From Clostridia bacterium (GTDB lineage Bacteria; Bacillota; Clostridia; Caldicoprobacterales; Caldicoprobacteraceae): DNA of 64,000 bases. The notes beneath the pieces are model-generated. The model searched no databases and was not told the origin of the DNA. It was given only the letters and a program-made list of their open reading frames with translations. The stretch lies in contig PKRC01000001.1 of assembly GCA_017577715.1 (NCBI GenBank), forward strand, positions 124,001 through 188,000, read 5' to 3'. Shown here piece by piece: positions 1 to 64,000 of this stretch. The position numbers and the translations under genes were made by a program. The stretch's first letter is position 1. Each line of letters opens with the position of its first letter.

Positions 1-414
1 GGTATTCCCTCTGTTGCCATATCGCTGGTGTCGTATAAGTCTGACGATTTTTCGTATGCTGGTGAGGTGGCAGTGGAGGTGGCTCAAAAGCTGCTTGAGC
101 ATGGGCTGCCCAAGGGAGCTCTGCTCAACGTGAATGTACCTGCGGTGCCAAAGGAGGAGATAAGAGGTATAAAGGTTGCACGTCTGGGTATACGGCGTTA
201 TGCCGAGACATATATCAAACGGCTGGATCCACGAGGTAGGCCATATTACTGGCTTACCGGGGAAGCTATCGATACTTCCCAAGAGGATATGCAGTTGGAT
301 ACCGATATATTTGCTGTAAAGGAAAATTACGTTGCCGTAACGCCAATTCATCTGGATTTAACGCTTTATTCGTTTATGGATGCGGTGAAAGAGTGGTTTA
401 ATAAAGGCCAATAG
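1..414 (+). CDS. surE: 5'/3'-nucleotidase SurE (3' part only)
   Basis: The reading frame is open from base 1, so the start lies outside the window; only the C-terminal ~137 residues are present. SurE is a metal-dependent stationary-phase survival phosphatase that removes phosphate from nucleoside monophosphates in the cytoplasm. Family hallmarks seen here are GIPSVAISL at the window edge, LNVNVPAVP, the GIKVARLGIRRY stretch, the DPRGRPYYW block and the VTPIHLDLT tail. The metal-binding N-terminal Asp residues are not in the window. It is followed closely by a small YpmA-like gene. Identification is from conserved motifs. Confidence 0.9.
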   Translation, partial: GIPSVAISLVSYKSDDFSYAGEVAVEVAQKLLEHGLPKGALLNVNVPAVPKEEIRGIKVARLGIRRYAETYIKRLDPRGRPYYWLTGEAIDTSQEDMQLDTDIFAVKENYVAVTPIHLDLTLYSFMDAVKEWFNKGQ

Positions 415-434
415 GAGTTTGAAGGAAAGGTGGG

Positions 435-632
435 ATGTTGGTGGAAAACGGGTCCATGTATTCCCATGCCGTGAGGGCAGTCTTGGATATCAAGAATTTC
501 CCCGACCTTTATAAGATAGTGGATTTTTTAAACAAGAATTTAAAGGACAAAGGCTTGATTTTCGGGCTTTCGCAAAGGGATGAGGAAACCATGCGCATAT
601 CCATATACGAAGCTAGCCCAGTGAATAAATGA
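435..632 (+). CDS. YpmA-like small protein (DUF4264 family)
   Basis: A 65-residue protein with an ATG start behind a purine-rich GGAAAGG. The central DLYKIVDFLNKNLKDKGLIFGL and the C-terminal MRISIY resemble the short B. subtilis YpmA/DUF4264 family, whose function is unknown. There is no signal peptide or membrane segment, so it should be cytoplasmic. It sits 20 bases after surE, probably co-transcribed, and ends just before a promoter-like sequence for the next gene. Family assignment is by memory of the motif, not by a search. Confidence 0.7.
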   Translation: MLVENGSMYSHAVRAVLDIKNFPDLYKIVDFLNKNLKDKGLIFGLSQRDEETMRISIYEASPVNK

Positions 633-642
633 AGCTTTAAAT

Positions 643-670
643 TTGCAAATTAAAGAGAATGTGTTAAAAT
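643..670 (+). promoter_or_regulatory. Sigma-A type promoter for the RpiR-family gene
   Basis: TTGCAA at 643-648 and TAAAAT at 665-670 are separated by 16 bases. The position, 45 bases before the chosen ATG at 715, fits a promoter for the downstream regulator. It also argues that coding does not begin at the upstream in-frame TTG at 643, which lies inside the -35 box. Confidence 0.55.
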
Positions 671-714
671 ATGTTTGTAAGCAACAAAGGGCCATGTTTG
701 AGGAGGATATTTTA

Positions 715-1578
715 ATGGATAACGAGGATTTACTTCAGAGAATTGCCGAGCGGTACAAGAAGATGAGCAAGGGACAAAAGCTTATTGCGGATTTCATTTT
801 AAACAATTACGACAAGGCCGCTTTTATGACGGCATCCAAGATAGGCCATAAGGTGGGAGTAAGCGAGTCCACCGTGGTAAGGTTTGCCAATATGCTGGGC
901 TATGAGGGGTATCCCCAGCTTCAGAAGGCGCTGCAGGAGGTAATTCGCAATAAGCTGACTACCGTGCAGCGCATAGAGATGACGTCCGAGCTGGATGAAT
1001 CCACCCTCCTGAAGACGGTGTCAAAGATGGATATAAACAACATACGCCTTACCGTAGAGGAGATAGACAAAGAGGTATTCAACAGGGTGGTGGATAGGAT
1101 ATTTTCAGCCAGGAGCATATACGTGCTGGGGTTGAGAAGCGCAGCCCCCCTGGCTCAGTTTATGGGATATTATCTGAGCTTCATATTTGATAAAGTGAGA
1201 GTGGTGACCTCTGGCGTTAACGATATATTGGAGCAGCTCATCCACATTCAGCCCCAGGATCTGCTGATTGGCATAAGCTTTCCAAGATATGCAAGGCGCA
1301 CTGTAGAGGCCATGATGTTTGCTAAGAACAAAGGCGCCGAAACGGTGGCTATAACCGATTCGCTGCTGTCGCCTCTCACGCCTTATGCAGACCACATATT
1401 GCTGGCAAGGAGCGATATGGCCTCCTTTGTAGATTCTCTGGTGGCGCCCTTGAGCCTCATCAATGCCTTGATTGTGGCTGTAGGCATTCGCAAGAAGGCC
1501 GATATCTCGTCAGAGTTCCAGGAGCTTGAGAAAATATGGGGCGAATACCAGGTATATGTCGGTAAGGAGAACTCTTAA
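715..1578 (+). CDS. RpiR/MurR-family transcriptional regulator (HTH + SIS)
   Basis: A 287-residue DNA-binding regulator. The N-terminal ~75 residues form the RpiR helix-turn-helix (core ASKIGHKVGVSESTVVRFA), and residues ~115-260 form a sugar isomerase (SIS) domain that normally binds a phosphosugar effector. The start is ATG 715 because AGGAGG at 701-706 lies 8 bases upstream; longer in-frame starts overlap the promoter and lack an SD. No sugar-metabolism gene is adjacent, so the effector and target cannot be inferred. The following phosphatase starts 13 bases downstream and is probably co-transcribed. Confidence 0.88.
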   Translation: MDNEDLLQRIAERYKKMSKGQKLIADFILNNYDKAAFMTASKIGHKVGVSESTVVRFANMLGYEGYPQLQKALQEVIRNKLTTVQRIEMTSELDESTLLKTVSKMDINNIRLTVEEIDKEVFNRVVDRIFSARSIYVLGLRSAAPLAQFMGYYLSFIFDKVRVVTSGVNDILEQLIHIQPQDLLIGISFPRYARRTVEAMMFAKNKGAETVAITDSLLSPLTPYADHILLARSDMASFVDSLVAPLSLINALIVAVGIRKKADISSEFQELEKIWGEYQVYVGKENS

Positions 1579-1591
1579 GGGGAAATAGGGA

Positions 1592-2200
1592 GTGATAGTG
1601 TACATTACAAGGCACGGGGAAACACAATGGAACGTTGAGGGCAGGACGCAAGGGGCCTGTGATATAGGGTTGACCGAAGAAGGGCGCAAGCAGGCTTATC
1701 GGCTGGCCAGGCGCCTGAAAGGTATATCTATAAGGAAGATATACTGCAGCGACTTGCAAAGGGCCCTTGAGACCGCTTCAATCATTGGACGAGAGATTGG
1801 CGTAGAGTGGGTGACTACACCGCTTTTAAGAGAGGCTTCTTTTGGAGAATGGGAAGGCCATACCTTGACCGACATCGAGCGCCTATTTCCGGGGCAGCTA
1901 TCTCGGTGGTATGATGACCCTACATTTTGCCCACCAGGTGGGGAGAGCTTGAGTTGCGTAAGGGATAGGATAAGCAGGTTTGTAGAACAAATCAAGTCCT
2001 TGAAGCTGGCGCAGGATGAAAGCATTTTGGTGGTCTCCCACGCTTTGACCTGTAAAGTGCTCATATTGGAGCTTATGGATCTGCCATTATCTTATATCAA
2101 GAGAATCAAGCAGGACAATACGGGCTTAACCGCTATAAAGGTGTTGCCGAAAGGTAATATGCTCATTTTTCTCAATGAAACCTGCCATGTTAGCCGTTGA
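1592..2200 (+). CDS. Histidine phosphatase family protein (phosphoglycerate mutase-like)
   Basis: A 202-residue cytoplasmic phosphatase of the branch-2-histidine superfamily. The catalytic RHGET motif is at residues 7-11 (nucleophile H8), with R57 in the SDLQRA block, E81 as probable acid and the second histidine H150 in VVSHAL. Length and motifs fit alpha-ribazole phosphatase (CobC) and the broad-specificity PhoE/GpmB group. No cobalamin genes are nearby, so the specific substrate is open. GTG start at 1592. The gene ends just before a strong promoter, so it likely closes the rpiR unit. Confidence 0.85.
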   Translation: MIVYITRHGETQWNVEGRTQGACDIGLTEEGRKQAYRLARRLKGISIRKIYCSDLQRALETASIIGREIGVEWVTTPLLREASFGEWEGHTLTDIERLFPGQLSRWYDDPTFCPPGGESLSCVRDRISRFVEQIKSLKLAQDESILVVSHALTCKVLILELMDLPLSYIKRIKQDNTGLTAIKVLPKGNMLIFLNETCHVSR

Positions 2201-2207
2201 ATGTTTA

Positions 2208-2236
2208 TTGTACTATATGGCTTATCTGGTTATAAT
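2208..2236 (+). promoter_or_regulatory. Sigma-A promoter of the hutP-like/aroH/cmk/plsC/ispH-rpsA operon
   Basis: TTGTAC (2208-2213), a 17-base spacer and a perfect TATAAT (2231-2236). It lies directly after the phosphatase stop and is followed by a ~60-base leader before the SD GGAGG at 2289. This is one of the clearest vegetative promoters in the window and fits constitutive expression of essential genes downstream. Confidence 0.8.
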
Positions 2237-2300
2237 GAATGATAGATGGAAGGTTTATGATGGCTAAGTTAAAAGCGCAGCCGGTGATGGAGGGTATGTG

Positions 2301-2714
2301 ATGAACCTGATGGGGAGCAAAGAGGTGGCCCGGGCGGCCATAGAGATGTCGCTGACCCGGACCAGGGAAGAAGAAAAGGCGTTAAAGGAGCGGCTACAAC
2401 AGGAGGGGATAAGCGCTGCTGCCGTCGATTATGGCGGTGAGTTTATAACTTCGGTTAACAAGGTGGTAGAGCGAGCCGTTGTGGCCGCCAAGAGGGAAGG
2501 GGTAATAAGCGAGACCCATGCTGAAGAGGGGGCAGTGGCAGGAGCTACCAGGGAAGCCCTGTCCCAGATCATGACCAAGGCCATTGGCCTTAACGTAGGC
2601 GGCAAGATAGGGATTGCCAGGAGCGGCGATCACATAAGCGTGGCTTTGTTTTTTGGCATAGGGATGATCCATTTGAATGAGGTGGCCATTGGGCTGGGAC
2701 ATAGAGTAGTATAG
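2301..2714 (+). CDS. HutP-family protein
   Basis: A 137-residue protein resembling HutP, which in B. subtilis is an L-histidine and Mg-dependent RNA-binding antiterminator of the hut operon. Supporting features are similar length, the SETHAEEG histidine region, and the IGIARSGDHISVALFFGIGMIHLNE block typical of the family. ATG 2301 is preferred over GTG 2298 because GGAGG at 2289-2293 is 7 bases from it. No histidine-utilisation gene is present, and it heads an operon of chorismate, nucleotide, lipid and isoprenoid genes. Its RNA target, if any, is therefore unknown. Confidence 0.8.
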   Translation: MNLMGSKEVARAAIEMSLTRTREEEKALKERLQQEGISAAAVDYGGEFITSVNKVVERAVVAAKREGVISETHAEEGAVAGATREALSQIMTKAIGLNVGGKIGIARSGDHISVALFFGIGMIHLNEVAIGLGHRVV

Positions 2715-2732
2715 CTGAGGTGTTTTTTAATT

Positions 2733-3095
2733 ATGCGTATTAAGGCTATAAGGGGCGCAATAACCGTCGAAAAAAATACGCGCCAGGAGATCCTGGACAA
2801 TACCAAAAGGCTGCTCAGCGCTATAATAGATAAAAATAGTTTGCGATATGAAGATATAGTCAGCGTTATATTTACGGCTACGAAGGATCTGGACGCGGTA
2901 TATCCTGCGGTTGCTGCCAGGGAGATGGGCATGACCCAGGTACCGCTTATGTGCTGTCAAGAGATGTATGTGGAGGGTAGCCTGGAGAAGTGCATACGGG
3001 TGCTCATCCACGCATACCTGGACGATGACAGAGTTCCGCATCACGTATATCTTGAAAAAGCGATCAATTTAAGACCGGATATTGCACAAACATGA
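2733..3095 (+). CDS. aroH: Chorismate mutase, AroH type
   Basis: A 120-residue monofunctional chorismate mutase converting chorismate to prephenate for Phe/Tyr synthesis; trimeric and cytoplasmic in its family. Expected active-site residues are present: R7 in the N-terminal RGAITVE, the CCQEM block (C74, E77), R89 in CIRVLIH and Y106 near the C terminus, with one-residue offsets from B. subtilis AroH. Residue 57 is Tyr where B. subtilis has Phe, a conservative change. It is 18 bases after the HutP-like gene and 20 before cmk, so part of the same operon. Confidence 0.93.
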   Translation: MRIKAIRGAITVEKNTRQEILDNTKRLLSAIIDKNSLRYEDIVSVIFTATKDLDAVYPAVAAREMGMTQVPLMCCQEMYVEGSLEKCIRVLIHAYLDDDRVPHHVYLEKAINLRPDIAQT

Positions 3096-3115
3096 GCTTT
3101 TAGAGGAGTGTCTCA

Positions 3116-3796
3116 ATGAAGACGATAGCTATTGCTATAGACGGCCCTGCAGGGGCAGGTAAAAGCACCATCGCTAAGCTCATCGCTGATAAGCTGCACA
3201 TATATTATCTGGATACAGGGGCCATGTATCGTGCGGTGGCTTTGAAGGTACTTAGGGAAGGGTTGGACCCTACAAATCACCAACAGGTCATATCGATTCT
3301 CCCATCGACCCACATCGGAGTTATATACCAGGATGGGTTTCAGCGCGTATATCTGGATGGGGAGGATGTCACTCATCTGCTTAGGCAACCGGAGGTGGCC
3401 AAGGCTGCTTCAGCGGTAGCGGTCATTCCTGAAGTTCGTATAAAGCTGGTGGAGCTGCAGCGAAGCATAGCGCAGAATTATTCGGTGGTGATAGACGGTA
3501 GGGATATAGGGACCTTTGTGTTGCCCAATGCAGATAAAAAGTTTTATTTGACTGCCACGCTGGAGGAAAGGGCAAGGCGTCGATGGCTGGAGATGCAGGA
3601 GAAGGGCTATGACCAAAGCCTGGAAGAAGTAAAACGAGAGCTGGAGGCCCGTGACAGAAACGATATGGGTAGGGCTTTTGCGCCTTTACGGAAAGCCGAG
3701 GATGCCATACTGATAGATACGACAGGCAAATCCATTGATCAGGTGGTCAATGAAGTGTGGGGGTATTTGACCGATATATCTGCTGATGGCCGGTAA
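3116..3796 (+). CDS. cmk: Cytidylate kinase
   Basis: A 226-residue (d)CMP kinase that phosphorylates CMP and dCMP with ATP. The P-loop GPAGAGKS is at residues 10-17, DTGAMYRA follows, and the VIDGRDIGT block carries the Arg/Asp of the nucleotide-monophosphate site. The arginine-rich lid is seen as RARRRWLEMQEKG. The length is standard for the bacterial long form. ATG 3116 follows GAGGAG. The cmk-plsC-ispH/rpsA order is a recurrent clostridial arrangement, known from gene context in that group. Confidence 0.95.
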   Translation: MKTIAIAIDGPAGAGKSTIAKLIADKLHIYYLDTGAMYRAVALKVLREGLDPTNHQQVISILPSTHIGVIYQDGFQRVYLDGEDVTHLLRQPEVAKAASAVAVIPEVRIKLVELQRSIAQNYSVVIDGRDIGTFVLPNADKKFYLTATLEERARRRWLEMQEKGYDQSLEEVKRELEARDRNDMGRAFAPLRKAEDAILIDTTGKSIDQVVNEVWGYLTDISADGR

Positions 3797-3808
3797 AAGG
3801 AAAGCGGG

Positions 3809-4399
3809 GTGATATCTTTGTTTTACAAATTTGCACGAGCTATAGTACGGCCCATAATGTTCTTGCTTTTCAGGATCAGGGTTGAAGGTCTTGAAAATTT
3901 TCCCATGGAAGGCAAGACCATTGTATACGCAAACCACATCTCTTGGTTAGACCCCGTAATTATTGGATGCGTGCTGCCCAGACAGGTGTTCTTTATGGCA
4001 AAAGCGGAACTATTTAAAATTCCGCTACTTAGAACCGTAATCAGATATCTGGGTGCTTTCCCGGTAAATCGGGGGTCGGCAGACCTATCGGCCATCAAGC
4101 ACTCCCTTCAGGTGCTCAATGAAGGAAAGGTATTTGGCATCTTTCCGGAAGGCACCAGAAACAAGACGGGTTTTCTCCAAAGCTTTTCCCATGGCATAGC
4201 TTCCATTGCTCATAAATCCAGAGCAAAGGTCTTACCGGTTGCCATTGTGGGGCAATATAGGCTGTTCAGGCCCATGACGATCAAGATTGGCAAGCCGTTG
4301 AATTTTGATGATTACTTTGCACAGAAATCCAATACAGAGCTTCTCGAAAGGATGGCCAATCAAATGGAACAGGCGCTAAGAGACTTGCTGAGCGATTGA
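3809..4399 (+). CDS. plsC: 1-acyl-sn-glycerol-3-phosphate acyltransferase
   Basis: A 196-residue membrane-associated acyltransferase making phosphatidic acid from lysophosphatidate. The catalytic HX4D motif is seen as NHISWLDP and the glycerophosphate-binding motif as FPEGTRNKTG. An N-terminal hydrophobic stretch is typical. The start is GTG 3809; a TTG at 3818 is an alternative because GGGG at 3806 is better spaced for it. It lies 12 bases after cmk and 21 before the IspH-S1 start, in one operon. Confidence 0.92.
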   Translation: MISLFYKFARAIVRPIMFLLFRIRVEGLENFPMEGKTIVYANHISWLDPVIIGCVLPRQVFFMAKAELFKIPLLRTVIRYLGAFPVNRGSADLSAIKHSLQVLNEGKVFGIFPEGTRNKTGFLQSFSHGIASIAHKSRAKVLPVAIVGQYRLFRPMTIKIGKPLNFDDYFAQKSNTELLERMANQMEQALRDLLSD

Positions 4400-4420
4400 G
4401 CTTAAGAGGAGGCTTTGAAG

Positions 4421-6607
4421 TTGACAATTATAGTGGCTAAAAACGCGGGCTTTTGCTTCGGGGTCAGGCGCGCTGTGGAGGCTGTATATGAGCAGCTTAA
4501 AAGGGCTGGTAAGGTTTATACTTATGGCCCCATTATTCACAACCCCCAAGTGGTGGAGGCTCTCAAGGCAAAAGGAGCCATCATCGTGGAGGATTTGGAT
4601 CAGATAGAGGAAGGTACCATTGTAATTCGATCCCATGGGGTGCCACCGCAGGTTTACCGCTTGATGAAGGATAAAGGGCTACAGGTTGTGGATGCGACTT
4701 GTCCTTATGTGAAACGGGTTCACAATCTGGTAAGCAAGTACCACGGTAAGGGTTATAGCATCATCATAGTGGGTGAAAAGGAACATCCCGAAGTGGTAGG
4801 CATAAACGGCTGGTGCGATGACACCGCATTTGTGATCAATGATCCTGAACAGGTGGACTTCCTACCTCATATGGATAAGGCTTGCGTGGTAGCCCAGACT
4901 ACAACGCCACACCAAAAATGGAACGCCATAGTAGAGCGGCTTCACAGCAAGGTGGATCACCTGGAAGTTTTCAATACCATATGCAATACCACCGCAGTGA
5001 GGCAAGCTGAAGCTGAAGCCATAGCCAAAACGGTAGATGTGATGCTGGTCATAGGAGGCAAAAACAGCTCTAATACGCGAAAGCTCTATTCCATATGTAA
5101 AGCCCATTGTGAAAAAACCTTTGCTATTGAAACAGCAAAGGATATCGATATTAATGCAATACATCCAGGGGATAAGGTAGGCATTACTGCCGGTGCCTCT
5201 ACTCCTGACTGGATCATCAAGGAGGTAATTGATATGGTGAATCAATTGAATGATGGAAAAACGGGTGGCCCCTCAAACGAACCACGACAAGGGAATGATT
5301 CCCGCTTTTCGCAGGGACAAGCTGTCCAGCAGGAAATGCAAAATGAACCCGTTGAAAGCAATATCCATGAGCTGAAAGACGGTGGGGGTCAATCGGCACC
5401 TGCACCCGAAAATGCGGCACAGCAGGAACAACCCGAACCGGAGATGCAGTCGATGGAAGGTTTTGAAAAGGCAATGGTATCCTTAAGGCCCGGTCAGGTG
5501 GTGCGGGGCACGATACTCAAAATAACTCCCGAAGAGGTGATAGTTAACCTGGGCTACAAGTCAGATGGTGTGTTGCCCATCAGCGAATTGACGCTGGTCG
5601 ATCCGCATACCGGTGAGGCTAAATGGCATGAGGGTGACCCCATAGACGTGCAGGTGGTCAAGATTGATGATGGCGAAGGAAATGTTCTCCTTGCGCGTAA
5701 ATCCCTTGAGAAAAGGCTGGCGTGGGATGAACTAGAAGAGAGCTTCAAAGAGGGAAGAGAGGTTAAAGGCATATGCACTGAGGTGGTGAAGGGGGGCGTG
5801 TTGGCCGAGATTAGCGGCATTCAGGCTTTTGTGCCCGCCTCGCACCTGTCTACTCGGTACGTAGAGGATTTAAATTCATTTGTGGGAACGACGTTGCGGC
5901 TGAAGGTATTGGAAATTGATAGGCGCCGAAACAGGGTAGTGGCTTCCCAGAAGGTCATCCTGCAGGAGGAAGAAGAAGCTAGAAGGAAAGCGCTGTGGGA
6001 TTCCATACAAGAGGGACAGGTAGTTAGAGGGGTGGTAAAGAGGCTTACCGATTTTGGTGCTTTTGTGGATATCGGTGGAGTGGACGGTTTGGTGCACATA
6101 TCCGATCTGTCATGGGGACACGTAAGCCATCCGAGCGAGGTGCTGCAAGAGAATCAGACCATAACCGTAAAGGTGCTTTCTGTGGATAGAGAAAGGGGAA
6201 GGATCTCTCTTGGATACAAGCAGACCTTTCCGCAGCCATGGGACAGCGTGAGCCAAAAATACCATGTAGGGGATATCGTTGCCGGTAAGGTGGTAAGGCT
6301 TACCCATTTTGGGGCTTTTGTAGAGTTGGAACCGGGCATTGATGGGTTGGTGCACGTGTCGGAAATATCCGATGAGCGTATCAACAAGGCAGCTGATGTG
6401 TTGCAGGTAGGGCAGGTGGTAAATGCTAAAATTTTGGATATAAAGCCACAGCAGCGGAAGATAAGCCTCAGCATAAAAGAAGCCCTTTGTGAGCAAGAGG
6501 AGAAGGAATTAGAGCTGGTACAGCAAGGGCAACAAAGCTATGAGGGCTTATCGGTCAACCTGGGAGAGCTCTTTTCGGATAAATTGAAGCCTGAGAGGTT
6601 TAAATAA
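4421..6607 (+). CDS. ispH: Bifunctional IspH (HMB-PP reductase) - ribosomal protein S1 fusion
   Basis: A 728-residue fusion. Residues ~1-278 are IspH, the last enzyme of the MEP isoprenoid pathway, with the three cluster cysteines C12, C94 and C188 plus IRSHGVPP, TNTP-like QTTTP and the GKNSSNT block. A low-complexity Gln/Glu/Pro linker (~280-347) leads to four S1 RNA-binding domains at ~356-426, 444-513, 530-598 and 615-688. The third and fourth carry canonical DFGAFVDI and HFGAFVEL cores. TTG 4421 is chosen because AGGAGG 4407-4412 is 8 bases upstream; TTG 4415 would be only 2 away. The frame is unbroken. This fusion is known in clostridia. Confidence 0.95.
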   Translation: MTIIVAKNAGFCFGVRRAVEAVYEQLKRAGKVYTYGPIIHNPQVVEALKAKGAIIVEDLDQIEEGTIVIRSHGVPPQVYRLMKDKGLQVVDATCPYVKRVHNLVSKYHGKGYSIIIVGEKEHPEVVGINGWCDDTAFVINDPEQVDFLPHMDKACVVAQTTTPHQKWNAIVERLHSKVDHLEVFNTICNTTAVRQAEAEAIAKTVDVMLVIGGKNSSNTRKLYSICKAHCEKTFAIETAKDIDINAIHPGDKVGITAGASTPDWIIKEVIDMVNQLNDGKTGGPSNEPRQGNDSRFSQGQAVQQEMQNEPVESNIHELKDGGGQSAPAPENAAQQEQPEPEMQSMEGFEKAMVSLRPGQVVRGTILKITPEEVIVNLGYKSDGVLPISELTLVDPHTGEAKWHEGDPIDVQVVKIDDGEGNVLLARKSLEKRLAWDELEESFKEGREVKGICTEVVKGGVLAEISGIQAFVPASHLSTRYVEDLNSFVGTTLRLKVLEIDRRRNRVVASQKVILQEEEEARRKALWDSIQEGQVVRGVVKRLTDFGAFVDIGGVDGLVHISDLSWGHVSHPSEVLQENQTITVKVLSVDRERGRISLGYKQTFPQPWDSVSQKYHVGDIVAGKVVRLTHFGAFVELEPGIDGLVHVSEISDERINKAADVLQVGQVVNAKILDIKPQQRKISLSIKEALCEQEEKELELVQQGQQSYEGLSVNLGELFSDKLKPERFK

Positions 6608-6635
6608 AAGCAGCGCAAGCTGCTTTTATTATTTT
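6606..6635 (+). terminator. Rho-independent terminator after ispH-rpsA
   Basis: A 9-bp perfect stem (6606-6614 with 6619-6627) closes on the GNRA-type loop GCAA and is followed by TTTTATTATTTTT. The stem overlaps the stop codon. It ends the operon that starts at 2208. Confidence 0.9.
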
Positions 6636-6714
6636 TGGGATGTATAAAATTTTTTATTTTGGTAAAACTCAATACTGAACCTCACAAACACATTGAGACC
6701 CCCCTTTACACTGG

Positions 6715-6744
6715 AGCCGCAAGAGCTTTTGCGGCTTTTTTTTT
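6715..6744 (+). terminator. Second terminator-like hairpin before cheR
   Basis: An 8-bp stem AGCCGCAA (6715-6722) with TTGCGGCT (6729-6736), a 6-base loop and a run of nine T. It lies 80 bases after the ispH-rpsA terminator and 60 before cheR, with no gene between. It could be a back-up terminator, the end of a short RNA, or an attenuator ahead of cheR. Between the two hairpins only a CTCAAT/ATTGAG inverted repeat (6668-6697) is visible. Confidence 0.8.
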
Positions 6745-6804
6745 ATCGAATTATGTGATAAACTCTATACTTGTCAGCGTACCAGACGGTGTAGGGGGTG
6801 GATC

Positions 6805-7578
6805 ATGAGCTGGACATATGAAGATTTTAAAAAGGCTATTCTTGACCTAACCGGAATCGATTTATCCAGTTATAAGGAAAAGCAGATGAAAAGGCGCATC
6901 GATTCATTGATAAGCCGCAGCGGATATGATGGGTACCAGACATATTATCGTGCCCTTGTTGAAGATAAAGAGAAGCTGGATCGATTTTTGAATTACATAA
7001 CCATAAACGTCTCGGAGTTCTTTCGAAATCCCGGCCAATGGACCATTCTTGAAAAGGAGATACTTCCCGATTTGCTAAAAAAACATGGTAACCTTAAGAT
7101 TTGGAGTGCGGCCTGTTCTAGCGGCGAGGAGCCTTATTCGTTGGTAATGCTTCTTGCCAAGTTTCTTCCGCTGGAGCGCATACGCATCCTGGCTACCGAT
7201 ATAGACCGGGAAGCGCTGGATAAAGCCAGAAAAGGCATATACGATGCCAGGAGCTTGCAGTCTATACCACAGGAACTAGTACATAGATATTTTAAGCCTT
7301 TCAATGGGCTTTTTGCTATTGATCCTCAAATCAAAGCCTGTGTAGAATTTAGGCGCCATGATTTGTTGAATGACCCTTTTCCAGGGAATTGCCATCTTAT
7401 ACTGTGCAGGAATGTTATGATATACTTCACAGAAGAGGCCAAAGTGAAGATCTATAAAAAGCTGCATGAGGCCCTCTATCCCGATGGGGTGCTATTTGTG
7501 GGCAGCACCGAACAGATCATAATTCCCCACATGTATGGTTTTCAACCCCTTAAGCCCTTTTTTTACAAGAAAATGTGA
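6805..7578 (+). CDS. cheR: Chemotaxis protein methyltransferase CheR
   Basis: A 257-residue S-adenosylmethionine-dependent methyltransferase that methylates glutamates on chemoreceptors. The N-terminal helical domain (~1-75) precedes the Rossmann domain. Motifs include TINVSEFFRN, the SAM site WSAACSSGEEPYSL, the ATDID acidic loop and HDLLNDPFP/LCRNVMIYF. It faces CheB tail to tail, 3 bases apart. A weak TTATCG-17-TATACT promoter-like pair is at 6743-6771. In Bacillus-type operons cheR is usually elsewhere too, so separation from the cheA cluster is not exceptional. Confidence 0.95.
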   Translation: MSWTYEDFKKAILDLTGIDLSSYKEKQMKRRIDSLISRSGYDGYQTYYRALVEDKEKLDRFLNYITINVSEFFRNPGQWTILEKEILPDLLKKHGNLKIWSAACSSGEEPYSLVMLLAKFLPLERIRILATDIDREALDKARKGIYDARSLQSIPQELVHRYFKPFNGLFAIDPQIKACVEFRRHDLLNDPFPGNCHLILCRNVMIYFTEEAKVKIYKKLHEALYPDGVLFVGSTEQIIIPHMYGFQPLKPFFYKKM

Positions 7579-7581
7579 AAT

Positions 7582-8592
7582 TCAGCGGGCACAGAGAGCA
7601 TTTATCCTGGAGGCTATGTTGTCCAGGTCAACTATTTCGTCGTGAAGCCCATGTTGTATGATGGCTTTTGGCATTCCGAAAACGGTGCAGGTAGAGGCTG
7701 ACTGCGCAATGATATAGCTACCAGCTTTTTTAGCCTTTTGTATTCCTGCCAAGCCGTCGCTTCCCATGCCGGTCATTATGATACATAGGGTTTCAGGGCC
7801 ATACGTATTGCCGGCCGTTTCCATGAGCAGATCTACCGACGGAGCGTGTATATAATCAAACATGTCCTTAGGATAAAGGGACACTATATTTCTCCTTTCT
7901 ATGGCTATGTTCATTGCACCGGGGCAGATATAAACGTGACCTGGCTGCAGTACCTGATTGTTTTGGGCCTCTATTACGGGTACTGCCGAGATGGAATCAA
8001 GGCGTTGTGCCAGGTTTTTTGTAAACATGGGGGGCATGTGCTGGGCTATGACTATGGGCGCTGCGATGTCGGGCTTGATGTTGGGTATAACCTCTGCCAG
8101 GGCTTTGGGCCCCCCTGTCGATATCCCTATGCAGACTATGGCGTAACTGCCTTTTGACGGTAAAGCGCCATGTACAGCCTTATCCTCACTGGGTTGCTTT
8201 TTTTGATTTATGACATATGGGTTGCTTTCGATAGCCATATATATCTTTTTCAGCAATATATCTTTGCTGAGCTGATCTTTTGATATATAATCAATGGCGC
8301 CGTATTCCAATGCCCTGAGGGTAAGCTCAACCTCGTTATCGGCCAGAGAGCTTATAAGTATTACAGGTGTAGGACAGGTGGCCATGATTCTCTCTACTGC
8401 TTCTATGCCTGACATGCGAGGCATTATGATATCCATAGTAACTATGTCGGGACGCAGGGCATGGACTTTTTCCACCGCTTCCATGCCGTTTCGGGCCACT
8501 CCCACCACTTTTATATTGGGGTCTGTTTCGATAAGGGAACGAATTTGCATCCGCATAAAAGCTGAGTCGTCTGCAATCAATACCTTAATCAA
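7582..8592 (-). CDS. cheB: Chemotaxis response regulator protein-glutamate methylesterase CheB
   Basis: A 336-residue two-domain protein: a receiver domain (~1-120, phospho-acceptor D54, acidic pair D9-D10, K105) and a C-terminal methylesterase (~150-336). The esterase shows the triad S158 (GISTGGP), H185 (AQHMPP) and D279 (GMGSDG). It removes methyl groups from, or deamidates, chemoreceptors and so opposes CheR. The start is the TTG at 8592 because AGGAG is 9 bases upstream and the product then begins MIKVLIADDS, the family's usual N terminus; the ATG at 8601 abuts the SD. The usual Lys-Pro of the receiver is Lys-Asp here. Confidence 0.94.
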   Translation of the reverse strand: MIKVLIADDSAFMRMQIRSLIETDPNIKVVGVARNGMEAVEKVHALRPDIVTMDIIMPRMSGIEAVERIMATCPTPVILISSLADNEVELTLRALEYGAIDYISKDQLSKDILLKKIYMAIESNPYVINQKKQPSEDKAVHGALPSKGSYAIVCIGISTGGPKALAEVIPNIKPDIAAPIVIAQHMPPMFTKNLAQRLDSISAVPVIEAQNNQVLQPGHVYICPGAMNIAIERRNIVSLYPKDMFDYIHAPSVDLLMETAGNTYGPETLCIIMTGMGSDGLAGIQKAKKAGSYIIAQSASTCTVFGMPKAIIQHGLHDEIVDLDNIASRINALCAR

Positions 8593-8630
8593 AAAGATCA
8601 TCTCCTATTGCCTTATTTTGATGCATATAT

Positions 8631-8639
8631 ATTATAACA
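8631..8639 (-). promoter_or_regulatory. Extended -10 promoter candidate for cheB
   Basis: On the minus strand TGTTATAAT (8639 down to 8631) gives a TGn-extended perfect -10 about 38 bases before the TTG start at 8592. Only a weak TTCAAC lies in the -35 region with an 18-base spacer. Confidence 0.5.
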
Positions 8640-8695
8640 AAAAAGAAGAACATGGTTGAAATAAAGTAGTAGTGGTCATTTTGTTCCTTTTCTGA

Positions 8696-8724
8696 TTGAC
8701 CTGTCCATTCCTTCGGGTTATAAT
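8696..8724 (+). promoter_or_regulatory. Strong sigma-A promoter for the 78-residue gene
   Basis: TTGACC (8696-8701), 17 bases, TATAAT (8719-8724). It is the best consensus promoter in this part of the window. It drives a ~100-base leader and one small gene closed by a hairpin, so a short monocistronic transcript is expected. Confidence 0.82.
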
Positions 8725-8731
8725 GATTATG

Positions 8732-8801
8732 CGAATAACAGCCGCTTTTGGAATATTTGCCTTGTCGAATATGGCCTTTTTAAAGGGCTGTGCTGTATTC
8801 G
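8732..8801 (+). promoter_or_regulatory. Structured 5' leader of the 78-residue gene
   Basis: CGAATA at 8732-8737 pairs with TATTCG at 8796-8801. Just inside, CAGC (8739-8742) can pair with GCTG (8791-8794 region) and an inner GGCC/GGGCT helix is possible, giving a long imperfect stem-loop. It begins almost at the predicted transcription start and ends 18 bases before the SD AAGGAGG at 8819. No known riboswitch signature was recognised. It may simply stabilise the mRNA. Confidence 0.45.
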
Positions 8802-8831
8802 TACGAAGGAGAGGGATGAAGGAGGGCTTTT

Positions 8832-9068
8832 ATGGCTAATATCATGATTAATTTGGGACTGGAGATTCAGGAAAAGGACCTGAGGCGATTAAGGGAAAGC
8901 CTGCAGAAGATGTTGCCTAACGACGAAGTTACCATAAGGTTAGAGTCGGCATACAGCTATGAAGAGGATATACTCATAAACGAACTGGAAAGGTTGGGAA
9001 TGGATTATCGTTACTATGGTGGTAAGGGCAATGACTTTTACGTCATAGTAAGGCGTAGGCTACACTGA
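8832..9068 (+). CDS. Small conserved-looking protein of unknown function
   Basis: A 78-residue soluble protein I do not recognise. It has an N-terminal NIMINLGLEIQEKDL strand, an amphipathic helix rich in Leu/Arg, a central acidic EEDILINELERLGMDY segment and a basic C terminus (VIVRRRLH), and may be a small alpha/beta fold. Coding is supported by a textbook promoter, the SD AAGGAGG 6 bases before ATG 8832, and a hairpin right after the stop. It is transcribed alone, divergently from cheB. No membrane segment and no Cys. Confidence 0.75.
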   Translation: MANIMINLGLEIQEKDLRRLRESLQKMLPNDEVTIRLESAYSYEEDILINELERLGMDYRYYGGKGNDFYVIVRRRLH

Positions 9069-9071
9069 AAG

Positions 9072-9100
9072 GGCGTGATGCTATATATCACGCCTTGTTA
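9072..9100 (+). terminator. Terminator hairpin after the 78-residue gene
   Basis: GGCGTGAT (9072-9079) pairs with ATCACGCC (9087-9094) over a 7-base loop, starting 4 bases after the stop codon. The following TTGTTATG is a poor T-run, so termination may be inefficient. Confidence 0.65.
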
Positions 9101-9198
9101 TGTATTTCTGTAGATAAGGTGCCATCCTACCTCCAACATTAGGTAGTCTAAATTGCCAGGGTAATTGAATATAATAAGCTAAACAGGAGGGGATTAGG

Positions 9199-9963
9199 AT
9201 GGCATCAAATAAGCTGGCGAAGGATACCATAGCCCTTTTGTATGTGGTTATCTTTTGCCTTTTGTATGTGGCTTTGGAAGAGTACAGCTTGAAATTTGGT
9301 TCTGAGATTGATGTGCCGGTGGACAGCGTGTATGGTGATATTACCTCGCAGCGGGAAGGTGGTAGCGACGGGCAGGAGGAAGGGGAGTACAACATTTTCA
9401 TCGATTTGACCGAATCGGTGCTATACCTGTTTAAGGGCAACAAATTGGTCAAGAAATATCCCATAGCTCAGGGGAAGCCTTCCACGCCATCTCCCATCGG
9501 AGTCTGGGAGATTGTGAGCAAGGCCAGGAATTGGGGGTCAGGGTTTGGGACCCGGTGGCTGGGTTTAAACGTGCCCTGGGGGTCATACGGCATTCACGGG
9601 ACCAACAGGCCGGAGTCCATAGGACGTAGGGCGTCGGCCGGATGTTTCCGCATGAGGAACAGGGACGTTGAGGAGCTGTATGACCTGGTGCCCTACCGCA
9701 CCAAAGTGGTTGTGTATGGTGGTCCTTTTGGCAACCTTGGCAGCCAGCTCGTGAAGCTGAAGCCGGGGGACCGAAGCTCTCATGTGCTGGAGGTACAGAA
9801 AAGGCTAAAGCGTTTAGGCTATTATCAGGGGAGTTTAGATGGCATATACGGTGAGGGGATGAAGTACGCCCTTATAAGGTTTAAGAAGGACCATGGATTG
9901 CCTGTGGACCACTATGTAGACTGGGCTACATACAGAGCGCTGGGGATTATTCCATTTGAGTAA
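9199..9963 (+). CDS. L,D-transpeptidase (YkuD) with C-terminal peptidoglycan-binding domain
   Basis: A 254-residue cell-wall enzyme forming 3-3 peptidoglycan cross-links or attaching proteins. An N-terminal uncleaved signal/membrane segment (~10-27) is followed by an acidic spacer (~35-62), the YkuD domain (~63-168) with catalytic H133 (GIHGTN) and C149 in SAGCFRM, and a peptidoglycan-binding type 1 repeat (~185-250, core [13 protein letters not shown]). The SD AGGAGGGG is close to ATG 9199. It stands alone before a lipoate ligase gene. An imperfect CTACCT/AGGTAG repeat lies at 9127-9146 upstream. Confidence 0.92.
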
Positions 9964-10029
9964 AAATTTAGCTGAAACTTGCGCAAAAGGACATTATGGA
10001 GCTACAGATATAGTGGAGGTACAAAGGAT

Positions 10030-11025
10030 ATGTTGACCAAAGTGATTATGATCGAAACAGTTGATCCGTGGTGGAATCTAGCTGTAGAAGAGCATCTTCT
10101 CGAAAGGGTGCAGCCAGGCCAGTGCGTGCTATACCTATGGCAAAACCAAAACACCGTGGTGATAGGTAAAAATCAAAACCCGTGGAAAGAATGCCGGGTT
10201 GACCTGCTGGAAAAGGAGGGTGGGAAGCTAGCCAGGCGCATCTCAGGCGGTGGAGCGGTGTTCCACGATTTAGGCAACCTCAACTTCTCATTCCTGGTTG
10301 ATAAGGAAAAGTTCCACATTCCATCTCAGTTGGAGGTCATACTGCTGGCGGCAAAAAAGCTGGGCATAAATGCCCAGTTTAGCGGGCGCAACGATTTGGT
10401 GGTGGATGGCAAGAAGTTTTCTGGTAACGCATTTTGCTATCGCAAGCATTCGGCCTTGCATCACGGAACCATACTGGTATCGCTGGATTACGATAGGATG
10501 GTGAGGTACCTGCAAGTACCCCAACAAAAGATTCAAAGTAAGGGCATAGATTCGGTGCGCTCAAGGGTGATAAATCTGGTTGACATAAATCCCAGCATCA
10601 CGGTGGAGGATGTCAAGGAAGCGGTAGTGGGGTCTTTCAAGCAGCTTTACGGCGACTGCGGCCCTGCCCTTCATGCAGATGAGGTCATTGATAGGTCAGA
10701 GGTTGAAAAGCTGTATGACAAATACTCATCGTGGGAATGGAGATATGGCGAAACTCCCCAGTTTAATATGACCATAGATACCCGTTTCAGCTGGGGTGGC
10801 ATAGAATTGTACTTTTTGCTTGAAAAAGGCACCATAAAAAATGTAACGGTGTATTCCGATGCCATGGACGAGGCATTTATAGAGATGATACCGCACGCCC
10901 TTAAAGGTTGTGCATTCAATTCTCAAGCCATGGCCAAAGCTTTACAGTCCTTAGATGTAGATGAGGGCCTTAGGAGGCAAATGCTGGAAGATATAATTCA
11001 ATGGATCCTAAACAAAGGTTTTTAG
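10030..11025 (+). CDS. lplA: Lipoate--protein ligase A family enzyme
   Basis: A 331-residue ligase that activates lipoate with ATP and attaches it to lipoyl domains of 2-oxoacid dehydrogenases or GcvH. Motifs seen are RRISGGGAVFHDLGNLNFS near residues 73-91 and the GRNDLVVDGKKFSGNAF block with the catalytic lysine. The C-terminal ~80 residues form the accessory domain of full-length LplA. ATG 10030 is chosen because GGAGG at 10015-10019 is 10 bases upstream; the in-frame start at 9979 has no SD. No lipoyl target gene is in the window. Confidence 0.93.
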   Translation: MLTKVIMIETVDPWWNLAVEEHLLERVQPGQCVLYLWQNQNTVVIGKNQNPWKECRVDLLEKEGGKLARRISGGGAVFHDLGNLNFSFLVDKEKFHIPSQLEVILLAAKKLGINAQFSGRNDLVVDGKKFSGNAFCYRKHSALHHGTILVSLDYDRMVRYLQVPQQKIQSKGIDSVRSRVINLVDINPSITVEDVKEAVVGSFKQLYGDCGPALHADEVIDRSEVEKLYDKYSSWEWRYGETPQFNMTIDTRFSWGGIELYFLLEKGTIKNVTVYSDAMDEAFIEMIPHALKGCAFNSQAMAKALQSLDVDEGLRRQMLEDIIQWILNKGF

Positions 11026-11037
11026 GCAGGTGATTTT

Positions 11038-11751
11038 ATGGGTCTTATAGGAAATATATACGGCATGCTAGGATACTATTGCCATGTAAGGGACAAGCTG
11101 GAGCGGGCCATGCACTTTTATGAAAGGGGTATGGCCCATGATATGAGTAGGCCTTCTTACAAGCTGGCTTATGGGGTTTTGCTCTTAAAAAGTGGTCAGT
11201 TTCAGAAAGCCAAGGACATCTTCAGCAGCGTTCTAATCGACCCCCGTTATAATGACTCAGTTAGGAATACGGCCAAGTTGAATTTGAGCTTGGCATATTG
11301 GAAGCTGGGGGATATTGATACCGCTATTGAGATGCTTAAGGAGCTCCATCGGAAACAGAGGACTGCAAGGATATACGGAACTTTGGGATATTTGCTCATT
11401 GAAAAAGGCAACCTGGAGGAAGCATTTAAGTACAATTTAGAAGCCGTAAAATACGATGATGAAGACCCCGTCATATTGGATAACCTGGCTCAGACCTACT
11501 ATATGATGGGTAAGCTAAAAGAGGCCAAGAAGTGTTTTGAGAAGGCCGAGTCGCTCAAAGAGGACCAGGTCTCCACGCTCTATTATCTGGGATGTATCTA
11601 TGAGCAGGAAGGCAACCTCCAAGCTGCCAGGGAAAAGCTTGAAAAGGCTTTGGAATGCAATATCAACCCTTTAAGCACTGTGACCAGGGAGGCTATACAG
11701 CAAAAGCTGGAGGAAATAAACCTGGCCATTCAATCCAGCAATCTCAAGTAG
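11038..11751 (+). CDS. Tetratricopeptide repeat protein
   Basis: A 237-residue, all-helical repeat protein without signal peptide. Several TPR units are visible from about residue 20 to the end, for example the motif stretch AIEMLKELHRK, the GNLEEAFKYNLEAVKYD repeat and GKLKEAKKCFEKAESL. It probably scaffolds a protein complex in the cytosol; no partner is evident. It starts 12 bases after lplA. Its last 22 bases overlap the 3' end of the convergent penicillin-binding protein gene, and no terminator lies between them. Confidence 0.88.
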   Translation: MGLIGNIYGMLGYYCHVRDKLERAMHFYERGMAHDMSRPSYKLAYGVLLLKSGQFQKAKDIFSSVLIDPRYNDSVRNTAKLNLSLAYWKLGDIDTAIEMLKELHRKQRTARIYGTLGYLLIEKGNLEEAFKYNLEAVKYDDEDPVILDNLAQTYYMMGKLKEAKKCFEKAESLKEDQVSTLYYLGCIYEQEGNLQAAREKLEKALECNINPLSTVTREAIQQKLEEINLAIQSSNLK

Positions 11752-14243
11752 ACGGTTTTTCTGCTGCTCTGCTGTGGGGAACTGTAAATGCTATCAAGGT
11801 TTTCAGCGGTGCCTGTTGGCTGCTCATCCTGGGATGGGACTGATAGCGGTACGTTTATCGAAATACGTGCGGTAGGGATGCCCTGCAACGGTTGTCCTTC
11901 CACTTCCAATTCGGGGTGTATTGGAACTACAAAATAGGTGTATCGTTTGCCGCGATTTACCAAGGTATCCACCCACTCTACCTCATCCAAGGTTTCCGTT
12001 TTTATCTGGTGGATGAGCAAGGGGGTATTTTTATCCTCTTCCACTCTATAGATGTTGTGGACGGCGAAGGTATCTTGCGGTTTAAATGAGATGACCGGCA
12101 AGCCATCGTCATTCAACGTCACTTTGAAATCGGAAGGAGTTCGGGGGGGTGCCCAGTAGTTGGATTGCTGGGTAGGGGCGGTTCCTGGGGTAAAGTATTC
12201 GGTCACCACATATTCAGGCGGCGTGAGGGGGGATGCCAAAAGCGCTTTTCTTTGTTCTTCCAGCGCTTTGGCGTCCAGCTTGACCTCTATGATATTGGCA
12301 GGTTTTGTGAAATCGGGTGCCTTTTTATTCCTATATATATATCCAAAGATCGCTTTTGCTACTTCGGCAGGGTATTTCCCGCCCACCGCATCAGCAGGTA
12401 GGTAGTGTTGTTTGTCTACATTGTCATATCCCATCCAGACCGTAACGACATATTCCGGATTATATGCCACAATCCAGGCATCCTTTAGGCCGTCTATTTC
12501 TTCAAATTGCGGGGTATCCGGAAGCTCCACCGTGCCTGTCTTGGCTGCCAGGGGTATGTTTAAGGATTTAAGCCTGGTGGCTGTTCCGCTTTCGACAGCT
12601 GAGCGCAGTATATCGTTTAAGATAAAGGCGCCTTCTTCGCTCATTACTTGCCTTTTTGTAGGTTTCGATTGATATACCGTTATACCGTGAGAATTTTCTA
12701 TACGGCGTATGGTGGTGTAATCCTTGTATCTTCCATTGTCGGCCAGAGCAGCGTATGCTCGGGCAAGCTCTATAGGAGCTATGCCTTTATAAAATCCTCC
12801 CAGGGCAATGGGGAGGCTGTACCTGTCCTGCTCTGCAAAGGGTATTCCAAATTTTTCAGCAAAAGCGATCCCGTTTTGAATTCCTATATCTTTCAGCACC
12901 CGGACAGCGGGGATGTTTATTGAATCGGCCAGGGCCTCCCTGACTGTTATCCATCCGCGATATTTGCCGTCAAAATTAGAAGGTTTATAATCGCCAAACT
13001 TGGTTTCGGCATCCAGGACGAAGGTAACAGGAGTGTAACCAAAATATTCGATGGCAGGGCCATATACCAGCAAGGGCTTTATGGTGGAGCCTGGCTGTTT
13101 AGGCAGTATGGCGCGGTTTAGCCCTTTTTGTATGACGGTATTCCCATCCAGGTATTGCCTGCCTCCTATGATGGATCGAACTTCTCCTGAGGATACATCG
13201 AGCACTACAAGAGCGCTCTCACAGGGGATACCGCTTGTCGGACACTTGGGGAACAGCTCATCGTTTGAATACAGTTCTTCAACGTAGCTTTGTAATTGCC
13301 TGTCAAGGGTGGTGTATATCCTATATCCCTGCGTCAGCAGGGCTTCTTCGGATACCCCCAGTATATCAGCGGCTTCCTCAAGGATCATGTCCATGAAAAA
13401 GCGATGGGGATAACTTCGAGGCGATGGTGTGGCAAATACCAGCTTTTCTGCCTTGGCTTTTTCTCCCTCTTCCTCAGAAAGAAAACCATGCTTTACCATC
13501 AGGTCTATAACCAAATTTTTGCGCTTTAGCGATTCCTCCATGTTGTTAAAAGGGGAATATTTTGTGGGGCTTTTGGGAATGCCCGCCAGCAAAGCAGCTT
13601 CAGCCACCGTCAGCTCTTTGGCGGATTTGCCAAAGTATAACTTTGAAGCGGCTTCTATCCCGTATGCCCCCTTGCCAAAATATATCAAATTGAGGTACAT
13701 CTGCAGTATCTGATCTTTGGAATATGTCTTTTCCAACCTGTATGCCAGGTATATCTCCTGCAGCTTTCTGTGTATGGTCTTCTTTTGAGTGAGAAAAGCA
13801 TTGCGCGCCACCTGTTGGGTGATGGTGCTGGCGCCTTCTGCGTACCTCCCTTGTTTGATGTTTTCTAACAGCGCTCCGAAAAGGCGCTTTATATCGAAGC
13901 CGTGATGGCGATAGAAGCGAACATCTTCCACCGCAATAAATGCGTTTTTAACATGTTCGGGGATTTCGGACAGAGAGACTTTTATCCTGTTTTCTACGCC
14001 ATATATGCTGGTAATGAGCTGGTCGTTCATGTCGTATATGAACGACGACTGTTTGATGTTTTCTATTTTGCTCAGGTCAATGTCTTTAACCTCAGTGATT
14101 ATGATGTTGAAATATACGGCTGCAAACATAAGTCCAAGTATGAAAAAGCTTAGAAAGCTTATAGCTATGGTTCGATAGGATGAGCTGCGTTTTTTCTTTC
14201 TCCTTCTGCTCATACGAGAAGGTATCGGTTCATGCTGGTTCAT
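11730..14243 (-). CDS. Penicillin-binding protein 1A, bifunctional transglycosylase/transpeptidase
   Basis: An 837-residue class A PBP anchored by an N-terminal membrane helix (~24-47) after a basic tail. The glycosyltransferase domain (~65-245) has catalytic E106 in AVEDVRFYRHHG and the STITQQ motif. The transpeptidase domain (~335-650) has S386-T-I-K, S441-I-N and K568-T-G-T. The C-terminal ~130 residues look like a beta-rich fibronectin-III-like module plus a polar tail. AGGAGG (14258-14253) is 9 bases before ATG 14243. An 11-bp inverted repeat brackets the SD and covers the start codon. A second class A PBP lies at 23.5 kb. Confidence 0.94.
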   Translation of the reverse strand: MNQHEPIPSRMSRRRKKKRSSSYRTIAISFLSFFILGLMFAAVYFNIIITEVKDIDLSKIENIKQSSFIYDMNDQLITSIYGVENRIKVSLSEIPEHVKNAFIAVEDVRFYRHHGFDIKRLFGALLENIKQGRYAEGASTITQQVARNAFLTQKKTIHRKLQEIYLAYRLEKTYSKDQILQMYLNLIYFGKGAYGIEAASKLYFGKSAKELTVAEAALLAGIPKSPTKYSPFNNMEESLKRKNLVIDLMVKHGFLSEEEGEKAKAEKLVFATPSPRSYPHRFFMDMILEEAADILGVSEEALLTQGYRIYTTLDRQLQSYVEELYSNDELFPKCPTSGIPCESALVVLDVSSGEVRSIIGGRQYLDGNTVIQKGLNRAILPKQPGSTIKPLLVYGPAIEYFGYTPVTFVLDAETKFGDYKPSNFDGKYRGWITVREALADSINIPAVRVLKDIGIQNGIAFAEKFGIPFAEQDRYSLPIALGGFYKGIAPIELARAYAALADNGRYKDYTTIRRIENSHGITVYQSKPTKRQVMSEEGAFILNDILRSAVESGTATRLKSLNIPLAAKTGTVELPDTPQFEEIDGLKDAWIVAYNPEYVVTVWMGYDNVDKQHYLPADAVGGKYPAEVAKAIFGYIYRNKKAPDFTKPANIIEVKLDAKALEEQRKALLASPLTPPEYVVTEYFTPGTAPTQQSNYWAPPRTPSDFKVTLNDDGLPVISFKPQDTFAVHNIYRVEEDKNTPLLIHQIKTETLDEVEWVDTLVNRGKRYTYFVVPIHPELEVEGQPLQGIPTARISINVPLSVPSQDEQPTGTAENLDSIYSSPQQSSRKTVYLRLLD

Positions 14244-14295
14244 AGGGAATAACCTCCTGGTACGTTCTCAATTCCATCTTTTGATTATTCCCTAT
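14242..14295 (-). repeat. Inverted repeat bracketing the PBP ribosome-binding site
   Basis: ATAGGGAATAA at 14242-14252 and its perfect complement TTATTCCCTAT at 14285-14295 form 11-bp arms with a 32-base loop. In the minus-strand mRNA the 3' arm includes the first two bases of the ATG, and the SD lies in the loop next to it. This could control translation as an RNA hairpin or act as a DNA operator. Chance is unlikely for 11 perfect pairs at this exact place. Confidence 0.6.
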
Positions 14296-14321
14296 AAACC
14301 GAAGGATTAAACTAAACTAAA

Positions 14322-14347
14322 TTAAAAAGGCTCCTTCTCGGAGCCTT
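14322..14347 (-). terminator. Terminator after speD
   Basis: On the minus strand AAGGCTCC/GGAGCCTT (8 bp, loop of 5) is followed by TTTTTAAT. It sits three bases after the speD stop and separates speD from the downstream PBP gene on the same strand. Confidence 0.85.
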
Positions 14348-14349
14348 AG

Positions 14350-14727
14350 TTAACTGCTAAAATCCTTTACAATATGCATTTCCCCGAGTCCGCGTTCTAC
14401 GTTCATTTCGTAAATCTTGTTAGCTTCCAGCTTTTGAGCGATGAGGGAGGCCGCTTTTTTTGGATCAATGCGTTTACCGCAGGTAAAGACGTCAATGCTG
14501 GCATACCCGTGTTCGGGGAAGGTGTGGATGGCCAAATGGGATTCGGAAACAATTACTACTCCCGATACGCCCTGAGGCGCAAACTGGTGAAAGGTTACTT
14601 CCCGCACTTCTGCTCCCGCTTGCAACGCAGCCTCAGTCATCATCTTTTCAACGAACTTGATGTCATTTAAAAGTTCCCGATTGCATCCCCATAGTTCTAA
14701 AATGCAGTGTCTCGAATAGGTATCCAT
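14350..14727 (-). CDS. speD: S-adenosylmethionine decarboxylase proenzyme
   Basis: A 125-residue class 1B AdoMet decarboxylase. The proenzyme cleaves itself to form a pyruvoyl cofactor and makes decarboxylated AdoMet, the aminopropyl donor for spermidine. The cleavage motif [13 protein letters not shown] is present; with ATG 14727 as start the pyruvoyl-forming serine is S63, the family's usual position, which supports this start over TTG 14733. H68 and the later Cys in FTCGKRIDP are the conserved processing residues. AGGGGG (14740-14735) is 7 bases upstream. No spermidine synthase gene is adjacent. A long structured leader precedes it. Confidence 0.96.
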
Positions 14728-14734
14728 AAGCAAA

Positions 14735-14884
14735 CCCCCTTTATACGAAATTTTTAGTATCCGCTTACGGGGGTAGGTTAGTACAACTGATGCCCTAGTC
14801 CCTCCAATAAGGGACGGCTAGTTCAGCAGATGTCCCAACCCTTTGATAAGCGGATACTCTTTTTAGCCAAAACCTCGCATGCTG
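14735..14884 (-). promoter_or_regulatory. Structured speD leader RNA, riboswitch-like, class not recognised
   Basis: Read on the minus strand, a perfect 12-bp helix (14858-14847 with 14767-14756) encloses two near-repeat domains of ~40 bases (14850-14811 and 14811-14770). Domain 1 folds as GGGAC-ATCT-GCT-GAACT-AGC-C-GTCCC. Domain 2 folds as GGG-CATCA-GTT-GTACT-AAC-CTA-CCC. The inner stems GCT/AGC and GTT/AAC differ by a compensatory C-G to T-A change. An alternative hairpin (GTCCC 14815-14811 with GGGAC 14802-14798, extended by CTA/TAG) excludes both. CCCCC (14773-14769) is complementary to the SD GGGGG (14739-14735). Structure seen in sequence; ligand and mechanism are inference. Confidence 0.7.
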
Positions 14885-14890
14885 CACAAT

Positions 14891-14919
14891 ACTTTAACAT
14901 AAATCAAGAAAAAAATCAA
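14891..14919 (-). promoter_or_regulatory. Promoter of speD
   Basis: On the minus strand TTGATT (14919-14914), 17 bases, TAAAGT (14896-14891). It predicts transcription from about 14884, so the whole structured leader is transcribed with speD. Confidence 0.6.
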
Positions 14920-14964
14920 TCTCCTTTGCCAAATTTTCGAGCAGATTTAGTGACATCTTTGTGC

Positions 14965-14993
14965 TTGCAATAATATATATAATGGTATATACT
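14965..14993 (+). promoter_or_regulatory. Promoter of the FtsH-type protease gene
   Basis: TTGCAA (14965-14970), 17 bases, TATACT (14988-14993). It lies beyond the speD leader, so the plus-strand gene does not need that RNA. The stretch 15001-15066 is then a ~65-base untranslated leader in which I see no strong structure. Confidence 0.7.
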
Positions 14994-15066
14994 CTTATAT
15001 ATAATATGTTTGTCGCCTTTGCAGAGTTACGATCTCTCTACACCAGACGAAGGGAGTGAAGAAGCC

Positions 15067-16842
15067 ATGCGTACTGCCAAGAAGATGTCGATATTGGCGT
15101 CTATATTGCTATTGGCAATAATTGGATATTATATATATCTCTATTTTGAGCCGGATCCCCAACGAATTTCATACAACGAATTCATAACGGCGGTGGATGA
15201 GGGCAAGGTTGCGAAAGTTTATCTTGACGATGGGGATATGCTCAAAGGAGAGTTTCAAGATGGGAGCCAGTTTATAACCGATAATCCGCGAAAGGAAGGG
15301 TTTAAGGAGGAACTCCTCAAAAAGGGTGTCGCAGTGGATGAGATGAGCCGACGGACGCAAATAAGGGACACCGGAAGTTTTCTTATCACCATGGGCGTAT
15401 TTGCAGGCTTTTTGTATTTTCTGTCTACCAAAACGGTGAGGCAGGCACAAGGAGGCATGGGTAAAATATCATCCATTTCGGTATATCCTGAGGAGGAAAA
15501 GAAGGTCACTTTTGATGATGTGGCCGGCATGGACGAAGCCAGAGAGAGCATGAGGGAGATCATAGATTTTTTAAAAAATCCTGAGAAGTATGCACGGTAC
15601 GGTGCAAGGTTGCCCAGGGGCATCATATTATACGGCCCGCCTGGAACCGGCAAGACTTTGCTGGCAAAATCGGTAGCCGGTGAAGCCGATGTGCCTTTTT
15701 ATGCCGTATCGGGTTCCGATTTTGTGCAGGTGTACGTAGGCGTAGGTGCCGGAAGAATTCGCGACCTGTTTAAGAAAGCTAGGGAAAATGGCAAGTGTGT
15801 GATATTCATCGATGAGATTGACGCTCTGGGTAAGAAGAGGGATAGGGGTATCGATGGAGGTGGCAATGACGAACGCGATCAGACCTTGAACGCCCTTTTG
15901 GCAGAGATGTCAGGCTTTAAGGATAATGAAGGCATCGTAGTGATAGGTGCTACCAATCGCCTGGATGTGCTGGATCCGGCGTTGCTTCGGCCCGGGAGAT
16001 TTGACAGGCATATTGAAGTTGGGCTGCCAGATGTGAAGGGCCGGTATGAGATATTGAAACTTCACAGCAGGGGTAAGCCCCTTTCCAAGAACGTTGACCT
16101 TTACAAGGTAGCGCAACAGACGGTGTATTTTAGTGGAGCCAAGCTGGAAAGCCTAATGAATGAGGCAGCAATACTGGCAGCCAAGAGGGATAGCGGATTT
16201 ATCGAGCAGGCAGACATAGATAAGGCATTCTATATCGTCATAGCTGGATTGGAAAAGAAGGATAGGAGCACTATAGACAGGATGGACCGCGAGGTTACCG
16301 CATTCCATGAAGCGGGTCACGCGCTGGTTACCAAGCTGATAGCGCCGCAGCACAGGGTTTCAAAGGTTACCATAATACCCAACACCAAAGGGATGGGCGG
16401 TTTCAGCATGAACATCCCTCCGGACAGAATGTATTATCGAAAAAGGGATATGGAAAGCAGCATCAAGATAGCCTTGGCCGGCCGAGCCGCCGAAGAGATA
16501 ACGTTTGGCCAGGACAACATCACCACCGGCGCTTCCAATGACCTGGAAAGAGCTACTGAGACATTGCTCGATATGATAAGGCGCCTTGGTATGGGCAAAG
16601 GCACGGGCCTTCTCAATTACGACGTTCTCTACAGCAACGGCATACGCCAGGTCTCAGATGAGGTGCTGGCGCAGTGCAAGCAAACCATGGAAAGCTACTA
16701 TGAAGAGGTGAAGTCCTTGCTGCTCATGCATAGGGATGTCCTCAAGGCTGTGGCGACGGCATTGCTGGAAAAGGAAACCCTCGACGAAGAGGAACTTGAC
16801 CGGATTATAACGGAATGCCATAAAAGGCGAGTGACGGCGTAG
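15067..16842 (+). CDS. FtsH-type AAA+ membrane metalloprotease (divergent paralogue)
   Basis: A 591-residue membrane protease: membrane helices at ~7-28 and ~102-122 flank an extracytoplasmic FtsH_ext domain; Walker A GPPGTGKT at 190-197, Walker B FIDEID, an arginine-finger region RPGRFDRHIE, and zinc site HEAGH at 414-418 with the distal Asp in GASNDLERAT. It would unfold and degrade membrane or cytosolic proteins. It differs from housekeeping FtsH: the pore reads VYVGVGAG rather than the common MFVGVGAS and the C-terminal tail is short. ATG 15067 (GGGAG 10 bases upstream) is preferred; TTG 15010 lies too near the transcription start. Confidence 0.88.
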   Translation: MRTAKKMSILASILLLAIIGYYIYLYFEPDPQRISYNEFITAVDEGKVAKVYLDDGDMLKGEFQDGSQFITDNPRKEGFKEELLKKGVAVDEMSRRTQIRDTGSFLITMGVFAGFLYFLSTKTVRQAQGGMGKISSISVYPEEEKKVTFDDVAGMDEARESMREIIDFLKNPEKYARYGARLPRGIILYGPPGTGKTLLAKSVAGEADVPFYAVSGSDFVQVYVGVGAGRIRDLFKKARENGKCVIFIDEIDALGKKRDRGIDGGGNDERDQTLNALLAEMSGFKDNEGIVVIGATNRLDVLDPALLRPGRFDRHIEVGLPDVKGRYEILKLHSRGKPLSKNVDLYKVAQQTVYFSGAKLESLMNEAAILAAKRDSGFIEQADIDKAFYIVIAGLEKKDRSTIDRMDREVTAFHEAGHALVTKLIAPQHRVSKVTIIPNTKGMGGFSMNIPPDRMYYRKRDMESSIKIALAGRAAEEITFGQDNITTGASNDLERATETLLDMIRRLGMGKGTGLLNYDVLYSNGIRQVSDEVLAQCKQTMESYYEEVKSLLLMHRDVLKAVATALLEKETLDEEELDRIITECHKRRVTA

Positions 16843-16919
16843 GGTTAGAACCATTTAAAAGCCTTCCTCATATATTGTATATAGCAAAAAGGTATTTTAA
16901 GCATGGGGGAGGCGGTATC

Positions 16920-17354
16920 TTGAATTACGACGATCGTTTGTGGATGCCTGAATGTATGTACCCTGTGGAGTATCACTACAGGTATGGGCATATGATTCCT
17001 TGGATGGAGCCCGAAATCTATGACGACATGGCCTATCCCGTCATGTATCCCGAAATATACTATAAAATTTATCCTTATGTATGCAGGATATGTGACGAGA
17101 TGGATAATCCTTACGTCCTCTATCCTAGCCAGGCTCAGATAGAGGAGATGATAAACAGGTGCTATGACATGTGCGTAAAGGAGATGCCAGAACTGGAGGA
17201 GTATGCAGGGGGCAAAATGCATCAAAAGTTGGATGTCGAAAACCTCCAGCTGGAACGTCGGCGGACTCCCATACTGAGGGATTTGATTGCCATCATACTC
17301 CTATCCGAACTATTCCGCAGGAGAAGAAGATTTTTCCCGCGCAGATGGTGGTAA
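16920..17354 (+). CDS. Tyr/Pro/Met-rich protein with Arg-rich tail, function unknown
   Basis: A 144-residue protein I do not recognise. The first ~65 residues are unusually rich in Tyr, Pro, Met and acidic residues (for example MYPEIYYKIYPYVC), with paired Cys in CRICDEM and CYDMC. The C terminus ends in a poly-Arg/aromatic cluster (FRRRRRFFPRRWW). This composition recalls spore-coat or surface-layer proteins but that is only a guess. TTG 16920 is chosen from the GGGGGAGG 7 bases upstream. CATATATT at 16869 resembles a sigma-E -10 box without a convincing -35. A strong terminator follows. Confidence 0.7.
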   Translation: MNYDDRLWMPECMYPVEYHYRYGHMIPWMEPEIYDDMAYPVMYPEIYYKIYPYVCRICDEMDNPYVLYPSQAQIEEMINRCYDMCVKEMPELEEYAGGKMHQKLDVENLQLERRRTPILRDLIAIILLSELFRRRRRFFPRRWW

Positions 17355-17377
17355 TAGCTATTTAGATTTAAAATCGT

Positions 17378-17410
17378 AAAGCGGCAGGAATTCCTGCTGC
17401 TTTTTGTTTT
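17378..17410 (+). terminator. Terminator after the Tyr-rich protein gene
   Basis: Bases 17378-17390 pair with 17391-17403 (one G-T pair) around the centre GGAATTCC and are followed by TTTTTGTTTT. It isolates the Tyr-rich gene from rplY. Confidence 0.88.
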
Positions 17411-17487
17411 ATGCCAAGGTTATAAAATCCAGCTCAATGGGAAATAATATGAAAAGGCGCCATTTTATGAGAGGAAAGGGTGATTGA

Positions 17488-18033
17488 GTGAACGGCAGGG
17501 TACTGAAGGTATTTAATAGGGAACAGGATAAAAGCGCCAAGCAATTGAGGCGCCATGGTTTTGTTCCTATTAACTTTTACGGCGGCAATGTATCAGCGCA
17601 GCAGCTTGCAGCCAGCAAGAAGGAATTGAATTCCCTGATACACCGGCTTGGCCAGTCTGCTATCTTTGAAATAGCTATGGAAGAAGATATAAGGACTGTG
17701 GCGTTGAAGGAGGTTCAGCGGGATCCGGTTACCCGTGATATTATTCACATAGATCTTCAGGACTTAGAGGGCAACAAAAAGGTGAGCATGAATGTACCGA
17801 TAAGGCTTGTAGGAGCCGATAAGCTGGAAGGCAAAGGATGGGTTTTGCAGCGACAGGCTGAAACCGTTACTATAGAAGGTTTCGCCCATCTGCTGCCGTC
17901 CTACATCGATGTCTACATTGGGGATATGAAACCAGGCGATGTCAAAAGGGTATGCGATTTAAAGGTGGATGGCGATATAACTATACAGGATCCACCCGAT
18001 AAGGTGGTAGCAGTCGTTTTGACGCCAGAATAA
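17488..18033 (+). CDS. rplY: 50S ribosomal protein L25/general stress protein Ctc
   Basis: A 181-residue two-domain L25 (TL5/Ctc) protein that binds 5S rRNA in the large subunit. Residues ~1-88 are the L25 domain (ending in the REVQRDPVTRDIIHIDLQ-like segment) and ~95-181 the TL5 C-terminal beta domain. GTG 17488 follows AGGAAAGGGTGA. The gene appears monocistronic. B. subtilis ctc is stress-induced through sigma-B, but no convincing sigma-B promoter was found here. Confidence 0.93.
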   Translation: MNGRVLKVFNREQDKSAKQLRRHGFVPINFYGGNVSAQQLAASKKELNSLIHRLGQSAIFEIAMEEDIRTVALKEVQRDPVTRDIIHIDLQDLEGNKKVSMNVPIRLVGADKLEGKGWVLQRQAETVTIEGFAHLLPSYIDVYIGDMKPGDVKRVCDLKVDGDITIQDPPDKVVAVVLTPE

Positions 18034-18046
18034 GTTTGCCAGGTTA

Positions 18047-18075
18047 TTGAACTTTTAACCTTTATGTTGTAAACT
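18047..18075 (+). promoter_or_regulatory. Sigma-A promoter for the 74-residue gene
   Basis: TTGAAC (18047-18052), 17 bases, TAAACT (18070-18075), 40 bases before the ATG at 18117 and just after the rplY stop. Confidence 0.7.
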
Positions 18076-18116
18076 GGTAAGGGAAAATACATAAGGGAGA
18101 GGGTTTGGAGGAAGCT

Positions 18117-18341
18117 ATGAAGTACGTATACGCTATTCTAACCGTTGTTGAAAACAATCCTATAATGCAAACCTATGTAAGCGATAAGCCCATGACTGGC
18201 AGGCAGCTGCTGGACGAGGTCATACTTACCGAGGAAGAAAAGAAAAAGTACAAGAACTGGACCGACGCAAGAAAGATAATCGAAGACATGAACAAGACGC
18301 AGTCGATTAGGGTGGAAATACAGGAGGTAGAGATTCCGTAA
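18117..18341 (+). CDS. Small protein of unknown function
   Basis: A 74-residue soluble protein I do not recognise. It begins MKYVYAILTVV, has a charged middle (LTEEEKKKYKNW) and ends in a strand-like SIRVEIQEVEIP, suggesting a small alpha/beta fold. GGAGG at 18106-18110 is 6 bases before ATG 18117, so the upstream in-frame TTG 18105 is rejected. It has its own promoter and terminator and therefore seems to be an independently expressed small gene between rplY and the spoIIA operon. Confidence 0.72.
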   Translation: MKYVYAILTVVENNPIMQTYVSDKPMTGRQLLDEVILTEEEKKKYKNWTDARKIIEDMNKTQSIRVEIQEVEIP

Positions 18342-18343
18342 CG

Positions 18344-18382
18344 CAAAAATCCCTTCGACAAATATCGAAGGGATTTTTGTAT
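18344..18382 (+). terminator. Terminator, 15-bp stem, probably bidirectional
   Basis: Bases 18344-18358 pair perfectly with 18365-18379 over a 6-base loop; the outer part of the stem is A5/T5, so it can act in either direction. It closes the 74-residue gene and insulates spoIIA. Confidence 0.88.
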
Positions 18383-18420
18383 GTTTTTAATATAAAATAC
18401 AAAAATAGCCAATATTCTCT

Positions 18421-18449
18421 GAAGGAGAATTGAAGCGGACGAAGAATAT
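18421..18449 (+). promoter_or_regulatory. Sigma-H-type promoter of spoIIAA-spoIIAB-sigF
   Basis: GAAGGAGAA (18421-18429), 11 bases, GAAGAATAT (18441-18449). This matches the B. subtilis sigma-H consensus RnAGGAwWW-N11-12-RnnGAATww at all but one defined position. B. subtilis spoIIA is known to be sigma-H dependent, so sequence and knowledge agree. Confidence 0.85.
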
Positions 18450-18488
18450 ATAAGTGTATTATGCCTGTAAGCTGGAGGAGGGATTTCA

Positions 18489-18839
18489 TTGCAAATTTCT
18501 AGCTGTAGAATCAAACAGGCGCTGGTGGTCAAAATTGAAGGGGAGTTGGATCATCACACTGCCGATGCAGTACGGGAGCGGCTGGACAGCATGCTTGAAG
18601 ATCCAAGCATAAAGTACATGATATTTGATTTGAGCCAGCTTAAGTTCATGGATAGTTCGGGTATCGGGGTGTTCATCGGGAGATACAAAGTGGTTTCACA
18701 GCGGGGTGGGGCGGTTTCGGTGGTCTATGTCACACCTCAGATCAATAAGGTGCTGGAGGTGTCGGGCCTTTACAGGATAATAAGGAAATACGACAGCATT
18801 GAAGAAGCGCTGTCCGCCGTAGGGGGGTGTGATGAATAG
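18489..18839 (+). CDS. spoIIAA: Anti-sigma F factor antagonist
   Basis: A 116-residue STAS-domain protein. Unphosphorylated SpoIIAA binds SpoIIAB and frees sigma-F in the forespore; SpoIIAB phosphorylates it on serine. The phosphorylation site is visible as [13 protein letters not shown] with S57 the expected residue. TTG 18489 follows AGGAGG by about 7 bases. The stop overlaps the spoIIAB start by one base, indicating translational coupling. A sigma-H-type promoter lies 40 bases upstream. Confidence 0.96.
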
Positions 18840-19300
18840 TGGAAGTTATAAACGAGATGCGCTTGGAGTTCCCGAGCAAATCGCAGAATGAATCGTTTGC
18901 CAGGGTCACTGTTGCTGCCTTTGCGGCTCAGCTCGACCCCACCTTAGAGGAGATTGCCGATATAAAGACCGCTGTATCAGAGGCCGTGACTAATGCCATC
19001 ATTCACGGATATGAAAACACCATAGGAATTGTAACCGTAATAGCAAAGCTGTATGAAGGGAAAATCGAGATCGAAGTCATAGATGAGGGAAAGGGAATAG
19101 AGGACATAGAGAAGGCAAGGCAGCCGCTTTATACTTCAAAACCCGAGCTGGAACGCTCTGGCATGGGATTTACCGTCATGGAGACCTTCATGGACGAAGT
19201 AGAGGTGATTTCGGCTCCTGGGCAGGGCACACGGGTTAAGCTGGTAAAATACCTAAAGAGTGCCGGTGGAGAGCTGAGGAGAAATGATGGACAGGGTTGA
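18839..19300 (+). CDS. spoIIAB: Anti-sigma F factor, serine kinase
   Basis: A 153-residue GHKL kinase that holds sigma-F inactive and phosphorylates SpoIIAA. The ATP-binding N box is seen as [14 protein letters not shown], the G1 box as [10 protein letters not shown] and the lid/G2 region as [21 protein letters not shown] 18839 overlaps the spoIIAA stop; the 3' end overlaps sigF by 17 bases. It is slightly longer than B. subtilis SpoIIAB (146 residues), with an Arg/Gly-rich tail coded in the overlap. Confidence 0.96.
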
Positions 19301-20051
19301 AGCCTTTGGTGGGGAAAGAGGAAAGGAAACGCTTCCGCAAAATGAGATATTAGAGCTGATAAACAGGGCTCAGAATGGGGATGAGCAGGCGAAAGAGGAG
19401 CTGGTAAAGAGGAATATTGCCCTTGTAAAGAGCATCGTAAAGCGTTTTTTGAACAGGGGCTACGAATACGAGGACCTGTTTCAAATAGGGGTCATTGGGC
19501 TTATCAAGGCTATAAACAACTATAATCCCGCCTTCAATGTACAATTTTCCACTTATGCCGTTCCCATGATAATGGGTGAGATTAAACGCTTCTTGAGGGA
19601 TGATGGCCCCATAAAGGTGAGCAGGTCATTGAAGGAGCTGGCCAGCAGGGCTCAGACCGTCAAGGAACAGCTTAAGAACAAGCTGTGCCGGGAGCCTACC
19701 ATCAATGAGATTGCAGGCGAGATGGGCGTTTCGCCCGAAGAAATAGTCCATGCAATGGAAGCAAACCGTATCCCTTCGTCTATATACGATATCATATATG
19801 AAGATGATGATAATCCAATATTGCTGATAGACAAGATTCATCAGGATACCAGCCAGATGGGAAAGCTTATAGACCGCATCATGCTGAAAGAGATGCTGGC
19901 AAAGTTGGACAGAAGGGAAAGGGCAATCATCATAATGCGGTATTTTCAGGATAGGACCCAGAGCGACATTGCCAACGAATTGGGCATATCCCAGGTACAG
20001 GTTTCAAGGATTGAAAAAAAGGTGCTTTTGAAAATGAGAGAGATGCTATGA
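19284..20051 (+). CDS. sigF: RNA polymerase sigma-F factor (forespore-specific)
   Basis: A 255-residue sigma-70-family factor directing the first forespore genes. Region 2 is visible as [23 protein letters not shown] through [21 protein letters not shown], region 3 around VSRSLKELA, and region 4 as the C-terminal [21 protein letters not shown] helix-turn-helix. ATG 19284 follows GAGGAG inside the spoIIAB end. Context spoIIAA-spoIIAB-sigF is diagnostic, separating it from sigma-G and sigma-B paralogues. Confidence 0.96.
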
Positions 20052-20055
20052 AGAT

Positions 20056-20091
20056 GTCCGCGGTTGATCGATCCGGACGCTTATTTTTTTT
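20056..20091 (+). terminator. Terminator after sigF
   Basis: GTCCG (20056-20060) pairs with CGGAC (20074-20078), with a further GGT/ATC helix after a one-base bulge, followed by TTATTTTTTTT. It ends the spoIIA operon; the spoVA promoter begins immediately after. Confidence 0.75.
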
Positions 20092-20120
20092 GGATAAAAA
20101 GCCATGTTGAGCACATACTA
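20092..20120 (+). promoter_or_regulatory. Sigma-G/sigma-F-type promoter of the spoVA operon
   Basis: GGATA (20092-20096), 17 bases, CATACTA (20114-20120). The -10 is a full match to the sigma-G consensus CATnHTA and the -35 matches GHATR at four of five positions with the right spacing. spoVA transcription by forespore sigma-G is established in B. subtilis. Confidence 0.75.
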
Positions 20121-20163
20121 AAGGTGAAGTGGAATTTAAGATAATTATTAGGAGGAATGGCAA

Positions 20164-20331
20164 ATGAGGACTAGAGTCAAGGGCGTGGCCATAGTTATGA
20201 TTTCCATGATGCTTCTAGCAGCAGTGGCTGTTTCCGTATGGTTGCTCAATAAAGGCTTACAGCAGGATAAAACCTATTCGGGAGCCCGATTTGTTTATCA
20301 GGAAAAAGTGGAGGAAAAAGCTGCGTTTTGA
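20164..20331 (+). CDS. 55-residue single-span membrane protein at the head of the spoVA operon
   Basis: A short gene with ATG 20164 behind AGGAGG at about 20150-20155, ending at TGA 20329-20331. The product has a basic start (MRTRVK), one membrane helix (~residues 7-28, IVMISMMLLAAVAVSVWLL) and a charged C-terminal tail. It lies between the sigma-G-type promoter and spoVAA, so it should be made in the forespore. I do not recognise a family. Coding is inferred from the SD, length, hydrophobic pattern and position; no homology check was possible. Confidence 0.7.
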   Translation: MRTRVKGVAIVMISMMLLAAVAVSVWLLNKGLQQDKTYSGARFVYQEKVEEKAAF

Positions 20332-20355
20332 AGTATAACCAAGGGAAGAACGCTT

Positions 20356-20976
20356 ATGGACCAGACTAATCAAAGTGCCCCTATTTTTTTTCAATTTAAA
20401 CCTAATATCATAAAGAAAAGGGGAAAGCCAGTATATCTTATAGATGCAATAGAAATCCTGTGCCCTCAACATGTGGAAGAGGCCATCAAAGATATCGTGA
20501 TATTGCAAGCTCACCACAATAGAAATCACATTATAACTGCCATTGAGGTCATAAGGCTTATAAGCGAAAAAACGGGGGTATCAGATATACATGTGATTGG
20601 AGATGGAAAAGCGCTTATAGAATACAAGGACCAAAGGCCTTCAAATGGTTTGGTTGATTGGCTCAAGCTGACAGCCGTAGCTTTATTGTTGATGATTGGC
20701 TCGGGATTGGCCATAATGTATTTTCATGCCGATGTCAACATGCATCAGGTGCACAGCAACCTGCATTATATCATTACCGGGGAAAAGAGTTCGCGTCCCC
20801 TTCTTATAAGCATTCCGTATTCCATAGGTGTAGGCATAGGCATAGCTGTGTTCTTTGACGTTTTTTCCATCGGAAAGAAAAGGGGGAATCCGGGGCCTCT
20901 GGAGTTGGAAATATACACCTACGAAAGGGAAATATTTTCCTATAAAAGAGATGAGGAGGAGAAAGAGGAAGATTGA
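20356..20976 (+). CDS. spoVAA: Stage V sporulation protein AA
   Basis: A 206-residue membrane protein of the SpoVA complex, which moves dipicolinate-calcium across the inner forespore membrane. The N-terminal ~95 residues are a soluble domain, followed by two membrane helices (~103-123 and ~150-172) and a charged C terminus beginning with the conserved GNPGPLELE. Its 3' end overlaps spoVAB by 4 bases. ATG 20356 follows AAGGGAAG. Confidence 0.92.
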   Translation: MDQTNQSAPIFFQFKPNIIKKRGKPVYLIDAIEILCPQHVEEAIKDIVILQAHHNRNHIITAIEVIRLISEKTGVSDIHVIGDGKALIEYKDQRPSNGLVDWLKLTAVALLLMIGSGLAIMYFHADVNMHQVHSNLHYIITGEKSSRPLLISIPYSIGVGIGIAVFFDVFSIGKKRGNPGPLELEIYTYEREIFSYKRDEEEKEED

Positions 20977-21398
20977 AATGGGTAACAGCGTTGCTTGAGG
21001 TGCTTATCGGCCTGGCAGGCGGGCTTGTAGTGGGTGGAGGGTTGTCAATGCTTTTTATAGCCTTGGATATTGTGCCAAGACTTGTAGTCTTAAGTGGCAG
21101 AAGGAAGCATGTACTTGTTGTCAAACTGTCCATTTTGGCGGGAACTTTTTTGTCTGCTCTTGTATATGTGATGGATGTGAAATTTTCCATGGGGAAATTT
21201 GTGATTCCCATTATAGCTGTGTTTATGGGCATGTTCGTTGGAATGCTGGCTTCGGCGCTGGCAGAAGTATTGGGCGTTTTGTACGTAGTTTCAAGCTACG
21301 CTGGGATAATAAAGTTCATATATATTCTGGTTTTTGCCATAATAATGGGCAAAATAGTCGGTTCCCTCATTTACTGGTTAGCACCTGGATTTTATTAA
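20973..21398 (+). CDS. spoVAB: Stage V sporulation protein AB
   Basis: A 141-residue hydrophobic protein with four probable membrane helices and a Gly-rich first helix (GLAGGLVVGGGLSML). It is a SpoVA channel component by context and profile. TTG 20973 overlaps the spoVAA stop as TTGA, which points to translational coupling, and purine-rich GAGGAGGAG lies upstream. Confidence 0.9.
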   Translation: MKWVTALLEVLIGLAGGLVVGGGLSMLFIALDIVPRLVVLSGRRKHVLVVKLSILAGTFLSALVYVMDVKFSMGKFVIPIIAVFMGMFVGMLASALAEVLGVLYVVSSYAGIIKFIYILVFAIIMGKIVGSLIYWLAPGFY

Positions 21399-21422
21399 AG
21401 AAGTGGAAGGACGTGGAAGCCG

Positions 21423-21569
21423 ATGGAATGCTATCATCAGATAAAAACATCAGTGCCCGAAATGAGAAATATTGAGGAAAAAGAGGAGAGGCATGACCTT
21501 ATAAGAAAGCTGTCAAATAGCAGGGACTCGAAAAATAAAAAGAATAATTCGGCATCTACGGTGGGATAA
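21423..21569 (+). CDS. 48-residue hydrophilic protein between spoVAB and spoVAC
   Basis: An ATG at 21423 opens a 48-codon frame ending at TAA 21567-21569. The product is strongly charged (Glu/Arg/Lys in the middle, Asn/Ser/Lys-rich end) with no hydrophobic segment. The upstream GGAAGGACGTGGAAG is only a moderate SD. It fills most of the 217-base gap between spoVAB and spoVAC. I do not recognise it; coding is plausible from position and spacing but unproven. Confidence 0.5.
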   Translation: MECYHQIKTSVPEMRNIEEKEERHDLIRKLSNSRDSKNKKNNSASTVG

Positions 21570-21615
21570 ATTAAATTAGCAGCTCTAAAATAACAAGAAA
21601 GGGGGTATTAAAAAG

Positions 21616-22068
21616 GTGGACGTGAAACAGCAAAAGCTAAATAAGGAGTATCAGGAATACGTTCAGCGAAAGATGCCAAAGTCATATCTTTTGAGGGATT
21701 GCGTATTGGCATTCTTAGTAGGGGGAACCATCTGTACCATAGGACAGGCTGTGAGCAATTTTGGGAAGAGCTACTTCAATTTAAACACCGAAGAGGCTTC
21801 GGCTTTTACCGCAATAGTGATGATCTTCATAGGTGCGTTGCTGACTGGGCTGGGAGTGTATGACGATATAGGGAAGTATGGCGGCGCTGGATCGGTGGTA
21901 CCCATTACCGGGTTTGCCAACTCGATAGTGTCGCCTGCTATGGAATTCAAAAAGGAAGGATACGTCTTTGGAGTGGGATCCAAGCTGTTTTCCATAGCTG
22001 GCCCTGTTCTGGTGTACGGCATCAGCACATCGGTATTAGTCGGGTTAATATATTTCTTTGTAAAGTGA
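21616..22068 (+). CDS. spoVAC: Stage V sporulation protein AC
   Basis: A 150-residue membrane protein of the SpoVA dipicolinate channel; SpoVAC of B. subtilis behaves as a mechanosensitive channel. Four membrane helices are apparent, with the conserved GGTICTIGQ near residue 35 and KYGGAGSVVPITGFANS near 95. GTG 21616 follows AAAGGGGG. Its pattern is shared with SpoVAE downstream, to which it is related. Confidence 0.95.
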   Translation: MDVKQQKLNKEYQEYVQRKMPKSYLLRDCVLAFLVGGTICTIGQAVSNFGKSYFNLNTEEASAFTAIVMIFIGALLTGLGVYDDIGKYGGAGSVVPITGFANSIVSPAMEFKKEGYVFGVGSKLFSIAGPVLVYGISTSVLVGLIYFFVK

Positions 22069-22077
22069 GGGAACTAT

Positions 22078-23094
22078 ATGGCCAAATATCGATTAGGTGG
22101 TCAAACGGTAAGGCTTGAAAATCCGCCCTGCATCCTATCCAGGGCGACCATAGTAGGGAAGAAAGAGGGAGAGGGGCCCCTGGGCGAGTATTTCGATGTG
22201 GTGTTGGAGGATGATATGTGGGGTGAAAAAACCTGGGAAAAGGCAGAATGCCGCATGTATCAGGAAGCAGCAAGGATGGCAATTATCAGGGCTGGGAAGC
22301 AGCCTCAGGATGTAAACTATCTCCTGGGGGGTGACCTGCTCAACCAGATCATAACTGCCAATTTTGCTGCCAGAACATTGGGGATACCCTTTTTTGGGTT
22401 GTATGGCGCCTGTTCAACCCTAACCGAATCTATGTCCCTAGGGGCTATGCTTATCAATGCCGGGTATGCTGATCTTGTGCTGTGCGTGACTTCCAGCCAT
22501 TTCTGTACCGCCGAGAGGCAATATCGGTTCCCCCTCGAGATGGGGACCCAGCGTCCGCCCACCGCGCATTGGACTGTAACGGGTGCAGGGGCATTTTTGC
22601 TGTCCAACGATGAAAAACCCCCATACATTACCCATGTAACTACCGGCAGGGTTATAGATTATGGCATAACCGACACCTATAACATGGGCGCTGCCATGGC
22701 TCCGGCGGCGGCAGCTACCATAAAGGCACATTTTGAAGATACAGGGCAGGGCCCAGAGGCATACGACCTCATTGTCACCGGTGACTTGGGCTGGTTTGGA
22801 AGGGAGCTGACCATTGACCTTTTGAAGAAAGAGGGCTATGACATAAGCGATAGATTTATCGACTGCGGTTGCGAGATATACAGCAGGGAACAGGACGTAC
22901 ATGCGGGGGGCAGCGGTTGCGGATGCTCCGCAGTGGTCTTTGGAGGCTATATTTTAAGAAAGATGGAGGAAGGCGTTTACAAGCGCATTTTGCTGCTCTC
23001 CACAGGAGCCCTGCTCAGCACCACCAGTACCCAGCAGGGCGAATCCATACCGGGTATTGCCCATGCCATAACCATTGATATGGATAGGGGATGA
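22078..23094 (+). CDS. spoVAD: Stage V sporulation protein AD
   Basis: A 338-residue thiolase-fold protein that binds dipicolinic acid on the forespore membrane and supports its uptake. Family features include the VNYLLGGDLLNQI segment, LYGACSTLTESM with the thiolase-like Cys, the HFCTAERQYRFP block and the C-terminal LLLSTGALLS. ATG 22078 is 9 bases after the spoVAC stop. No membrane helix is present, as in the family. Confidence 0.96.
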   Translation: MAKYRLGGQTVRLENPPCILSRATIVGKKEGEGPLGEYFDVVLEDDMWGEKTWEKAECRMYQEAARMAIIRAGKQPQDVNYLLGGDLLNQIITANFAARTLGIPFFGLYGACSTLTESMSLGAMLINAGYADLVLCVTSSHFCTAERQYRFPLEMGTQRPPTAHWTVTGAGAFLLSNDEKPPYITHVTTGRVIDYGITDTYNMGAAMAPAAAATIKAHFEDTGQGPEAYDLIVTGDLGWFGRELTIDLLKKEGYDISDRFIDCGCEIYSREQDVHAGGSGCGCSAVVFGGYILRKMEEGVYKRILLLSTGALLSTTSTQQGESIPGIAHAITIDMDRG

Positions 23095-23097
23095 AAC

Positions 23098-23454
23098 ATG
23101 GAGTATTTGAGGGCCTTTGTAGTTGGCGGTTTGATATGCGTTATCGGTCAGATACTCATCGATAAAACCAACCTGACGCCAGCTAGAATCCTGGTTTGTT
23201 TTGTGACGCTGGGTGCTATATTGACTGCCATAGGGGTGTATGAACCCATCGTAAAATTTGGCGGCGCAGGAGCTACCGTTCCGCTCCCGGGGTTTGGATA
23301 TACCCTTGCCAAAGGGGCAATGAAGGCAGTAGATGAGATGGGAGTTCTAGGCGCTTTTACGGGCGGCGTAAGGGCAGCTGCCGGAGGAATTACAGCAGCA
23401 GTGGTATTTGGCTATCTGGCAGCTGTACTGTTCAACCCGAAGATGAAGAGATAA
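23098..23454 (+). CDS. spoVAE: Stage V sporulation protein AE
   Basis: A 118-residue membrane protein related to SpoVAC, with GGLICVIGQILIDKT near the start and KFGGAGATVPLPGFG in the middle. It is the last gene of the operon, only 3 bases after spoVAD, and is followed at once by a terminator. The separate spoVAEa and spoVAF genes of Bacillus are absent here, as in many clostridia. Confidence 0.94.
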   Translation: MEYLRAFVVGGLICVIGQILIDKTNLTPARILVCFVTLGAILTAIGVYEPIVKFGGAGATVPLPGFGYTLAKGAMKAVDEMGVLGAFTGGVRAAAGGITAAVVFGYLAAVLFNPKMKR

Positions 23455-23497
23455 AAAAGAGGGGCACTTTAGTTTAGTACCCCTCTTTTTGTTGTTT
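23454..23497 (+). terminator. Terminator after spoVAE
   Basis: AAAAAGAGGGG (23454-23464) pairs with CCCCTCTTTTT (23480-23490) and is followed by GTTGTTTT. It lies between convergent spoVAE and the PBP gene and its A/T-flanked stem can act in both directions. Confidence 0.88.
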
Positions 23498-23538
23498 TCG
23501 CCTTTTTTGTTTTATGACATCATCGCTGAACGATGGCT

Positions 23539-26379
23539 TTAAGGGAATGGTGGAGAGGGTAGATATTGATATTCGTCTGAGGTTTCCTGCTCAAGTTGGC
23601 TGTCTAATGCCTCGAAGATAGTTTTTGAAAGCTCTGATAATTGGGCCATGCTTTGTTCTACGGGCCGTGGGTCGAACGGTGGCAGCTGGGTCAATGGCTG
23701 TTTACCTTCTGCAGGAGGTTCAACCGTTGCCTGATTGAAGCTGTTGAGCAGTGCTTCAATCGCCTTTTCGAGGGTGTTACGTTCTTTGTCGCTCAACTTA
23801 TCTTGGTACTTGGGATCTGACATTTTAGCACGTATCGAATTAATTAGTTCCTGTGCACGCCTGAACAGCTCTTCCTTGAGTTGCTGCGAATTATACCATT
23901 CCTGCGTATGCAGCTGGCAAAAGTATTGATTATCCTCGGGGTTGTTGTAGTCAAGGGTTGAAAAATCCACCATATCCTTAAACGCACCTGGCAGATACTT
24001 TTGTAGTTGATCATCGCTCAACTGCCGGAGGGGTGAATCTTCTGGCAATACAACCACCGATTTTTTAACCACGTGCTCCGTCGGACAGTATGGCGAGGCG
24101 ATTTTACCCGAGTATTGGCATATCTCGACTTCCTGGTGCACATCGCATTTGTCCTTTGGAACGGCTTCTACCGGAAACCACTCAGTTACCAGCCCATGGC
24201 CGCTTGCGTCGTTTTCGCACAGCGTACCGTTAGGCAGCTTGCCAGATACGCTGCACACGATGACGCGTACTACTCCTTCGGGCACTTTGTCATAAAATGG
24301 CTTGTTTTCGAGATTCTCATGTATAGGCTCCATTACCGCTTTCCACAGAGGAGCGGCATAATATCCTCCTTGAGTATCATCCTTTAAGGGTTTCCAAAGG
24401 TCGTGGCCTATCCATACGGTTGCTGTATAATAAGGGGTAAACCCAGCAAAGTACACGCCTTTGAAATCATTGAGGGTACCGGTTTTGCCCGCAATGTGCA
24501 TGGCCTTCTTAAACTTGGCTCTGCTACCAGTGCCGCTATTTACCACCGTTTCTAACCAGTCGGTCAGGATGAAAGCTGTGCTTTCCTTGAAGACCACCCT
24601 TTTTACCTGAATGTTATCCTTGTTGAGGATCTCATTTCCGTCTCTATCCAACACTTTGGTAAAGGATACGGGGGTTTGGTAAACTCCCTTATTGGCTATG
24701 GTGGCATATGCCGCTGCCATTTCGATCATGTTTATTCCGTCCTGGCCAAGGGCAAGGTTGGACACCGCTTTTTCGTTTACATATGGCGAACTGGTTATGC
24801 CCAATTCCAAAAGCTTTTCAGCTGAGTAATTGGGGCCCACGCGTTCCTTTACTATTCTGGCGGCTGCCACGTTTATGGAATTTTTTATGGCTGAGCGCGC
24901 ATCCACAAGCCCCCTGAATTTGCGGTCATAGTTGAGGGGATAGCCCCTGCCGTTCCATTGGTCTTCTAACCCCTTTATAGGTACCGGAACGTCTTCCAGT
25001 ATGATTCCACCGGGATAGCCAGCTTCGATGAAGGGCCCGTATACAGACAAGGGCTTTATGGCCGAACCTACAGCCAATGGCTGCATGACCCGGTTGGTCC
25101 AGAAGCGGCCTTGAGGAGGAGTTTTCCCGCCCACAATGGCCCGTATTTCTCCCGTTGTATGATCTATTACCACCGCTGCTGCCTGTGGCTGCTGTATTTC
25201 ATTCCCCTGACTATCCTTTATAACCTTGTCCTTGGGGTTGGCCAGAGGGGGGAGATTCTTGTAGTTGTATACCGCTTCTTCGACAGCTTTTTGTATCTCG
25301 GGATCAACTGTGGTATATATCTTAAGTCCGCCTTCTTGGATCAGCTTCATGGCCCTCTGGCGGCCCTCATCGCCCGTCCAGCCGTAATGTTCCATTAGCC
25401 TGTCGCGAACGTCCAGTATGACGTATTCCACGAAATACGGCATGGGATAGAGGGAGTTACGGGTGGACTCTTTTCTCACGTAGAACCCTTGTTCTTCAGG
25501 GGTTTTATTTGGGTCCAGCTTGGCTTCCTCGTATTGTTCCTTGGTGATGAAGCCGTTTTCGTACATAAGGCGCAGCACTAAGTTGGTGCGATTGTAGGTT
25601 ATCTCGGGCTTTCTACTGGGGTCATATAAATTCTTCCTAGGGTCATAATAGTACGGGTTTCTAAGTATCCCCGCCAGGACAGCGCACTCCCTCAATGTCA
25701 AATCCTTAAGGTCTTTCCCGAAATAATCCTGCGCCGCCGTCTTTACGCCATAGTTCCCGCTGCCAAAATAGCTGGTATTTAAGTATGCTTCTAGGATCTG
25801 CTCCTTGCTGTATTTCTGCTCAAGCTGAATGGCCAGGTAGGCTTCCTGGATTTTGCGCTTATAAGAGCGCTCTGGAGTCAGCAAGGTGTTCTTTATAAGC
25901 TGCTGGGTAATGGTGCTGGCGCCCTGTATGGACTCGTTGCGTAGGTTGTTTATAATGGCTCCCACCAGGCGTTTGAAATCAATACCATGATGGTAATAAA
26001 AGCGCACGTCCTCAACGGCTATGACGGCGTCCTGCAGCATCTTGGGGATTTCATCCAGCGAAGCCCACACGCGGTTTTCGAGGCCGTAGTATGGGGTGAT
26101 CAGATTGCCATATCTGTCATATATGAACGAAGTTTCGCTCTGGTTTTCGATGCGCTCCAGGTCTAGGGTTGGCGTAGCGTCAAGGTATCCTTTTGCTATG
26201 CCTAAGAATGCACCAAATCCTGCAAAGCCCAAGAGTATGAAGAGCACCAAAAACATCTTTAAGGTGGTGACCAGTACAGATAATATGAAATTGGGTTGTC
26301 GAGTTTCCTTTTTGAAATAGCCTTTTATTTTATTCGCATCCTTTTTCTGGCCTTTATTCTCTTTGTCGTTTTTCTTCAT
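23539..26379 (-). CDS. Penicillin-binding protein 1A, long form with Cys-rich C-terminal region
   Basis: A 946-residue class A PBP with an N-terminal membrane helix (~35-65). The glycosyltransferase has catalytic E123 in AVEDVRFYYHHG and STITQQ. The transpeptidase has S439-A-I-K, S501-I-N and K632-T-G-T. Beyond residue ~690 is an extension with several Cys (CSVSGKLPNGTLC, a CDVHQEVEICQYSG stretch, PYC) and a Gln/Glu-rich coiled tail. The start is ATG 26379 because GGAGG lies 6 bases upstream; an in-frame ATG at 26397 lacks an SD. Vegetative-type extended -10 promoter upstream. Paralogue of the PBP at 11.7 kb. Confidence 0.93.
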   Translation of the reverse strand: MKKNDKENKGQKKDANKIKGYFKKETRQPNFILSVLVTTLKMFLVLFILLGFAGFGAFLGIAKGYLDATPTLDLERIENQSETSFIYDRYGNLITPYYGLENRVWASLDEIPKMLQDAVIAVEDVRFYYHHGIDFKRLVGAIINNLRNESIQGASTITQQLIKNTLLTPERSYKRKIQEAYLAIQLEQKYSKEQILEAYLNTSYFGSGNYGVKTAAQDYFGKDLKDLTLRECAVLAGILRNPYYYDPRKNLYDPSRKPEITYNRTNLVLRLMYENGFITKEQYEEAKLDPNKTPEEQGFYVRKESTRNSLYPMPYFVEYVILDVRDRLMEHYGWTGDEGRQRAMKLIQEGGLKIYTTVDPEIQKAVEEAVYNYKNLPPLANPKDKVIKDSQGNEIQQPQAAAVVIDHTTGEIRAIVGGKTPPQGRFWTNRVMQPLAVGSAIKPLSVYGPFIEAGYPGGIILEDVPVPIKGLEDQWNGRGYPLNYDRKFRGLVDARSAIKNSINVAAARIVKERVGPNYSAEKLLELGITSSPYVNEKAVSNLALGQDGINMIEMAAAYATIANKGVYQTPVSFTKVLDRDGNEILNKDNIQVKRVVFKESTAFILTDWLETVVNSGTGSRAKFKKAMHIAGKTGTLNDFKGVYFAGFTPYYTATVWIGHDLWKPLKDDTQGGYYAAPLWKAVMEPIHENLENKPFYDKVPEGVVRVIVCSVSGKLPNGTLCENDASGHGLVTEWFPVEAVPKDKCDVHQEVEICQYSGKIASPYCPTEHVVKKSVVVLPEDSPLRQLSDDQLQKYLPGAFKDMVDFSTLDYNNPEDNQYFCQLHTQEWYNSQQLKEELFRRAQELINSIRAKMSDPKYQDKLSDKERNTLEKAIEALLNSFNQATVEPPAEGKQPLTQLPPFDPRPVEQSMAQLSELSKTIFEALDSQLEQETSDEYQYLPSPPFP

Positions 26380-26430
26380 TTTTGACCTCCAATACAAGGC
26401 AAGTGTTTAATGATAGTTTGGTTTTTTTAT

Positions 26431-26439
26431 ATTATAGCA
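26431..26439 (-). promoter_or_regulatory. Extended -10 promoter for the long PBP gene
   Basis: On the minus strand TGCTATAAT (26439 down to 26431) is a perfect extended -10, about 50 bases before the ATG at 26379. No good -35 is seen. Confidence 0.55.
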
Positions 26440-26580
26440 CAATCTTTATGAAAATCCTATTAAAATTGTAGCCTTCCATTTTAACATTGTATTACAAACC
26501 ATTTATTTTCCCAAATTGTGCAGATTTGAGTAACGATTTATCAATGCGGCTCATAAACTGTAGGGGAGGTGTGTACCTTC

Positions 26581-27246
26581 ATGAGGCGCCGGAGAGGAAC
26601 GTATACAATCTTCATTATTATATTGATGGCACTTGCGATAGCACTCATTATATTTCTGATCATAGATAGAGGGATAAAGCCCACTGTTATAGCCATGTCG
26701 GAAGCCCAGGTGAGATACATAGCCATAAAAGCTATGAACAACGCCGTTAAGAAGGTGCTCAATAGCGATATAAAGTATACCGACCTCATCAATGTGATGA
26801 CCGATAGAAACGGCAAAATATCGCTGATACAAGCCAACACCATCAGAATGAACGCCTTAGCCACAGAGACGTCCAGCCTCGCCCAGGAGGAGATCCGCTC
26901 CATGGGGGCTGAAGGCATCTACATACCTTTAGGATCCATATTCAACAGCAAGATATTGGCTGGCTTGGGGCCAAGGATCAAAGTCACCATCATACCAATA
27001 GGATCGGTGGCCATAGATTTTGCCACCGAGTTTGAAAATGCCGGCATAAATCAGACCCGCCACAAGATTTACATGGTGATGGAGGCCAACGTCCGCATAG
27101 TCGTTCCCCTGGGCAGCGACACTGCCAATATAAAGACGAGGGTTCCAATTACGGAAACCATAATCGTTGGGGATGTACCCGATTATTACATAAACGTGGA
27201 AGGGACGAAAGAGGAGGATATCTTAAACTTGGTACCGGGCCCGTAA
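26581..27246 (+). CDS. yunB: Sporulation protein YunB
   Basis: A 221-residue protein with a basic N terminus and one membrane helix (~9-30), the rest predicted outside the cytoplasm. YunB is a mother-cell sporulation protein of B. subtilis needed for normal spore formation; its biochemical role is not known. The conserved C-terminal half with IKVTIIPIGSVAIDF and VRIVVPLGSDTANIKTRVPITETIIVG is clear. ATG 26581 is preferred over GTG 26569, which lies inside the SD GGGGAGGT. No convincing sigma-E promoter was found. Confidence 0.9.
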   Translation: MRRRRGTYTIFIIILMALAIALIIFLIIDRGIKPTVIAMSEAQVRYIAIKAMNNAVKKVLNSDIKYTDLINVMTDRNGKISLIQANTIRMNALATETSSLAQEEIRSMGAEGIYIPLGSIFNSKILAGLGPRIKVTIIPIGSVAIDFATEFENAGINQTRHKIYMVMEANVRIVVPLGSDTANIKTRVPITETIIVGDVPDYYINVEGTKEEDILNLVPGP

Positions 27247-27285
27247 GATTAAAGCAGATAATTGGCATTTCACGGAAAAAAGCAA

Positions 27286-27314
27286 TTGACATATCATAGA
27301 GTTTGTTGTAAAAT
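27286..27314 (+). promoter_or_regulatory. Promoter of the serine biosynthesis operon
   Basis: A perfect TTGACA (27286-27291), 17 bases, TAAAAT (27309-27314). It starts the T-box leader. Confidence 0.82.
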
Positions 27315-27585
27315 TGACGATAAAATAAATATGGGAAAGACGATGAAGAGGAATAGTAAATAGGGAGCGAGCCTATTCAGAGAGGTAGCGGTTGGTGCGA
27401 GCTGCCAAGGCGGCCCTATTGAATCCACCTCGAAGTCGGTTGGGAAATAACCAATCCCGGTGAAGTCCGTTATCCTCAAATGAGGCCCGGACGCTTCCGG
27501 CCGAGATAAGGCGGATGTTTCTGGGCGAAACAAGGTGGCACCACGTGAAGATATTCCCGTCCTTGGCTTACAAGGACGGGTTTTT
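27315..27585 (+). promoter_or_regulatory. T-box riboswitch with serine (UCC) specifier
   Basis: The T-box signature AAGGTGGCACCACG is at 27532-27545, followed by the terminator stem CCCGTCCTTG (27556-27565) with CAAGGACGGG (27571-27580) and a T-run. Stem I has the expected specifier arrangement GAA-TCC-ACC, with TCC at 27424-27426 just before the ACCTC that closes the helix. TCC is a serine codon, matching the downstream aminotransferase and serA. Uncharged serine tRNA would pair with the specifier and the UGGCA bulge and allow read-through. Family knowledge plus direct motif reading. It fills the 378-base gap between yunB and the aminotransferase. Confidence 0.94.
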
Positions 27586-27624
27586 CAATTTTTGTAAAAT
27601 TTTTTAAAGAGGAGGTAATGGCAA

Positions 27625-28773
27625 GTGAGGAAAGATAAGTTACTCATGACACCAGGGCCTACCATGATTCCCCATCGGGTTAGAGAGACCATGGCGAGGC
27701 AGATCATTCACCATCGCACTAAGGAGTTCGAGCGTTACTTTGTCAGGATGAATGAAAGCCTCAAAAAGGTGTTTCAGACCAACAACCAGGTGCTTACCTT
27801 GGTATCGTCTGGGACGGGCGGTATGGAGGCTGCGGTGGCCAACGCGTTTTCTCCCGGGGATAAGGTATTGGTGGTCAGCACGGGGGTGTTTGGCGATCGG
27901 TTTGTCAAGATAGCCACTCGATTTGGGTTGGACGTTAAAGTCATGAGCGTTCCGTGGGGGCGTGGCGCTGATCCGGAAGATATAAAAAAATTCCTGGACG
28001 GTCCCGAAGGCGATGGGATAAAAGGCGTGTTTGTCACCCATAACGAGACTTCTACTGGCGTAGCCAATGATATAAAGGGCATTGGAGAGGTGCTAAAAGG
28101 CCGTGATTGCCTGTACATCGTGGATGCCATAAGCTCCCTTGGCGGGATGGAGGTCAAGACCGACGAGTGGGGAATAGATATGGTGATTGCCGGTTCGCAG
28201 AAAGCCCTGATGTTACCCCCCGGGTTGGCCTTTGTAAGCGTGAGCGAAAAAGCCTGGAATGCCATTGAAAAATCCAAGCTGCCCAAATTCTACTTCGATT
28301 TTTTGGCATATAGGAAGTCTTTAAATGACAATACCACACCCTATACCACCGCTGTGAGCCTGGTGATAGCAGCCAGCGAATCGCTGGACATGATACTTGA
28401 GGAAGGGCTGGAGAACATCTTCGCACGGCACAAAAACTTAGCTGAAGCGTGCAGGGCTGCTGTTAAGGCTTTGGGGTTGGAGCTGTTTGCAGATGAGAGG
28501 TACGCCTCGGACCTCATCACTTCTATCAAGGCGCCCGAAGGGATAGATATAGACCAGGTGCGCAAGACCATGAACCTGCAGTACGACATAATGGTAACGG
28601 GTGGGCAGCAACATCTCAAAGGAAAGATCATGCGCATCGGCCATATGGGCTATGTGGATGGATTTGACCTTTTAAAGACCATTACCGCTTTGGAATTGTC
28701 CTTGTTGAAGGCAGGCTACAAGCTGGAGCTTGGGGCAGGCGTAACAGCTGCTCTCAAAACGCTGAAGATGTGA
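27625..28773 (+). CDS. Class V aminotransferase, probable phosphoserine/serine-pyruvate aminotransferase
   Basis: A 382-residue PLP enzyme of the alanine-glyoxylate/serine-pyruvate group. The Schiff-base lysine is K193 in AGSQKAL; LVSSGTGGMEAA and the VDAISSLGG Asp complete the PLP site. It is not a classical SerC but is coupled to serA under a serine T-box. The simplest reading is that it does the phosphohydroxypyruvate transamination step; that substrate assignment is inference. GTG 27625 follows GGAGG. The stop is 10 bases before the serA start. Confidence 0.9.
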   Translation: MRKDKLLMTPGPTMIPHRVRETMARQIIHHRTKEFERYFVRMNESLKKVFQTNNQVLTLVSSGTGGMEAAVANAFSPGDKVLVVSTGVFGDRFVKIATRFGLDVKVMSVPWGRGADPEDIKKFLDGPEGDGIKGVFVTHNETSTGVANDIKGIGEVLKGRDCLYIVDAISSLGGMEVKTDEWGIDMVIAGSQKALMLPPGLAFVSVSEKAWNAIEKSKLPKFYFDFLAYRKSLNDNTTPYTTAVSLVIAASESLDMILEEGLENIFARHKNLAEACRAAVKALGLELFADERYASDLITSIKAPEGIDIDQVRKTMNLQYDIMVTGGQQHLKGKIMRIGHMGYVDGFDLLKTITALELSLLKAGYKLELGAGVTAALKTLKM

Positions 28774-28783
28774 GGTGGTTTTG

Positions 28784-30379
28784 GTGAAGATACTTGTAAC
28801 CGAAAAAATAGCTAAAAGTGGTATTGAGCTGTTGCGTAACGATTTTGAAGTGGATGAGCGCACAGACCTTACCCCCCAGGCGCTGCTGGAGTGCATAGGC
28901 GAATACGATGCCCTCATCGTTAGGAGCGCTACAAAGGTAAACGCCGAGGTCATAGAGAGAGGGGTTAACCTCAAGGTGATCGGCCGTGCCGGTACGGGGG
29001 TAGACAACATCGACGTTGAAACGGCCACCAGAAAGGGGATCATAGTGGTAAACACCCCCGAAAGCAACAATATATCCACCGCAGAGCATACCATTGCTTT
29101 GATGTTGGCCCTGGCGCGAAACATACCACAAGCCTACACTACTTTAAAGGGCGGTAAATGGATACGCAGCAAATTCAAGGGAGTGGAGCTTTATAATAAG
29201 ACGGTGGTGATACTGGGTCTGGGTAGAATAGGCTCCAACGTGGCAACCAGGCTAAAAGCCCTGGGCATGAACGTTATGGGGTATGACCCATATATAACCG
29301 ATGAGAGGTTTGAAAAGCTGGGCGTCAAGCGACTAAATTCCATCGAAGAAGTTATGGCGGTGGCCGATTTCATAACTATACACCTTCCCAAGACCGAAGA
29401 GACGATAGGCATAATAGGTGAGAAGGAGCTTGCCATGGCAAAGCCAAACTTGAGGATAATAAACTGCGCGCGCGGCGGGCTGGTGGATGAAGAGGCCCTA
29501 TACCAAGCGTTGAAGAGCGGCAGAATCGCCGGTGCGGCCATCGACGTGTTCCAAAACGAACCAAAGGAGATGCCGGGCGGTGCTGAGTTTTACCATAAGC
29601 TGCTGGAGCTAGAAAACGTCATATACACGCCCCATCTTGGAGCTTCTACCGAGGAGGCTCAAGAAAACGTGGGGCTGGAGATCGCAAAGCAGGTATCCCA
29701 GGCACTAAAGGGCAACATAGTCAATGCAGTGAACTTGCACGGGCTTCACATCCGCAATATACATGCCCTGTCGCCTTTCCTGAAGCTGGCTGAAATAATG
29801 GGAAGGCTGTACTACCGGGCAGAAAAGCTCCCCGTACAGAAGGTCGAGATAATATACAGCGGGGATATAGCCAAGCAGGAGACCAAGATAATCACCCTTT
29901 CATATCTGTCGGGGTTGCTTGGATCCATCATAGAGGAGCGGGTCAACTTCGTGAACGTGGAGATGCTCATAAAGGACAGGGGCATTGAGGTGATAGAGAG
30001 CATCAGGAGCGAGGTGGACCATTACACCAATTTGATAACGGTAAAGGTCACCAATAGCAAGAAGGAGATCACCTTTGCAGGCACCGTATTTGGCAAGGAC
30101 GGGATAAGGATAGTCAATTTCGGCGGATACGAGGTGGATTTCGAGCCCACGCCCTATATGCTGGTCATACAGAATTACGACAGGCCTGGGGTTATAGGCA
30201 AGATAGGCACCATACTGGGCAACGAAAACGTCAACATCGAGACCATGAGGGTCAGCCAGAATCGCAAGGAAGGCAAGGCTTTGATGGTACTCAACGTAGA
30301 CCAGGAAGTCAGCCTTCAGGCTTTGAAGCAGATCGAGATGCTGGATAACGTTTTAAGAGTAAGCTTCATAAAATTATGA
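28784..30379 (+). CDS. serA: D-3-phosphoglycerate dehydrogenase
   Basis: A 531-residue NAD-dependent dehydrogenase for the first step of serine synthesis. Residues ~1-310 hold substrate and NAD domains (GLGRIGSN dinucleotide motif, NCARGGLVDE with the catalytic Arg, and the PHLGASTEEAQ histidine), followed by the ASB intervening domain and a C-terminal ACT domain (~455-531, QNYDRPGVIGKIG). It is the long form, usually serine-sensitive. GTG 28784 gives the usual MKILVTEKI start and has AGGTGG 5 bases upstream; GTG 28775 overlaps that SD. Confidence 0.95.
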   Translation: MKILVTEKIAKSGIELLRNDFEVDERTDLTPQALLECIGEYDALIVRSATKVNAEVIERGVNLKVIGRAGTGVDNIDVETATRKGIIVVNTPESNNISTAEHTIALMLALARNIPQAYTTLKGGKWIRSKFKGVELYNKTVVILGLGRIGSNVATRLKALGMNVMGYDPYITDERFEKLGVKRLNSIEEVMAVADFITIHLPKTEETIGIIGEKELAMAKPNLRIINCARGGLVDEEALYQALKSGRIAGAAIDVFQNEPKEMPGGAEFYHKLLELENVIYTPHLGASTEEAQENVGLEIAKQVSQALKGNIVNAVNLHGLHIRNIHALSPFLKLAEIMGRLYYRAEKLPVQKVEIIYSGDIAKQETKIITLSYLSGLLGSIIEERVNFVNVEMLIKDRGIEVIESIRSEVDHYTNLITVKVTNSKKEITFAGTVFGKDGIRIVNFGGYEVDFEPTPYMLVIQNYDRPGVIGKIGTILGNENVNIETMRVSQNRKEGKALMVLNVDQEVSLQALKQIEMLDNVLRVSFIKL

Positions 30380-30399
30380 TTTTTTGAAATTCATAAAAT

Positions 30400-30426
30400 C
30401 CGGCTCAATGCCGGCTTTATTTTTGC
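30400..30426 (+). terminator. Terminator after serA
   Basis: CCGGC (30400-30404) and GCCGG (30410-30414) with flanking A/T pairs form a short GC-rich stem over TCAAT, followed by CTTTATTTTTG. Confidence 0.8.
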
Positions 30427-30466
30427 CAAAAATTAAGTTTGCCTCTACCGTCATCTTTTTTTAAGG

Positions 30467-31078
30467 TTGAGGGATAATAAAGAATACACAGCGAATAAAA
30501 ATGGGGTCGATGCCAATGGGGATGCTTGGAAAATGCTGCAGGGGATGAAAAGAGGGAGACTTTTAGGGTTGCCCGTCATATCCGCCAGGACGGGCAAGAA
30601 GATAGGCGTTGTGGTGGATATCATATTTAAACCTGGACATCAAAAGATAAAAGGGTTGCTGGTGTCCAGCGAGGGCTTTGTGGAAAGAAAGATGCATATT
30701 CCTCTTGAACGGGTGCGGACCATAGGCAGGCACGCGGTCATAGTGGATGAGCCCCTGCAAAACGATGAAGGTTTTGGAGCTTTGCCCATGGAAGGGGACG
30801 AGGAGTATGGCAATAGGATTTTGGGACGCCAGCTTTTGAGAGGGGACGGGCAGGAAGTAGGGCTTATCAGCGATATAATACTAGACCCCAATGACGGTAC
30901 AATAGAAGGCTTTGAAATCTCCAGAGGGCTCATAGATGACCTATTGGAAGGGCGGTACGTCCTGCCATATGACGCATCCAATAGCATAAACGAAGATGCG
31001 GTGATCGTATCTATGGAACAGGTCCAGCAGCTAAAGGCATACAATAGAGGGATCAAAACTTTACTGGATATCAAATAA
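30467..31078 (+). CDS. PRC-barrel domain protein, YrrD-like
   Basis: A protein of up to 203 residues with two PRC-barrel domains (~30-95 and ~115-190; cores GKKIGVVVDIIFKPG and GQEVGLISDIILDP). PRC barrels are small beta domains in RNA-processing and photosynthetic proteins; the function here is unknown. Position upstream of the AI-2E permease and alaS parallels B. subtilis yrrD. The start is uncertain: TTG 30467 has no spaced SD, and ATG 30533 or 30545 would remove an unstructured lead of ~22-26 residues. Confidence 0.8.
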   Translation: MRDNKEYTANKNGVDANGDAWKMLQGMKRGRLLGLPVISARTGKKIGVVVDIIFKPGHQKIKGLLVSSEGFVERKMHIPLERVRTIGRHAVIVDEPLQNDEGFGALPMEGDEEYGNRILGRQLLRGDGQEVGLISDIILDPNDGTIEGFEISRGLIDDLLEGRYVLPYDASNSINEDAVIVSMEQVQQLKAYNRGIKTLLDIK

Positions 31079-31104
31079 ATTTGCAAGAAGGGAGTGGGAT
31101 GCTG

Positions 31105-31284
31105 ATGAACAAGTATCTAAGGGGCTTTATAGCAGGCAGCATGGTGGGCATTGCAGCCAGCATGCTTTTAATGTCCGATAGGGACAGCGATATCAAACGA
31201 AAACTTCTGAATGGCAAGAGTATCATGGACAGCGCTTCTCAGGTAATGGCTAGCATGCTGTCAGAAATGAAGGGAAGGAAATAA
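31105..31284 (+). CDS. Small YtxH-like membrane protein
   Basis: A 59-residue protein with an N-terminal Gly/Ala/Met-rich membrane segment (YLRGFIAGSMVGIAASMLLM) and a short polar helix, the layout of YtxH-type small proteins. The assignment is by shape only. AAGGGAG at 31088-31094 is 10 bases before ATG 31105; ATG 31099 is an alternative. It follows the PRC-barrel gene by 26 bases and ends at a hairpin. Confidence 0.72.
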   Translation: MNKYLRGFIAGSMVGIAASMLLMSDRDSDIKRKLLNGKSIMDSASQVMASMLSEMKGRK

Positions 31285-31288
31285 ATAG

Positions 31289-31311
31289 AGGCCCGGAAAC
31301 GGGCCTATTTT
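31289..31311 (+). terminator. Terminator hairpin after the YtxH-like gene
   Basis: AGGCCCG (31289-31295) pairs with CGGGCCT (31300-31306) around a GAAA tetraloop, followed by ATTTTA. The stem is strong but the T-run is short. Confidence 0.7.
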
Positions 31312-31345
31312 ACATACTAAAACAAAACAGGGTGGAGGCTGGCAT

Positions 31346-32392
31346 GTGAAGGCGTACAGGGTTTATATCATCTTGGGAGCAGCATTTTTGGTATTTTTCA
31401 CCTTGCTGTTTGCCGTGGTTTCCAATTGGGGGAAATTATCAAGCGTGTTACGCGTTATTTTCTTTGCAATCATAATTTCCTATATCCTGGTTCCTGTAAG
31501 CGAGTGGCTGGAGAGATTTATGCCCAGAAATGTTGCCATAATAGCGTTATTTGGCGGCGTAGCACTTTTGCTGGTAGCCATTGGGTTTTTGGTCGTACCG
31601 CCTTTCATAAAGCAGGTCATCTCTTTGAGCGAATACATACCGGAATATGCTCGCCAGTTGAAACAATTGGCTGCCGGTTTTCAGTCGAGGCTCAAAAAAA
31701 TGGGGCTACCTTATGGCGTGCAGCAGGCCATGGATGAGGCCATAGAGGATATACAGAGGCGACTGGTTGAGATCATGCGGCATACCCTTGAAAGGTTTAT
31801 GGGCGGTGCCTCTGGCTTATCTGAAGCCTTTATGATCCCAGTGCTGAGCTTTTATTTTTTAAAGGACAGGAAATACTTCAAAAGATTGATGGTCAACCTC
31901 ATTCCCCTTCGGTACAGGAAGGGCATAATGCGCACCTTCTCGGAGGTCCATTACATTCTAAATCGCTTTATAAGAAGCCAGATCATCGTATCGTTGGTCA
32001 TATGGGCTTTTACCACCATAGGATTTCTTATCGTCGGGATACCTTATGCCTTGCTCCTGGGGGTTGTGGCTGGCATATTTGAGATCATACCGTATTTTGG
32101 ACCGTGGCTAGGGGCGGTACCGGCTGTGGTAATCACCTTGCTCAATGCTCCATCCAAGCTGATCTGGACCATAGTAGTGACGGTAGCCGTCCAGCAGCTG
32201 GAGGGTAGCTTTATTACCCCTAAGATTATGGGCGACCACGTAGGGCTTCATCCCGTATATATAATACTGTCATTGTGGATTGGCGGGATGTTTTTTGGAA
32301 TAATGGGCATGCTTCTGGCCGTGCCTGTGGTGCTCATAATACGGGTTATAGTGAAAAACATATATTTAAGCATAGTGACTACCTCACACTAA
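31346..32392 (+). CDS. AI-2E/PerM-family permease (YrrI-like)
   Basis: A 348-residue polytopic membrane protein of the AI-2E transporter superfamily with about eight helices. The conserved GIFEIIPYFGPWLGAVPA segment is near residue 245 and the PKIMGDHVGLHP motif near 295. Substrates differ in this family and need not be autoinducer 2. Upstream of alaS, as yrrI is in B. subtilis, so the order is conserved. GTG 31346 with GGAGG about 8 bases upstream. Confidence 0.88.
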   Translation: MKAYRVYIILGAAFLVFFTLLFAVVSNWGKLSSVLRVIFFAIIISYILVPVSEWLERFMPRNVAIIALFGGVALLLVAIGFLVVPPFIKQVISLSEYIPEYARQLKQLAAGFQSRLKKMGLPYGVQQAMDEAIEDIQRRLVEIMRHTLERFMGGASGLSEAFMIPVLSFYFLKDRKYFKRLMVNLIPLRYRKGIMRTFSEVHYILNRFIRSQIIVSLVIWAFTTIGFLIVGIPYALLLGVVAGIFEIIPYFGPWLGAVPAVVITLLNAPSKLIWTIVVTVAVQQLEGSFITPKIMGDHVGLHPVYIILSLWIGGMFFGIMGMLLAVPVVLIIRVIVKNIYLSIVTTSH

Positions 32393-32423
32393 GCGATAGC
32401 TTTAAAAGCAGAATTTGACATAA

Positions 32424-32452
32424 TTGACAAAACATCCGGGGTTCTATATAAT
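32424..32452 (+). promoter_or_regulatory. Promoter of alaS
   Basis: TTGACA (32424-32429), 17 bases, TATAAT (32447-32452): a perfect sigma-A promoter. A second TTGACA lies at 32415-32420, out of spacing. Confidence 0.9.
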
Positions 32453-32458
32453 CATGAG

Positions 32459-32559
32459 TAAATAACAGAATTAGGGCGGATTTTGCTTTAAATTGCGTCC
32501 CGCTCCTACCAAGGGAAGGAGACGCTTATTTAATTGTCTTACGGGGAGGAATACATATA
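32459..32559 (+). promoter_or_regulatory. Structured alaS leader without T-box
   Basis: The ~100-base leader contains a hairpin GCGT (32495-32498)/ACGC (32522-32525) with inner CTCCT (32503-32507)/AGGAG (32517-32521). An earlier GGGCG (about 32474-32478) can pair instead with CGTCCC at 32496-32501, so the two folds exclude each other. No AGGGTGGNACC T-box, tRNA specifier or terminator is present. It may be an attenuator of unknown type or simply a stable leader. The SD GGGGAGG precedes the ATG. Confidence 0.45.
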
Positions 32560-35205
32560 ATGGAGAAACTGGGCCTTAACGAGATAAGAACAAGGTTTTT
32601 GGAGTTTTTTAGGAGAAAGGATCACCTGGTACTGCCTAGCTTTTCGCTGATTCCCCAGAAGGACAAAAGCCTCTTGCTGATAAATGCTGGCATGGCTCCG
32701 TTGAAACCCTACTTTACCGGGCAGGAGAAGCCTCCAAAGAAGAGGATTGCCACCTGTCAGAAGTGCATACGCACCCCCGACATCGAAAGGGTGGGCAAGA
32801 CTGCCAGGCACGGCACATTCTTCGAGATGTTGGGCAACTTCTCCTTTGGCGATTATTTCAAAAGAGAGGCCATCAGCTGGGCATGGGAGTTTGTCACCCA
32901 GGACTTGAAGCTGCCAGAAGAGCGGCTGTGGGTCAGCATATACGAGCAGGATGATGAGGCGTTTGAAATTTGGCACAAAGAGATTGGGCTTCCCGAGCAT
33001 AAAATCGTGAGGATGGGAAAAGAAGACAACTTTTGGGAGATAGGTACGGGGCCTTGTGGTCCTTGTTCTGAGATATACTTCGATAGAGGTGCGGACAAGG
33101 GTTGTGGCAGGCCCGATTGCGGTCCAGGCTGTGATTGCGACCGTTTTGTCGAGTTCTGGAATTTGGTATTTACTCAATTCGACAAGGATGAAGAGGGGAA
33201 TTATCATCCCCTTCCGCATCCCAACATCGATACTGGTATGGGCCTTGAAAGGATCTCTGCCATAATGCAGGAGGTTGACTCCCTTTTTGAAGTCGACACC
33301 ATAAGGGATATACTCGAGCACGTCAGCCAAATCGCCGGGGTTGAATACGGTAAGTCATACAATACCGATGTGTCTTTGCGGGTTATCACCGATCACATAC
33401 GCAGCATCACATTTATGGTAGGCGATGGGATACTTCCCTCCAACGAAGGGCGCGGATATGTGCTTCGCAGGATCTTGAGAAGAGCTGCACGCCATGGCCG
33501 GTTACTGGGGATTGAGGAACCTTTCTTGAGCCAGCTGGCTAAAACGGTCATAAAGCAATCCCATCAGGCCTATCCCGAGCTCAAGCAGAGGGAGGATTAT
33601 ATTTTAAGGATAATACAGATAGAAGAAGAGCGCTTCAGGGAGACCATCGACCAGGGGTTGGCCTATTTGAAGGAGTATATAGATGATTTGAAACAGCAGG
33701 GGCAGAAAGTTTTGGATGGCTCCAAGGCATTTAAGCTGTATGATACCTATGGCTTTCCCCTTGATCTCACTAGGGAGATCTTGCAGGAAGAAGGCCTTGA
33801 GATTGACGAGCAAGGTTTCCAGCAGGAGATGGAGGTGCAGCGGGAACGGGCCAGGGCTGCTCATCGCGTGACCGACTATATGGGCATGGACAGCAATATA
33901 TACAAGCTGATCGAAGCCGATGCCTCAACTGATTTTGTAGGATATCAATCCCTTGAAAGCATCAGCCGCGTGCTGGCCATCATTCAAGGCGAGACAAGGG
34001 TTGAAAGCGCTACGCAAGGCCAGGAGATAGCCGTGGTGTTGGACCAAACTCCTTTTTATGCCGAAAGCGGTGGGCAGGTGGCCGATAAGGGCGTGCTACT
34101 GTGGAACGATGGCAAGGTCGAGATATACGATGTAAAGAAGCTGTTTGGCAATAAGGTGGTACATTACGGCAAGGTGCTCTCTGGTACCTTGAACCAGGAC
34201 GATACGGTACAGGCCATAGTTGATAAGGAGTTGAGGCTAGCGGCTGCTCGTAACCATACGGCTACCCACTTGTTGCACAGCGCTCTAAGGCAGGTTTTAG
34301 GCCCCCATGTGGAGCAGGCGGGTTCTCTGGTGACTCCTCAGAGGTTGCGCTTTGACTTTTCCCATTTCTCGGCGCTGTCTAGCGAAGAGCTCCGCAAAGT
34401 GGAGAGTTTGGTAAACCAGAAGATTATGGAGGCCATCCCCGTTGAGGTGATAGAGACCACTTTAGACAAGGCTGAGAAGATGGGAGCCATAGCTCTGTTT
34501 GGAGAGAAGTATGGAGAGATGGTGCGGGTTGTCAAAATAGGTGATTTTAGCATTGAGCTGTGCGGGGGAACGCACCTTACCAATACCGGTCAAGCAGGGA
34601 TGTTTAAGATACTCAGCGAATCGGGGGTTGCGGCCGGCGTAAGGAGAATTGAAGCCATAACCGGCTTTGAGGTATATAACCATCTTTTGAACCAGGAAAG
34701 GCTTATAGCCGATATTTGCAGGGAGCTTAAGACCAACCCTTCTGACCTTGAGGGTAGAATACAAGGTTTAGTGGCCCAAATCAAGGAGCAGGAAAGGGAG
34801 ATAGAGCAGCTGCGCGCTAAACTGGCCTTGAGTTCTGTGGACTCGCTGATTGAGTCGGCTAAGGATGTGGGCGGCATAAAGTGCATTGCTGCCTGTGTGG
34901 AAGGCCAGGATATGGAAGGCTTGCGGGATATGGTGGATGCCGTCAAGGGTAGAGTAAAGCTGGGGGTTGTGGTATTAGCTACCGTAAGGGAAGGCAAGGT
35001 GCACTTTGCTGCCGGAGCCACCAAGGACGCTGTGGCCAGAGGCGTCCATGTGGGGAATTTGCTGCGAGAAGTGGCTAAAGTAGCAGGTGGCGGCGGTGGT
35101 GGGCGTCCTGATATGGCCCAGGCCGGGGGTAAAGATGCAAGCAAGATGCAGGAGGCTTTGGATCAGGTGTGCGTTTTGCTGGCCAAGCAGCTGGGTATAA
35201 ATTAA
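32560..35205 (+). CDS. alaS: Alanine--tRNA ligase
   Basis: An 881-residue class II synthetase. The catalytic core (~1-440) has motif 1-3 features including [15 protein letters not shown] and the GMGLERI block. The editing domain (~550-720) has its zinc ligands in HTATHLLH and CGGTH, and the C-terminal DHHA1 domain (~760-881) has the Gly-rich GGGGGGRPD loop. It charges alanine onto its tRNA and clears mischarged serine and glycine. Full length; ATG 32560 behind GGGGAGGAA. Confidence 0.97.
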
Positions 35206-35227
35206 TTGAAAGATGGCCATTTTATGT

Positions 35228-35256
35228 TTGAAAAAATATGCAAAATAGAGTAAGAT
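35228..35256 (+). promoter_or_regulatory. Promoter of ireB-AKR-ruvX-DUF1292
   Basis: TTGAAA (35228-35233), 17 bases, TAAGAT (35251-35256), about 40 bases before ireB. Confidence 0.65.
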
Positions 35257-35297
35257 AAACTTTGAAGAATTCCTCTTAAAAGGCAGGTAAATATTAT

Positions 35298-35564
35298 ATG
35301 AATGGCGATCTTCAGGAAACCATGATGTTTAAGCTCAAGAAAGAGGTGTCTGAAACTCCGAGGGACATCCTACTGAGCGTTTATCAGGCCCTGGAGCAAA
35401 AAGGCTATAACCCCATAAACCAATTGGTGGGGTATTTTATATCGGGCGACCCCACCTATATAACCAGCCATAAAAACGCCCGTTCCCTCATCAGGAAGCT
35501 GGAGAGGGACGAACTGCTGGAGGAGCTGCTCCGATTCTATATAGAACATAATCTCAATAGATGA
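35298..35564 (+). CDS. ireB: IreB family regulatory phosphoprotein (UPF0297)
   Basis: An 88-residue protein of the IreB/YrzL family. The threonine-bearing ETMMFKL segment, the central [24 protein letters not shown] and the [21 protein letters not shown] helix are nearly canonical. In Enterococcus IreB is phosphorylated by the serine/threonine kinase IreK and modulates cephalosporin resistance; that role here is inference. It starts the alaS-downstream operon and is normally next to ruvX, but an aldo/keto reductase intervenes. Confidence 0.93.
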
Positions 35565-35577
35565 GCGAGCAGCATCC

Positions 35578-36525
35578 ATGCAGTACAATAGGCTGGGCAA
35601 GACGCCCATTGTAGTATCCAGGCTGTGCTTTGGCAGCCTAACCATAGGTCCCTTGCAGAGAAACCTTCCTTTAGAAGAAGGAGCAGCTGTCATACGCAAG
35701 GCCGTGGAGCTGGGGGTAAATTTCATAGATACGGCCGACCTGTACGGCACATATCCTTATATACGCGAGGTTTTAAAGTCGCACAGAGACCTGGTAATAG
35801 CTTCCAAATCTTATGCCTATGATACCCGTACTGCCCGCGAAACTCTGGAGCGGGCTTTGAGAGGCATAGGGCGCGACTATATCGACATATTTTTGCTCCA
35901 TGAGCAGGAAGGTCCTCTTACCCTAAAGGGACACAGGGAGGCATTGGAATATTTTATTGCCCAAAAGCAGAAGGGGATCATACGAGCGGTGGGAATCTCT
36001 ACCCATTATGTAGCAGCAGTAAAAGCAGCAGCTGTCATGGAGGAAATCGATGTGATACATCCCATACTCAACTACCGCGGAGTAGGCATAGTGGATGGTA
36101 CTTTACAAGATATGACGGCTGCCATAGAGCTGGCCTATACAAACGGCAAGGGCATATATGCCATGAAGCCTTTAGGAGGGGGACACCTTATTTCTGAGTT
36201 TAAACGTGCTTTAAAGTTTGTTCTCGACTTCCCGTACATCCATTCTGTTGCCGTAGGCATGCAAAGGATTGAAGAGGTATATGCCAATGTCAGCTTCTTT
36301 GATAAGGGAGAGGTACCGCATATTCTGGAGGAAATTTTGAAATCCTATAAGAGAAAGCTGCTTATACAGGACTGGTGCGCTGGATGCGGCAGATGCGTGG
36401 CGCGTTGTCCGCAGGGCGCTCTTTCCATTGGACAGGAAGGCAAGGTTGAGGTTGACCATAGCAGATGCGTGCTTTGCGGCTATTGCGGGAGCGCTTGCCC
36501 AGAGTTGGCAATAAAAGTAATATAA
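35578..36525 (+). CDS. Aldo/keto reductase with C-terminal 2[4Fe-4S] ferredoxin domain
   Basis: A 315-residue protein. Residues ~1-250 are an aldo/keto reductase barrel (GSLTIGPLQ, DTADLYG with the catalytic Tyr region, LLHEQEG, and MKPLGGG). The C-terminal ~55 residues bind two iron-sulfur clusters through CAGCGRCVARCP and CVLCGYCGSACP. This architecture is found in anaerobes and suggests electron flow between ferredoxin-like clusters and an NAD(P)H or flavin-linked reduction; the substrate is unknown. It is inserted between ireB and ruvX. The start ATG 35578 has weak SD. Confidence 0.9.
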   Translation: MQYNRLGKTPIVVSRLCFGSLTIGPLQRNLPLEEGAAVIRKAVELGVNFIDTADLYGTYPYIREVLKSHRDLVIASKSYAYDTRTARETLERALRGIGRDYIDIFLLHEQEGPLTLKGHREALEYFIAQKQKGIIRAVGISTHYVAAVKAAAVMEEIDVIHPILNYRGVGIVDGTLQDMTAAIELAYTNGKGIYAMKPLGGGHLISEFKRALKFVLDFPYIHSVAVGMQRIEEVYANVSFFDKGEVPHILEEILKSYKRKLLIQDWCAGCGRCVARCPQGALSIGQEGKVEVDHSRCVLCGYCGSACPELAIKVI

Positions 36526-36547
36526 CATGGGGGAAAGGGATTGGCCT

Positions 36548-36976
36548 GTGAGGATACTGGCTTTGGATGTGGGTGATAAACGCGTAGGGGTAGCTGTCAG
36601 CGATGCCATGGGATGGACAGCACAGGGGCTTCAGACCCTTGAAAAATCCAGCAAGGAAAAACTGTTTTCAAACCTATCCAGCATATTGAAGCAGTATAAT
36701 CCTGAAAAGATAGTCATTGGCCTGCCTGTAAACATGAATGGCACGTTGGGCCCACAGGCCGATAAGGTGAGACAATTTGCCAAAGAGCTTAAGAGCATAT
36801 ATTCTGGGGAAATTGTCTACTGGGACGAAAGGTTGACCACCCTTTCAGCCCATCGGTTAATGATAGAGGCAGGGGTTCGACGTGACAGGAGGAAATTAAA
36901 GGCTGACAAGATAGCAGCCGTGCTCATTCTTCAAAGTTATCTGGATTACTTAAACAATAAAAAGAAAGAAGGTTGA
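36548..36976 (+). CDS. ruvX: Holliday junction resolvase-like YqgF/RuvX (pre-16S rRNA nuclease)
   Basis: A 142-residue RNase H-fold protein; YqgF matures the 16S rRNA 5' end and has also been called a Holliday junction resolvase. Catalytic acidic residues are visible in LALDVGDKRVG, in WDERLTT, and the C-terminal DKIAAVLILQSYLD. GTG 36548 gives the canonical MRILALDVG start with GGGGAAAGGG upstream; the ATG 36527 has no SD. Five bases before the DUF1292 gene. Confidence 0.94.
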   Translation: MRILALDVGDKRVGVAVSDAMGWTAQGLQTLEKSSKEKLFSNLSSILKQYNPEKIVIGLPVNMNGTLGPQADKVRQFAKELKSIYSGEIVYWDERLTTLSAHRLMIEAGVRRDRRKLKADKIAAVLILQSYLDYLNNKKKEG

Positions 36977-36980
36977 TCTT

Positions 36981-37295
36981 ATGGAAATGGAATCCAACAT
37001 AATCGAGCTTATCGATGAGAACGATGAGGTTGTCCAGTTTGAACATCTGCTCACTCTGGATTTCGATGGCAGGGAGTACATCGTGCTGATGCCCATAGAA
37101 GAGGATGAGCCTGACTCCGATGAAGGAGAAGTGGTCATTCTCAGGGTAGAGCAGGATGATGAGGGAAACGACATATACGTTTCCATCGAAGATGAGGAAG
37201 AACTTGAAGAAGTCTTCCAGGCATTTCTCCAAGTTATCGAGCAAGAGGAAGTTATTGATGAAGGTGAAGAAGAGCCTTTTGAGGCTGAAGAATAG
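36981..37295 (+). CDS. DUF1292 family protein (YrzB-like)
   Basis: A 104-residue, very acidic protein; Glu and Asp dominate the second half. The core VQFEHLLTLDFDGREYIVLMPIEE is typical of DUF1292. Its function is unknown; it is nearly always next to ireB and ruvX in Bacillota, and this order is kept here. The C-terminal 30 residues are almost entirely acidic. A strong terminator follows. Confidence 0.92.
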   Translation: MEMESNIIELIDENDEVVQFEHLLTLDFDGREYIVLMPIEEDEPDSDEGEVVILRVEQDDEGNDIYVSIEDEEELEEVFQAFLQVIEQEEVIDEGEEEPFEAEE

Positions 37296-37318
37296 AGCAG
37301 ATAAGCTCCTATAGTAAA

Positions 37319-37358
37319 CCAAAAAAAGCGCATTTTCGCAAAAATGCGCTTTTTTTGG
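37319..37358 (+). terminator. Strong bidirectional terminator before the motility operon
   Basis: A stem of about 17 bp, from CCAAAAAAAGCGC to its complement ending GGTG at 37358, closes on a CGC-centred loop with A-run and T-run inside the arms. It insulates alaS-region transcripts from flgB. Confidence 0.9.
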
Positions 37359-37455
37359 TGACAAAAATTTTCTTTTTGAACAAGGATTTTGTGATTTTTT
37401 ATCGAATATAATTGATAAATAATGTTGGATAATTGTGGTTGGCAGGTGGTGAAGG

Positions 37456-37866
37456 TTGATCAACAGGCTTTTTAACCATATGGGCGTTTTGGAAAAGGCT
37501 TTGGACGCTTCGTGGTTGCGAAATGAAGTCATAGCCCACAATATCGCCAACGCTGATACCCCCGGCTATAAAAAATACAGGGTTGAATTTGAGGAGGAGT
37601 TGAAATCAGCTCTTGAATCCAGCGGGTTGAAGGGTAAAAAGACGAGGCCTAAGCACCTGGACATAGGGACAAGTTCCATCGAAGAGGTTAGGCCTAGAGT
37701 TGTGCGCACCTTTGGTACTCAGATGAGGGAAGACGGCAACAACGTCGATATGGATGAGGAGATGACCAGCTTAGCGAAAAATGTCATCCTGTATAATGCG
37801 CTAGTGCAGAAGATATCAGGTGAGTTTAACAAGCTAAAGATGGTCATAAGCGAGGGGAGGAGATAA
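37456..37866 (+). CDS. flgB: Flagellar basal-body rod protein FlgB
   Basis: A 136-residue proximal rod protein, exported by the flagellar type III system. The rod signature NEVIAHNIANADTPGYKK is near the N terminus and the C-terminal amphipathic helix is present. TTG 37456 with AGGTGGTGAAGG just upstream. It opens the motility operon. A TATAAT at 37407-37412 lacks a good -35, so the main promoter is uncertain. Confidence 0.95.
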   Translation: MINRLFNHMGVLEKALDASWLRNEVIAHNIANADTPGYKKYRVEFEEELKSALESSGLKGKKTRPKHLDIGTSSIEEVRPRVVRTFGTQMREDGNNVDMDEEMTSLAKNVILYNALVQKISGEFNKLKMVISEGRR

Positions 37867-37869
37867 AAG

Positions 37870-38304
37870 ATGTTCCGGGCATTTGACATAAGTGCTTCAG
37901 CCCTTACGCTGCAGAAGCTGCGCATGGATGTAATCGCTCAAAACATCGCAAACGCCCAGACTACAAGGACAGAAACCGGTGAGCCCTATCGCCGTAAGGT
38001 TGTGGTGGTAAGGGAAGGGCAGTATGCCAAGCCGTTTTCGCAATACCTGCAGGAGAAGTTAGGAAGTTTTTCGGGTAGCGGGGTTAAGGCCGTCAGGGTT
38101 CAGGAGGACCCCACTCCTTTCAAGAGGGTTTATGACCCAACCCATCCCGATGCCGATGAGGATGGCTATGTGCAGATGCCGAATGTAGAGATACTCAGAG
38201 AGATGGTGGACATGATTTCGGCCACTCGATCTTATGAAGCCAACGTCACCGCTTTTAATGCTGCCAAGAATATGGCATTGAAGGCACTGGAGATAGGCAG
38301 ATAG
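37870..38304 (+). CDS. flgC: Flagellar basal-body rod protein FlgC
   Basis: A 144-residue rod protein. It shows the FDISASALTLQKLRMDVIAQNIAN start, the PYRRKVVVV segment and the C-terminal NVEILREMVDMISATRSYEANV helix characteristic of FlgC. Three bases after flgB. Confidence 0.96.
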   Translation: MFRAFDISASALTLQKLRMDVIAQNIANAQTTRTETGEPYRRKVVVVREGQYAKPFSQYLQEKLGSFSGSGVKAVRVQEDPTPFKRVYDPTHPDADEDGYVQMPNVEILREMVDMISATRSYEANVTAFNAAKNMALKALEIGR

Positions 38305-38318
38305 GAGGATGATGGTAT

Positions 38319-38615
38319 ATGCAGATAAGCTCCATTGCGGCTTCTGGAAACGTTACAGGTATATCAAGCAGTTTAAGAAAGCAAAACGGGCAGAACCTAT
38401 CGTTTAGCGACGTTTTGAAGCAGGCCATTTCTGATTTGCAGCAGCTGCAGAGGACCAGCGCATACAACAATTATCTTCTGGCTACCGGCCAAGCGGAAAG
38501 CCTTCACAAGGTCATGATAGATGCTGAAAAAGCCGAGATCGCACTTCAATTTACCCTTCAGGTCAGAAATAAGCTGCTGGAGGCTTATCAGGAGATCATG
38601 CGCATGCAGATATGA
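38319..38615 (+). CDS. fliE: Flagellar hook-basal body complex protein FliE
   Basis: A 98-residue protein that joins the MS ring to the rod. The central SFSDVLKQAISDLQ and the C-terminal ALQFTLQVRNKLLEAYQEIMRMQI are canonical. ATG 38319 follows AGGAGGATG. Followed by the largest gap inside the motility operon (226 bases). Confidence 0.95.
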   Translation: MQISSIAASGNVTGISSSLRKQNGQNLSFSDVLKQAISDLQQLQRTSAYNNYLLATGQAESLHKVMIDAEKAEIALQFTLQVRNKLLEAYQEIMRMQI

Positions 38616-38776
38616 GTCGGTTTTTTAGCCGCGAAGTACCACAGGTGATGAAGTCCCATTATTGTGTAGGTGTAAGGTAGATGAAAATAGGTCGAAAGAC
38701 CGATTTATTTGTTTGGTAATTTTATGTAAGATGAAGATACATGTTGTCGAAGAGTGGTGACTCTTAAAAGAGCTGA

Positions 38777-38808
38777 TCAGCAGGGAACATTCATATGTTA
38801 CCTGCTGA
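38777..38808 (+). repeat. Near-perfect palindrome upstream of fliF
   Basis: Left arm TCAGCAGGGAACAT (38777-38790) and right arm ATGTTACCTGCTGA (38795-38808) match at 13 of 14 positions around TCAT. There is no T-run after it, so it is not a standard terminator. It overlaps a possible promoter TTCATA-16-TATAAT (38790-38817). It could be a regulator operator or an RNA processing/stability hairpin. The rest of the 38616-38841 gap holds only a small GGTC-GAAA-GACC hairpin near 38691. Confidence 0.6.
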
Positions 38809-38841
38809 AATTATAATAGGCAGTAGGAAAGCGGGGATTAA

Positions 38842-40368
38842 ATGGCGTTGGCACTGGACACCATAAAGCAACAATTAAACCAGTATTGGGAGAAGTTGAC
38901 CAGCGCGCAAAAAAAGGCGTTTATCGTCGGAGCAACTGCGTTGCTGGCGATCATAGTCCTTGCTTCATTGCTTTTATCCCGGCAGGAATATGTGGTACTT
39001 TACAGCGGTTTGGACAGCCAAGAGGTGGCCGAAATATATTCCAGGTTAAAAGAGCTTAACGTTGAGCCAAAGGTCCAAGGTACATCCACCATATTGGTTC
39101 CCAAGGACAGGGAAGTAGAGCTTAGAATGCAGCTTACCAGTGAAGGATACCCCAAAACGGGTTTCAATTATGACATATTTTTACAAAACAGCAACTTTGG
39201 CCAGACGGATGAGGAGAAAAGAGCATTGCTCATCATGCAGCTGCAGGAACGTTTAAGCCAGGCCATCAAGTTTTTAGATGGAGTAGAGGATGCCGTTGTG
39301 ACCATTGCGATGCCCAAGGACGATGCCTTTGTGCTCAAGAGCCAGCAGGTGCCGGTTACGGCCTCAGTGATCATTAAAACAAAGCCGGGATATAGCATTA
39401 GCGCCTCCCAGGCCAACAATATAGTGCGTTTGGTGGCTAAGAGCGTACCAGGATTGAAGGAGGAGAACGTCACCGTTATTGATACAAACATGAACGTTTT
39501 GACAGGCACTGGTGCCGAAGAGGAAGAGATGGTGGGAACCCAGTTTGAACTGGAGCACCGGCTGGAGGATCGCATACGGGATCAGGTCATCAGCTTGTTG
39601 GAGCCAGTGTTCGGATACAGGAAGGTGGTTGCTACCGTCAATGTCAAGCTGAATTTCGATAAGAGGACCACCGAGTCGGTGAGGTTTGAACCAGTGGTGG
39701 ATGAGGACGGGATAATTGCCAGCCGTGAGGTTTTGAGGGAAAAGGTGAGAAACGCCATCCCCGGAGGGGTTGTAGGTGAGACTTCCAACACCACCCAGTA
39801 TCCCGAGCTTGAAAGCGCTGAAAGCGGTACATACGATAGGACCCATGAGATAGTCAACTATGAAGTGAATGAGATAAAGGAAATTCTGGAGCAGCAGCAG
39901 GGAAAAGTGGAGGACCTATCCATTTCGGTTATCATAGACAATGAATTCTTAAGCCCGCAAATCCTTACGCAGGTTAAAGAGCTAGTGGCGGCCGCAGTTG
40001 GAACGGATATTTCAAGGGTGGTGGTACAGAATATGAAATTTGATACCTCGCTACAGGAGCAGTTGCTCGAAGGTTTCGAACGGCGCCAAGACCAAAGGCC
40101 GGAATGGCTGTACTGGTCAGTGCCTCTGTCAGTGGCTTTTGCCATTATCGTAGCCTTTATAGTCGTAATGCGCATGCGTTCGCGCCGTATCCAGTTAGAA
40201 ACCGCTACTGCCCAAGAGATACTGGCTCAGGAGCCCCAGCAGCCGTCTACGTTGGAGTTGGAATTGACCAACGAGTACGATGAGATCAAAAAGCGACTTG
40301 AAAGGCTGGTCACCGAGCGGCCTGAAGCTGTGGCGCAGCTGCTGCGCAACTGGCTGAGCGAGGAGTAG
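38842..40368 (+). CDS. fliF: Flagellar M-ring protein FliF
   Basis: A 508-residue MS-ring protein with two membrane helices (~25-45 and ~430-450) flanking a periplasm-side ring-building region; the acidic C-terminal tail (~470-508) binds FliG. Motifs include VVLYSGLDSQEVAEIYSRL and the LVPKDREVELRMQL block. ATG 38842 with GAAAGCGGGG upstream. First gene after the palindrome-containing gap. Confidence 0.96.
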   Translation: MALALDTIKQQLNQYWEKLTSAQKKAFIVGATALLAIIVLASLLLSRQEYVVLYSGLDSQEVAEIYSRLKELNVEPKVQGTSTILVPKDREVELRMQLTSEGYPKTGFNYDIFLQNSNFGQTDEEKRALLIMQLQERLSQAIKFLDGVEDAVVTIAMPKDDAFVLKSQQVPVTASVIIKTKPGYSISASQANNIVRLVAKSVPGLKEENVTVIDTNMNVLTGTGAEEEEMVGTQFELEHRLEDRIRDQVISLLEPVFGYRKVVATVNVKLNFDKRTTESVRFEPVVDEDGIIASREVLREKVRNAIPGGVVGETSNTTQYPELESAESGTYDRTHEIVNYEVNEIKEILEQQQGKVEDLSISVIIDNEFLSPQILTQVKELVAAAVGTDISRVVVQNMKFDTSLQEQLLEGFERRQDQRPEWLYWSVPLSVAFAIIVAFIVVMRMRSRRIQLETATAQEILAQEPQQPSTLELELTNEYDEIKKRLERLVTERPEAVAQLLRNWLSEE

Positions 40369-40380
40369 GAGGAGATTGGC

Positions 40381-41394
40381 ATGCTTACCGAGAGGAGAAT
40401 GTTGACAGGCAGAAAAAAGGCCGCTATCTTGCTCATTGCGCTTGGCAAGGAAAAGGCCTCCGAAATATACAAGCATTTGAACGAAGATGAAATCGAGCAG
40501 CTGACCCTGGAGATAGCCAATCTATCCAGGGTTGATGCCGAAATGAAGAACCAGGTAATGGAGGAGTTTTATCAACTATGCCTGGCTCAGAATTACATAT
40601 CCGAAGGCGGCATCGAATATGCCAGGGAGATCTTAGAGCGGGCCCTTGGCAGCCAGAAGGCTTTGGAGATAATCAACAAGCTGACTTCGTCTCTGCAAGT
40701 GCGTCCTTTTGATTTCATTAGAAAAGCTGAGCCAGCACAAATTCTTAACTTTATACAAAACGAGCATCCTCAAACCATAGCCCTGGTTTTGGCCTATCTG
40801 CGTCCACAGCAAGCAGCCGCCATAATCTCCTCGTTGCCTCAGGAAAAACAGGTAGAGGTGGCTACCAGAATAGCCCTGATGGATCGCACTTCGCCGGATG
40901 TCATAAAAGAAGTGGAAAGGGTTTTGGAGAAAAAGCTTTCTTCCATGCTGACAGCCGACTTTACCAATGCTGGTGGAATCCAAGCTTTGGTGGATATACT
41001 GCTGTCGGTTGACCGGGGTACAGAAAAGTACATAATGGAAAATCTGGAACTTAGAGACAGGGAATTGGCTGAAGAGATAAGAAAAAGGATGTTTGTGTTT
41101 GAGGATATCGTTACCCTGGATAATCGTTCCATACAGAGGTTCCTGCGGGAGGTCGACAACAGCGATCTGGCTTTGGCGCTAAAAGGAGCCAGCGAAGAAG
41201 TCAAGAAGGTTATATTTGCCAATATGTCCAAGCGCCTGCAGGAAATGATAAAGGAAGATATGGAATATATGGGACCGGTGAGGCTCAGAGATGTGGAAAA
41301 TGCTCAGCAGAAGATAGTGAACATCATCAGGCAGCTTGAAGAAGCCGGTGAGATCATAATATCGCGGGGAGGCGGTGATGAGGTAATTGTCTAA
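40381..41394 (+). CDS. fliG: Flagellar motor switch protein FliG
   Basis: A 337-residue C-ring protein that transmits stator torque. Visible features are the N-terminal RKKAAILLIALG, the EHPQTIALVLAYL motif of the middle domain, and the charged torque helix in the C-terminal domain around FEDIVTLDNRSIQRFLREVD. Length is standard. 3' end overlaps fliH by 8 bases. Confidence 0.97.
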   Translation: MLTERRMLTGRKKAAILLIALGKEKASEIYKHLNEDEIEQLTLEIANLSRVDAEMKNQVMEEFYQLCLAQNYISEGGIEYAREILERALGSQKALEIINKLTSSLQVRPFDFIRKAEPAQILNFIQNEHPQTIALVLAYLRPQQAAAIISSLPQEKQVEVATRIALMDRTSPDVIKEVERVLEKKLSSMLTADFTNAGGIQALVDILLSVDRGTEKYIMENLELRDRELAEEIRKRMFVFEDIVTLDNRSIQRFLREVDNSDLALALKGASEEVKKVIFANMSKRLQEMIKEDMEYMGPVRLRDVENAQQKIVNIIRQLEEAGEIIISRGGGDEVIV

Positions 41395-42148
41395 CGTGTT
41401 TAAATCTCACAGCATCTGCCTTGATCACCAAAGTCGATTTATGTTGCAACACAAGATGCGGTTTAAGGTTGAAAGCGATGACTCTGGCGATGATTCTGGC
41501 ATTGCTTTACAAGCGACAAAACCGGTTGAATGCCTGATAGAAATGGCCAAGCGGGATGCTGATGCCATTCGCAATAATGCCCAGGGAGAAGCCCATGAAA
41601 TAATAGCTCAAGCGACCAGTGAGGCTCAAAGGATAAAAGAACAAGCAAAAGAGGCAGGATTTCAAGAAGGTTTCCAAGAAGGATTCCAGGCTGGTTTCCA
41701 AAAAGGGCTGGAGGAGGCTCAAAAACGGTTTTTAGCCGAAATCGATGAAGCCCAGCGCCTGAAAGAAGAGATCATAAGGGAGAGGGAGTCGCTTTATCAA
41801 CAATTTGAGCGAGACCTGGTGGCTTTAGCAGTGGATATCGCCAAACGAGCCATATATGACCGCCTGGAAGCCGATGACGAGGTTTTAGCTCAGGTAGTTG
41901 AATCAACCCTTAGGAAAATTCAGGGTAAAGTGAAGGTACAGCTTAAGGTGAGCAAGCACGATTACAGAAGGATATCCAGCCTTAAAGAGCGCGTGTTGTC
42001 CAAGCTGCACCATATTGAAAGTATGGACATCATTGAAGATGATTTCTTAAGCCCTGGAAGCTGCGTGGTGGACACTGGTAGAGGCACGATAGATGGCAGC
42101 GTTGACGTACGATTAAGAGAAATCGAGGCTGTTATGGTGGGACATTGA
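41387..42148 (+). CDS. fliH: Flagellar assembly protein FliH
   Basis: A 253-residue stator-like regulator of the export ATPase FliI. It has a Glu/Ala-rich helical N-terminal half with the GXXXG-like repeats typical of FliH (EGFQEGFQAGFQKG), then the conserved C-terminal VALAVDIAKRAI region. TTG 41387 overlaps fliG. Confidence 0.92.
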   Translation: MSNVFKSHSICLDHQSRFMLQHKMRFKVESDDSGDDSGIALQATKPVECLIEMAKRDADAIRNNAQGEAHEIIAQATSEAQRIKEQAKEAGFQEGFQEGFQAGFQKGLEEAQKRFLAEIDEAQRLKEEIIRERESLYQQFERDLVALAVDIAKRAIYDRLEADDEVLAQVVESTLRKIQGKVKVQLKVSKHDYRRISSLKERVLSKLHHIESMDIIEDDFLSPGSCVVDTGRGTIDGSVDVRLREIEAVMVGH

Positions 42149-42149
42149 C

Positions 42150-43463
42150 ATGGTATGTATCTCGTTTGATAAATATAGGGATATGTTAAACGAGATTGAG
42201 ATTATAAGGTGTACGGGGCAGGTAGTACAGGTTATCGGCCTTACTGTAGAAGCCGAAGCGCCTGCCGGGGAAGTGGGGGAAATATGCCATATATACAATA
42301 CAAAGGAAACCGCCTACATCCCTGCAGAAATAGTCGGCTTTCGCAAGGACAGGATACTGCTCATGCCATACGGGGAACTCAGCGGCGTGGGGCCGGGGAG
42401 CAAGGTGGTATTGACCGGCAGGCCATTTAAGGTTGCTGTTGGCAGCCAATTGATGGGGCGGATACTGGATGGGCTGGGCAATCCCATGGACGGGGGCGCT
42501 GCGATAGAACCTGAAGGATGGGCCAGCATTCAAAATGTTCCTCCTCACCCTCTAAACCGGCAAAGGATCTCAAAGCCGCTGGTGCTGGGGGTGAGGGCTA
42601 TAGATGGGTTGCTTACCTGCGGACAGGGGCAAAGATTGGGGATATTTGCAGGAAGCGGCGTAGGTAAGAGTACCCTGCTGGGAATGATTGCGCGCAACAC
42701 CCTGGCTGAGGTTAATGTCATCGCCCTCATAGGCGAGCGGGGTAGAGAGGTCAGGGAATTCATAGAAAAAGACTTAAGAGATGGGCTTAAGCGTTCGGTC
42801 TTAGTGGTTGCCACATCGGATCAACCGCCGCTGGTGCGTCTAAAGGCAGCTTTTGTGGCCACCACCATAGCTGAGTTTTTCAGGGATAAAGGAAAAAATG
42901 TGCTGCTCATGATGGATTCGATAACGCGCTTTGCCATGGCTCAGCGGGAAGTAGGTTTGGCTATAGGCGAGCCGCCGGTTTCAAGAGGATATACTCCATC
43001 GGTGTTTTCGATATTGCCCAAACTGCTGGAAAGAGTGGGTAATGGGGAGAGGGGTTCCATAACAGGTCTGTACACCGTGTTGGTGGATGGTGATGATTTC
43101 AATGAGCCTATTAGCGATGCTGTACGCGGAATACTGGATGGACATATACTGCTGTCGCGAAGGTTAGCCAATAGGAACCACTATCCAGCCATTGATGTAC
43201 TGGGCAGCGTCAGCAGGGTAATGCCCGATGTGGTGGACCAAAGCCATATGCAGCTGGCGGGGAAGATAAAGGCGCTTATGGCGGTTTATGAAGAAGCCAG
43301 GGACCTTATCAATATAGGTGCCTATCGCCGTGGAAGCAATCCCGAAGTAGATGAGGCTATCGATAAGATGCCTCAGATAACTGAATTTTTGCAGCAGGCC
43401 ATAGACGAAAAGGTTGATTTTGAGGACACTCGCCAGCGGATGGAAAGGATAGTCAGCCAGTGA
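42150..43463 (+). CDS. fliI: Flagellum-specific ATP synthase FliI
   Basis: A 437-residue export ATPase homologous to F1-beta. Walker A is FAGSGVGKST near residue 167, the GERGREV motif follows, and Walker B is NVLLMMDSITRFA. It energises delivery of substrates to the export gate together with FliH and FliJ. ATG 42150 is one base after the fliH stop. Confidence 0.97.
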   Translation: MVCISFDKYRDMLNEIEIIRCTGQVVQVIGLTVEAEAPAGEVGEICHIYNTKETAYIPAEIVGFRKDRILLMPYGELSGVGPGSKVVLTGRPFKVAVGSQLMGRILDGLGNPMDGGAAIEPEGWASIQNVPPHPLNRQRISKPLVLGVRAIDGLLTCGQGQRLGIFAGSGVGKSTLLGMIARNTLAEVNVIALIGERGREVREFIEKDLRDGLKRSVLVVATSDQPPLVRLKAAFVATTIAEFFRDKGKNVLLMMDSITRFAMAQREVGLAIGEPPVSRGYTPSVFSILPKLLERVGNGERGSITGLYTVLVDGDDFNEPISDAVRGILDGHILLSRRLANRNHYPAIDVLGSVSRVMPDVVDQSHMQLAGKIKALMAVYEEARDLINIGAYRRGSNPEVDEAIDKMPQITEFLQQAIDEKVDFEDTRQRMERIVSQ

Positions 43464-43521
43464 AATCGCAAGGGTTCACTAAATGATATCCAGAAGGCTG
43501 TGATTTGGAGAGATGTGTCCA

Positions 43522-43986
43522 ATGGCTAAGTTCAAGTTTTCGCTCGATGCATTGCTTAGGGTAAAGCAGCTGAAGAAAAAACAGACTGAAGGAGAATATG
43601 CCAAGGCTCAAAGGGAGCTGGATATGCAGCGGGCGGTATTATCCAAGTTAATTGACGAATACCGCAGCCTTACCTCAGATATGAGGCAGTTGACTGCAAA
43701 GGGTACGACGGCGCGCCACATGAAGCTGTATGCTTCTTATTCGGGCTTGCTTCAGAAGCGCATAAAGTTTCAGGAACAGGTAGTTGCTGAGGCAAGCAAT
43801 AATTTAGACTCCATAAAGGTAAGGCTTATCGGTTTGGTTAGGGAGGTTAATGTGTTGAGCGAGATGAAGGAGAGGCAGTATTACCAATACCTCTTGGAGA
43901 CCGAAAAGAGGCATCAAAAGGTAGTGGACGAATATGCTGGCTATAAAATATACAGACAGGGTGGACAGATAAATGGCAAGGAATGA
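43522..43986 (+). CDS. fliJ: Flagellar export protein FliJ
   Basis: A 154-residue coiled-coil chaperone escort of the export system. It begins MAKFKFSLDALLRVKQLKKK and is helical throughout. ATG 43522 is 10 bases from GGAGAG; ATG 43513 abuts that SD. Overlaps the next gene by 14 bases. Confidence 0.9.
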   Translation: MAKFKFSLDALLRVKQLKKKQTEGEYAKAQRELDMQRAVLSKLIDEYRSLTSDMRQLTAKGTTARHMKLYASYSGLLQKRIKFQEQVVAEASNNLDSIKVRLIGLVREVNVLSEMKERQYYQYLLETEKRHQKVVDEYAGYKIYRQGGQINGKE

Positions 43987-44575
43987 CAGGAACGCAAAGG
44001 GAAAGGCGGGAAAAAGTTTAGCAGCAGATACCAGTGGTGGCGCAAGGCTTGTAATCTTTGTGGTGCTGCTGTTTATCGTGACCGGTGCAGGATTATCGCT
44101 TCTTTTCAATGTGGGAGGTATAAGGGATACTGTTGTAGCATTGCTGTTCCCTTCTAAAATAGATGGACAACTGCGATCCAATGAAGATAGCGAGTTACAG
44201 CAGCAGCTAAAAGCCATTGAGGATGAGAGAAATAGGCTGAAAGATTTAGAAAGCCACCTTAATACCTTAAAGGGCCAGTTGGAGGAGAAGCAGCAGCGAC
44301 TGGAGCAATGGGAACTGGAGCTTGAGCAAAAGGAAAAAGAAATGGAGGAATTGCAGCAAAAGCTGTCGGCCCAATTTGAAACTATAAAGGATATAGCTAA
44401 AGTTTATGAGAGTATGGATGCAGAGCAAGCCGCCGCCATATTATCCGAGATGGAAGACACTGCTCTCGTAATTCAGATACTCAAAAATATGCCGGTGGAA
44501 AGAAGCGCTGAGGTTCTTGGAGAAATGGATTCCAAAAAGGCGGCAGAGTTGACGCGGCAAATGGCTGGGCAATAA
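43973..44575 (+). CDS. YlxF/MotE-like flagellar protein (MgtE-N domain)
   Basis: A 200-residue protein with a basic N terminus, one membrane helix (~25-45), a long coiled coil (~75-140) and a C-terminal MgtE-intracellular-N-like domain (ESMDAEQAAAILSEM and ERSAEVLGEMDSKKAAEL). This is the layout of YlxF/MotE, which sits between fliJ and fliK in Bacillus; MotE chaperones the stator MotC in rhizobia. Function here is inferred from context. Confidence 0.85.
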   Translation: MARNDRNAKGKAGKSLAADTSGGARLVIFVVLLFIVTGAGLSLLFNVGGIRDTVVALLFPSKIDGQLRSNEDSELQQQLKAIEDERNRLKDLESHLNTLKGQLEEKQQRLEQWELELEQKEKEMEELQQKLSAQFETIKDIAKVYESMDAEQAAAILSEMEDTALVIQILKNMPVERSAEVLGEMDSKKAAELTRQMAGQ

Positions 44576-44623
44576 TTTCCCAGCTTTTGCATAAAAGCCG
44601 TGTGGGAAGGAGGTGAAAAGGCT

Positions 44624-45994
44624 GTGGAAATGGCTTTAGTACAGAGGATCATGCCAAGCAACGTTAACTCCGAAGAAAAACGCTCATCTGCTGCATCAGA
44701 GGAAGGATGCTCTGGAGAGTTTGGCCTGGTGCTTCAAAGCCTCATGTCGCTTCAAGTTGCGGGTGCCGGAGGAGCAAGCGATGATAAGGGGAATGAAGTG
44801 CTTTCATCGACATCGTCAAAAGCCATGGCAGCAGCGTTGAAAATTCCTTTACATCTGCCGGGATATCAAATTTCCGAAGATATGGCATCGCACCAGTTGG
44901 TGAAAGTACTTCAAGATCACATTTCCCAGGTTCAATCGATGCATTTTTCGGATCAGGCGTTGCCGGAGCAATTATCGTCTGAACAAATATTGTCGGAGCT
45001 AATGTTTTCTATGCCGGAAGAGGCTCATGGTGTCGAGGCTGTGCCTTACCAGAATGTAACCGCGCTTTTGCATTCAGCAAATGGTATTCAGGAGTTCCAT
45101 GAAAAAGCACAAGGGCAAATTTTCAATGTTGTATATAACGTTTCTACCGGCGATGTTGAGCCCACTGTGAAGGAATCCTCGGCTTTGAACACGCTAGCTC
45201 GGGGCGAGAAATCATACACTTCGGAAATTGTGGCAGGCATCAAAGAAGATGTGGGCTTGAAAAGGGATGGGACTGCTAAAAGCAGCTATTCAGATCCGCT
45301 GGAAGGTGTAACTGCACAGCCCAGAGGCTCTCCCATAACCTTGAAGGCCGACGTTGGGCGCCCAAGCGACGAGCCTATGGCTTTGCATGTAGAGTATATA
45401 GAACAAGGTATATACCGTGATGCGGCTGCTTTGGATGAAGGGAAAGAAGAATTCCAATTCGATTTAAACCAGGCCCAGGAAGGCCATGCATTAGAACACT
45501 TATATGCTGATGGGCAGCTGCAACAGGCGTCTAATGATGAGGTGAGCAACGTACACGGCCAACGGGCTTTGAACTTTAATGAAGTGCTGGCCGATATCGC
45601 TGATAGGGTGAGGGTCTTATTGTCGGACAAGCGATCCGAGATGGAAGTGCTCTTAAAACCACCCGAACTGGGCAAGATGGTCATAAAAGTGGCCATAGAA
45701 GATGGAACCCTTCAGGTTAGAATCACTGTGAATTCTAATGCGGTTAAGGATTTCTTGCAGTCGCATGTCCAGGAACTTAAAGCAATGCTTGTTCAAAAGG
45801 GTTATAGCTTTGCGAATATTGATGTAAATATCGGCCAGGATTATCAGCAGCCGCAGCACAATGGAATGGGAAATGGCTGGCACTTGGAAAAACCGATTAG
45901 AAGGGTAAGGCCTGACATGGCAGAGCTGCAGCGCTGTATCATTAGCCCGGCTGCATATTATAATGGCCACCATAGGTTCGATTGCTTTGCGTAA
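44624..45994 (+). CDS. fliK: Flagellar hook-length control protein FliK
   Basis: A 456-residue secreted molecular ruler that also switches export specificity. Most of the protein is low-complexity and variable, as expected; the C-terminal Flg_hook domain is clear in EMEVLLKPPELGKMVIKV and the NSNAVKDFLQSHVQELK stretch. GTG 44624 has GGAGG 10 bases upstream, whereas GTG 44600 precedes that SD. Confidence 0.92.
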   Translation: MEMALVQRIMPSNVNSEEKRSSAASEEGCSGEFGLVLQSLMSLQVAGAGGASDDKGNEVLSSTSSKAMAAALKIPLHLPGYQISEDMASHQLVKVLQDHISQVQSMHFSDQALPEQLSSEQILSELMFSMPEEAHGVEAVPYQNVTALLHSANGIQEFHEKAQGQIFNVVYNVSTGDVEPTVKESSALNTLARGEKSYTSEIVAGIKEDVGLKRDGTAKSSYSDPLEGVTAQPRGSPITLKADVGRPSDEPMALHVEYIEQGIYRDAAALDEGKEEFQFDLNQAQEGHALEHLYADGQLQQASNDEVSNVHGQRALNFNEVLADIADRVRVLLSDKRSEMEVLLKPPELGKMVIKVAIEDGTLQVRITVNSNAVKDFLQSHVQELKAMLVQKGYSFANIDVNIGQDYQQPQHNGMGNGWHLEKPIRRVRPDMAELQRCIISPAAYYNGHHRFDCFA

Positions 45995-46009
45995 AAAGGA
46001 GGTATAGAA

Positions 46010-46432
46010 ATGTATGTGAGCAGTGTAAACAGTCAAGCGTATACTGTGAAGAATTCAAAACAGTCCGACAATCATCTGGGCAAGGACGCATTTTTGAAGC
46101 TTCTCGTAACGCAGCTGAAGTATCAGGATCCTTTAAATCCCATGGAGGATAGGGAATTCATCGCCCAACTTGCACAGTTCAGCACTTTGGAATTGATGCA
46201 AAATTTGAGCAACGATTTTACTTCCCTTAAGGCCATGGGGCTGCTAGATAAGATAGTTTATGCAGAGAAGAGGTCAGAGAATTCAGGATGGGTTACTCCA
46301 GTGTACGGGAGAGTTGAGGGGGTCTCAATGGTCAACGGCAAAGTAATCCTTCACGTCAATGGAAATGATGTTGCTTTGGATGATGTAAAGGAAATCTATT
46401 CTGAAACAGTAGATAAACAAGGGGATAAGTAA
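46010..46432 (+). CDS. flgD: Flagellar hook capping protein FlgD
   Basis: A 140-residue hook-cap protein needed for FlgE polymerisation. The conserved LGKDAFLKLLVTQLKYQDPL and FIAQLAQFSTLE are present. It is the short Bacillus/Clostridium type that lacks the larger C-terminal domains of enterobacterial FlgD. ATG behind AAAGGAGG. Confidence 0.95.
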   Translation: MYVSSVNSQAYTVKNSKQSDNHLGKDAFLKLLVTQLKYQDPLNPMEDREFIAQLAQFSTLELMQNLSNDFTSLKAMGLLDKIVYAEKRSENSGWVTPVYGRVEGVSMVNGKVILHVNGNDVALDDVKEIYSETVDKQGDK

Positions 46433-46433
46433 T

Positions 46434-46838
46434 ATGGACAGCAGCAAAGTAGAATACAACCGTCTCGTCTATACCGGCAGAATATCGGGTATCCCCCAAC
46501 AGTCCGGCTCTCTCAGAAGGGTCAGTAACGGAGTAACCAATATCGGCTTTGATGAAATACTGAAAGAAGCAGTACGGAATGAGCAAGCCATCAAATTCAG
46601 CAAGCATGCCCAAATCAGGATGAGGCAAAGGAATATCCAGCTATCACAGGATGAGATAGACAGAATCGGCCATGCCATTGAAAAGGCAAGGGAAAAGGGC
46701 GTGCGGGATTCGTTGGTGCTTATGGGCAATCTTGCATTTATAGTCAACGTTCCTACCAGGACTATCGTTACGGCAGTGGATGGCGAGAACATAAAGGATA
46801 ACATTTTTACAAATATCGATGGCGCAGTGGTACTGTAG
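46434..46838 (+). CDS. Flagellar operon protein, TIGR02530 family
   Basis: A 134-residue protein matching the flagellar operon family known as TIGR02530, always between flgD and flgE in Bacillota. Core motif IKFSKHAQIRMRQRNIQLS followed by a MGNLAFIVNVPTRTIVTAVD stretch. The role is unestablished. One base after flgD, so translationally coupled. Confidence 0.9.
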   Translation: MDSSKVEYNRLVYTGRISGIPQQSGSLRRVSNGVTNIGFDEILKEAVRNEQAIKFSKHAQIRMRQRNIQLSQDEIDRIGHAIEKAREKGVRDSLVLMGNLAFIVNVPTRTIVTAVDGENIKDNIFTNIDGAVVL

Positions 46839-46922
46839 CCGGACCCCTTTGGGGAGGCTGCATCATTCCTGAACGACAGAGGGAATGAGCTGCGCCGATA
46901 AACCAAAGGAGGTTGTTGCGTT

Positions 46923-48182
46923 ATGATGAGGTCGTTATATTCAGGTATTTCGGGTTTGAGGGTTCATCAGACCCAGATGGACGTCATAGGTAACAACATT
47001 GCTAACGTAAACACCGTTGCTTTTAAAGCCAGCCGAGTAACCTTCCAGGAAATCTTGAACCAGACAATTAAAAATGCTTCTGGGCCGTCGCAGGTAGGGG
47101 GCCGAGGAGGCACAAACCCGCAGCAAATCGGATTGGGAGTATCTGTGGGTACCATCGATGTGCTTCATACCAGTACCGGCGTACAGAGAACCGACAGGGC
47201 CACCGACCTTGCCATAGACGGGGAAGGCTTCTTTATGGTCTCAGATGGGGAAAACGTGTATTACACCCGGGCTGGGAATTTTGATATAGACGTCAACGGC
47301 GATTTGGTCTATCCGGGAGGGTTAAAGGTACTGGGGTGGAATACCTTAGTCACTGATCCGACGACAGGACAGCAGTACGTGGATACTACCGGCACGCCTG
47401 GACCTATTAACCTGTTGAATCTATCGATGCCGGCAAAGGCTACCGATACGATAAAGTTTGAAGGCAACCTGGATGCTAGTTTAGCCGTGGGTGAGACAGT
47501 GCAGTATAGCTTTGCTGTGTTCGATTCCCTTGGCAACGAGCACAAGCTAAACATTGTATTTCAGAAGAATAATCCGAATAACTGGAGGTGGCGGATAGAG
47601 GCGCCAACAGGATCCGGAATAAATGTAACTGGTAGCCAAGGTACATTGCAATTTGACGAAAATGGTAAGCTTGATATGGATAGTTCTACAATACCTACTG
47701 ATATCACCATCAATCCTAACACGGGTGCAGCTCAGATTAATTTGAAGATTGAATTTGACGGAACAAAATTTACTCAATACGCCAATTCCACCACCGTCAA
47801 CGCTACTGCTAACGGATACACATCCGGAATATTGAATTCCATAAGCATCGATTCCGAAGGCCGCGTGATAGGGTACTATACCAATGGCCAGTCCAGGGAG
47901 GACGCAGTGTTGGCCATTGCTACCTTTACCAACCCGGCCGGATTGAATAAGGTTGGCAATAACCTGTACCAGCACTCCACCAATTCCGGGTATCCACTAT
48001 ATGGAAGAGCGGGCGTAGGTGGCAGGGGTACCATCATTGCGGGAGCGCTGGAGATGTCCAATGTGGACCTTGCCAAAGAATTTACCGATATGATCGTTGC
48101 CCAGAGGGGATTTCAGGCCAACTCGAGGATCATCACTGTAGCGGATGAAATGCTACAGGAGCTGGTCAATCTGAAACGATAG
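46923..48182 (+). CDS. flgE: Flagellar hook protein FlgE
   Basis: A 419-residue hook subunit. The N-terminal LYSGISGLRVHQTQMDVIGNN and C-terminal MSNVDLAKEFTDMIVAQRGFQANSR-type rod/hook signatures are clear; the central ~250 residues are the hook-specific domains, including FEGNLDASLAVGE. AGGAGG is 8 bases before ATG 46923. A perfect 14-bp stem-loop follows its stop. Confidence 0.95.
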   Translation: MMRSLYSGISGLRVHQTQMDVIGNNIANVNTVAFKASRVTFQEILNQTIKNASGPSQVGGRGGTNPQQIGLGVSVGTIDVLHTSTGVQRTDRATDLAIDGEGFFMVSDGENVYYTRAGNFDIDVNGDLVYPGGLKVLGWNTLVTDPTTGQQYVDTTGTPGPINLLNLSMPAKATDTIKFEGNLDASLAVGETVQYSFAVFDSLGNEHKLNIVFQKNNPNNWRWRIEAPTGSGINVTGSQGTLQFDENGKLDMDSSTIPTDITINPNTGAAQINLKIEFDGTKFTQYANSTTVNATANGYTSGILNSISIDSEGRVIGYYTNGQSREDAVLAIATFTNPAGLNKVGNNLYQHSTNSGYPLYGRAGVGGRGTIIAGALEMSNVDLAKEFTDMIVAQRGFQANSRIITVADEMLQELVNLKR

Positions 48183-48190
48183 TTAGATTT

Positions 48191-48228
48191 GGGTTCACAG
48201 CCGGCTTCTGTCTTCCGGCTGTGAACCC
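48191..48228 (+). promoter_or_regulatory. 14-bp stem-loop between flgE and flbD
   Basis: GGGTTCACAGCCGG (48191-48204) pairs perfectly with CCGGCTGTGAACCC (48215-48228) over a 10-base loop. No T-run follows (GAAACTTTG), so full termination is not expected. It probably protects the upstream hook mRNA from 3' decay or marks an RNA cleavage site, allowing high FlgE expression relative to later genes. Confidence 0.75.
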
Positions 48229-48252
48229 GAAACTTTGAATGGAGGTATATTC

Positions 48253-48468
48253 TTGATAAAGGTGACGCGTTTGAACGGAGAGGAGTTCTATATAAATCCC
48301 GATTTAATCCAATATATTGAAAGAACACCTGATACGGTGATAACTTTAACAAACGACAAAAAAGTGGTGGTCAAGGAAGGAGTAGAAGAGGTAATCCAGC
48401 GCATTGTGGCCTTTAAACGGCAAATCTTTGCTTGTGTTCAATATAAAGACGAATTGGTAGGTGAATGA
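48253..48468 (+). CDS. flbD: Flagellar protein FlbD
   Basis: A 71-residue small protein of the FlbD/YlzI family (IKVTRLNGEEFYINPDLIQYIE), always near flgE in Bacillota; function uncertain. TTG 48253 is 7 bases from GGAGG (48241-48245), replacing an upstream in-frame ATG at 48238 inside the hairpin-SD region. Overlaps motA as ATGA. Confidence 0.9.
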   Translation: MIKVTRLNGEEFYINPDLIQYIERTPDTVITLTNDKKVVVKEGVEEVIQRIVAFKRQIFACVQYKDELVGE

Positions 48469-49259
48469 TAAATATGGACATAGCTACTATAGCAGGAATT
48501 ATAGCCGGTGTATCCTTTATCGTGGCAGGCATCTTGATGTCGGGGGACCTGAGCAATTTTTACGATGCACCCTCAATAATGATCACGTTGGGCGGGACCT
48601 TTGCTGCAACGCTTATATCCTACCCCCTAAAAAACATCATAGGGATTTTGAAGGTTACTAAAAAGTTATTTTTTACCAAAGCCAGGCAACCCAATGAAAT
48701 CATAAACCAGATTATAGAGCTGGCCAACATTGCTAGAAAAGAAGGGCTGCTGGCTCTAGAGGAGGCTGCCTATAGGCTGGATGACCCGTTTTTGCAAAAG
48801 GGGATACTGCTCATCGTTGATGGTACCGATCCTGAACTGGTGAGAAATATAATGGAAACCGAACTCACCTTTATGGAAGAGCGCCACAGTCAGGGGCAGG
48901 CTATTTTTGAAACCATGGCCTCGCTGGCTCCGGCATACGGGATGATAGGAACCTTGATAGGCCTTATAAACATGCTTAAGATGCTGGATGATCCATCTTC
49001 GATTGGGCCTAATATGGCGGTGGCGCTGGTTACCACATTTTATGGTTCCATACTGGCCAACCTGGTTTTTACCCCGACCGCCAACAAGCTTAAGCAGAGA
49101 AGCGCACAGGAGATGCTATACAAGGAGATTATGCTGGAAGGTATACTTTCCATACAAGCGGGGGAAAACCCCAGAATCATAGAAGAAAAGCTTAAAGCGT
49201 TTTTGTCACCGCAAGAGAGAAAGGCTTTAGACAACAATTCAAACGCAGGTGAGATATAA
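48465..49259 (+). CDS. motA: Flagellar motor stator protein MotA
   Basis: A 264-residue stator subunit with four membrane helices and a cytoplasmic loop that pushes on FliG. Conserved ASLAPAYGMIGTLIGLINML is near residue 145. ATG 48465 overlaps the flbD stop; ATG 48474 would give the more usual MDIATIAG start and is an equal alternative. In B. subtilis motAB is not in the fla/che operon, but insertion between flbD and fliL is common in clostridia. Confidence 0.96.
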   Translation: MINMDIATIAGIIAGVSFIVAGILMSGDLSNFYDAPSIMITLGGTFAATLISYPLKNIIGILKVTKKLFFTKARQPNEIINQIIELANIARKEGLLALEEAAYRLDDPFLQKGILLIVDGTDPELVRNIMETELTFMEERHSQGQAIFETMASLAPAYGMIGTLIGLINMLKMLDDPSSIGPNMAVALVTTFYGSILANLVFTPTANKLKQRSAQEMLYKEIMLEGILSIQAGENPRIIEEKLKAFLSPQERKALDNNSNAGEI

Positions 49260-49260
49260 A

Positions 49261-50058
49261 ATGGCAAGGAAACGAAGAGCCAAAAAGTCATCTCGTGGGG
49301 TGGCTGAATGGTTTACCACCTATTCGGATATGGTGACTTTACTCTTGACGTTTTTCGTAATGCTGTACTCCTTTTCCATTATAGACATGCAAAAATGGGA
49401 AGCAGTGGTGGAGTCGTTGAGGGGAAGCATTGGGATCCTGGAAGGTGGGGCCAGCATCAGCGATATACCGGGGGTGAATCAAAGTGGGATTTCACCCGTT
49501 GATCTGGAAAAGCTTGTGGGAAACAAGATGCAGGAGGGGCATGGAAAGCAAAAGAATATTGGGCAGGTGGATCCATTTCTAAAGCTTTATGAGCAAATGA
49601 GCCAGTACATAGCTCAAAATAAAATTCCGGCACAGCTTGAGCTCTCGCCTACACAGACTGAAATCCTTATCCGCTTTAAGGATTACGTGCTATTTGATGT
49701 GGGTAAGGCCGAACTCAAGCCCGAAGCCAAGGAAATACTTGACCGAATAGCCAATATATTGCTCAATTACATTGACCAAATTGACAGAGTGCGCGTCGAG
49801 GGGCACACCGACACGCAGCCAATAAACACCATATTTTATCCTACAAACTGGGAGCTTTCGGCTGACAGGGCCATAAAGGTTGTAAGGTATTTTCAGGAAA
49901 AGCATGGTTTTCCGGGAAATAAGCTGTCCGGTGAAGGTTATGGAGAGTATTATCCCATAGCCTCAAATGAAACGGAAGAGGGAAGGGCTAAGAACAGGCG
50001 GGTTGATGTACAGATAGTGAAAGCTATCAATGTAGATAATGTACAAACTATAGAGTAA
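49261..50058 (+). CDS. motB: Flagellar motor stator protein MotB
   Basis: A 265-residue stator subunit: a basic N terminus, one membrane helix with the ion-binding Asp in TYSDMVTLLLTFFVML, a plug/linker, and a C-terminal OmpA-like peptidoglycan-binding domain (EGHTDTQPI and the NRRVDV motif). ATG 49261 is preferred to GTG 49249, which overlaps the SD. Ion type (proton or sodium) cannot be read from sequence with confidence. Confidence 0.95.
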   Translation: MARKRRAKKSSRGVAEWFTTYSDMVTLLLTFFVMLYSFSIIDMQKWEAVVESLRGSIGILEGGASISDIPGVNQSGISPVDLEKLVGNKMQEGHGKQKNIGQVDPFLKLYEQMSQYIAQNKIPAQLELSPTQTEILIRFKDYVLFDVGKAELKPEAKEILDRIANILLNYIDQIDRVRVEGHTDTQPINTIFYPTNWELSADRAIKVVRYFQEKHGFPGNKLSGEGYGEYYPIASNETEEGRAKNRRVDVQIVKAINVDNVQTIE

Positions 50059-50075
50059 AGGGGTTAAGTAGGGAT

Positions 50076-50519
50076 ATGGATATGAAGAAGTTGTTGGCAA
50101 TAGTAATACCGCTTTTTGGGGTTTTATTTGTTGGGATGGGGTTTATATTGTATTTGATACTGAATCCATCAAATGCAGTTAATGGTCTTCCGCAAGATTA
50201 TGAGGATAACTTAAATAAGAAAATCTTTGTGTTTCACGATGGCCAGCCTTTTATCACCAATTTAAAGGGCGGTGACCATTATATAAAAGTAGATATATCC
50301 ATAGAAGTTGGAAACCAGAATGACGTGGATGTTTTAAACAAGAATTCGCATAAGGTAAGGGATAGGATCATTTCGATACTGCGGGATGTTTCGGAAGATG
50401 ACATAAAACGCAGCGATATTCAGGAAATTTTGAGAAATCGAATAAAACAGGAGTTAGAGGAAACCTTAAAGATTCATTCTATCATCGGCATATATTTTAA
50501 CGAATTTGTGATGCAATAA
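50076..50519 (+). CDS. fliL: Flagellar basal body-associated protein FliL
   Basis: A 147-residue single-span membrane protein that surrounds the stator. N-terminal helix (~5-28), periplasm-side domain with HYIKVDISIEV and the C-terminal GIYFNEFVMQ. ATG 50076 with AAAGGGG upstream. Confidence 0.9.
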   Translation: MDMKKLLAIVIPLFGVLFVGMGFILYLILNPSNAVNGLPQDYEDNLNKKIFVFHDGQPFITNLKGGDHYIKVDISIEVGNQNDVDVLNKNSHKVRDRIISILRDVSEDDIKRSDIQEILRNRIKQELEETLKIHSIIGIYFNEFVMQ

Positions 50520-50542
50520 AGGGGTAAGGGAGGTACTATTTT

Positions 50543-51535
50543 GTGGCTGAAGTACTGTCGCAGCGAGAGATTGACGCTCTCCTGGAAGCTTTTATGGCTG
50601 GGGAGGTAAACATAAACGAGATAAAGGAAGAGGCGCGCGAAAAAAAGGTTAGCGTATACGATTTTAAAAGGCCCAAAAAATTTGCCAAAGATCAGCTTCG
50701 TACCCTCCAGATCATACACGAAAACTTGGCGAGGCTGATGGGGTCGTATTTTTCGGGAATCCTGCGCACCTATTGCCAGATAGAACTGGTATCGGTGGAA
50801 CCGCAGACATACGGCGAGTTCATCAATTCACTCCCTGCTCCTGTCGTTTTGGGGATCATCGGCTTCAGGCCATTGAAGGGTTCCATAATACTGGAGTTTT
50901 CGCCCAATGTGGTGTATGCCATCATCGACCGCATGTTGGGCGGTCTGGGCTTGGCCCCTGAGAAAGTCAGGGATTTTACCGAGATCGAGATTGTGCTGAT
51001 CGAAAGGATAATAAAACAGCTTTTGCCCATTATGAACAGCTCATGGGCTAACGTAGTCAATGCTGAGTTTACGCTTGAGCACATAGAGACAAATGCCCAG
51101 TTTGCTCAGCTAATTTCGCCAAACGAACCCATTGCCATAGTAACCCTTGATGCTCACATCGGAGAGGTCGAGGGGATGATGAACATATGCATTCCTTACC
51201 TAGTCATTGAACCTATTATATCGCGGTTGAGCTCCAAGCACTGGTTCTCCACAAAGCTTGCTGAAGAAGACGAGCGCAAGTACTACCAGTTGTTAGCGGC
51301 TCAGATAGAGGCCACTCCTGTTGAAGTGAGGGCGGTGTTGGGGCAGGCCAGCATTACCATCAGAGAGCTAATAGAGCTTCAGAAAGGTGATGTCATCAAA
51401 CTGGATAAGAAAGTCGATGAGGATATCGCCATCTACGTTGGCGATGTCAAAAAGTTTTGCGGAATTGTGGGCTTGAAAAAGCATAACTTAGCTGTTCAAA
51501 TTACCAGTATATGCGAAGAAGGGGGAAAGATTTAA
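50543..51535 (+). CDS. fliM: Flagellar motor switch protein FliM
   Basis: A 330-residue C-ring protein. The CheY-binding N-terminal motif is seen as LSQREIDALLEAF, followed by the CheC-like middle domain (GSIILEFSP, MLGG) and the FliN-like C terminus (VGDVKKFCGIVGLKKHN). GTG 50543. Confidence 0.96.
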   Translation: MAEVLSQREIDALLEAFMAGEVNINEIKEEAREKKVSVYDFKRPKKFAKDQLRTLQIIHENLARLMGSYFSGILRTYCQIELVSVEPQTYGEFINSLPAPVVLGIIGFRPLKGSIILEFSPNVVYAIIDRMLGGLGLAPEKVRDFTEIEIVLIERIIKQLLPIMNSSWANVVNAEFTLEHIETNAQFAQLISPNEPIAIVTLDAHIGEVEGMMNICIPYLVIEPIISRLSSKHWFSTKLAEEDERKYYQLLAAQIEATPVEVRAVLGQASITIRELIELQKGDVIKLDKKVDEDIAIYVGDVKKFCGIVGLKKHNLAVQITSICEEGGKI

Positions 51536-51538
51536 AAC

Positions 51539-52663
51539 ATGGACATGAACGAAATGTTATCCCAGGAAGAAATAGACGCTCTGCTAAGAGGTCAGGATAT
51601 TGCCATGCAACCGTCGCAGCAGCTTGCCCCGGAAGAGATTGATGCCATAGGAGAAATAGGCAACATCAGCATGGGTGCTGCGGCAACTACCCTTTCAACC
51701 CTGGTGGGCAAGAAGGTGACCATCACCACCCCTGAAGTGACTATAACCACTATTAAGGAGCTGGCAAGGCAGTATCCCATTCCCTTTGTAGCTGCAGAGG
51801 TGAAGTATACCCAAGGATTGGAAGGGACAAACATACTGATAATACAGGAGAGGGATGTCAAGATCATCACTGACCTGATGATGGGTGGAGGCGGTACCAA
51901 TATTGAGGGGGAGATTACCGACCTGCACTTAAGCGCCATAGGCGAAGTGATGAATCAGATGATGGGTTCTGCATGTACTTCATTGTCCACCATGTTCAAC
52001 AAGAGCATTTTGATATCGCCGCCCAATACTTTTATCATGGATTTCAGTGGGGATTTCTTCAATACCCTTTTTAAATCCGATGAACCCATAGTCCGGATCA
52101 ACTTTAAGATGGTGGTCGAGGGGCTTATAGATAGCTATATCATGCAGTTATTGCCTATTGATTTTGCAAAGGACTTGCTGAGCAATTTGCTGGGGCAATA
52201 CCAGCAGGCAGCTACACAGCAAGTTAGCGATGTCTCCAGCTCTCAAGAACCGTCACAGACCGCACAAAGTTCGAGAAACCAACAGGAGTATAAGGTAAGC
52301 CAACATGAGAATAAGGTTTTTGCCGAGGAGTCAAAAGCCCAGCCCATCAATGTGCAGCCTGTTTCATTTCAGCCCTTGGAGGAAAAGGCTGCAAGCGCCA
52401 ACAGGAACAATCTCGATTTGATACTGGATGTGCCGCTGCAGGTCTCGGTGGAGCTGGGGAGGACCCATAAGCTGATAAAAGAAATCCTTGAGCTCAACGT
52501 CGGTTCTGTAATAGAGCTGGACAAGATGGCCGGTGAGCCCATAGACGTGCTGGTGAACGGGAAGGTAATAGCCAAAGGAGAAGTGGTGGTAATTGACGAC
52601 AGTTTTGGCGTTAGGATTACTGATATAATAAGCCCTGACAAAAGGATATCGAGCCTTAAATGA
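51539..52663 (+). CDS. fliY: Flagellar motor switch phosphatase FliY
   Basis: A 374-residue FliN-family protein of the Bacillus type that combines a CheY-P phosphatase module with a motor-switch module. The N terminus repeats the CheY-docking-type LSQEEIDALLRG; CheC-like EIDAIGEIGNISMGAAATTLS at ~30 and HLSAIGEVMNQMMGSA at ~130 carry the E/N phosphatase residues. After a Gln/Ser linker, the C-terminal FliN domain starts near residue 290 (ILDVPLQVSVELGRT). Confidence 0.95.
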   Translation: MDMNEMLSQEEIDALLRGQDIAMQPSQQLAPEEIDAIGEIGNISMGAAATTLSTLVGKKVTITTPEVTITTIKELARQYPIPFVAAEVKYTQGLEGTNILIIQERDVKIITDLMMGGGGTNIEGEITDLHLSAIGEVMNQMMGSACTSLSTMFNKSILISPPNTFIMDFSGDFFNTLFKSDEPIVRINFKMVVEGLIDSYIMQLLPIDFAKDLLSNLLGQYQQAATQQVSDVSSSQEPSQTAQSSRNQQEYKVSQHENKVFAEESKAQPINVQPVSFQPLEEKAASANRNNLDLILDVPLQVSVELGRTHKLIKEILELNVGSVIELDKMAGEPIDVLVNGKVIAKGEVVVIDDSFGVRITDIISPDKRISSLK

Positions 52664-52711
52664 GCCTTGTCTTTAATACGATAATATTCATGAACAAAAG
52701 GGAGGATGATT

Positions 52712-53074
52712 ATGGGGAAAAGGATTTTGGTGGTAGATGATGCCGCATTTATGCGCATGATGCTCAAGGATATACTGACCAAGAATGGATATGAAATAGC
52801 CGGCGAGGCTGAAAATGGGTTGAAGGCTGTTGAAAAGTATAAGGAACTTCAGCCAGACCTGGTTATTATGGATATTACCATGCCCGAGATGGATGGCATA
52901 CAAGCGGTTCGTGAGATTAAGAAGATAAACCCGGATGCCAAGATAATAATGTGTTCTGCTATGGGACAGCAGGCCATGGTGATCGAGTCGATACAGGCGG
53001 GAGCACGAGATTTCGTTGTTAAACCCTTCCAGGCCGAGAGGGTTATTGAAGCAGTAAAAAAGATTATTGGATGA
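52712..53074 (+). CDS. cheY: Chemotaxis response regulator CheY
   Basis: A 120-residue single receiver domain. Acidic pocket DDAAF near residue 8, phospho-acceptor Asp in VIMDITMPEMDG, Thr/Ser in MCSAMG and Lys in VVKPFQ. CheY-P binds FliM and FliY to change rotation. ATG 52712 is 6 bases after GGGAGG; ATG 52706 abuts it. Overlaps fliO by 4 bases. Confidence 0.96.
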   Translation: MGKRILVVDDAAFMRMMLKDILTKNGYEIAGEAENGLKAVEKYKELQPDLVIMDITMPEMDGIQAVREIKKINPDAKIIMCSAMGQQAMVIESIQAGARDFVVKPFQAERVIEAVKKIIG

Positions 53075-53433
53075 GTGTAAAGATGGAAGAGATACTCCGT
53101 GCTATAGGCATTTTAATAGCATTTATAGTCGTTTTGGCCCTGGCCTATCTAACGGCGCGGTTTGTGGGCACCAAGTTTGGCGGCTATACCAGTGGAAAAT
53201 ACATAAAGGTAATTGATCGAATCTTTTTGGGAAGGGATAAGTGGGTGTGCCTAATACAGGTGGGCAATCAATACTACATAGTGGGAATTACAGGCCAGAA
53301 TATGGAGTTTCTAGGGCAGATTACCCAGCAAGACCTGATACCCATTCATTCAGAAGAGGAAAACGGGACCTTTGCCAAGCTATTGGGGAATTATGTGAAA
53401 AAGCTAAAAGGTGAGGCGAATGGGGATGCTTAA
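53071..53433 (+). CDS. fliO: Flagellar biosynthetic protein FliO
   Basis: A 120-residue single-span membrane protein (helix ~8-30) of the FliO/FliZ family with the conserved KYIKVIDRIFLGRDKWVCLIQVG. It helps assemble the FliP-FliR export gate. Starts on the cheY stop (ATGA). Confidence 0.88.
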   Translation: MSVKMEEILRAIGILIAFIVVLALAYLTARFVGTKFGGYTSGKYIKVIDRIFLGRDKWVCLIQVGNQYYIVGITGQNMEFLGQITQQDLIPIHSEEENGTFAKLLGNYVKKLKGEANGDA

Positions 53434-54190
53434 GAAGCTGCTTTTTGTGGTTATGTTGTTTGTTGTACTGATATCCTTATCTCTTATATGGGCTTACAGA
53501 GCTTATGCACAGCCCTCTATCCCCATTCCCCGTTTAGAGGTGGAGGCCGCTCAATCGCCCCAGGATGTGGTGGATAGCCTGGAAATACTGGGGATCCTGA
53601 CGGTACTAGCGCTGGCGCCTTCCATCCTCATAATGATGACTGCCTTTACCCGTATAATAATCGTATTGGCTTTTGTAAGAAATGCTTTGGGGACACAGCA
53701 GACGCCGCCCAACCAGGTTTTAATAGGGCTTGCACTTTTTCTCACTTTTTTTGTGATGGCACCTATTATGTCTCAGATAAATGAAAGTGCCATTCAACCC
53801 TATCTTAAGGGGGACATAAACCAACATGTTGCTGCCCAGCAGGCCATAAAGCCCATACGGGAATTCATGTTAAAACAGACCAGGGAGAAGGATCTGACAT
53901 TGTTTTTGGAGCTTTCAGGCCAGGAGCAACCCGATACCTATGACGATATATCTATGCGCGTGGTGATACCGGCCTTTATAACCAGCGAGCTTAAGACCGC
54001 CTTTCAGATCGGCTTTTTGATATATGTACCCTTCATCATCGTGGATATGGTGGTGGCCAGTACCCTCATGTCGATGGGAATGATGATGTTGCCTCCTGTT
54101 ATGATCTCCCTGCCCCTTAAGATACTGCTGTTTATAATGGTGGACGGATGGAACCTGGTGATTAAAAATTTGGTGGCAGGATTCAGATGA
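53426..54190 (+). CDS. fliP: Flagellar biosynthetic protein FliP
   Basis: A 254-residue export-gate membrane protein with a cleavable-type N-terminal signal (~1-30) and the FliP motifs MMTAFTRIIIVLAFVRNALG and PAFITSELKTAFQIGF. ATG 53426 is 9 bases from AGGTGAGG; ATG 53420 and GTG 53411 are less well spaced. Confidence 0.95.
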   Translation: MLKKLLFVVMLFVVLISLSLIWAYRAYAQPSIPIPRLEVEAAQSPQDVVDSLEILGILTVLALAPSILIMMTAFTRIIIVLAFVRNALGTQQTPPNQVLIGLALFLTFFVMAPIMSQINESAIQPYLKGDINQHVAAQQAIKPIREFMLKQTREKDLTLFLELSGQEQPDTYDDISMRVVIPAFITSELKTAFQIGFLIYVPFIIVDMVVASTLMSMGMMMLPPVMISLPLKILLFIMVDGWNLVIKNLVAGFR

Positions 54191-54204
54191 AGGGAAGTGA
54201 TGCA

Positions 54205-54477
54205 ATGAGCCAGAGGGAGATAATAACGTTGGCGCAACAGGCCATATACACGGGGATTTTGCTGGCGGCTCCCATGCTGGGGCTGAGCCTGGTGGTAGGC
54301 CTCATCGTGGCCATATTCCAGGCCATTACGCAGATAAACGAGCATACCCTCGTTTTCATCTCCAAAATTTTGGCAGTAGCTGTTGCGCTTATCATATTCG
54401 GATCATGGATTTTAGAGACCATGGTAAATTTCACGCTCAGGCTGTATAATAGCATAAATACCATACTGGGATTGTGA
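54205..54477 (+). CDS. fliQ: Flagellar biosynthetic protein FliQ
   Basis: A 90-residue two-helix export-gate subunit with SLVVGLIVAIFQAITQINEHTL. ATG 54205 gives the usual length and has AAGGGAAG upstream; ATG 54187 overlaps fliP and lacks an SD. Confidence 0.95.
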   Translation: MSQREIITLAQQAIYTGILLAAPMLGLSLVVGLIVAIFQAITQINEHTLVFISKILAVAVALIIFGSWILETMVNFTLRLYNSINTILGL

Positions 54478-54484
54478 ACAGAAG

Positions 54485-55276
54485 ATGCTGGATGCTCTTG
54501 GAAGGATTTTATTAAACATCGATGCTGTGCTTTTGGCGCTGGCCAGGATATCTGGCATGTTCTTCATGTCGCCGGTATTTGGTAGAAGGAACGTCCCTGC
54601 CATCTTCACCATAGGGCTTATACTGGCGCTTACCTTTATCGTAGCGGTTTATTACCCCGTTTATGATGAGGCAATGGATATAAGCTCTTACATAGAGCTG
54701 GCATTTTATATCATAAAAGAGATCTTTATTGGCCTTATCATGGGCTATGTGGTGCTGTTTACTTTTTCGGCTTTCTTGCTGGCAGGGCAGTTAATAGACA
54801 ACCAGATAGGCTTTGGCGTTGTGCATATACTGGACCCCCAGACCAACATACAGATCCCCTTAGTGGGCAATTTTAACAATGTGCTTGCCATGGTGTTGTT
54901 TTTCGCTATGGATGGACATCATGCCCTCATCAGGCTGCTGATGTATAGCTTTGAGGCATTGCCCTTGGGAAAAGCGGCATTATCTGGGGATATAGTGCGC
55001 CCGCTGTTTAACATGTTTGTGGAGTTCTTCGTGCTGGGATTCAAGATGGCGGTGCCAGCCATAGCTTCGGCCTTGTTGGCCGAGGTGGTATTTGGCATAT
55101 TGGTGAGGGCAATACCGCAGATGAACGTCTTCGTTATCGGGCTGCCCTTTAAAATACTGATAGGGCTGGTGGTGCTGTTTTCGACGGTCCCCCTATTGAT
55201 AAGCATGATGGACGGTGCCTTTAGTTCTATGTTCAAGGGAATAAGGAGCATAATACAAGGGTTGAACCTGCAATGA
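54485..55276 (+). CDS. fliR: Flagellar biosynthetic protein FliR
   Basis: A 263-residue export-gate membrane protein with about six helices; [20 protein letters not shown] near the start and [18 protein letters not shown] in the middle are characteristic. Overlaps flhB by 4 bases (ATGA). Confidence 0.95.
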
Positions 55277-56358
55277 TGCGCATGAACCTTCAGCTTTTTG
55301 CCGAGGAAAGGACCGAGAAGGCCACTCCCAAAAAGAGGAGGGAGGCAAGGGAAAGAGGCCAGGTCTTCAAAAGCGTAGAATTGAGTTCTGCCGCGACCCT
55401 TGTGATAGGGCTGTTGGCTTTAAAGCTTGCTTCCTCTTTTGTGATGGATAAGCTGTATCGGGCATATAATAGATATCTTCAAGCTGATGGCCTCATTGAG
55501 CAGCTTAATACACAGGTCGGAATTTTGGCAATGGTCAAGGAGATAGTGTATACGGTAGCACTGGCGGTGCTGCCGATATGTGGGCTGATTATGGTGGCCG
55601 GGCTGGCCATCAACTTCTGCCAGGTTGGTTTTATATTTACCACTAGGCCACTCATGCCCAATTTGAACCGTATAAACCCTCTGGAAGGCTTAAAGAGGAT
55701 ATTTTCAAAGAGAACCTTTGTTGAACTGTTAAAGTCTCTGCTGAAGCTGGCTATAGTGGGTTTCATATCCTACCAAGAGTTTATGGCCGATATAAAATCA
55801 CTTGCCCAGCTGGCTCAGTTGGGCCTTAGAAGGAGCTTTATTGTAGTGGCAAATATGGCATATAACATCGGAATCAAGATGGCAGTGGTATTCATCATAC
55901 TTGCAGTGTTCGACTATTTCTATCAATGGTGGGAGTATGAAAAGAGCCTCAGGATGACCAAGCAGGAGTTGAAGGATGAATTCAAGGAAGTGGAAGGGCA
56001 TCCCCTTATTCGCTCTCGCATCCGCGAGCGGCAAAGGCAGATTAGCTTGCGCAGGATGATGCAGGAAATACCCAAGGCGGATGTGGTCATAACCAACCCC
56101 GTACATTTCGCGGTAGCTTTGCGCTATGATCCGAAAGAACATGATGCACCAGTGGTGGTGGCCAAGGGACAGGATTATGTCGCGCTCAAGATCAAGGAGA
56201 TAGCCAAAAAGCATGGGGTGTATATAGTGGAAAACAAGCCTCTGGCTCAGATGCTATATAAATCGACCGAGGTAGGGCAAACCATACCCCCTGAGCTGTT
56301 CCGTGCGGTGGCAGAAGTTCTTGCCTTTGTTTACAGCGTGAAGGGGAAACGTATTTGA
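55273..56358 (+). CDS. flhB: Flagellar export switch protein FlhB, with NPVH autocleavage site
   Basis: A 361-residue membrane protein that switches the exporter from rod/hook to filament substrates. The N terminus carries the [20 protein letters not shown] signature, four membrane helices follow, and the cytoplasmic domain begins near residue 215. The autocleavage motif, normally NPTH, reads N275-P276-V277-H278 (codons 56095-56106). The following [21 protein letters not shown] is canonical. ATG 55273 overlaps the fliR stop; ATG 55282 is possible. The Val substitution is the only oddity. Confidence 0.95.
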
Positions 56359-58412
56359 TGGGGAGGTTTTGGAGGTTGAAGTTTGCAGATGTCTTCATCG
56401 CATTTATAATGGTAGCCGTCGTTCTTCTTATCATCCTACCGCTGAATGAAGTCATAATGGACATACTCCTCACCATCAATCTTTCTTTGTCGTTGATCAT
56501 ACTGTTTGTCACCCTTTACGTAAAGGAGCCGCTGGATTTTGCGGTATTTCCTTCGGTGCTCCTCATCGCCACCCTTTTTCGCTTGGCCCTCAACATATCG
56601 TCTACCAAGCTTATTCTGGGCAAAGGTTCGGCCGGAAGGGTGATCGAAACCTTTGGCAATTTTGTCGTACAGGGCAACCTGGTGGTGGGGGCCATTGTGT
56701 TTCTAATCATAATAATCGTGCAGTTCATCGTCATTACTAAAGGGGCCGAGAGAGTAGCGGAAGTCGCAGCGCGCTTTACCCTGGATGCCATGCCCGGAAA
56801 GCAGATGGCGATAGATGCCGATCTGAACGCTGGGCTCATTGACGAGAACGAGGCTAAAAGGCGCAGGCAAAGGATACAGCAGGAGGCCGACTTTTACGGC
56901 GCCATGGACGGTGCCAGTAAATTCGTAAAAGGCGATGCCATAGTGGGGATTTTGATCACCATCATAAACATAGTGGGCGGCATTATAATTGGTCTGACCA
57001 AGATGGGGATGTCTATTGAAGAGGTGCTTGAGCGGTATACCATATTGACCATAGGCGATGGGCTGGTGAGCCAAATTCCCGCTTTGCTTATTTCCACCGC
57101 TACCGGCATTATCGTCACCAGAGCAGCTTCCGAATCCAATTTGGGACGGGACCTGGTTAAGCAGGTAACTGATCAGCCTCTGGTGCTTATACTGGCATCG
57201 GTTCTTCTGTTTGTTATGGGTTTTTTCCCGGGCTTTCCGCGCTGGATACTGTTTATAATGGGGGCTGGCATGGCCTATATGGGTTATATCATGATGCGGG
57301 CCTCCAAAGAGGCGTTGGCGGCTGCTGCTGGGCAGGAGGCTACTTCCGAGAATGTACTGGAGGAGATGCGAAAGCCCGAAAATGTAATGCAGCTCTTGGA
57401 AATTGACCCCCTGGAAGTCGAATTTGGCTATGGCCTTATACCCTTGGCTGACGTCAACCAGGGCGGAGATCTGCTGGACAGGATAGTCATGATACGAAGG
57501 CAAATGGCCTTGGACCTAGGTCTCATCGTGCCGGTAATAAGGCTGAGGGACAACATACAGCTAGATCCCAACGAATACGTCATAAAGGTGAAGGGAGTGG
57601 AGGTGGCCAGGGGGCAGGTTTTGCCCGACCATCTACTGGCCATGGATCCGGGGACCGTTGAGCAGCCCATAGATGGCATCGATACAGTGGAACCCGCTTT
57701 TGGCTTGCCCGCTAAATGGATAAAGGAGCATCAGAGGGAAAAGGCCGAGATGCTGGGCTATACTGTGGTGGATGCACCTTCGGTTATATCCACCCACCTT
57801 ACTGAGGTCATCAGAAAGCACGGCTATGAGCTTATCAATCGGCAGGACGTACAGACCATGCTGGATAACTTGAAGGAAAAGTATCCGGCATTGGTGGAGG
57901 AAGTGGTGCCAAAAACTTTGAGCCTTGGCGAGGTCCAAAAAGTTCTGTCCAACCTGATAAAGGAAAACGTGCCCATACGAGACATGGTTACCATACTGGA
58001 AACGCTGGCTGACTACGGCAATATAACCAAAGATCCCGACATGCTGACCGAATATGTGCGTCAGGCCCTATCCCGCACCATTACGTTGAGATTTGTGCCC
58101 GACAAAAAGGCAAAAGTTTTAACGCTTGCCCCTGAGCTTGAAAAGGCCATAATGGATAGCGTTCAGCAAACCGAACACGGTTCTTATTTGGCTTTAGAAC
58201 CCAATAAGGTGCAATCCATATTTAAAAGCCTCACCAAGGAGCTGGAAAAGTTCACTTCTCTAGGCTTGCAGCCCATAGTGTTGACAGCGCCGGTGGTGAG
58301 GATGTATTTTAAGAAGCTGACCGAGCAGGTGGCGCCCGACTTGGTGGTTTTGTCATATAATGAGCTGGATAGCTCGGTGGAGATACGGTCAGTGGGGGTG
58401 GTGAAAGCTTAA
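56358..58412 (+). CDS. flhA: Flagellar biosynthesis protein FlhA
   Basis: A 684-residue export-gate core protein. About eight membrane helices fill residues ~1-310, with the FHIPEP-type region around PSVLLIATLFRLALN and the GDGLVSQIPALLISTATGIIVTR motif; the cytoplasmic nonameric ring domain (~340-684) docks chaperone-substrate complexes. ATG 56358 overlaps the flhB stop; TTG 56376 is a possible alternative start near GGAGG. Confidence 0.95.
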   Translation: MGRFWRLKFADVFIAFIMVAVVLLIILPLNEVIMDILLTINLSLSLIILFVTLYVKEPLDFAVFPSVLLIATLFRLALNISSTKLILGKGSAGRVIETFGNFVVQGNLVVGAIVFLIIIIVQFIVITKGAERVAEVAARFTLDAMPGKQMAIDADLNAGLIDENEAKRRRQRIQQEADFYGAMDGASKFVKGDAIVGILITIINIVGGIIIGLTKMGMSIEEVLERYTILTIGDGLVSQIPALLISTATGIIVTRAASESNLGRDLVKQVTDQPLVLILASVLLFVMGFFPGFPRWILFIMGAGMAYMGYIMMRASKEALAAAAGQEATSENVLEEMRKPENVMQLLEIDPLEVEFGYGLIPLADVNQGGDLLDRIVMIRRQMALDLGLIVPVIRLRDNIQLDPNEYVIKVKGVEVARGQVLPDHLLAMDPGTVEQPIDGIDTVEPAFGLPAKWIKEHQREKAEMLGYTVVDAPSVISTHLTEVIRKHGYELINRQDVQTMLDNLKEKYPALVEEVVPKTLSLGEVQKVLSNLIKENVPIRDMVTILETLADYGNITKDPDMLTEYVRQALSRTITLRFVPDKKAKVLTLAPELEKAIMDSVQQTEHGSYLALEPNKVQSIFKSLTKELEKFTSLGLQPIVLTAPVVRMYFKKLTEQVAPDLVVLSYNELDSSVEIRSVGVVKA

Positions 58413-58416
58413 AGCT

Positions 58417-59556
58417 ATGAAGGTGAAGAGGTATATCGGCCATACCGTCCAGGAGACTATGCAAAAGGTAAAGGCTGAAATGGGTAAAGATGCCCTCATA
58501 CTCAGCACCCGCAAGGTACGACAAAAGGGGATAATGGGTTGGTTTAAAAGGCCGCTCATTGAAGTGGTGGCAGCTGCCGATGAATCCAGGGAGGAAAATT
58601 TCATCCCCCGCCGGGTAATGTCAGCCAACGCTACAAGCTATGCTCTGTTAGGTAGGCAGGATGATACCAGTCGGGTTTTGGAGAAACTAGAAGCTCAGAT
58701 CGCCAATATGGGTGAAATGTTAGACAAATTGACGAGTAGCTTAAAAGCAACGGAAGGCCGTGCAGACCTAAACATAAAACACGAATACATTCCATATTAT
58801 GAGATGCTTGTTAAAAATGAGGTAAACGAGGACATCGCAAAGGACATCATACAAAAAGCTGGTCTGCTTCACGAGAGGAGCTCTGCTGATTTCAAGCGGT
58901 GTTTGGAACAGGTGCTGATGGAGCGCATTGGGCCTTCTCGGCCTTTGGAGGTATCGCCTGGCAGGCGCAAAGTGGTGATATTCGTTGGTCCTACCGGAGT
59001 TGGCAAGACCACCTCTCTGGCAAAGCTGGCAGCCATATTTTCCATACAAAAGCAGATGAGAGTTGGGCTCATAACCGCCGATACATACAGAATTGCAGCG
59101 GTGGACCAGCTCAAGATATACGCAGAGATCATGGAGCTTCCCTTGAGCATCGTGTATTCGCCCCGGGAGGTGGTAGATGCTCTCGAAGAACACAATGATA
59201 AAGATGTGGTGTTTATAGATACGGCTGGCAAGAGCATCAGGGACAGGGCGCAGGAAAAGGAAATATTGGAGCTAATCTCTTTGAGCAAGGCCGATGAAGT
59301 CTATCTGGTGCTGAGCTGCAACACAAGCTATTCCGGGTGTTTAAATATAATAAGGAGCTACAGCTTTTTGCCCGATTACAAGCTGCTGTTCACTAAAGTG
59401 GATGAAGCTTCCAGCTATGGGATCATATTAAACTGCCGCCATATCAGCGGTAGGCCGCTGTCGTACATAGCTACCGGCCAGAGCGTGCCCGATGATATAG
59501 AGGTGGCTGACCCTAATAAGCTGTTATCCTGTATTATGAAGAGGGTGGAAGTTTGA
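58417..59556 (+). CDS. flhF: Flagellar biosynthesis GTPase FlhF
   Basis: A 379-residue SRP-family GTPase that sets flagellar number and place together with FlhG. The N-terminal basic B domain starts MKVKRYIGHTVQETM; NG domain from ~120 with P-loop GPTGVGKTTSLAKLAA near 190, DTYRIAAVDQLK and FIDTAGKS. Overlaps flhG by 4 bases. Confidence 0.95.
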   Translation: MKVKRYIGHTVQETMQKVKAEMGKDALILSTRKVRQKGIMGWFKRPLIEVVAAADESREENFIPRRVMSANATSYALLGRQDDTSRVLEKLEAQIANMGEMLDKLTSSLKATEGRADLNIKHEYIPYYEMLVKNEVNEDIAKDIIQKAGLLHERSSADFKRCLEQVLMERIGPSRPLEVSPGRRKVVIFVGPTGVGKTTSLAKLAAIFSIQKQMRVGLITADTYRIAAVDQLKIYAEIMELPLSIVYSPREVVDALEEHNDKDVVFIDTAGKSIRDRAQEKEILELISLSKADEVYLVLSCNTSYSGCLNIIRSYSFLPDYKLLFTKVDEASSYGIILNCRHISGRPLSYIATGQSVPDDIEVADPNKLLSCIMKRVEV

Positions 59557-60449
59557 TGGACCAGGCCGAAAAGTTAAGGCAGATTGTAAATGAGTTAAGG
59601 GAAAGGCAGCGTGCCTCGCTTCAAAAGGGGCGTATCATAACTGTAACCAGCGGAAAGGGCGGTGTGGGCAAGACCAATTTCACCCTCAACTGTGCCATCG
59701 CTTTAAACAGCATGGGACACAGGACGCTCATTATAGATGCAGATTTCGGGCTGTCCAACATAGACGTGATGCTTGGGATGATCCCCAGGTACAATTTGTT
59801 CCATGTAATTACCAACAAAAAGAGCATTGAAGAGGTTATAGTTGAAGGCCCATGTGGTATCAGATTCATTGCAGGAGGATCAGGTATATGGGAGCTCCTA
59901 AACCTTTCCACCCAGGATATGGAAGTCCTGATGAAGCAGCTTGAGCGATTGGACGATCTAGCAGATATAATAATGATAGATACTGGAGCTGGTGTCTCCG
60001 ACAAGGTTATTCGGATGATTCTGGCTGCCAACGAAGCCATTGTTATCACCACGCCCGAACCTACGTCGGTAACCGATGCATATGCTCTGGTGAAATCGGT
60101 GGTAACCATAAAGAAGGATATGAGCTTAAGGGTGGTGGTCAATAGGGCCGAGAGCGCCCAGGAGGCAACGGACGTTATGGACAAGTTTATAAGGGTGGTT
60201 GAAAGGTTTCTTGATGTCAAACTGGAACCTCTGGGGTATATCCTGTATGACGATGCAGTGGTGAAGGCTACCAAACGGCAAAGGCCTTTTGTGCTGGAAT
60301 ACCCAAGAAGCCATGCATCAAGGCAGGTGTACACCATGGCCCACGCTATAGTGGCAGGAGAGCGGGCCGACGTCGGTGAGGCACAAGGATTTAGAGGATA
60401 TGTAAACCAGTTTCTTAAGCTGTTGGACTTTAAGCGAAAAGCGCTTTAG
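59553..60449 (+). CDS. flhG: Flagellar number regulator FlhG (YlxH, MinD-like ATPase)
   Basis: A 298-residue ParA/MinD-family ATPase with deviant Walker A SGKGGVGKTNF, Walker B IIMIDTGAG and DADFGLSNID. The N-terminal helix MDQAEKLRQIVNELRERQ resembles the FlhF-activating DQAxxLR motif of FlhG. It would stimulate FlhF GTPase and control flagellar pattern. Confidence 0.94.
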   Translation: MMDQAEKLRQIVNELRERQRASLQKGRIITVTSGKGGVGKTNFTLNCAIALNSMGHRTLIIDADFGLSNIDVMLGMIPRYNLFHVITNKKSIEEVIVEGPCGIRFIAGGSGIWELLNLSTQDMEVLMKQLERLDDLADIIMIDTGAGVSDKVIRMILAANEAIVITTPEPTSVTDAYALVKSVVTIKKDMSLRVVVNRAESAQEATDVMDKFIRVVERFLDVKLEPLGYILYDDAVVKATKRQRPFVLEYPRSHASRQVYTMAHAIVAGERADVGEAQGFRGYVNQFLKLLDFKRKAL

Positions 60450-60467
60450 GGGGTTGATGGGAACACC

Positions 60468-61139
60468 ATGCTTATAAAAGACGCCATAAATGTTGGAGAG
60501 AAAATCGAGGTGGTGGTACGGGGACGTTTAAATGCGGATCCCAAAACCTGTTTCAGCATGGTGCAGGATGTCCCTCAAGATGATGAATTGCTCATTACCA
60601 TGCCCACGATAAAAGGGGAGCCTGTCGTGTTGGCCATTGGGCAAAGAGTAACGGTAAATTTCTTTCGCGAGCGGGGACAGTTCTACTTTGAGGCCGAGGT
60701 CATGGACCGACAGCAGACAGAGGCGATACAGCTTATACGCCTAAAGCGAGTTTCACCCATACACAGGATTCAGAGGCGTAACTTTTACAGGTTAAAGATA
60801 AATTTGCCTGTCCTTTTCAGGTTGGCTGAGCAGGGCAATCAGGCAGACGGGGCTAATTATATCAAAGCTTATACTGTAGACGTAAGCGGCGGTGGGATGC
60901 GGCTTTTGACCGATGAGGAATTGAAGCCAGGCCAACAGCTGGAATGCCGCCTTTCAATCGGAGAAAAAGATTTCCTTGAATTAAAAGGCCTGGTTATAAG
61001 GGTTGGTCCCTGCGTGGAGGGTCATTACAGATTTGAAGCGGGGATTAAGTTTGTCGATATTTTAGAATCCGAGCGGGATAGGTTAATTCGGTTCATATTT
61101 CAGCAGCAGCGCAGGTTAAAGGCAAAAGGCCTCATATAG
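60468..61139 (+). CDS. PilZ-domain flagellar brake protein (YcgR/YpfA-like)
   Basis: A 223-residue protein with an N-terminal YcgR-N-like beta domain (~1-100) and a C-terminal PilZ domain (~105-215). The cyclic di-GMP binding motifs are visible as RRNFYRLK (RxxxR) and VDVSGGGMRLL (DxSxxG). It is expected to slow or stop the motor when cyclic di-GMP is high. It takes the position that cheB occupies in the B. subtilis fla/che operon. Confidence 0.9.
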   Translation: MLIKDAINVGEKIEVVVRGRLNADPKTCFSMVQDVPQDDELLITMPTIKGEPVVLAIGQRVTVNFFRERGQFYFEAEVMDRQQTEAIQLIRLKRVSPIHRIQRRNFYRLKINLPVLFRLAEQGNQADGANYIKAYTVDVSGGGMRLLTDEELKPGQQLECRLSIGEKDFLELKGLVIRVGPCVEGHYRFEAGIKFVDILESERDRLIRFIFQQQRRLKAKGLI

Positions 61140-61220
61140 ATTAAGCAGGCAGACTATAAAAGGGAGCCTTCGTGAGGAGCATAGCCTTGTACAAAGCAAA
61201 AGGATTGGGGGGTTAATTCA

Positions 61221-63206
61221 ATGGATAACGAACAGTATATGAAACTATTCATCGAGGAGAGCAAAGAACATCTTCAAAACCTGAATAACAACCTTCTTGT
61301 GCTGGAACAGCAGCCGGACAATGCTGACGTGATAAACGAGATATTTCGATCGGCCCACACCTTAAAGGGCATGGCTGGTAGCATGGGCTTTAAAAACATG
61401 GCAAACCTGGCGCATGCCATGGAAAATGTGCTGGATAAAATTAGAAAAGGAAATATGGACGTGAGCGCCGACATTATGGATGCGCTATTTGAGGCTTTGG
61501 ATATCCTTGATGGGTTACTCCAAGGCATTATAGACAAGGGCATGGAGGATTTCATGGATATAAACGATATAAGTGCTAAACTTCAGGGCCTTGTAGATGA
61601 TTCAGGTAGCAAGGATGCGGACCATAGCCCACAAAAGCTGGAAAGAGAAGGCATACCCCTGGCCGATCACCATTTACACGTGATGGAGGAAGCAGTGAAA
61701 AACGGATTTACGCCTTATTACATAGAAGTTAGGCTCAAGGAGACCTGCCTCATGAAGGCTGCCCGGGCGTACATAATCTTTAAAGCCATCGAAAACTTTG
61801 GCCATATAATTTATTCCAACCCTTCGGCTCAGGACATAGAAGAGGAAAAATTTGATCTATCTTTTTCAGTGGTGGCGGTATGCAAAGCCGAGCTCGACAC
61901 TATAAAGAAGGAGCTGGACAGCATTTCGGAGATAGAAAGCATCGATATAAGGGAAATTCACCCGGATGATATACACGGCCACAGCCAAAGCAAGAAACCA
62001 CAGGCTCAGGAGACGGATAGGACGGCTGCGCCCCAAATTAAGGATAAGATATCCAGAGGAACCGGCAGGAGCATCAGGGTTAATATCGGAAGGCTGGATA
62101 GGCTCATGAACCTGGTCAGCGAGCTGATCATCATAAAGAACCGCCTACAAGATTTGCAGCGGTATGGCGACACGGCGGTAATGGCCGAATCGTTGGAGTA
62201 TCTGGGCAGGGTGACAGGAGAGCTCCATGACGCTGTAATGAAAGTAAGGATGATCCCTATCCAGGTGGTGTTCGAACAGTTTCCCAGAACGGTTCGGAAT
62301 CTAGCCAGGAGTACGGGCAAGGAAGTCAAGCTCAACATATTCGGAGCCGAAACTGAGGTTGACCGGACCATCGTTGATGAGATCGGGGAGCCGCTAATAC
62401 ACCTCATCAGAAATGCCATTGACCACGGCATAGAACCTCCTCAGGAGCGCATAGCCCTTGGCAAGCCTTCTGCCGGGCTTGTGGAGCTTAAAGCCTATCA
62501 TGATGGCGATAGCGTGGTGATAGAGGTCAGCGACGATGGAAGGGGCATAGATATCGACAAGGTTTTAAAGCGCGCGATAGAGCAAAAGCTGGTGTCACGC
62601 GAGGAAGCCGAAACCTTAAGCCAGCAGGAGATATTGCAGTTTATATTTGAAGCGGGTTTCAGCACTGCTGAAAAAGTAACCGACATTTCAGGGCGCGGTG
62701 TGGGGATGGATGTGGTTAAGACCAAAATCGAGTCCATTGGCGGTGTGGTTGATATAGACAGCCGTCCAAACCACGGAACGCGGTTTATAATCAGATTGCC
62801 TCTAACCCTTTCCATCATTCAGGCTTTGCTTGTATCCGTAGGGCAGGAGGTTTATGCCATACCTATAGGTTCCATAAAAGAGATAATAGAAATACCTGCA
62901 AAATCTATAAAGCTGGTACGCCAAAAAGAGTTCATCGATTATCGCGGACTTCTAATACCTTTTTTCCGACTGGCAAAGGTGCTGGAATGTCCCGGAGAGG
63001 TTAAGGCGGATGATGTGGTCACTGCTGTGATAGTAAAGAAGGGAGAAAGGTTGGCGGCACTGTCTGTGGATGAGCTGATAGGCCAGCAGGAGATAGTCAT
63101 CAAGCCGCTGGGAAAAGCACTTTCCAAGATCAAGATCGTGTCAGGAGCCACTATCCTGGGTGATGGGCGTGTAGTGCTCATCCTGGATGTAAACCACTTG
63201 ATTTAA
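61221..63206 (+). CDS. cheA: Chemotaxis histidine kinase CheA
   Basis: A 661-residue kinase. P1 (~1-110) has the phospho-accepting H46 in SAHTLKGMAG; P2 (~140-245) binds CheY/CheB; P3 dimerisation (~285-345); P4 (~350-525) has N-box NAIDHGIEPP, DDGRGIDID and GRGVGMDVVK; P5 (~530-661) is CheW-like. It phosphorylates CheY in response to receptors. ATG 61221 behind GGGGGG. Confidence 0.97.
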   Translation: MDNEQYMKLFIEESKEHLQNLNNNLLVLEQQPDNADVINEIFRSAHTLKGMAGSMGFKNMANLAHAMENVLDKIRKGNMDVSADIMDALFEALDILDGLLQGIIDKGMEDFMDINDISAKLQGLVDDSGSKDADHSPQKLEREGIPLADHHLHVMEEAVKNGFTPYYIEVRLKETCLMKAARAYIIFKAIENFGHIIYSNPSAQDIEEEKFDLSFSVVAVCKAELDTIKKELDSISEIESIDIREIHPDDIHGHSQSKKPQAQETDRTAAPQIKDKISRGTGRSIRVNIGRLDRLMNLVSELIIIKNRLQDLQRYGDTAVMAESLEYLGRVTGELHDAVMKVRMIPIQVVFEQFPRTVRNLARSTGKEVKLNIFGAETEVDRTIVDEIGEPLIHLIRNAIDHGIEPPQERIALGKPSAGLVELKAYHDGDSVVIEVSDDGRGIDIDKVLKRAIEQKLVSREEAETLSQQEILQFIFEAGFSTAEKVTDISGRGVGMDVVKTKIESIGGVVDIDSRPNHGTRFIIRLPLTLSIIQALLVSVGQEVYAIPIGSIKEIIEIPAKSIKLVRQKEFIDYRGLLIPFFRLAKVLECPGEVKADDVVTAVIVKKGERLAALSVDELIGQQEIVIKPLGKALSKIKIVSGATILGDGRVVLILDVNHLI

Positions 63207-63214
63207 AGGGGGTC

Positions 63215-63664
63215 ATGAAATTGTCAGAGAGCGGTCAGCTTAAGCAGTACATAGCCTTTGAGATAGATGATGAAATATACGCTATAGATGTGCTGTTTGT
63301 AGAGTCCATAGAGAGGATGACGCAGATAACCAGAGTGCCCCACAGTCCACCCGAGGTACTGGGGGTCATCAACTTGAGAGGGGATGTAATGCCGGTGATG
63401 AGTGCGAGGCGCATGCTGGGCTATGAAGAAAAGACGGCTGACGATGCAACGCGGATAGCAATACTGCGATACGACGAGTGCCGAATAGGGATGATAGTTG
63501 ACCGGGTAACCGAGATATTGAATATACCTCAAGATGAAGTGCTGTGGGGTGGGGAGGCTTTAGATGAAAAGAGAAAGGTGGTCATCTCCGGGCTCATAAA
63601 CTTAAGAGATAAGCCGGTTATGATAGTAGATATACCCCGTACTTTGGAATGGCTGTTAAACTGA
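63215..63664 (+). CDS. cheW: Chemotaxis coupling protein CheW
   Basis: A 149-residue CheW linking CheA to receptors, with YIAFEIDDEIYAIDV and GVINLRGDVMPV. Eight bases after cheA. ATG 63215 is close to the SD AAAGGGGG; TTG 63221 is a better-spaced alternative. Confidence 0.95.
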   Translation: MKLSESGQLKQYIAFEIDDEIYAIDVLFVESIERMTQITRVPHSPPEVLGVINLRGDVMPVMSARRMLGYEEKTADDATRIAILRYDECRIGMIVDRVTEILNIPQDEVLWGGEALDEKRKVVISGLINLRDKPVMIVDIPRTLEWLLN

Positions 63665-63686
63665 AAAGGCTAGGAGTGTAAGGTTC

Positions 63687-64000
63687 ATGCCATTTTCCTT
63701 TGATGATCTAAATTCCCTGTATTTGGATATATTGAGGGAGATAGGCACGATTGGAGCTGGCAATGCTGCTACATCCCTTTCAAAGATGCTAAACAGGCGA
63801 ATCGACATGAATGTTCCCGAGGTAAAGATAGCCGAGTTTAAAGATTTGGAAGACATAATGGAAGGAGCCGAAACCCATGTAGCGGGCATATATCTTGAGT
63901 TTAAAGGCGATATAAGCGGCACTGTCTTATTGGTGCTAGATGTAATTTCAGCCAAGCGTATCACCGCGCTGTTGCTGGGAAATGATTATGGCAGTATCTT
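63687..64000 (+). CDS. cheC: CheY-P phosphatase CheC (5' part, cut by window end)
   Basis: The first 104 codons of a CheC gene; the rest is beyond base 64000. EIGTIGAGNAATSLSKML near residue 18 is the CheC phosphatase helix with the expected Glu and Asn. In Bacillus CheC dephosphorylates CheY-P and partners with CheD. ATG 63687 with TAGGAGTGTAAGG upstream. Confidence 0.93.
   Translation, partial: MPFSFDDLNSLYLDILREIGTIGAGNAATSLSKMLNRRIDMNVPEVKIAEFKDLEDIMEGAETHVAGIYLEFKGDISGTVLLVLDVISAKRITALLLGNDYGSI

Follow-up and report, generated by a model that had tools for sequence, protein, structure and literature searches.

Judged from sequence comparison, the leader RNA of speD, the AdoMet decarboxylase gene, is best explained, with moderate confidence, as a metabolite-sensing switch of speD translation, the hairpin of which would have been duplicated in Clostridia. 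The leader (about 150 nt, minus strand, about 14880-14735) was analysed in a 64,000-nucleotide stretch of Caldicoprobacteraceae DNA, here called the window. It appears to belong to a family of gene-control RNAs that has so far gone unrecognised. The element occurs chiefly in Bacilli, which could not be seen in the preliminary description, made from the letters of the window alone.

The gene speD (14727-14350, minus strand) encodes a 125-aa protein identified as AdoMet decarboxylase by matches to TIGR03330 (E 1.1e-42) and PF02675 (E 1.5e-41). Immediately 5' of it lies the leader, followed by a divergent ftsH-like gene (AAA and Peptidase_M41 domains) from 15010 on. Two spermidine-synthase-family genes were located in the same genome (G000:C24:115364-115900 and G000:C20:200121-200663), on contigs other than that of speD. 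A promoter-like sequence on the minus strand (14891-14919) consists of TTGATT (14919-14914), a 17-nt spacer and TAAAGT (14896-14891). Its hexamers and spacing are kept in the seven family sequences, the -10-like hexamer being TACAGT in one of the 7. It is weak, with 8/12 consensus bases, and absent from the output of the promoter scan. From this sequence transcription would start near 14885, upstream of the element; a start downstream of 14770 had been named in the preliminary description as a finding that would refute its reading of the leader. No terminator-like sites were found inside the leader by a terminator scan, which was counted toward translational control. An intrinsic-terminator-like hairpin was found 3' of speD (14327-14347, minus strand; one found versus 0.7 expected from shuffles, weak alone), which suggests a single-gene transcript.

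The closing helix P1 is formed by a perfect 12-bp pairing, AGUAUCCGCUUA/UAAGCGGAUACU, of 14858-14847 with 14767-14756, which was confirmed as previously described; RNAfold appends one U-G pair, so that the strands of P1 extend over 14846-14858 and 14756-14768 (this and all following features of the leader are on the minus strand). P1 is framed in the MFE fold by an outer helix P0, AUGCGAGGUUUU, with strands at 14869-14880 and 14743-14754. Inside P1, a joining strand CAAA (14842-14845) precedes the helix P2, which in the predicted folds is formed by GGGUUGG (14835-14841) and CUAACCU (14775-14781). The AAA of the joining strand and the next GGG constitute an SD-like stretch able to pair with a C-run, CCCCC (14769-14773); both AAAGGG and CCCCC are invariant across 13 Clostridia sequences. 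The C-run was proposed earlier to be complementary to the speD Shine-Dalgarno sequence, and this holds: CCCCC (14773-14769) is opposed by GGGGG (14739-14735), which is separated by 7 nt from the ATG at 14727. Repeat unit 1 (GGUUGG-GA-CA-UCUGC-UG-AA-CUAGCC, 14816-14840) is probably homologous to the single hairpin of the Bacilli leaders, based on profile and fold comparison, and repeat unit 2 (GACUAG-GG-CA-UCAGU-UG-UA-CUAACC, 14776-14800) has its own outer stem broken in the window, with UAG/CUA only. Between them a variable middle hairpin P3 (CUA..GUCCC / GGGAC UAG, 14795-14821) forms the middle stem in the best fold of 13/13 Clostridia sequences, its stem sequence varying between species. The two near-repeats of the preliminary description were found as CATCTGCTGAACTAGCC and CATCAGTTGTACTAACC, which agree at 13/17 bases, while its count of 15/20 was not reproduced; its alternative third hairpin is the middle hairpin, present in the sequence as GTCCC/GGGAC. 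The leader folds more stably than its dinucleotide shuffles (z -4.2, 0/200 shuffles), as does the trimmed leader (z -5.0, 0/200).

Covariance-model searches against Rfam 15, the check that had been set for the leader, gave no family matches at the window leader or at the leaders of 24 related loci. The leader is thus structured, conserved and, as had been stated, of no recognised class. The lone weak match (ctRNA_pT181, E 6.5) lies upstream at 14903-14988, outside the leader. The sole Rfam match of the window at gathering level is a T-box leader (RF00230, 114 bits) at 27334-27567 on the plus strand.

All seven Caldicoprobacteraceae genomes sampled carry the element, each immediately before speD. 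Of the 30 genomes of the order, the 23 outside the family gave no copy with a covariance model constructed from these 7 leaders (R1); among 391 Clostridia genomes R1 revealed 6 further copies, all directly before speD. In a set of 27 stretches, forward matches of R1 with E 8e-14 or better were present in 10, and the other 17 were discarded as chance. Across families the flanks and P1 vary, and AAAGGGUUGG, CAUC, GCUG and RGUUGxACURACCUxCCCCC are almost constant. Searched over 398 genomes of the phylum, R1 gave one weak match outside its own genome (E 0.015), in another class, and this turned out to be a shortened version of the element, likewise preceding speD, ACUUAAAGGGUUAGGACCUCUUCGGACUAACUUUCCCCCGUGGU.

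The class with this single-hairpin form is evidently Bacilli, based on gene content and on one leader region with a 94% match to Anoxybacillus amylolyticus. A pattern derived from the shortened form matched 180/398 genomes of the class, in 82/145 genera, and read backwards as a control gave 4 among the matches listed. Of the loci matched, 84 were examined (31 with locus sequence and 53 picked from the listed matches for family spread); speD is next in 83 (30/31 and 53/53), and one is truncated by the end of its contig. The 84 loci gave 68 distinct rows in an alignment (A7), in which the positions fixed by the pattern, AAAGGGTT.G and CT.AC[CT]..CCCC, are invariant by construction. The Bacilli consensus is AAAGGGUURGGACCUCnnnGGACUAACYUUCCCCCGUGG.

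A second covariance model, R2, was constructed from the 68 distinct Bacilli leaders without Clostridia. At E 0.001 or better it identified 187/378 genomes of the class, with a single match per matching genome among the matches listed. The window leader, too, was recovered with R2, at E 3.7e-6 when 78.5 kb including the whole window were searched and at E 1e-4 in its genome, and the window RNA and the Bacilli RNA were therefore regarded as homologues. When applied to 245 Clostridia genomes, R2 recovered 10 already-known leaders and three matches, in G101 (E 7.6e-5), G215 (0.026) and G012 (0.063), which were taken as chance, SpeD being absent from the loci examined; that of G101 sits in G+C-rich sequence which by look is coding-like. 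With a Bacilli leader-plus-speD query, a copy was found on the 258-kb plasmid pDSM15939_1 of Anoxybacillus amylolyticus (L201, NZ_CP015439.1), which carries a block of mutM, coaE, GAPDH, speD and nrdR with the leader; the leader is unannotated there, in a gene table which has no RNAs at all. No viral contigs with SpeD or the core pattern were found.

Fifty Bacilli genomes, hand-picked from 218 without the pattern, comprised 28 with a gene of the AdoMet decarboxylase family and 22 without. From the 28 genomes 30 speD-family loci were obtained, in which R2 found 7 clear leaders (E < 1e-9) and 5 weak ones (E 0.003 to 0.8). Four longer AdoMet_dc proteins were left out and 26/30 loci inspected. By eye, 15 of 19 other loci keep a P1 of the AUUCACU/AGUGAAU type and an anti-SD run, with a shorter or different hairpin, and 12 of these 15 also have a P0 of AGGAACC/GGUCCU. 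No such leader was seen in four of the 26 loci (L164, L165, L168 and L169). In L171, L173, L178, L181 and L193, P0/P1 and the anti-SD run are kept and the conserved hairpin is missing, so that the hairpin is not required in every speD leader. These five and L192, divergent leaders without the conserved hairpin, have a CUCCU-type anti-SD run in place of CCCCC, and in most of the six a hairpin of the CCUAGC/GCUAGG type stands beside the SD and overlaps the 3' strand of P0; it is perhaps a second expression platform. At L173, Bacillaceae-1 RNA (RF01690) was detected above the gathering cut-off at 2372-2438, within an RNase P RNA match.

Pairing of P1 is supported by covariation, in agreement with the expectation that paired positions would be conserved in related speD leaders. 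In the 68 Bacilli leaders P1 had 123 two-sided cells, versus a shuffle mean of 42 (0/500 shuffles), and a covariation score of 0.303 versus 0.144 in shuffles and <=0.089 in slid controls; neither this score nor the percentage paired was reached by any of 500 shuffles. Not above chance were the number of P1 pairs with two-sided change (6 of 7 versus 5.3 in shuffles, 205/500) and that of further pair types (25 versus 23.7, 148/500). Outside P1, the flanks of 70 Bacilli leaders pair as P0 at a mean of -10.1 kcal/mol versus -7.7 kcal/mol for swapped flanks, with 0/300 swaps as low.

For P2 the support comes from folding and conservation instead of covariation. It pairs in 98.7% of cells and is nearly invariant: among its 9 pairs, 2 are constant, 4 change on a single side, 3 deviate solely through unpaired cells and none has two-sided change; a double change from U-A to G-C was read by eye in one divergent leader, L180. 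In MFE folds of the 68 trimmed Bacilli leaders P1 was present in 60/68 and the 7-pair register of P2 (at least 5 pairs) in only 11/68. Pairing of GGG with CCC was seen in these folds, and in many of those inspected GGG pairs with the C-run instead of in the P2 register. On the loop side, each base of GACCUC and GGA is kept in 65 to 68 of the 68 rows, at positions which were free in the search pattern. Columns 21 and 41 of A7 (base 5 of the stem and the Y that follows CUAAC) co-vary, with A/U in 57 rows, G/C in 9, G/U in 1 and another combination in 1; this joint change may reflect one event or a tertiary contact. The compensatory change that the preliminary description had read in the inner stems of the repeats was not borne out: GCT/AGC of repeat 1 occurs in just 2/13 Clostridia sequences, and GTT/AAC of repeat 2 is pairable in 13/13 and almost invariant, so that the inner stems show no covariation.

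The origin of the two units was investigated by scoring with the Bacilli profile. In 6/6 Clostridia outside the family, the two repeats have inner halves that match, in the right order, the halves of the single hairpin (500 letter shuffles each; p 0.000-0.026 for the 3' half and 0.002-0.026 for the 5' half); in 0/7 Caldicoprobacteraceae members were both halves below p 0.05. A lone Clostridia repeat can form the Bacilli hairpin, with a six-pair stem, a small internal loop, two pairs (CA/UG, versus CC/GG in Bacilli) and a five-base loop starting with UC. Such a hairpin is possible for both units in G135 and for unit 1 in several other Clostridia. One long hairpin, composed of the outer halves and the middle stem, is favoured over separate pieces by 4 to 13 kcal/mol in 13/13 Clostridia sequences, the advantage being 8 to 13 kcal/mol in the 7 family members. 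The tandem element that had been proposed is thus supported in kind, by the matches in 6/6 Clostridia outside the family, but not as separate domains in the window: two tandem domains are disfavoured as the fold of the window RNA, the long hairpin being more stable in 13/13 and the stem of unit 2 broken. In a Bacilli leader that is otherwise canonical, L167 of G801, part of the hairpin loop is replaced by 54 bases, apparently as an extended stem, which indicates that the loop tolerates extension. Based on these comparisons, we conclude that Clostridia probably gained the second hairpin unit by duplication and that this copy now forms an extended apical stem in Caldicoprobacter. The speD leader would thus be a case of a regulatory hairpin duplicated and then remodelled.

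The pairing of the anti-SD run with the SD was analysed in Bacilli loci; of 26 loci, 21 entered a sliding test and 20 a run/SD test, for which the segments were located by eye. The run (C-run or CUCCU-type) that immediately precedes the 3' strand of P1 can pair with the SD in these 20 leaders at a mean of -11.4 kcal/mol, versus -8.4 kcal/mol for letter-shuffled runs, and 0/200 shuffles were as low as the real mean. The complementarity amounts to -10 kcal/mol or lower in 18/20 leaders and is weak in L192 (-7.5) and L182 (-5.8). Covariation between run and SD was not significant, swaps of the SD among the 20 leaders being as good in 343/2000. In the sliding test the best SD complement of L185 lay elsewhere than expected, and for L167 the wrong SD was picked automatically.

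Folds with the SD paired and with the SD free are within 5 kcal/mol of each other in 77/83 Bacilli leaders, with a median difference of 0.0, energies being those of nested folds and blind to a pseudoknot in which P1 and the helix of C-run and SD coexist. Near-equal folds suit a switch in which the C-run chooses between the upstream SD-like sequence and the true SD. In the 13 Clostridia the difference ranged from -2.8 to +10.7 kcal/mol. The four leaders of Caldicoprobacter prefer the fold with a free SD, by 5.8 to 10.7 kcal/mol, so that switching there would require strong stabilisation or co-transcriptional folding. The translational output proposed in the preliminary description is supported by both the complementarity and the energies. 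With respect to a riboswitch, a conserved structured leader with covariation was found through P1, and an expression platform overlapping the conserved structure through complementarity and energies, the anti-SD run lying inside the closing helix.

The proposed mechanism is that of a cis-acting RNA switch in the 5' leader of speD which would control translation initiation. P1, with the outer P0, frames the strongly conserved hairpin, the 3' side of which ends in the C-run; by sequence this run has two alternative partners, the speD SD and an SD-like GGG in the 5' half of the hairpin, and in most leaders the two folds are close in energy. With the C-run held by P1 and the hairpin, the SD would be free and SpeD made; with the C-run on the SD, either through opening of P1 or through a pseudoknot across the P1 loop, translation would stop. 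The conserved hairpin and the joining strands may, less certainly, bind a small molecule of the AdoMet/spermidine pathway, the binding of which would exert feedback on spermidine synthesis. Spermidine is a first guess for this ligand, on the model of the known spermidine riboswitch with its end-product control, followed by AdoMet or decarboxylated AdoMet. Since the element was seen only before speD, a signal near AdoMet decarboxylation, or SpeD itself, is favoured.

As judged from these sequences, the leader is probably a riboswitch for a metabolite of the spermidine pathway, and the main rival to this reading is a protein-bound leader, in which the hairpin would bind an RNA-binding protein, most simply SpeD in autogenous repression, with the same anti-SD switch below. 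This we consider rather unlikely. Autogenous leaders often stand before one gene only, as the element does in the 83 loci and with its one R2 match per matching genome, and the hairpin, being short, nearly invariant and furnished with GGA motifs, could plausibly be bound by a protein; on the other hand, the SpeD proteins encoded downstream form two groups, with 39-45% and 58-74% identity to the query, so that one surface kept in both would be needed, and the model is without any known partner protein. A fixed translational attenuator or RNA thermometer, where access to the SD is set or temperature-tuned without a ligand, is improbable. Caldicoprobacter, the genus of the window, is thermophilic, which was counted for a thermometer, and two near-equal folds would fit a thermosensor too, but elements of this kind should conserve their pairing more than their bases, whereas here the loop-side bases GACCUC and GGA are kept and P1 is free to change.

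The partly palindromic core, together with the weak matching of R1 to the opposite strand at the same place, could indicate a DNA operator, an inverted repeat recognised by a transcription factor. This is very improbable, given that the element lies downstream of the inferred promoter, that the arms of P1 change jointly with complementarity kept, which DNA binding does not need, and that the complementarity of C-run and SD exceeds that of shuffles. Attenuation by an upstream open reading frame occurs in other AdoMet decarboxylase mRNAs, and the window leader has a 5-codon ATG frame, ATGCGAGGTTTTGGCTAA, from 14880. By eye the length of this frame shifts or the frame is lost in relatives, stops occur in two frames of the core, and the aligned stretch is one base different in 4/68 Bacilli rows; a peptide-coding leader is therefore given even less weight than an operator. 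The least credible explanation is a diverged spermidine riboswitch (a SAM-I variant) or another SAM riboswitch. It would fit the shared pathway, as spermidine riboswitches precede polyamine genes (accessible text of PMC10853860), but no SAM-family match was found with E up to 10 at the window leader and up to 5 and 2 in the 24 related loci, and a hairpin within a closing helix differs from the four-stem SAM-I architecture given in the same text.

Returning to the riboswitch reading, its fullest form is a new widespread class in which a spermidine-pathway metabolite (spermidine, AdoMet or decarboxylated AdoMet) would exert feedback on the translation of speD in roughly half of Bacilli genomes, probably with those of the B. 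subtilis group among them, through a nearly invariant hairpin that is duplicated in Clostridia and has an extended stem in Caldicoprobacter; we regard this full form as evenly balanced between right and wrong. The candidate, which precedes speD in 187/378 Bacilli genomes sampled, close to half, and probably also in the B. subtilis group, is testable at once; speD and speE deletion strains of B. subtilis were used in the spermidine riboswitch work (accessible text of PMC10853860). According to the same text, polyamine riboswitches were claimed, doubted and then shown in one narrowly distributed class, and its authors expect more classes. No report of a speD leader structure was found in the literature, in a search thin on subscription papers, so that a report elsewhere is possible, and the word speD is absent from the main text of the survey papers PMC8632094 and PMC6429828.

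In an Hfq pull-down from B. subtilis, an RNA of 79 nt from the gap between speD and gapB had an enrichment ratio of 14.1; in the accessible part of PMC3574147 it is listed under 'Unknown or speD leader region', and the authors state that in signal-responsive leaders it is almost always the aptamer on which the peaks lie. In G921 GAPDH (NF005830, E 1.3e-203), the element and speD follow in order, and a GAPDH-like frame was found in the same place in G1052 and G591 (by eye) and in the annotated Anoxybacillus record. Based on the gapB-speD gap shared with G921, the 79-nt RNA is probably the same RNA as the speD element, which would then account for this uncharacterised Hfq-enriched RNA; unlike the element, it is listed in that part of PMC3574147 as a peak only, without structure, family or function.

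The spermidine riboswitch is a four-stem variant of the SAM-I aptamer known from 13 examples before polyamine genes (accessible text of PMC10853860). The window element is likewise a cis-acting leader RNA of a polyamine gene, speD, with end-product feedback as a guess here; unlike that riboswitch, it consists of a closing helix and one conserved hairpin, or its duplicate, and matches no SAM-I model. The potE and odc1 motifs are also candidate RNAs before polyamine genes, but, in the accessible text of PMC8632094, before genes other than speD. In some Clostridia the speD leader probably has two homologous units, as tandem riboswitches have, whereas the units of the window no longer fold separately in the favoured structure. 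Tandem riboswitches are known, for example, for glycine. SAM-II and preQ1-II are translational riboswitches that sequester the SD, and the speD leader resembles them in its small putative aptamer and in the anti-SD pairing or pseudoknot with the SD, but differs in its conserved core and in being without an Rfam match. On these comparisons of sequence, the speD leader is best called a new candidate among translational riboswitches or protein-responsive leaders.
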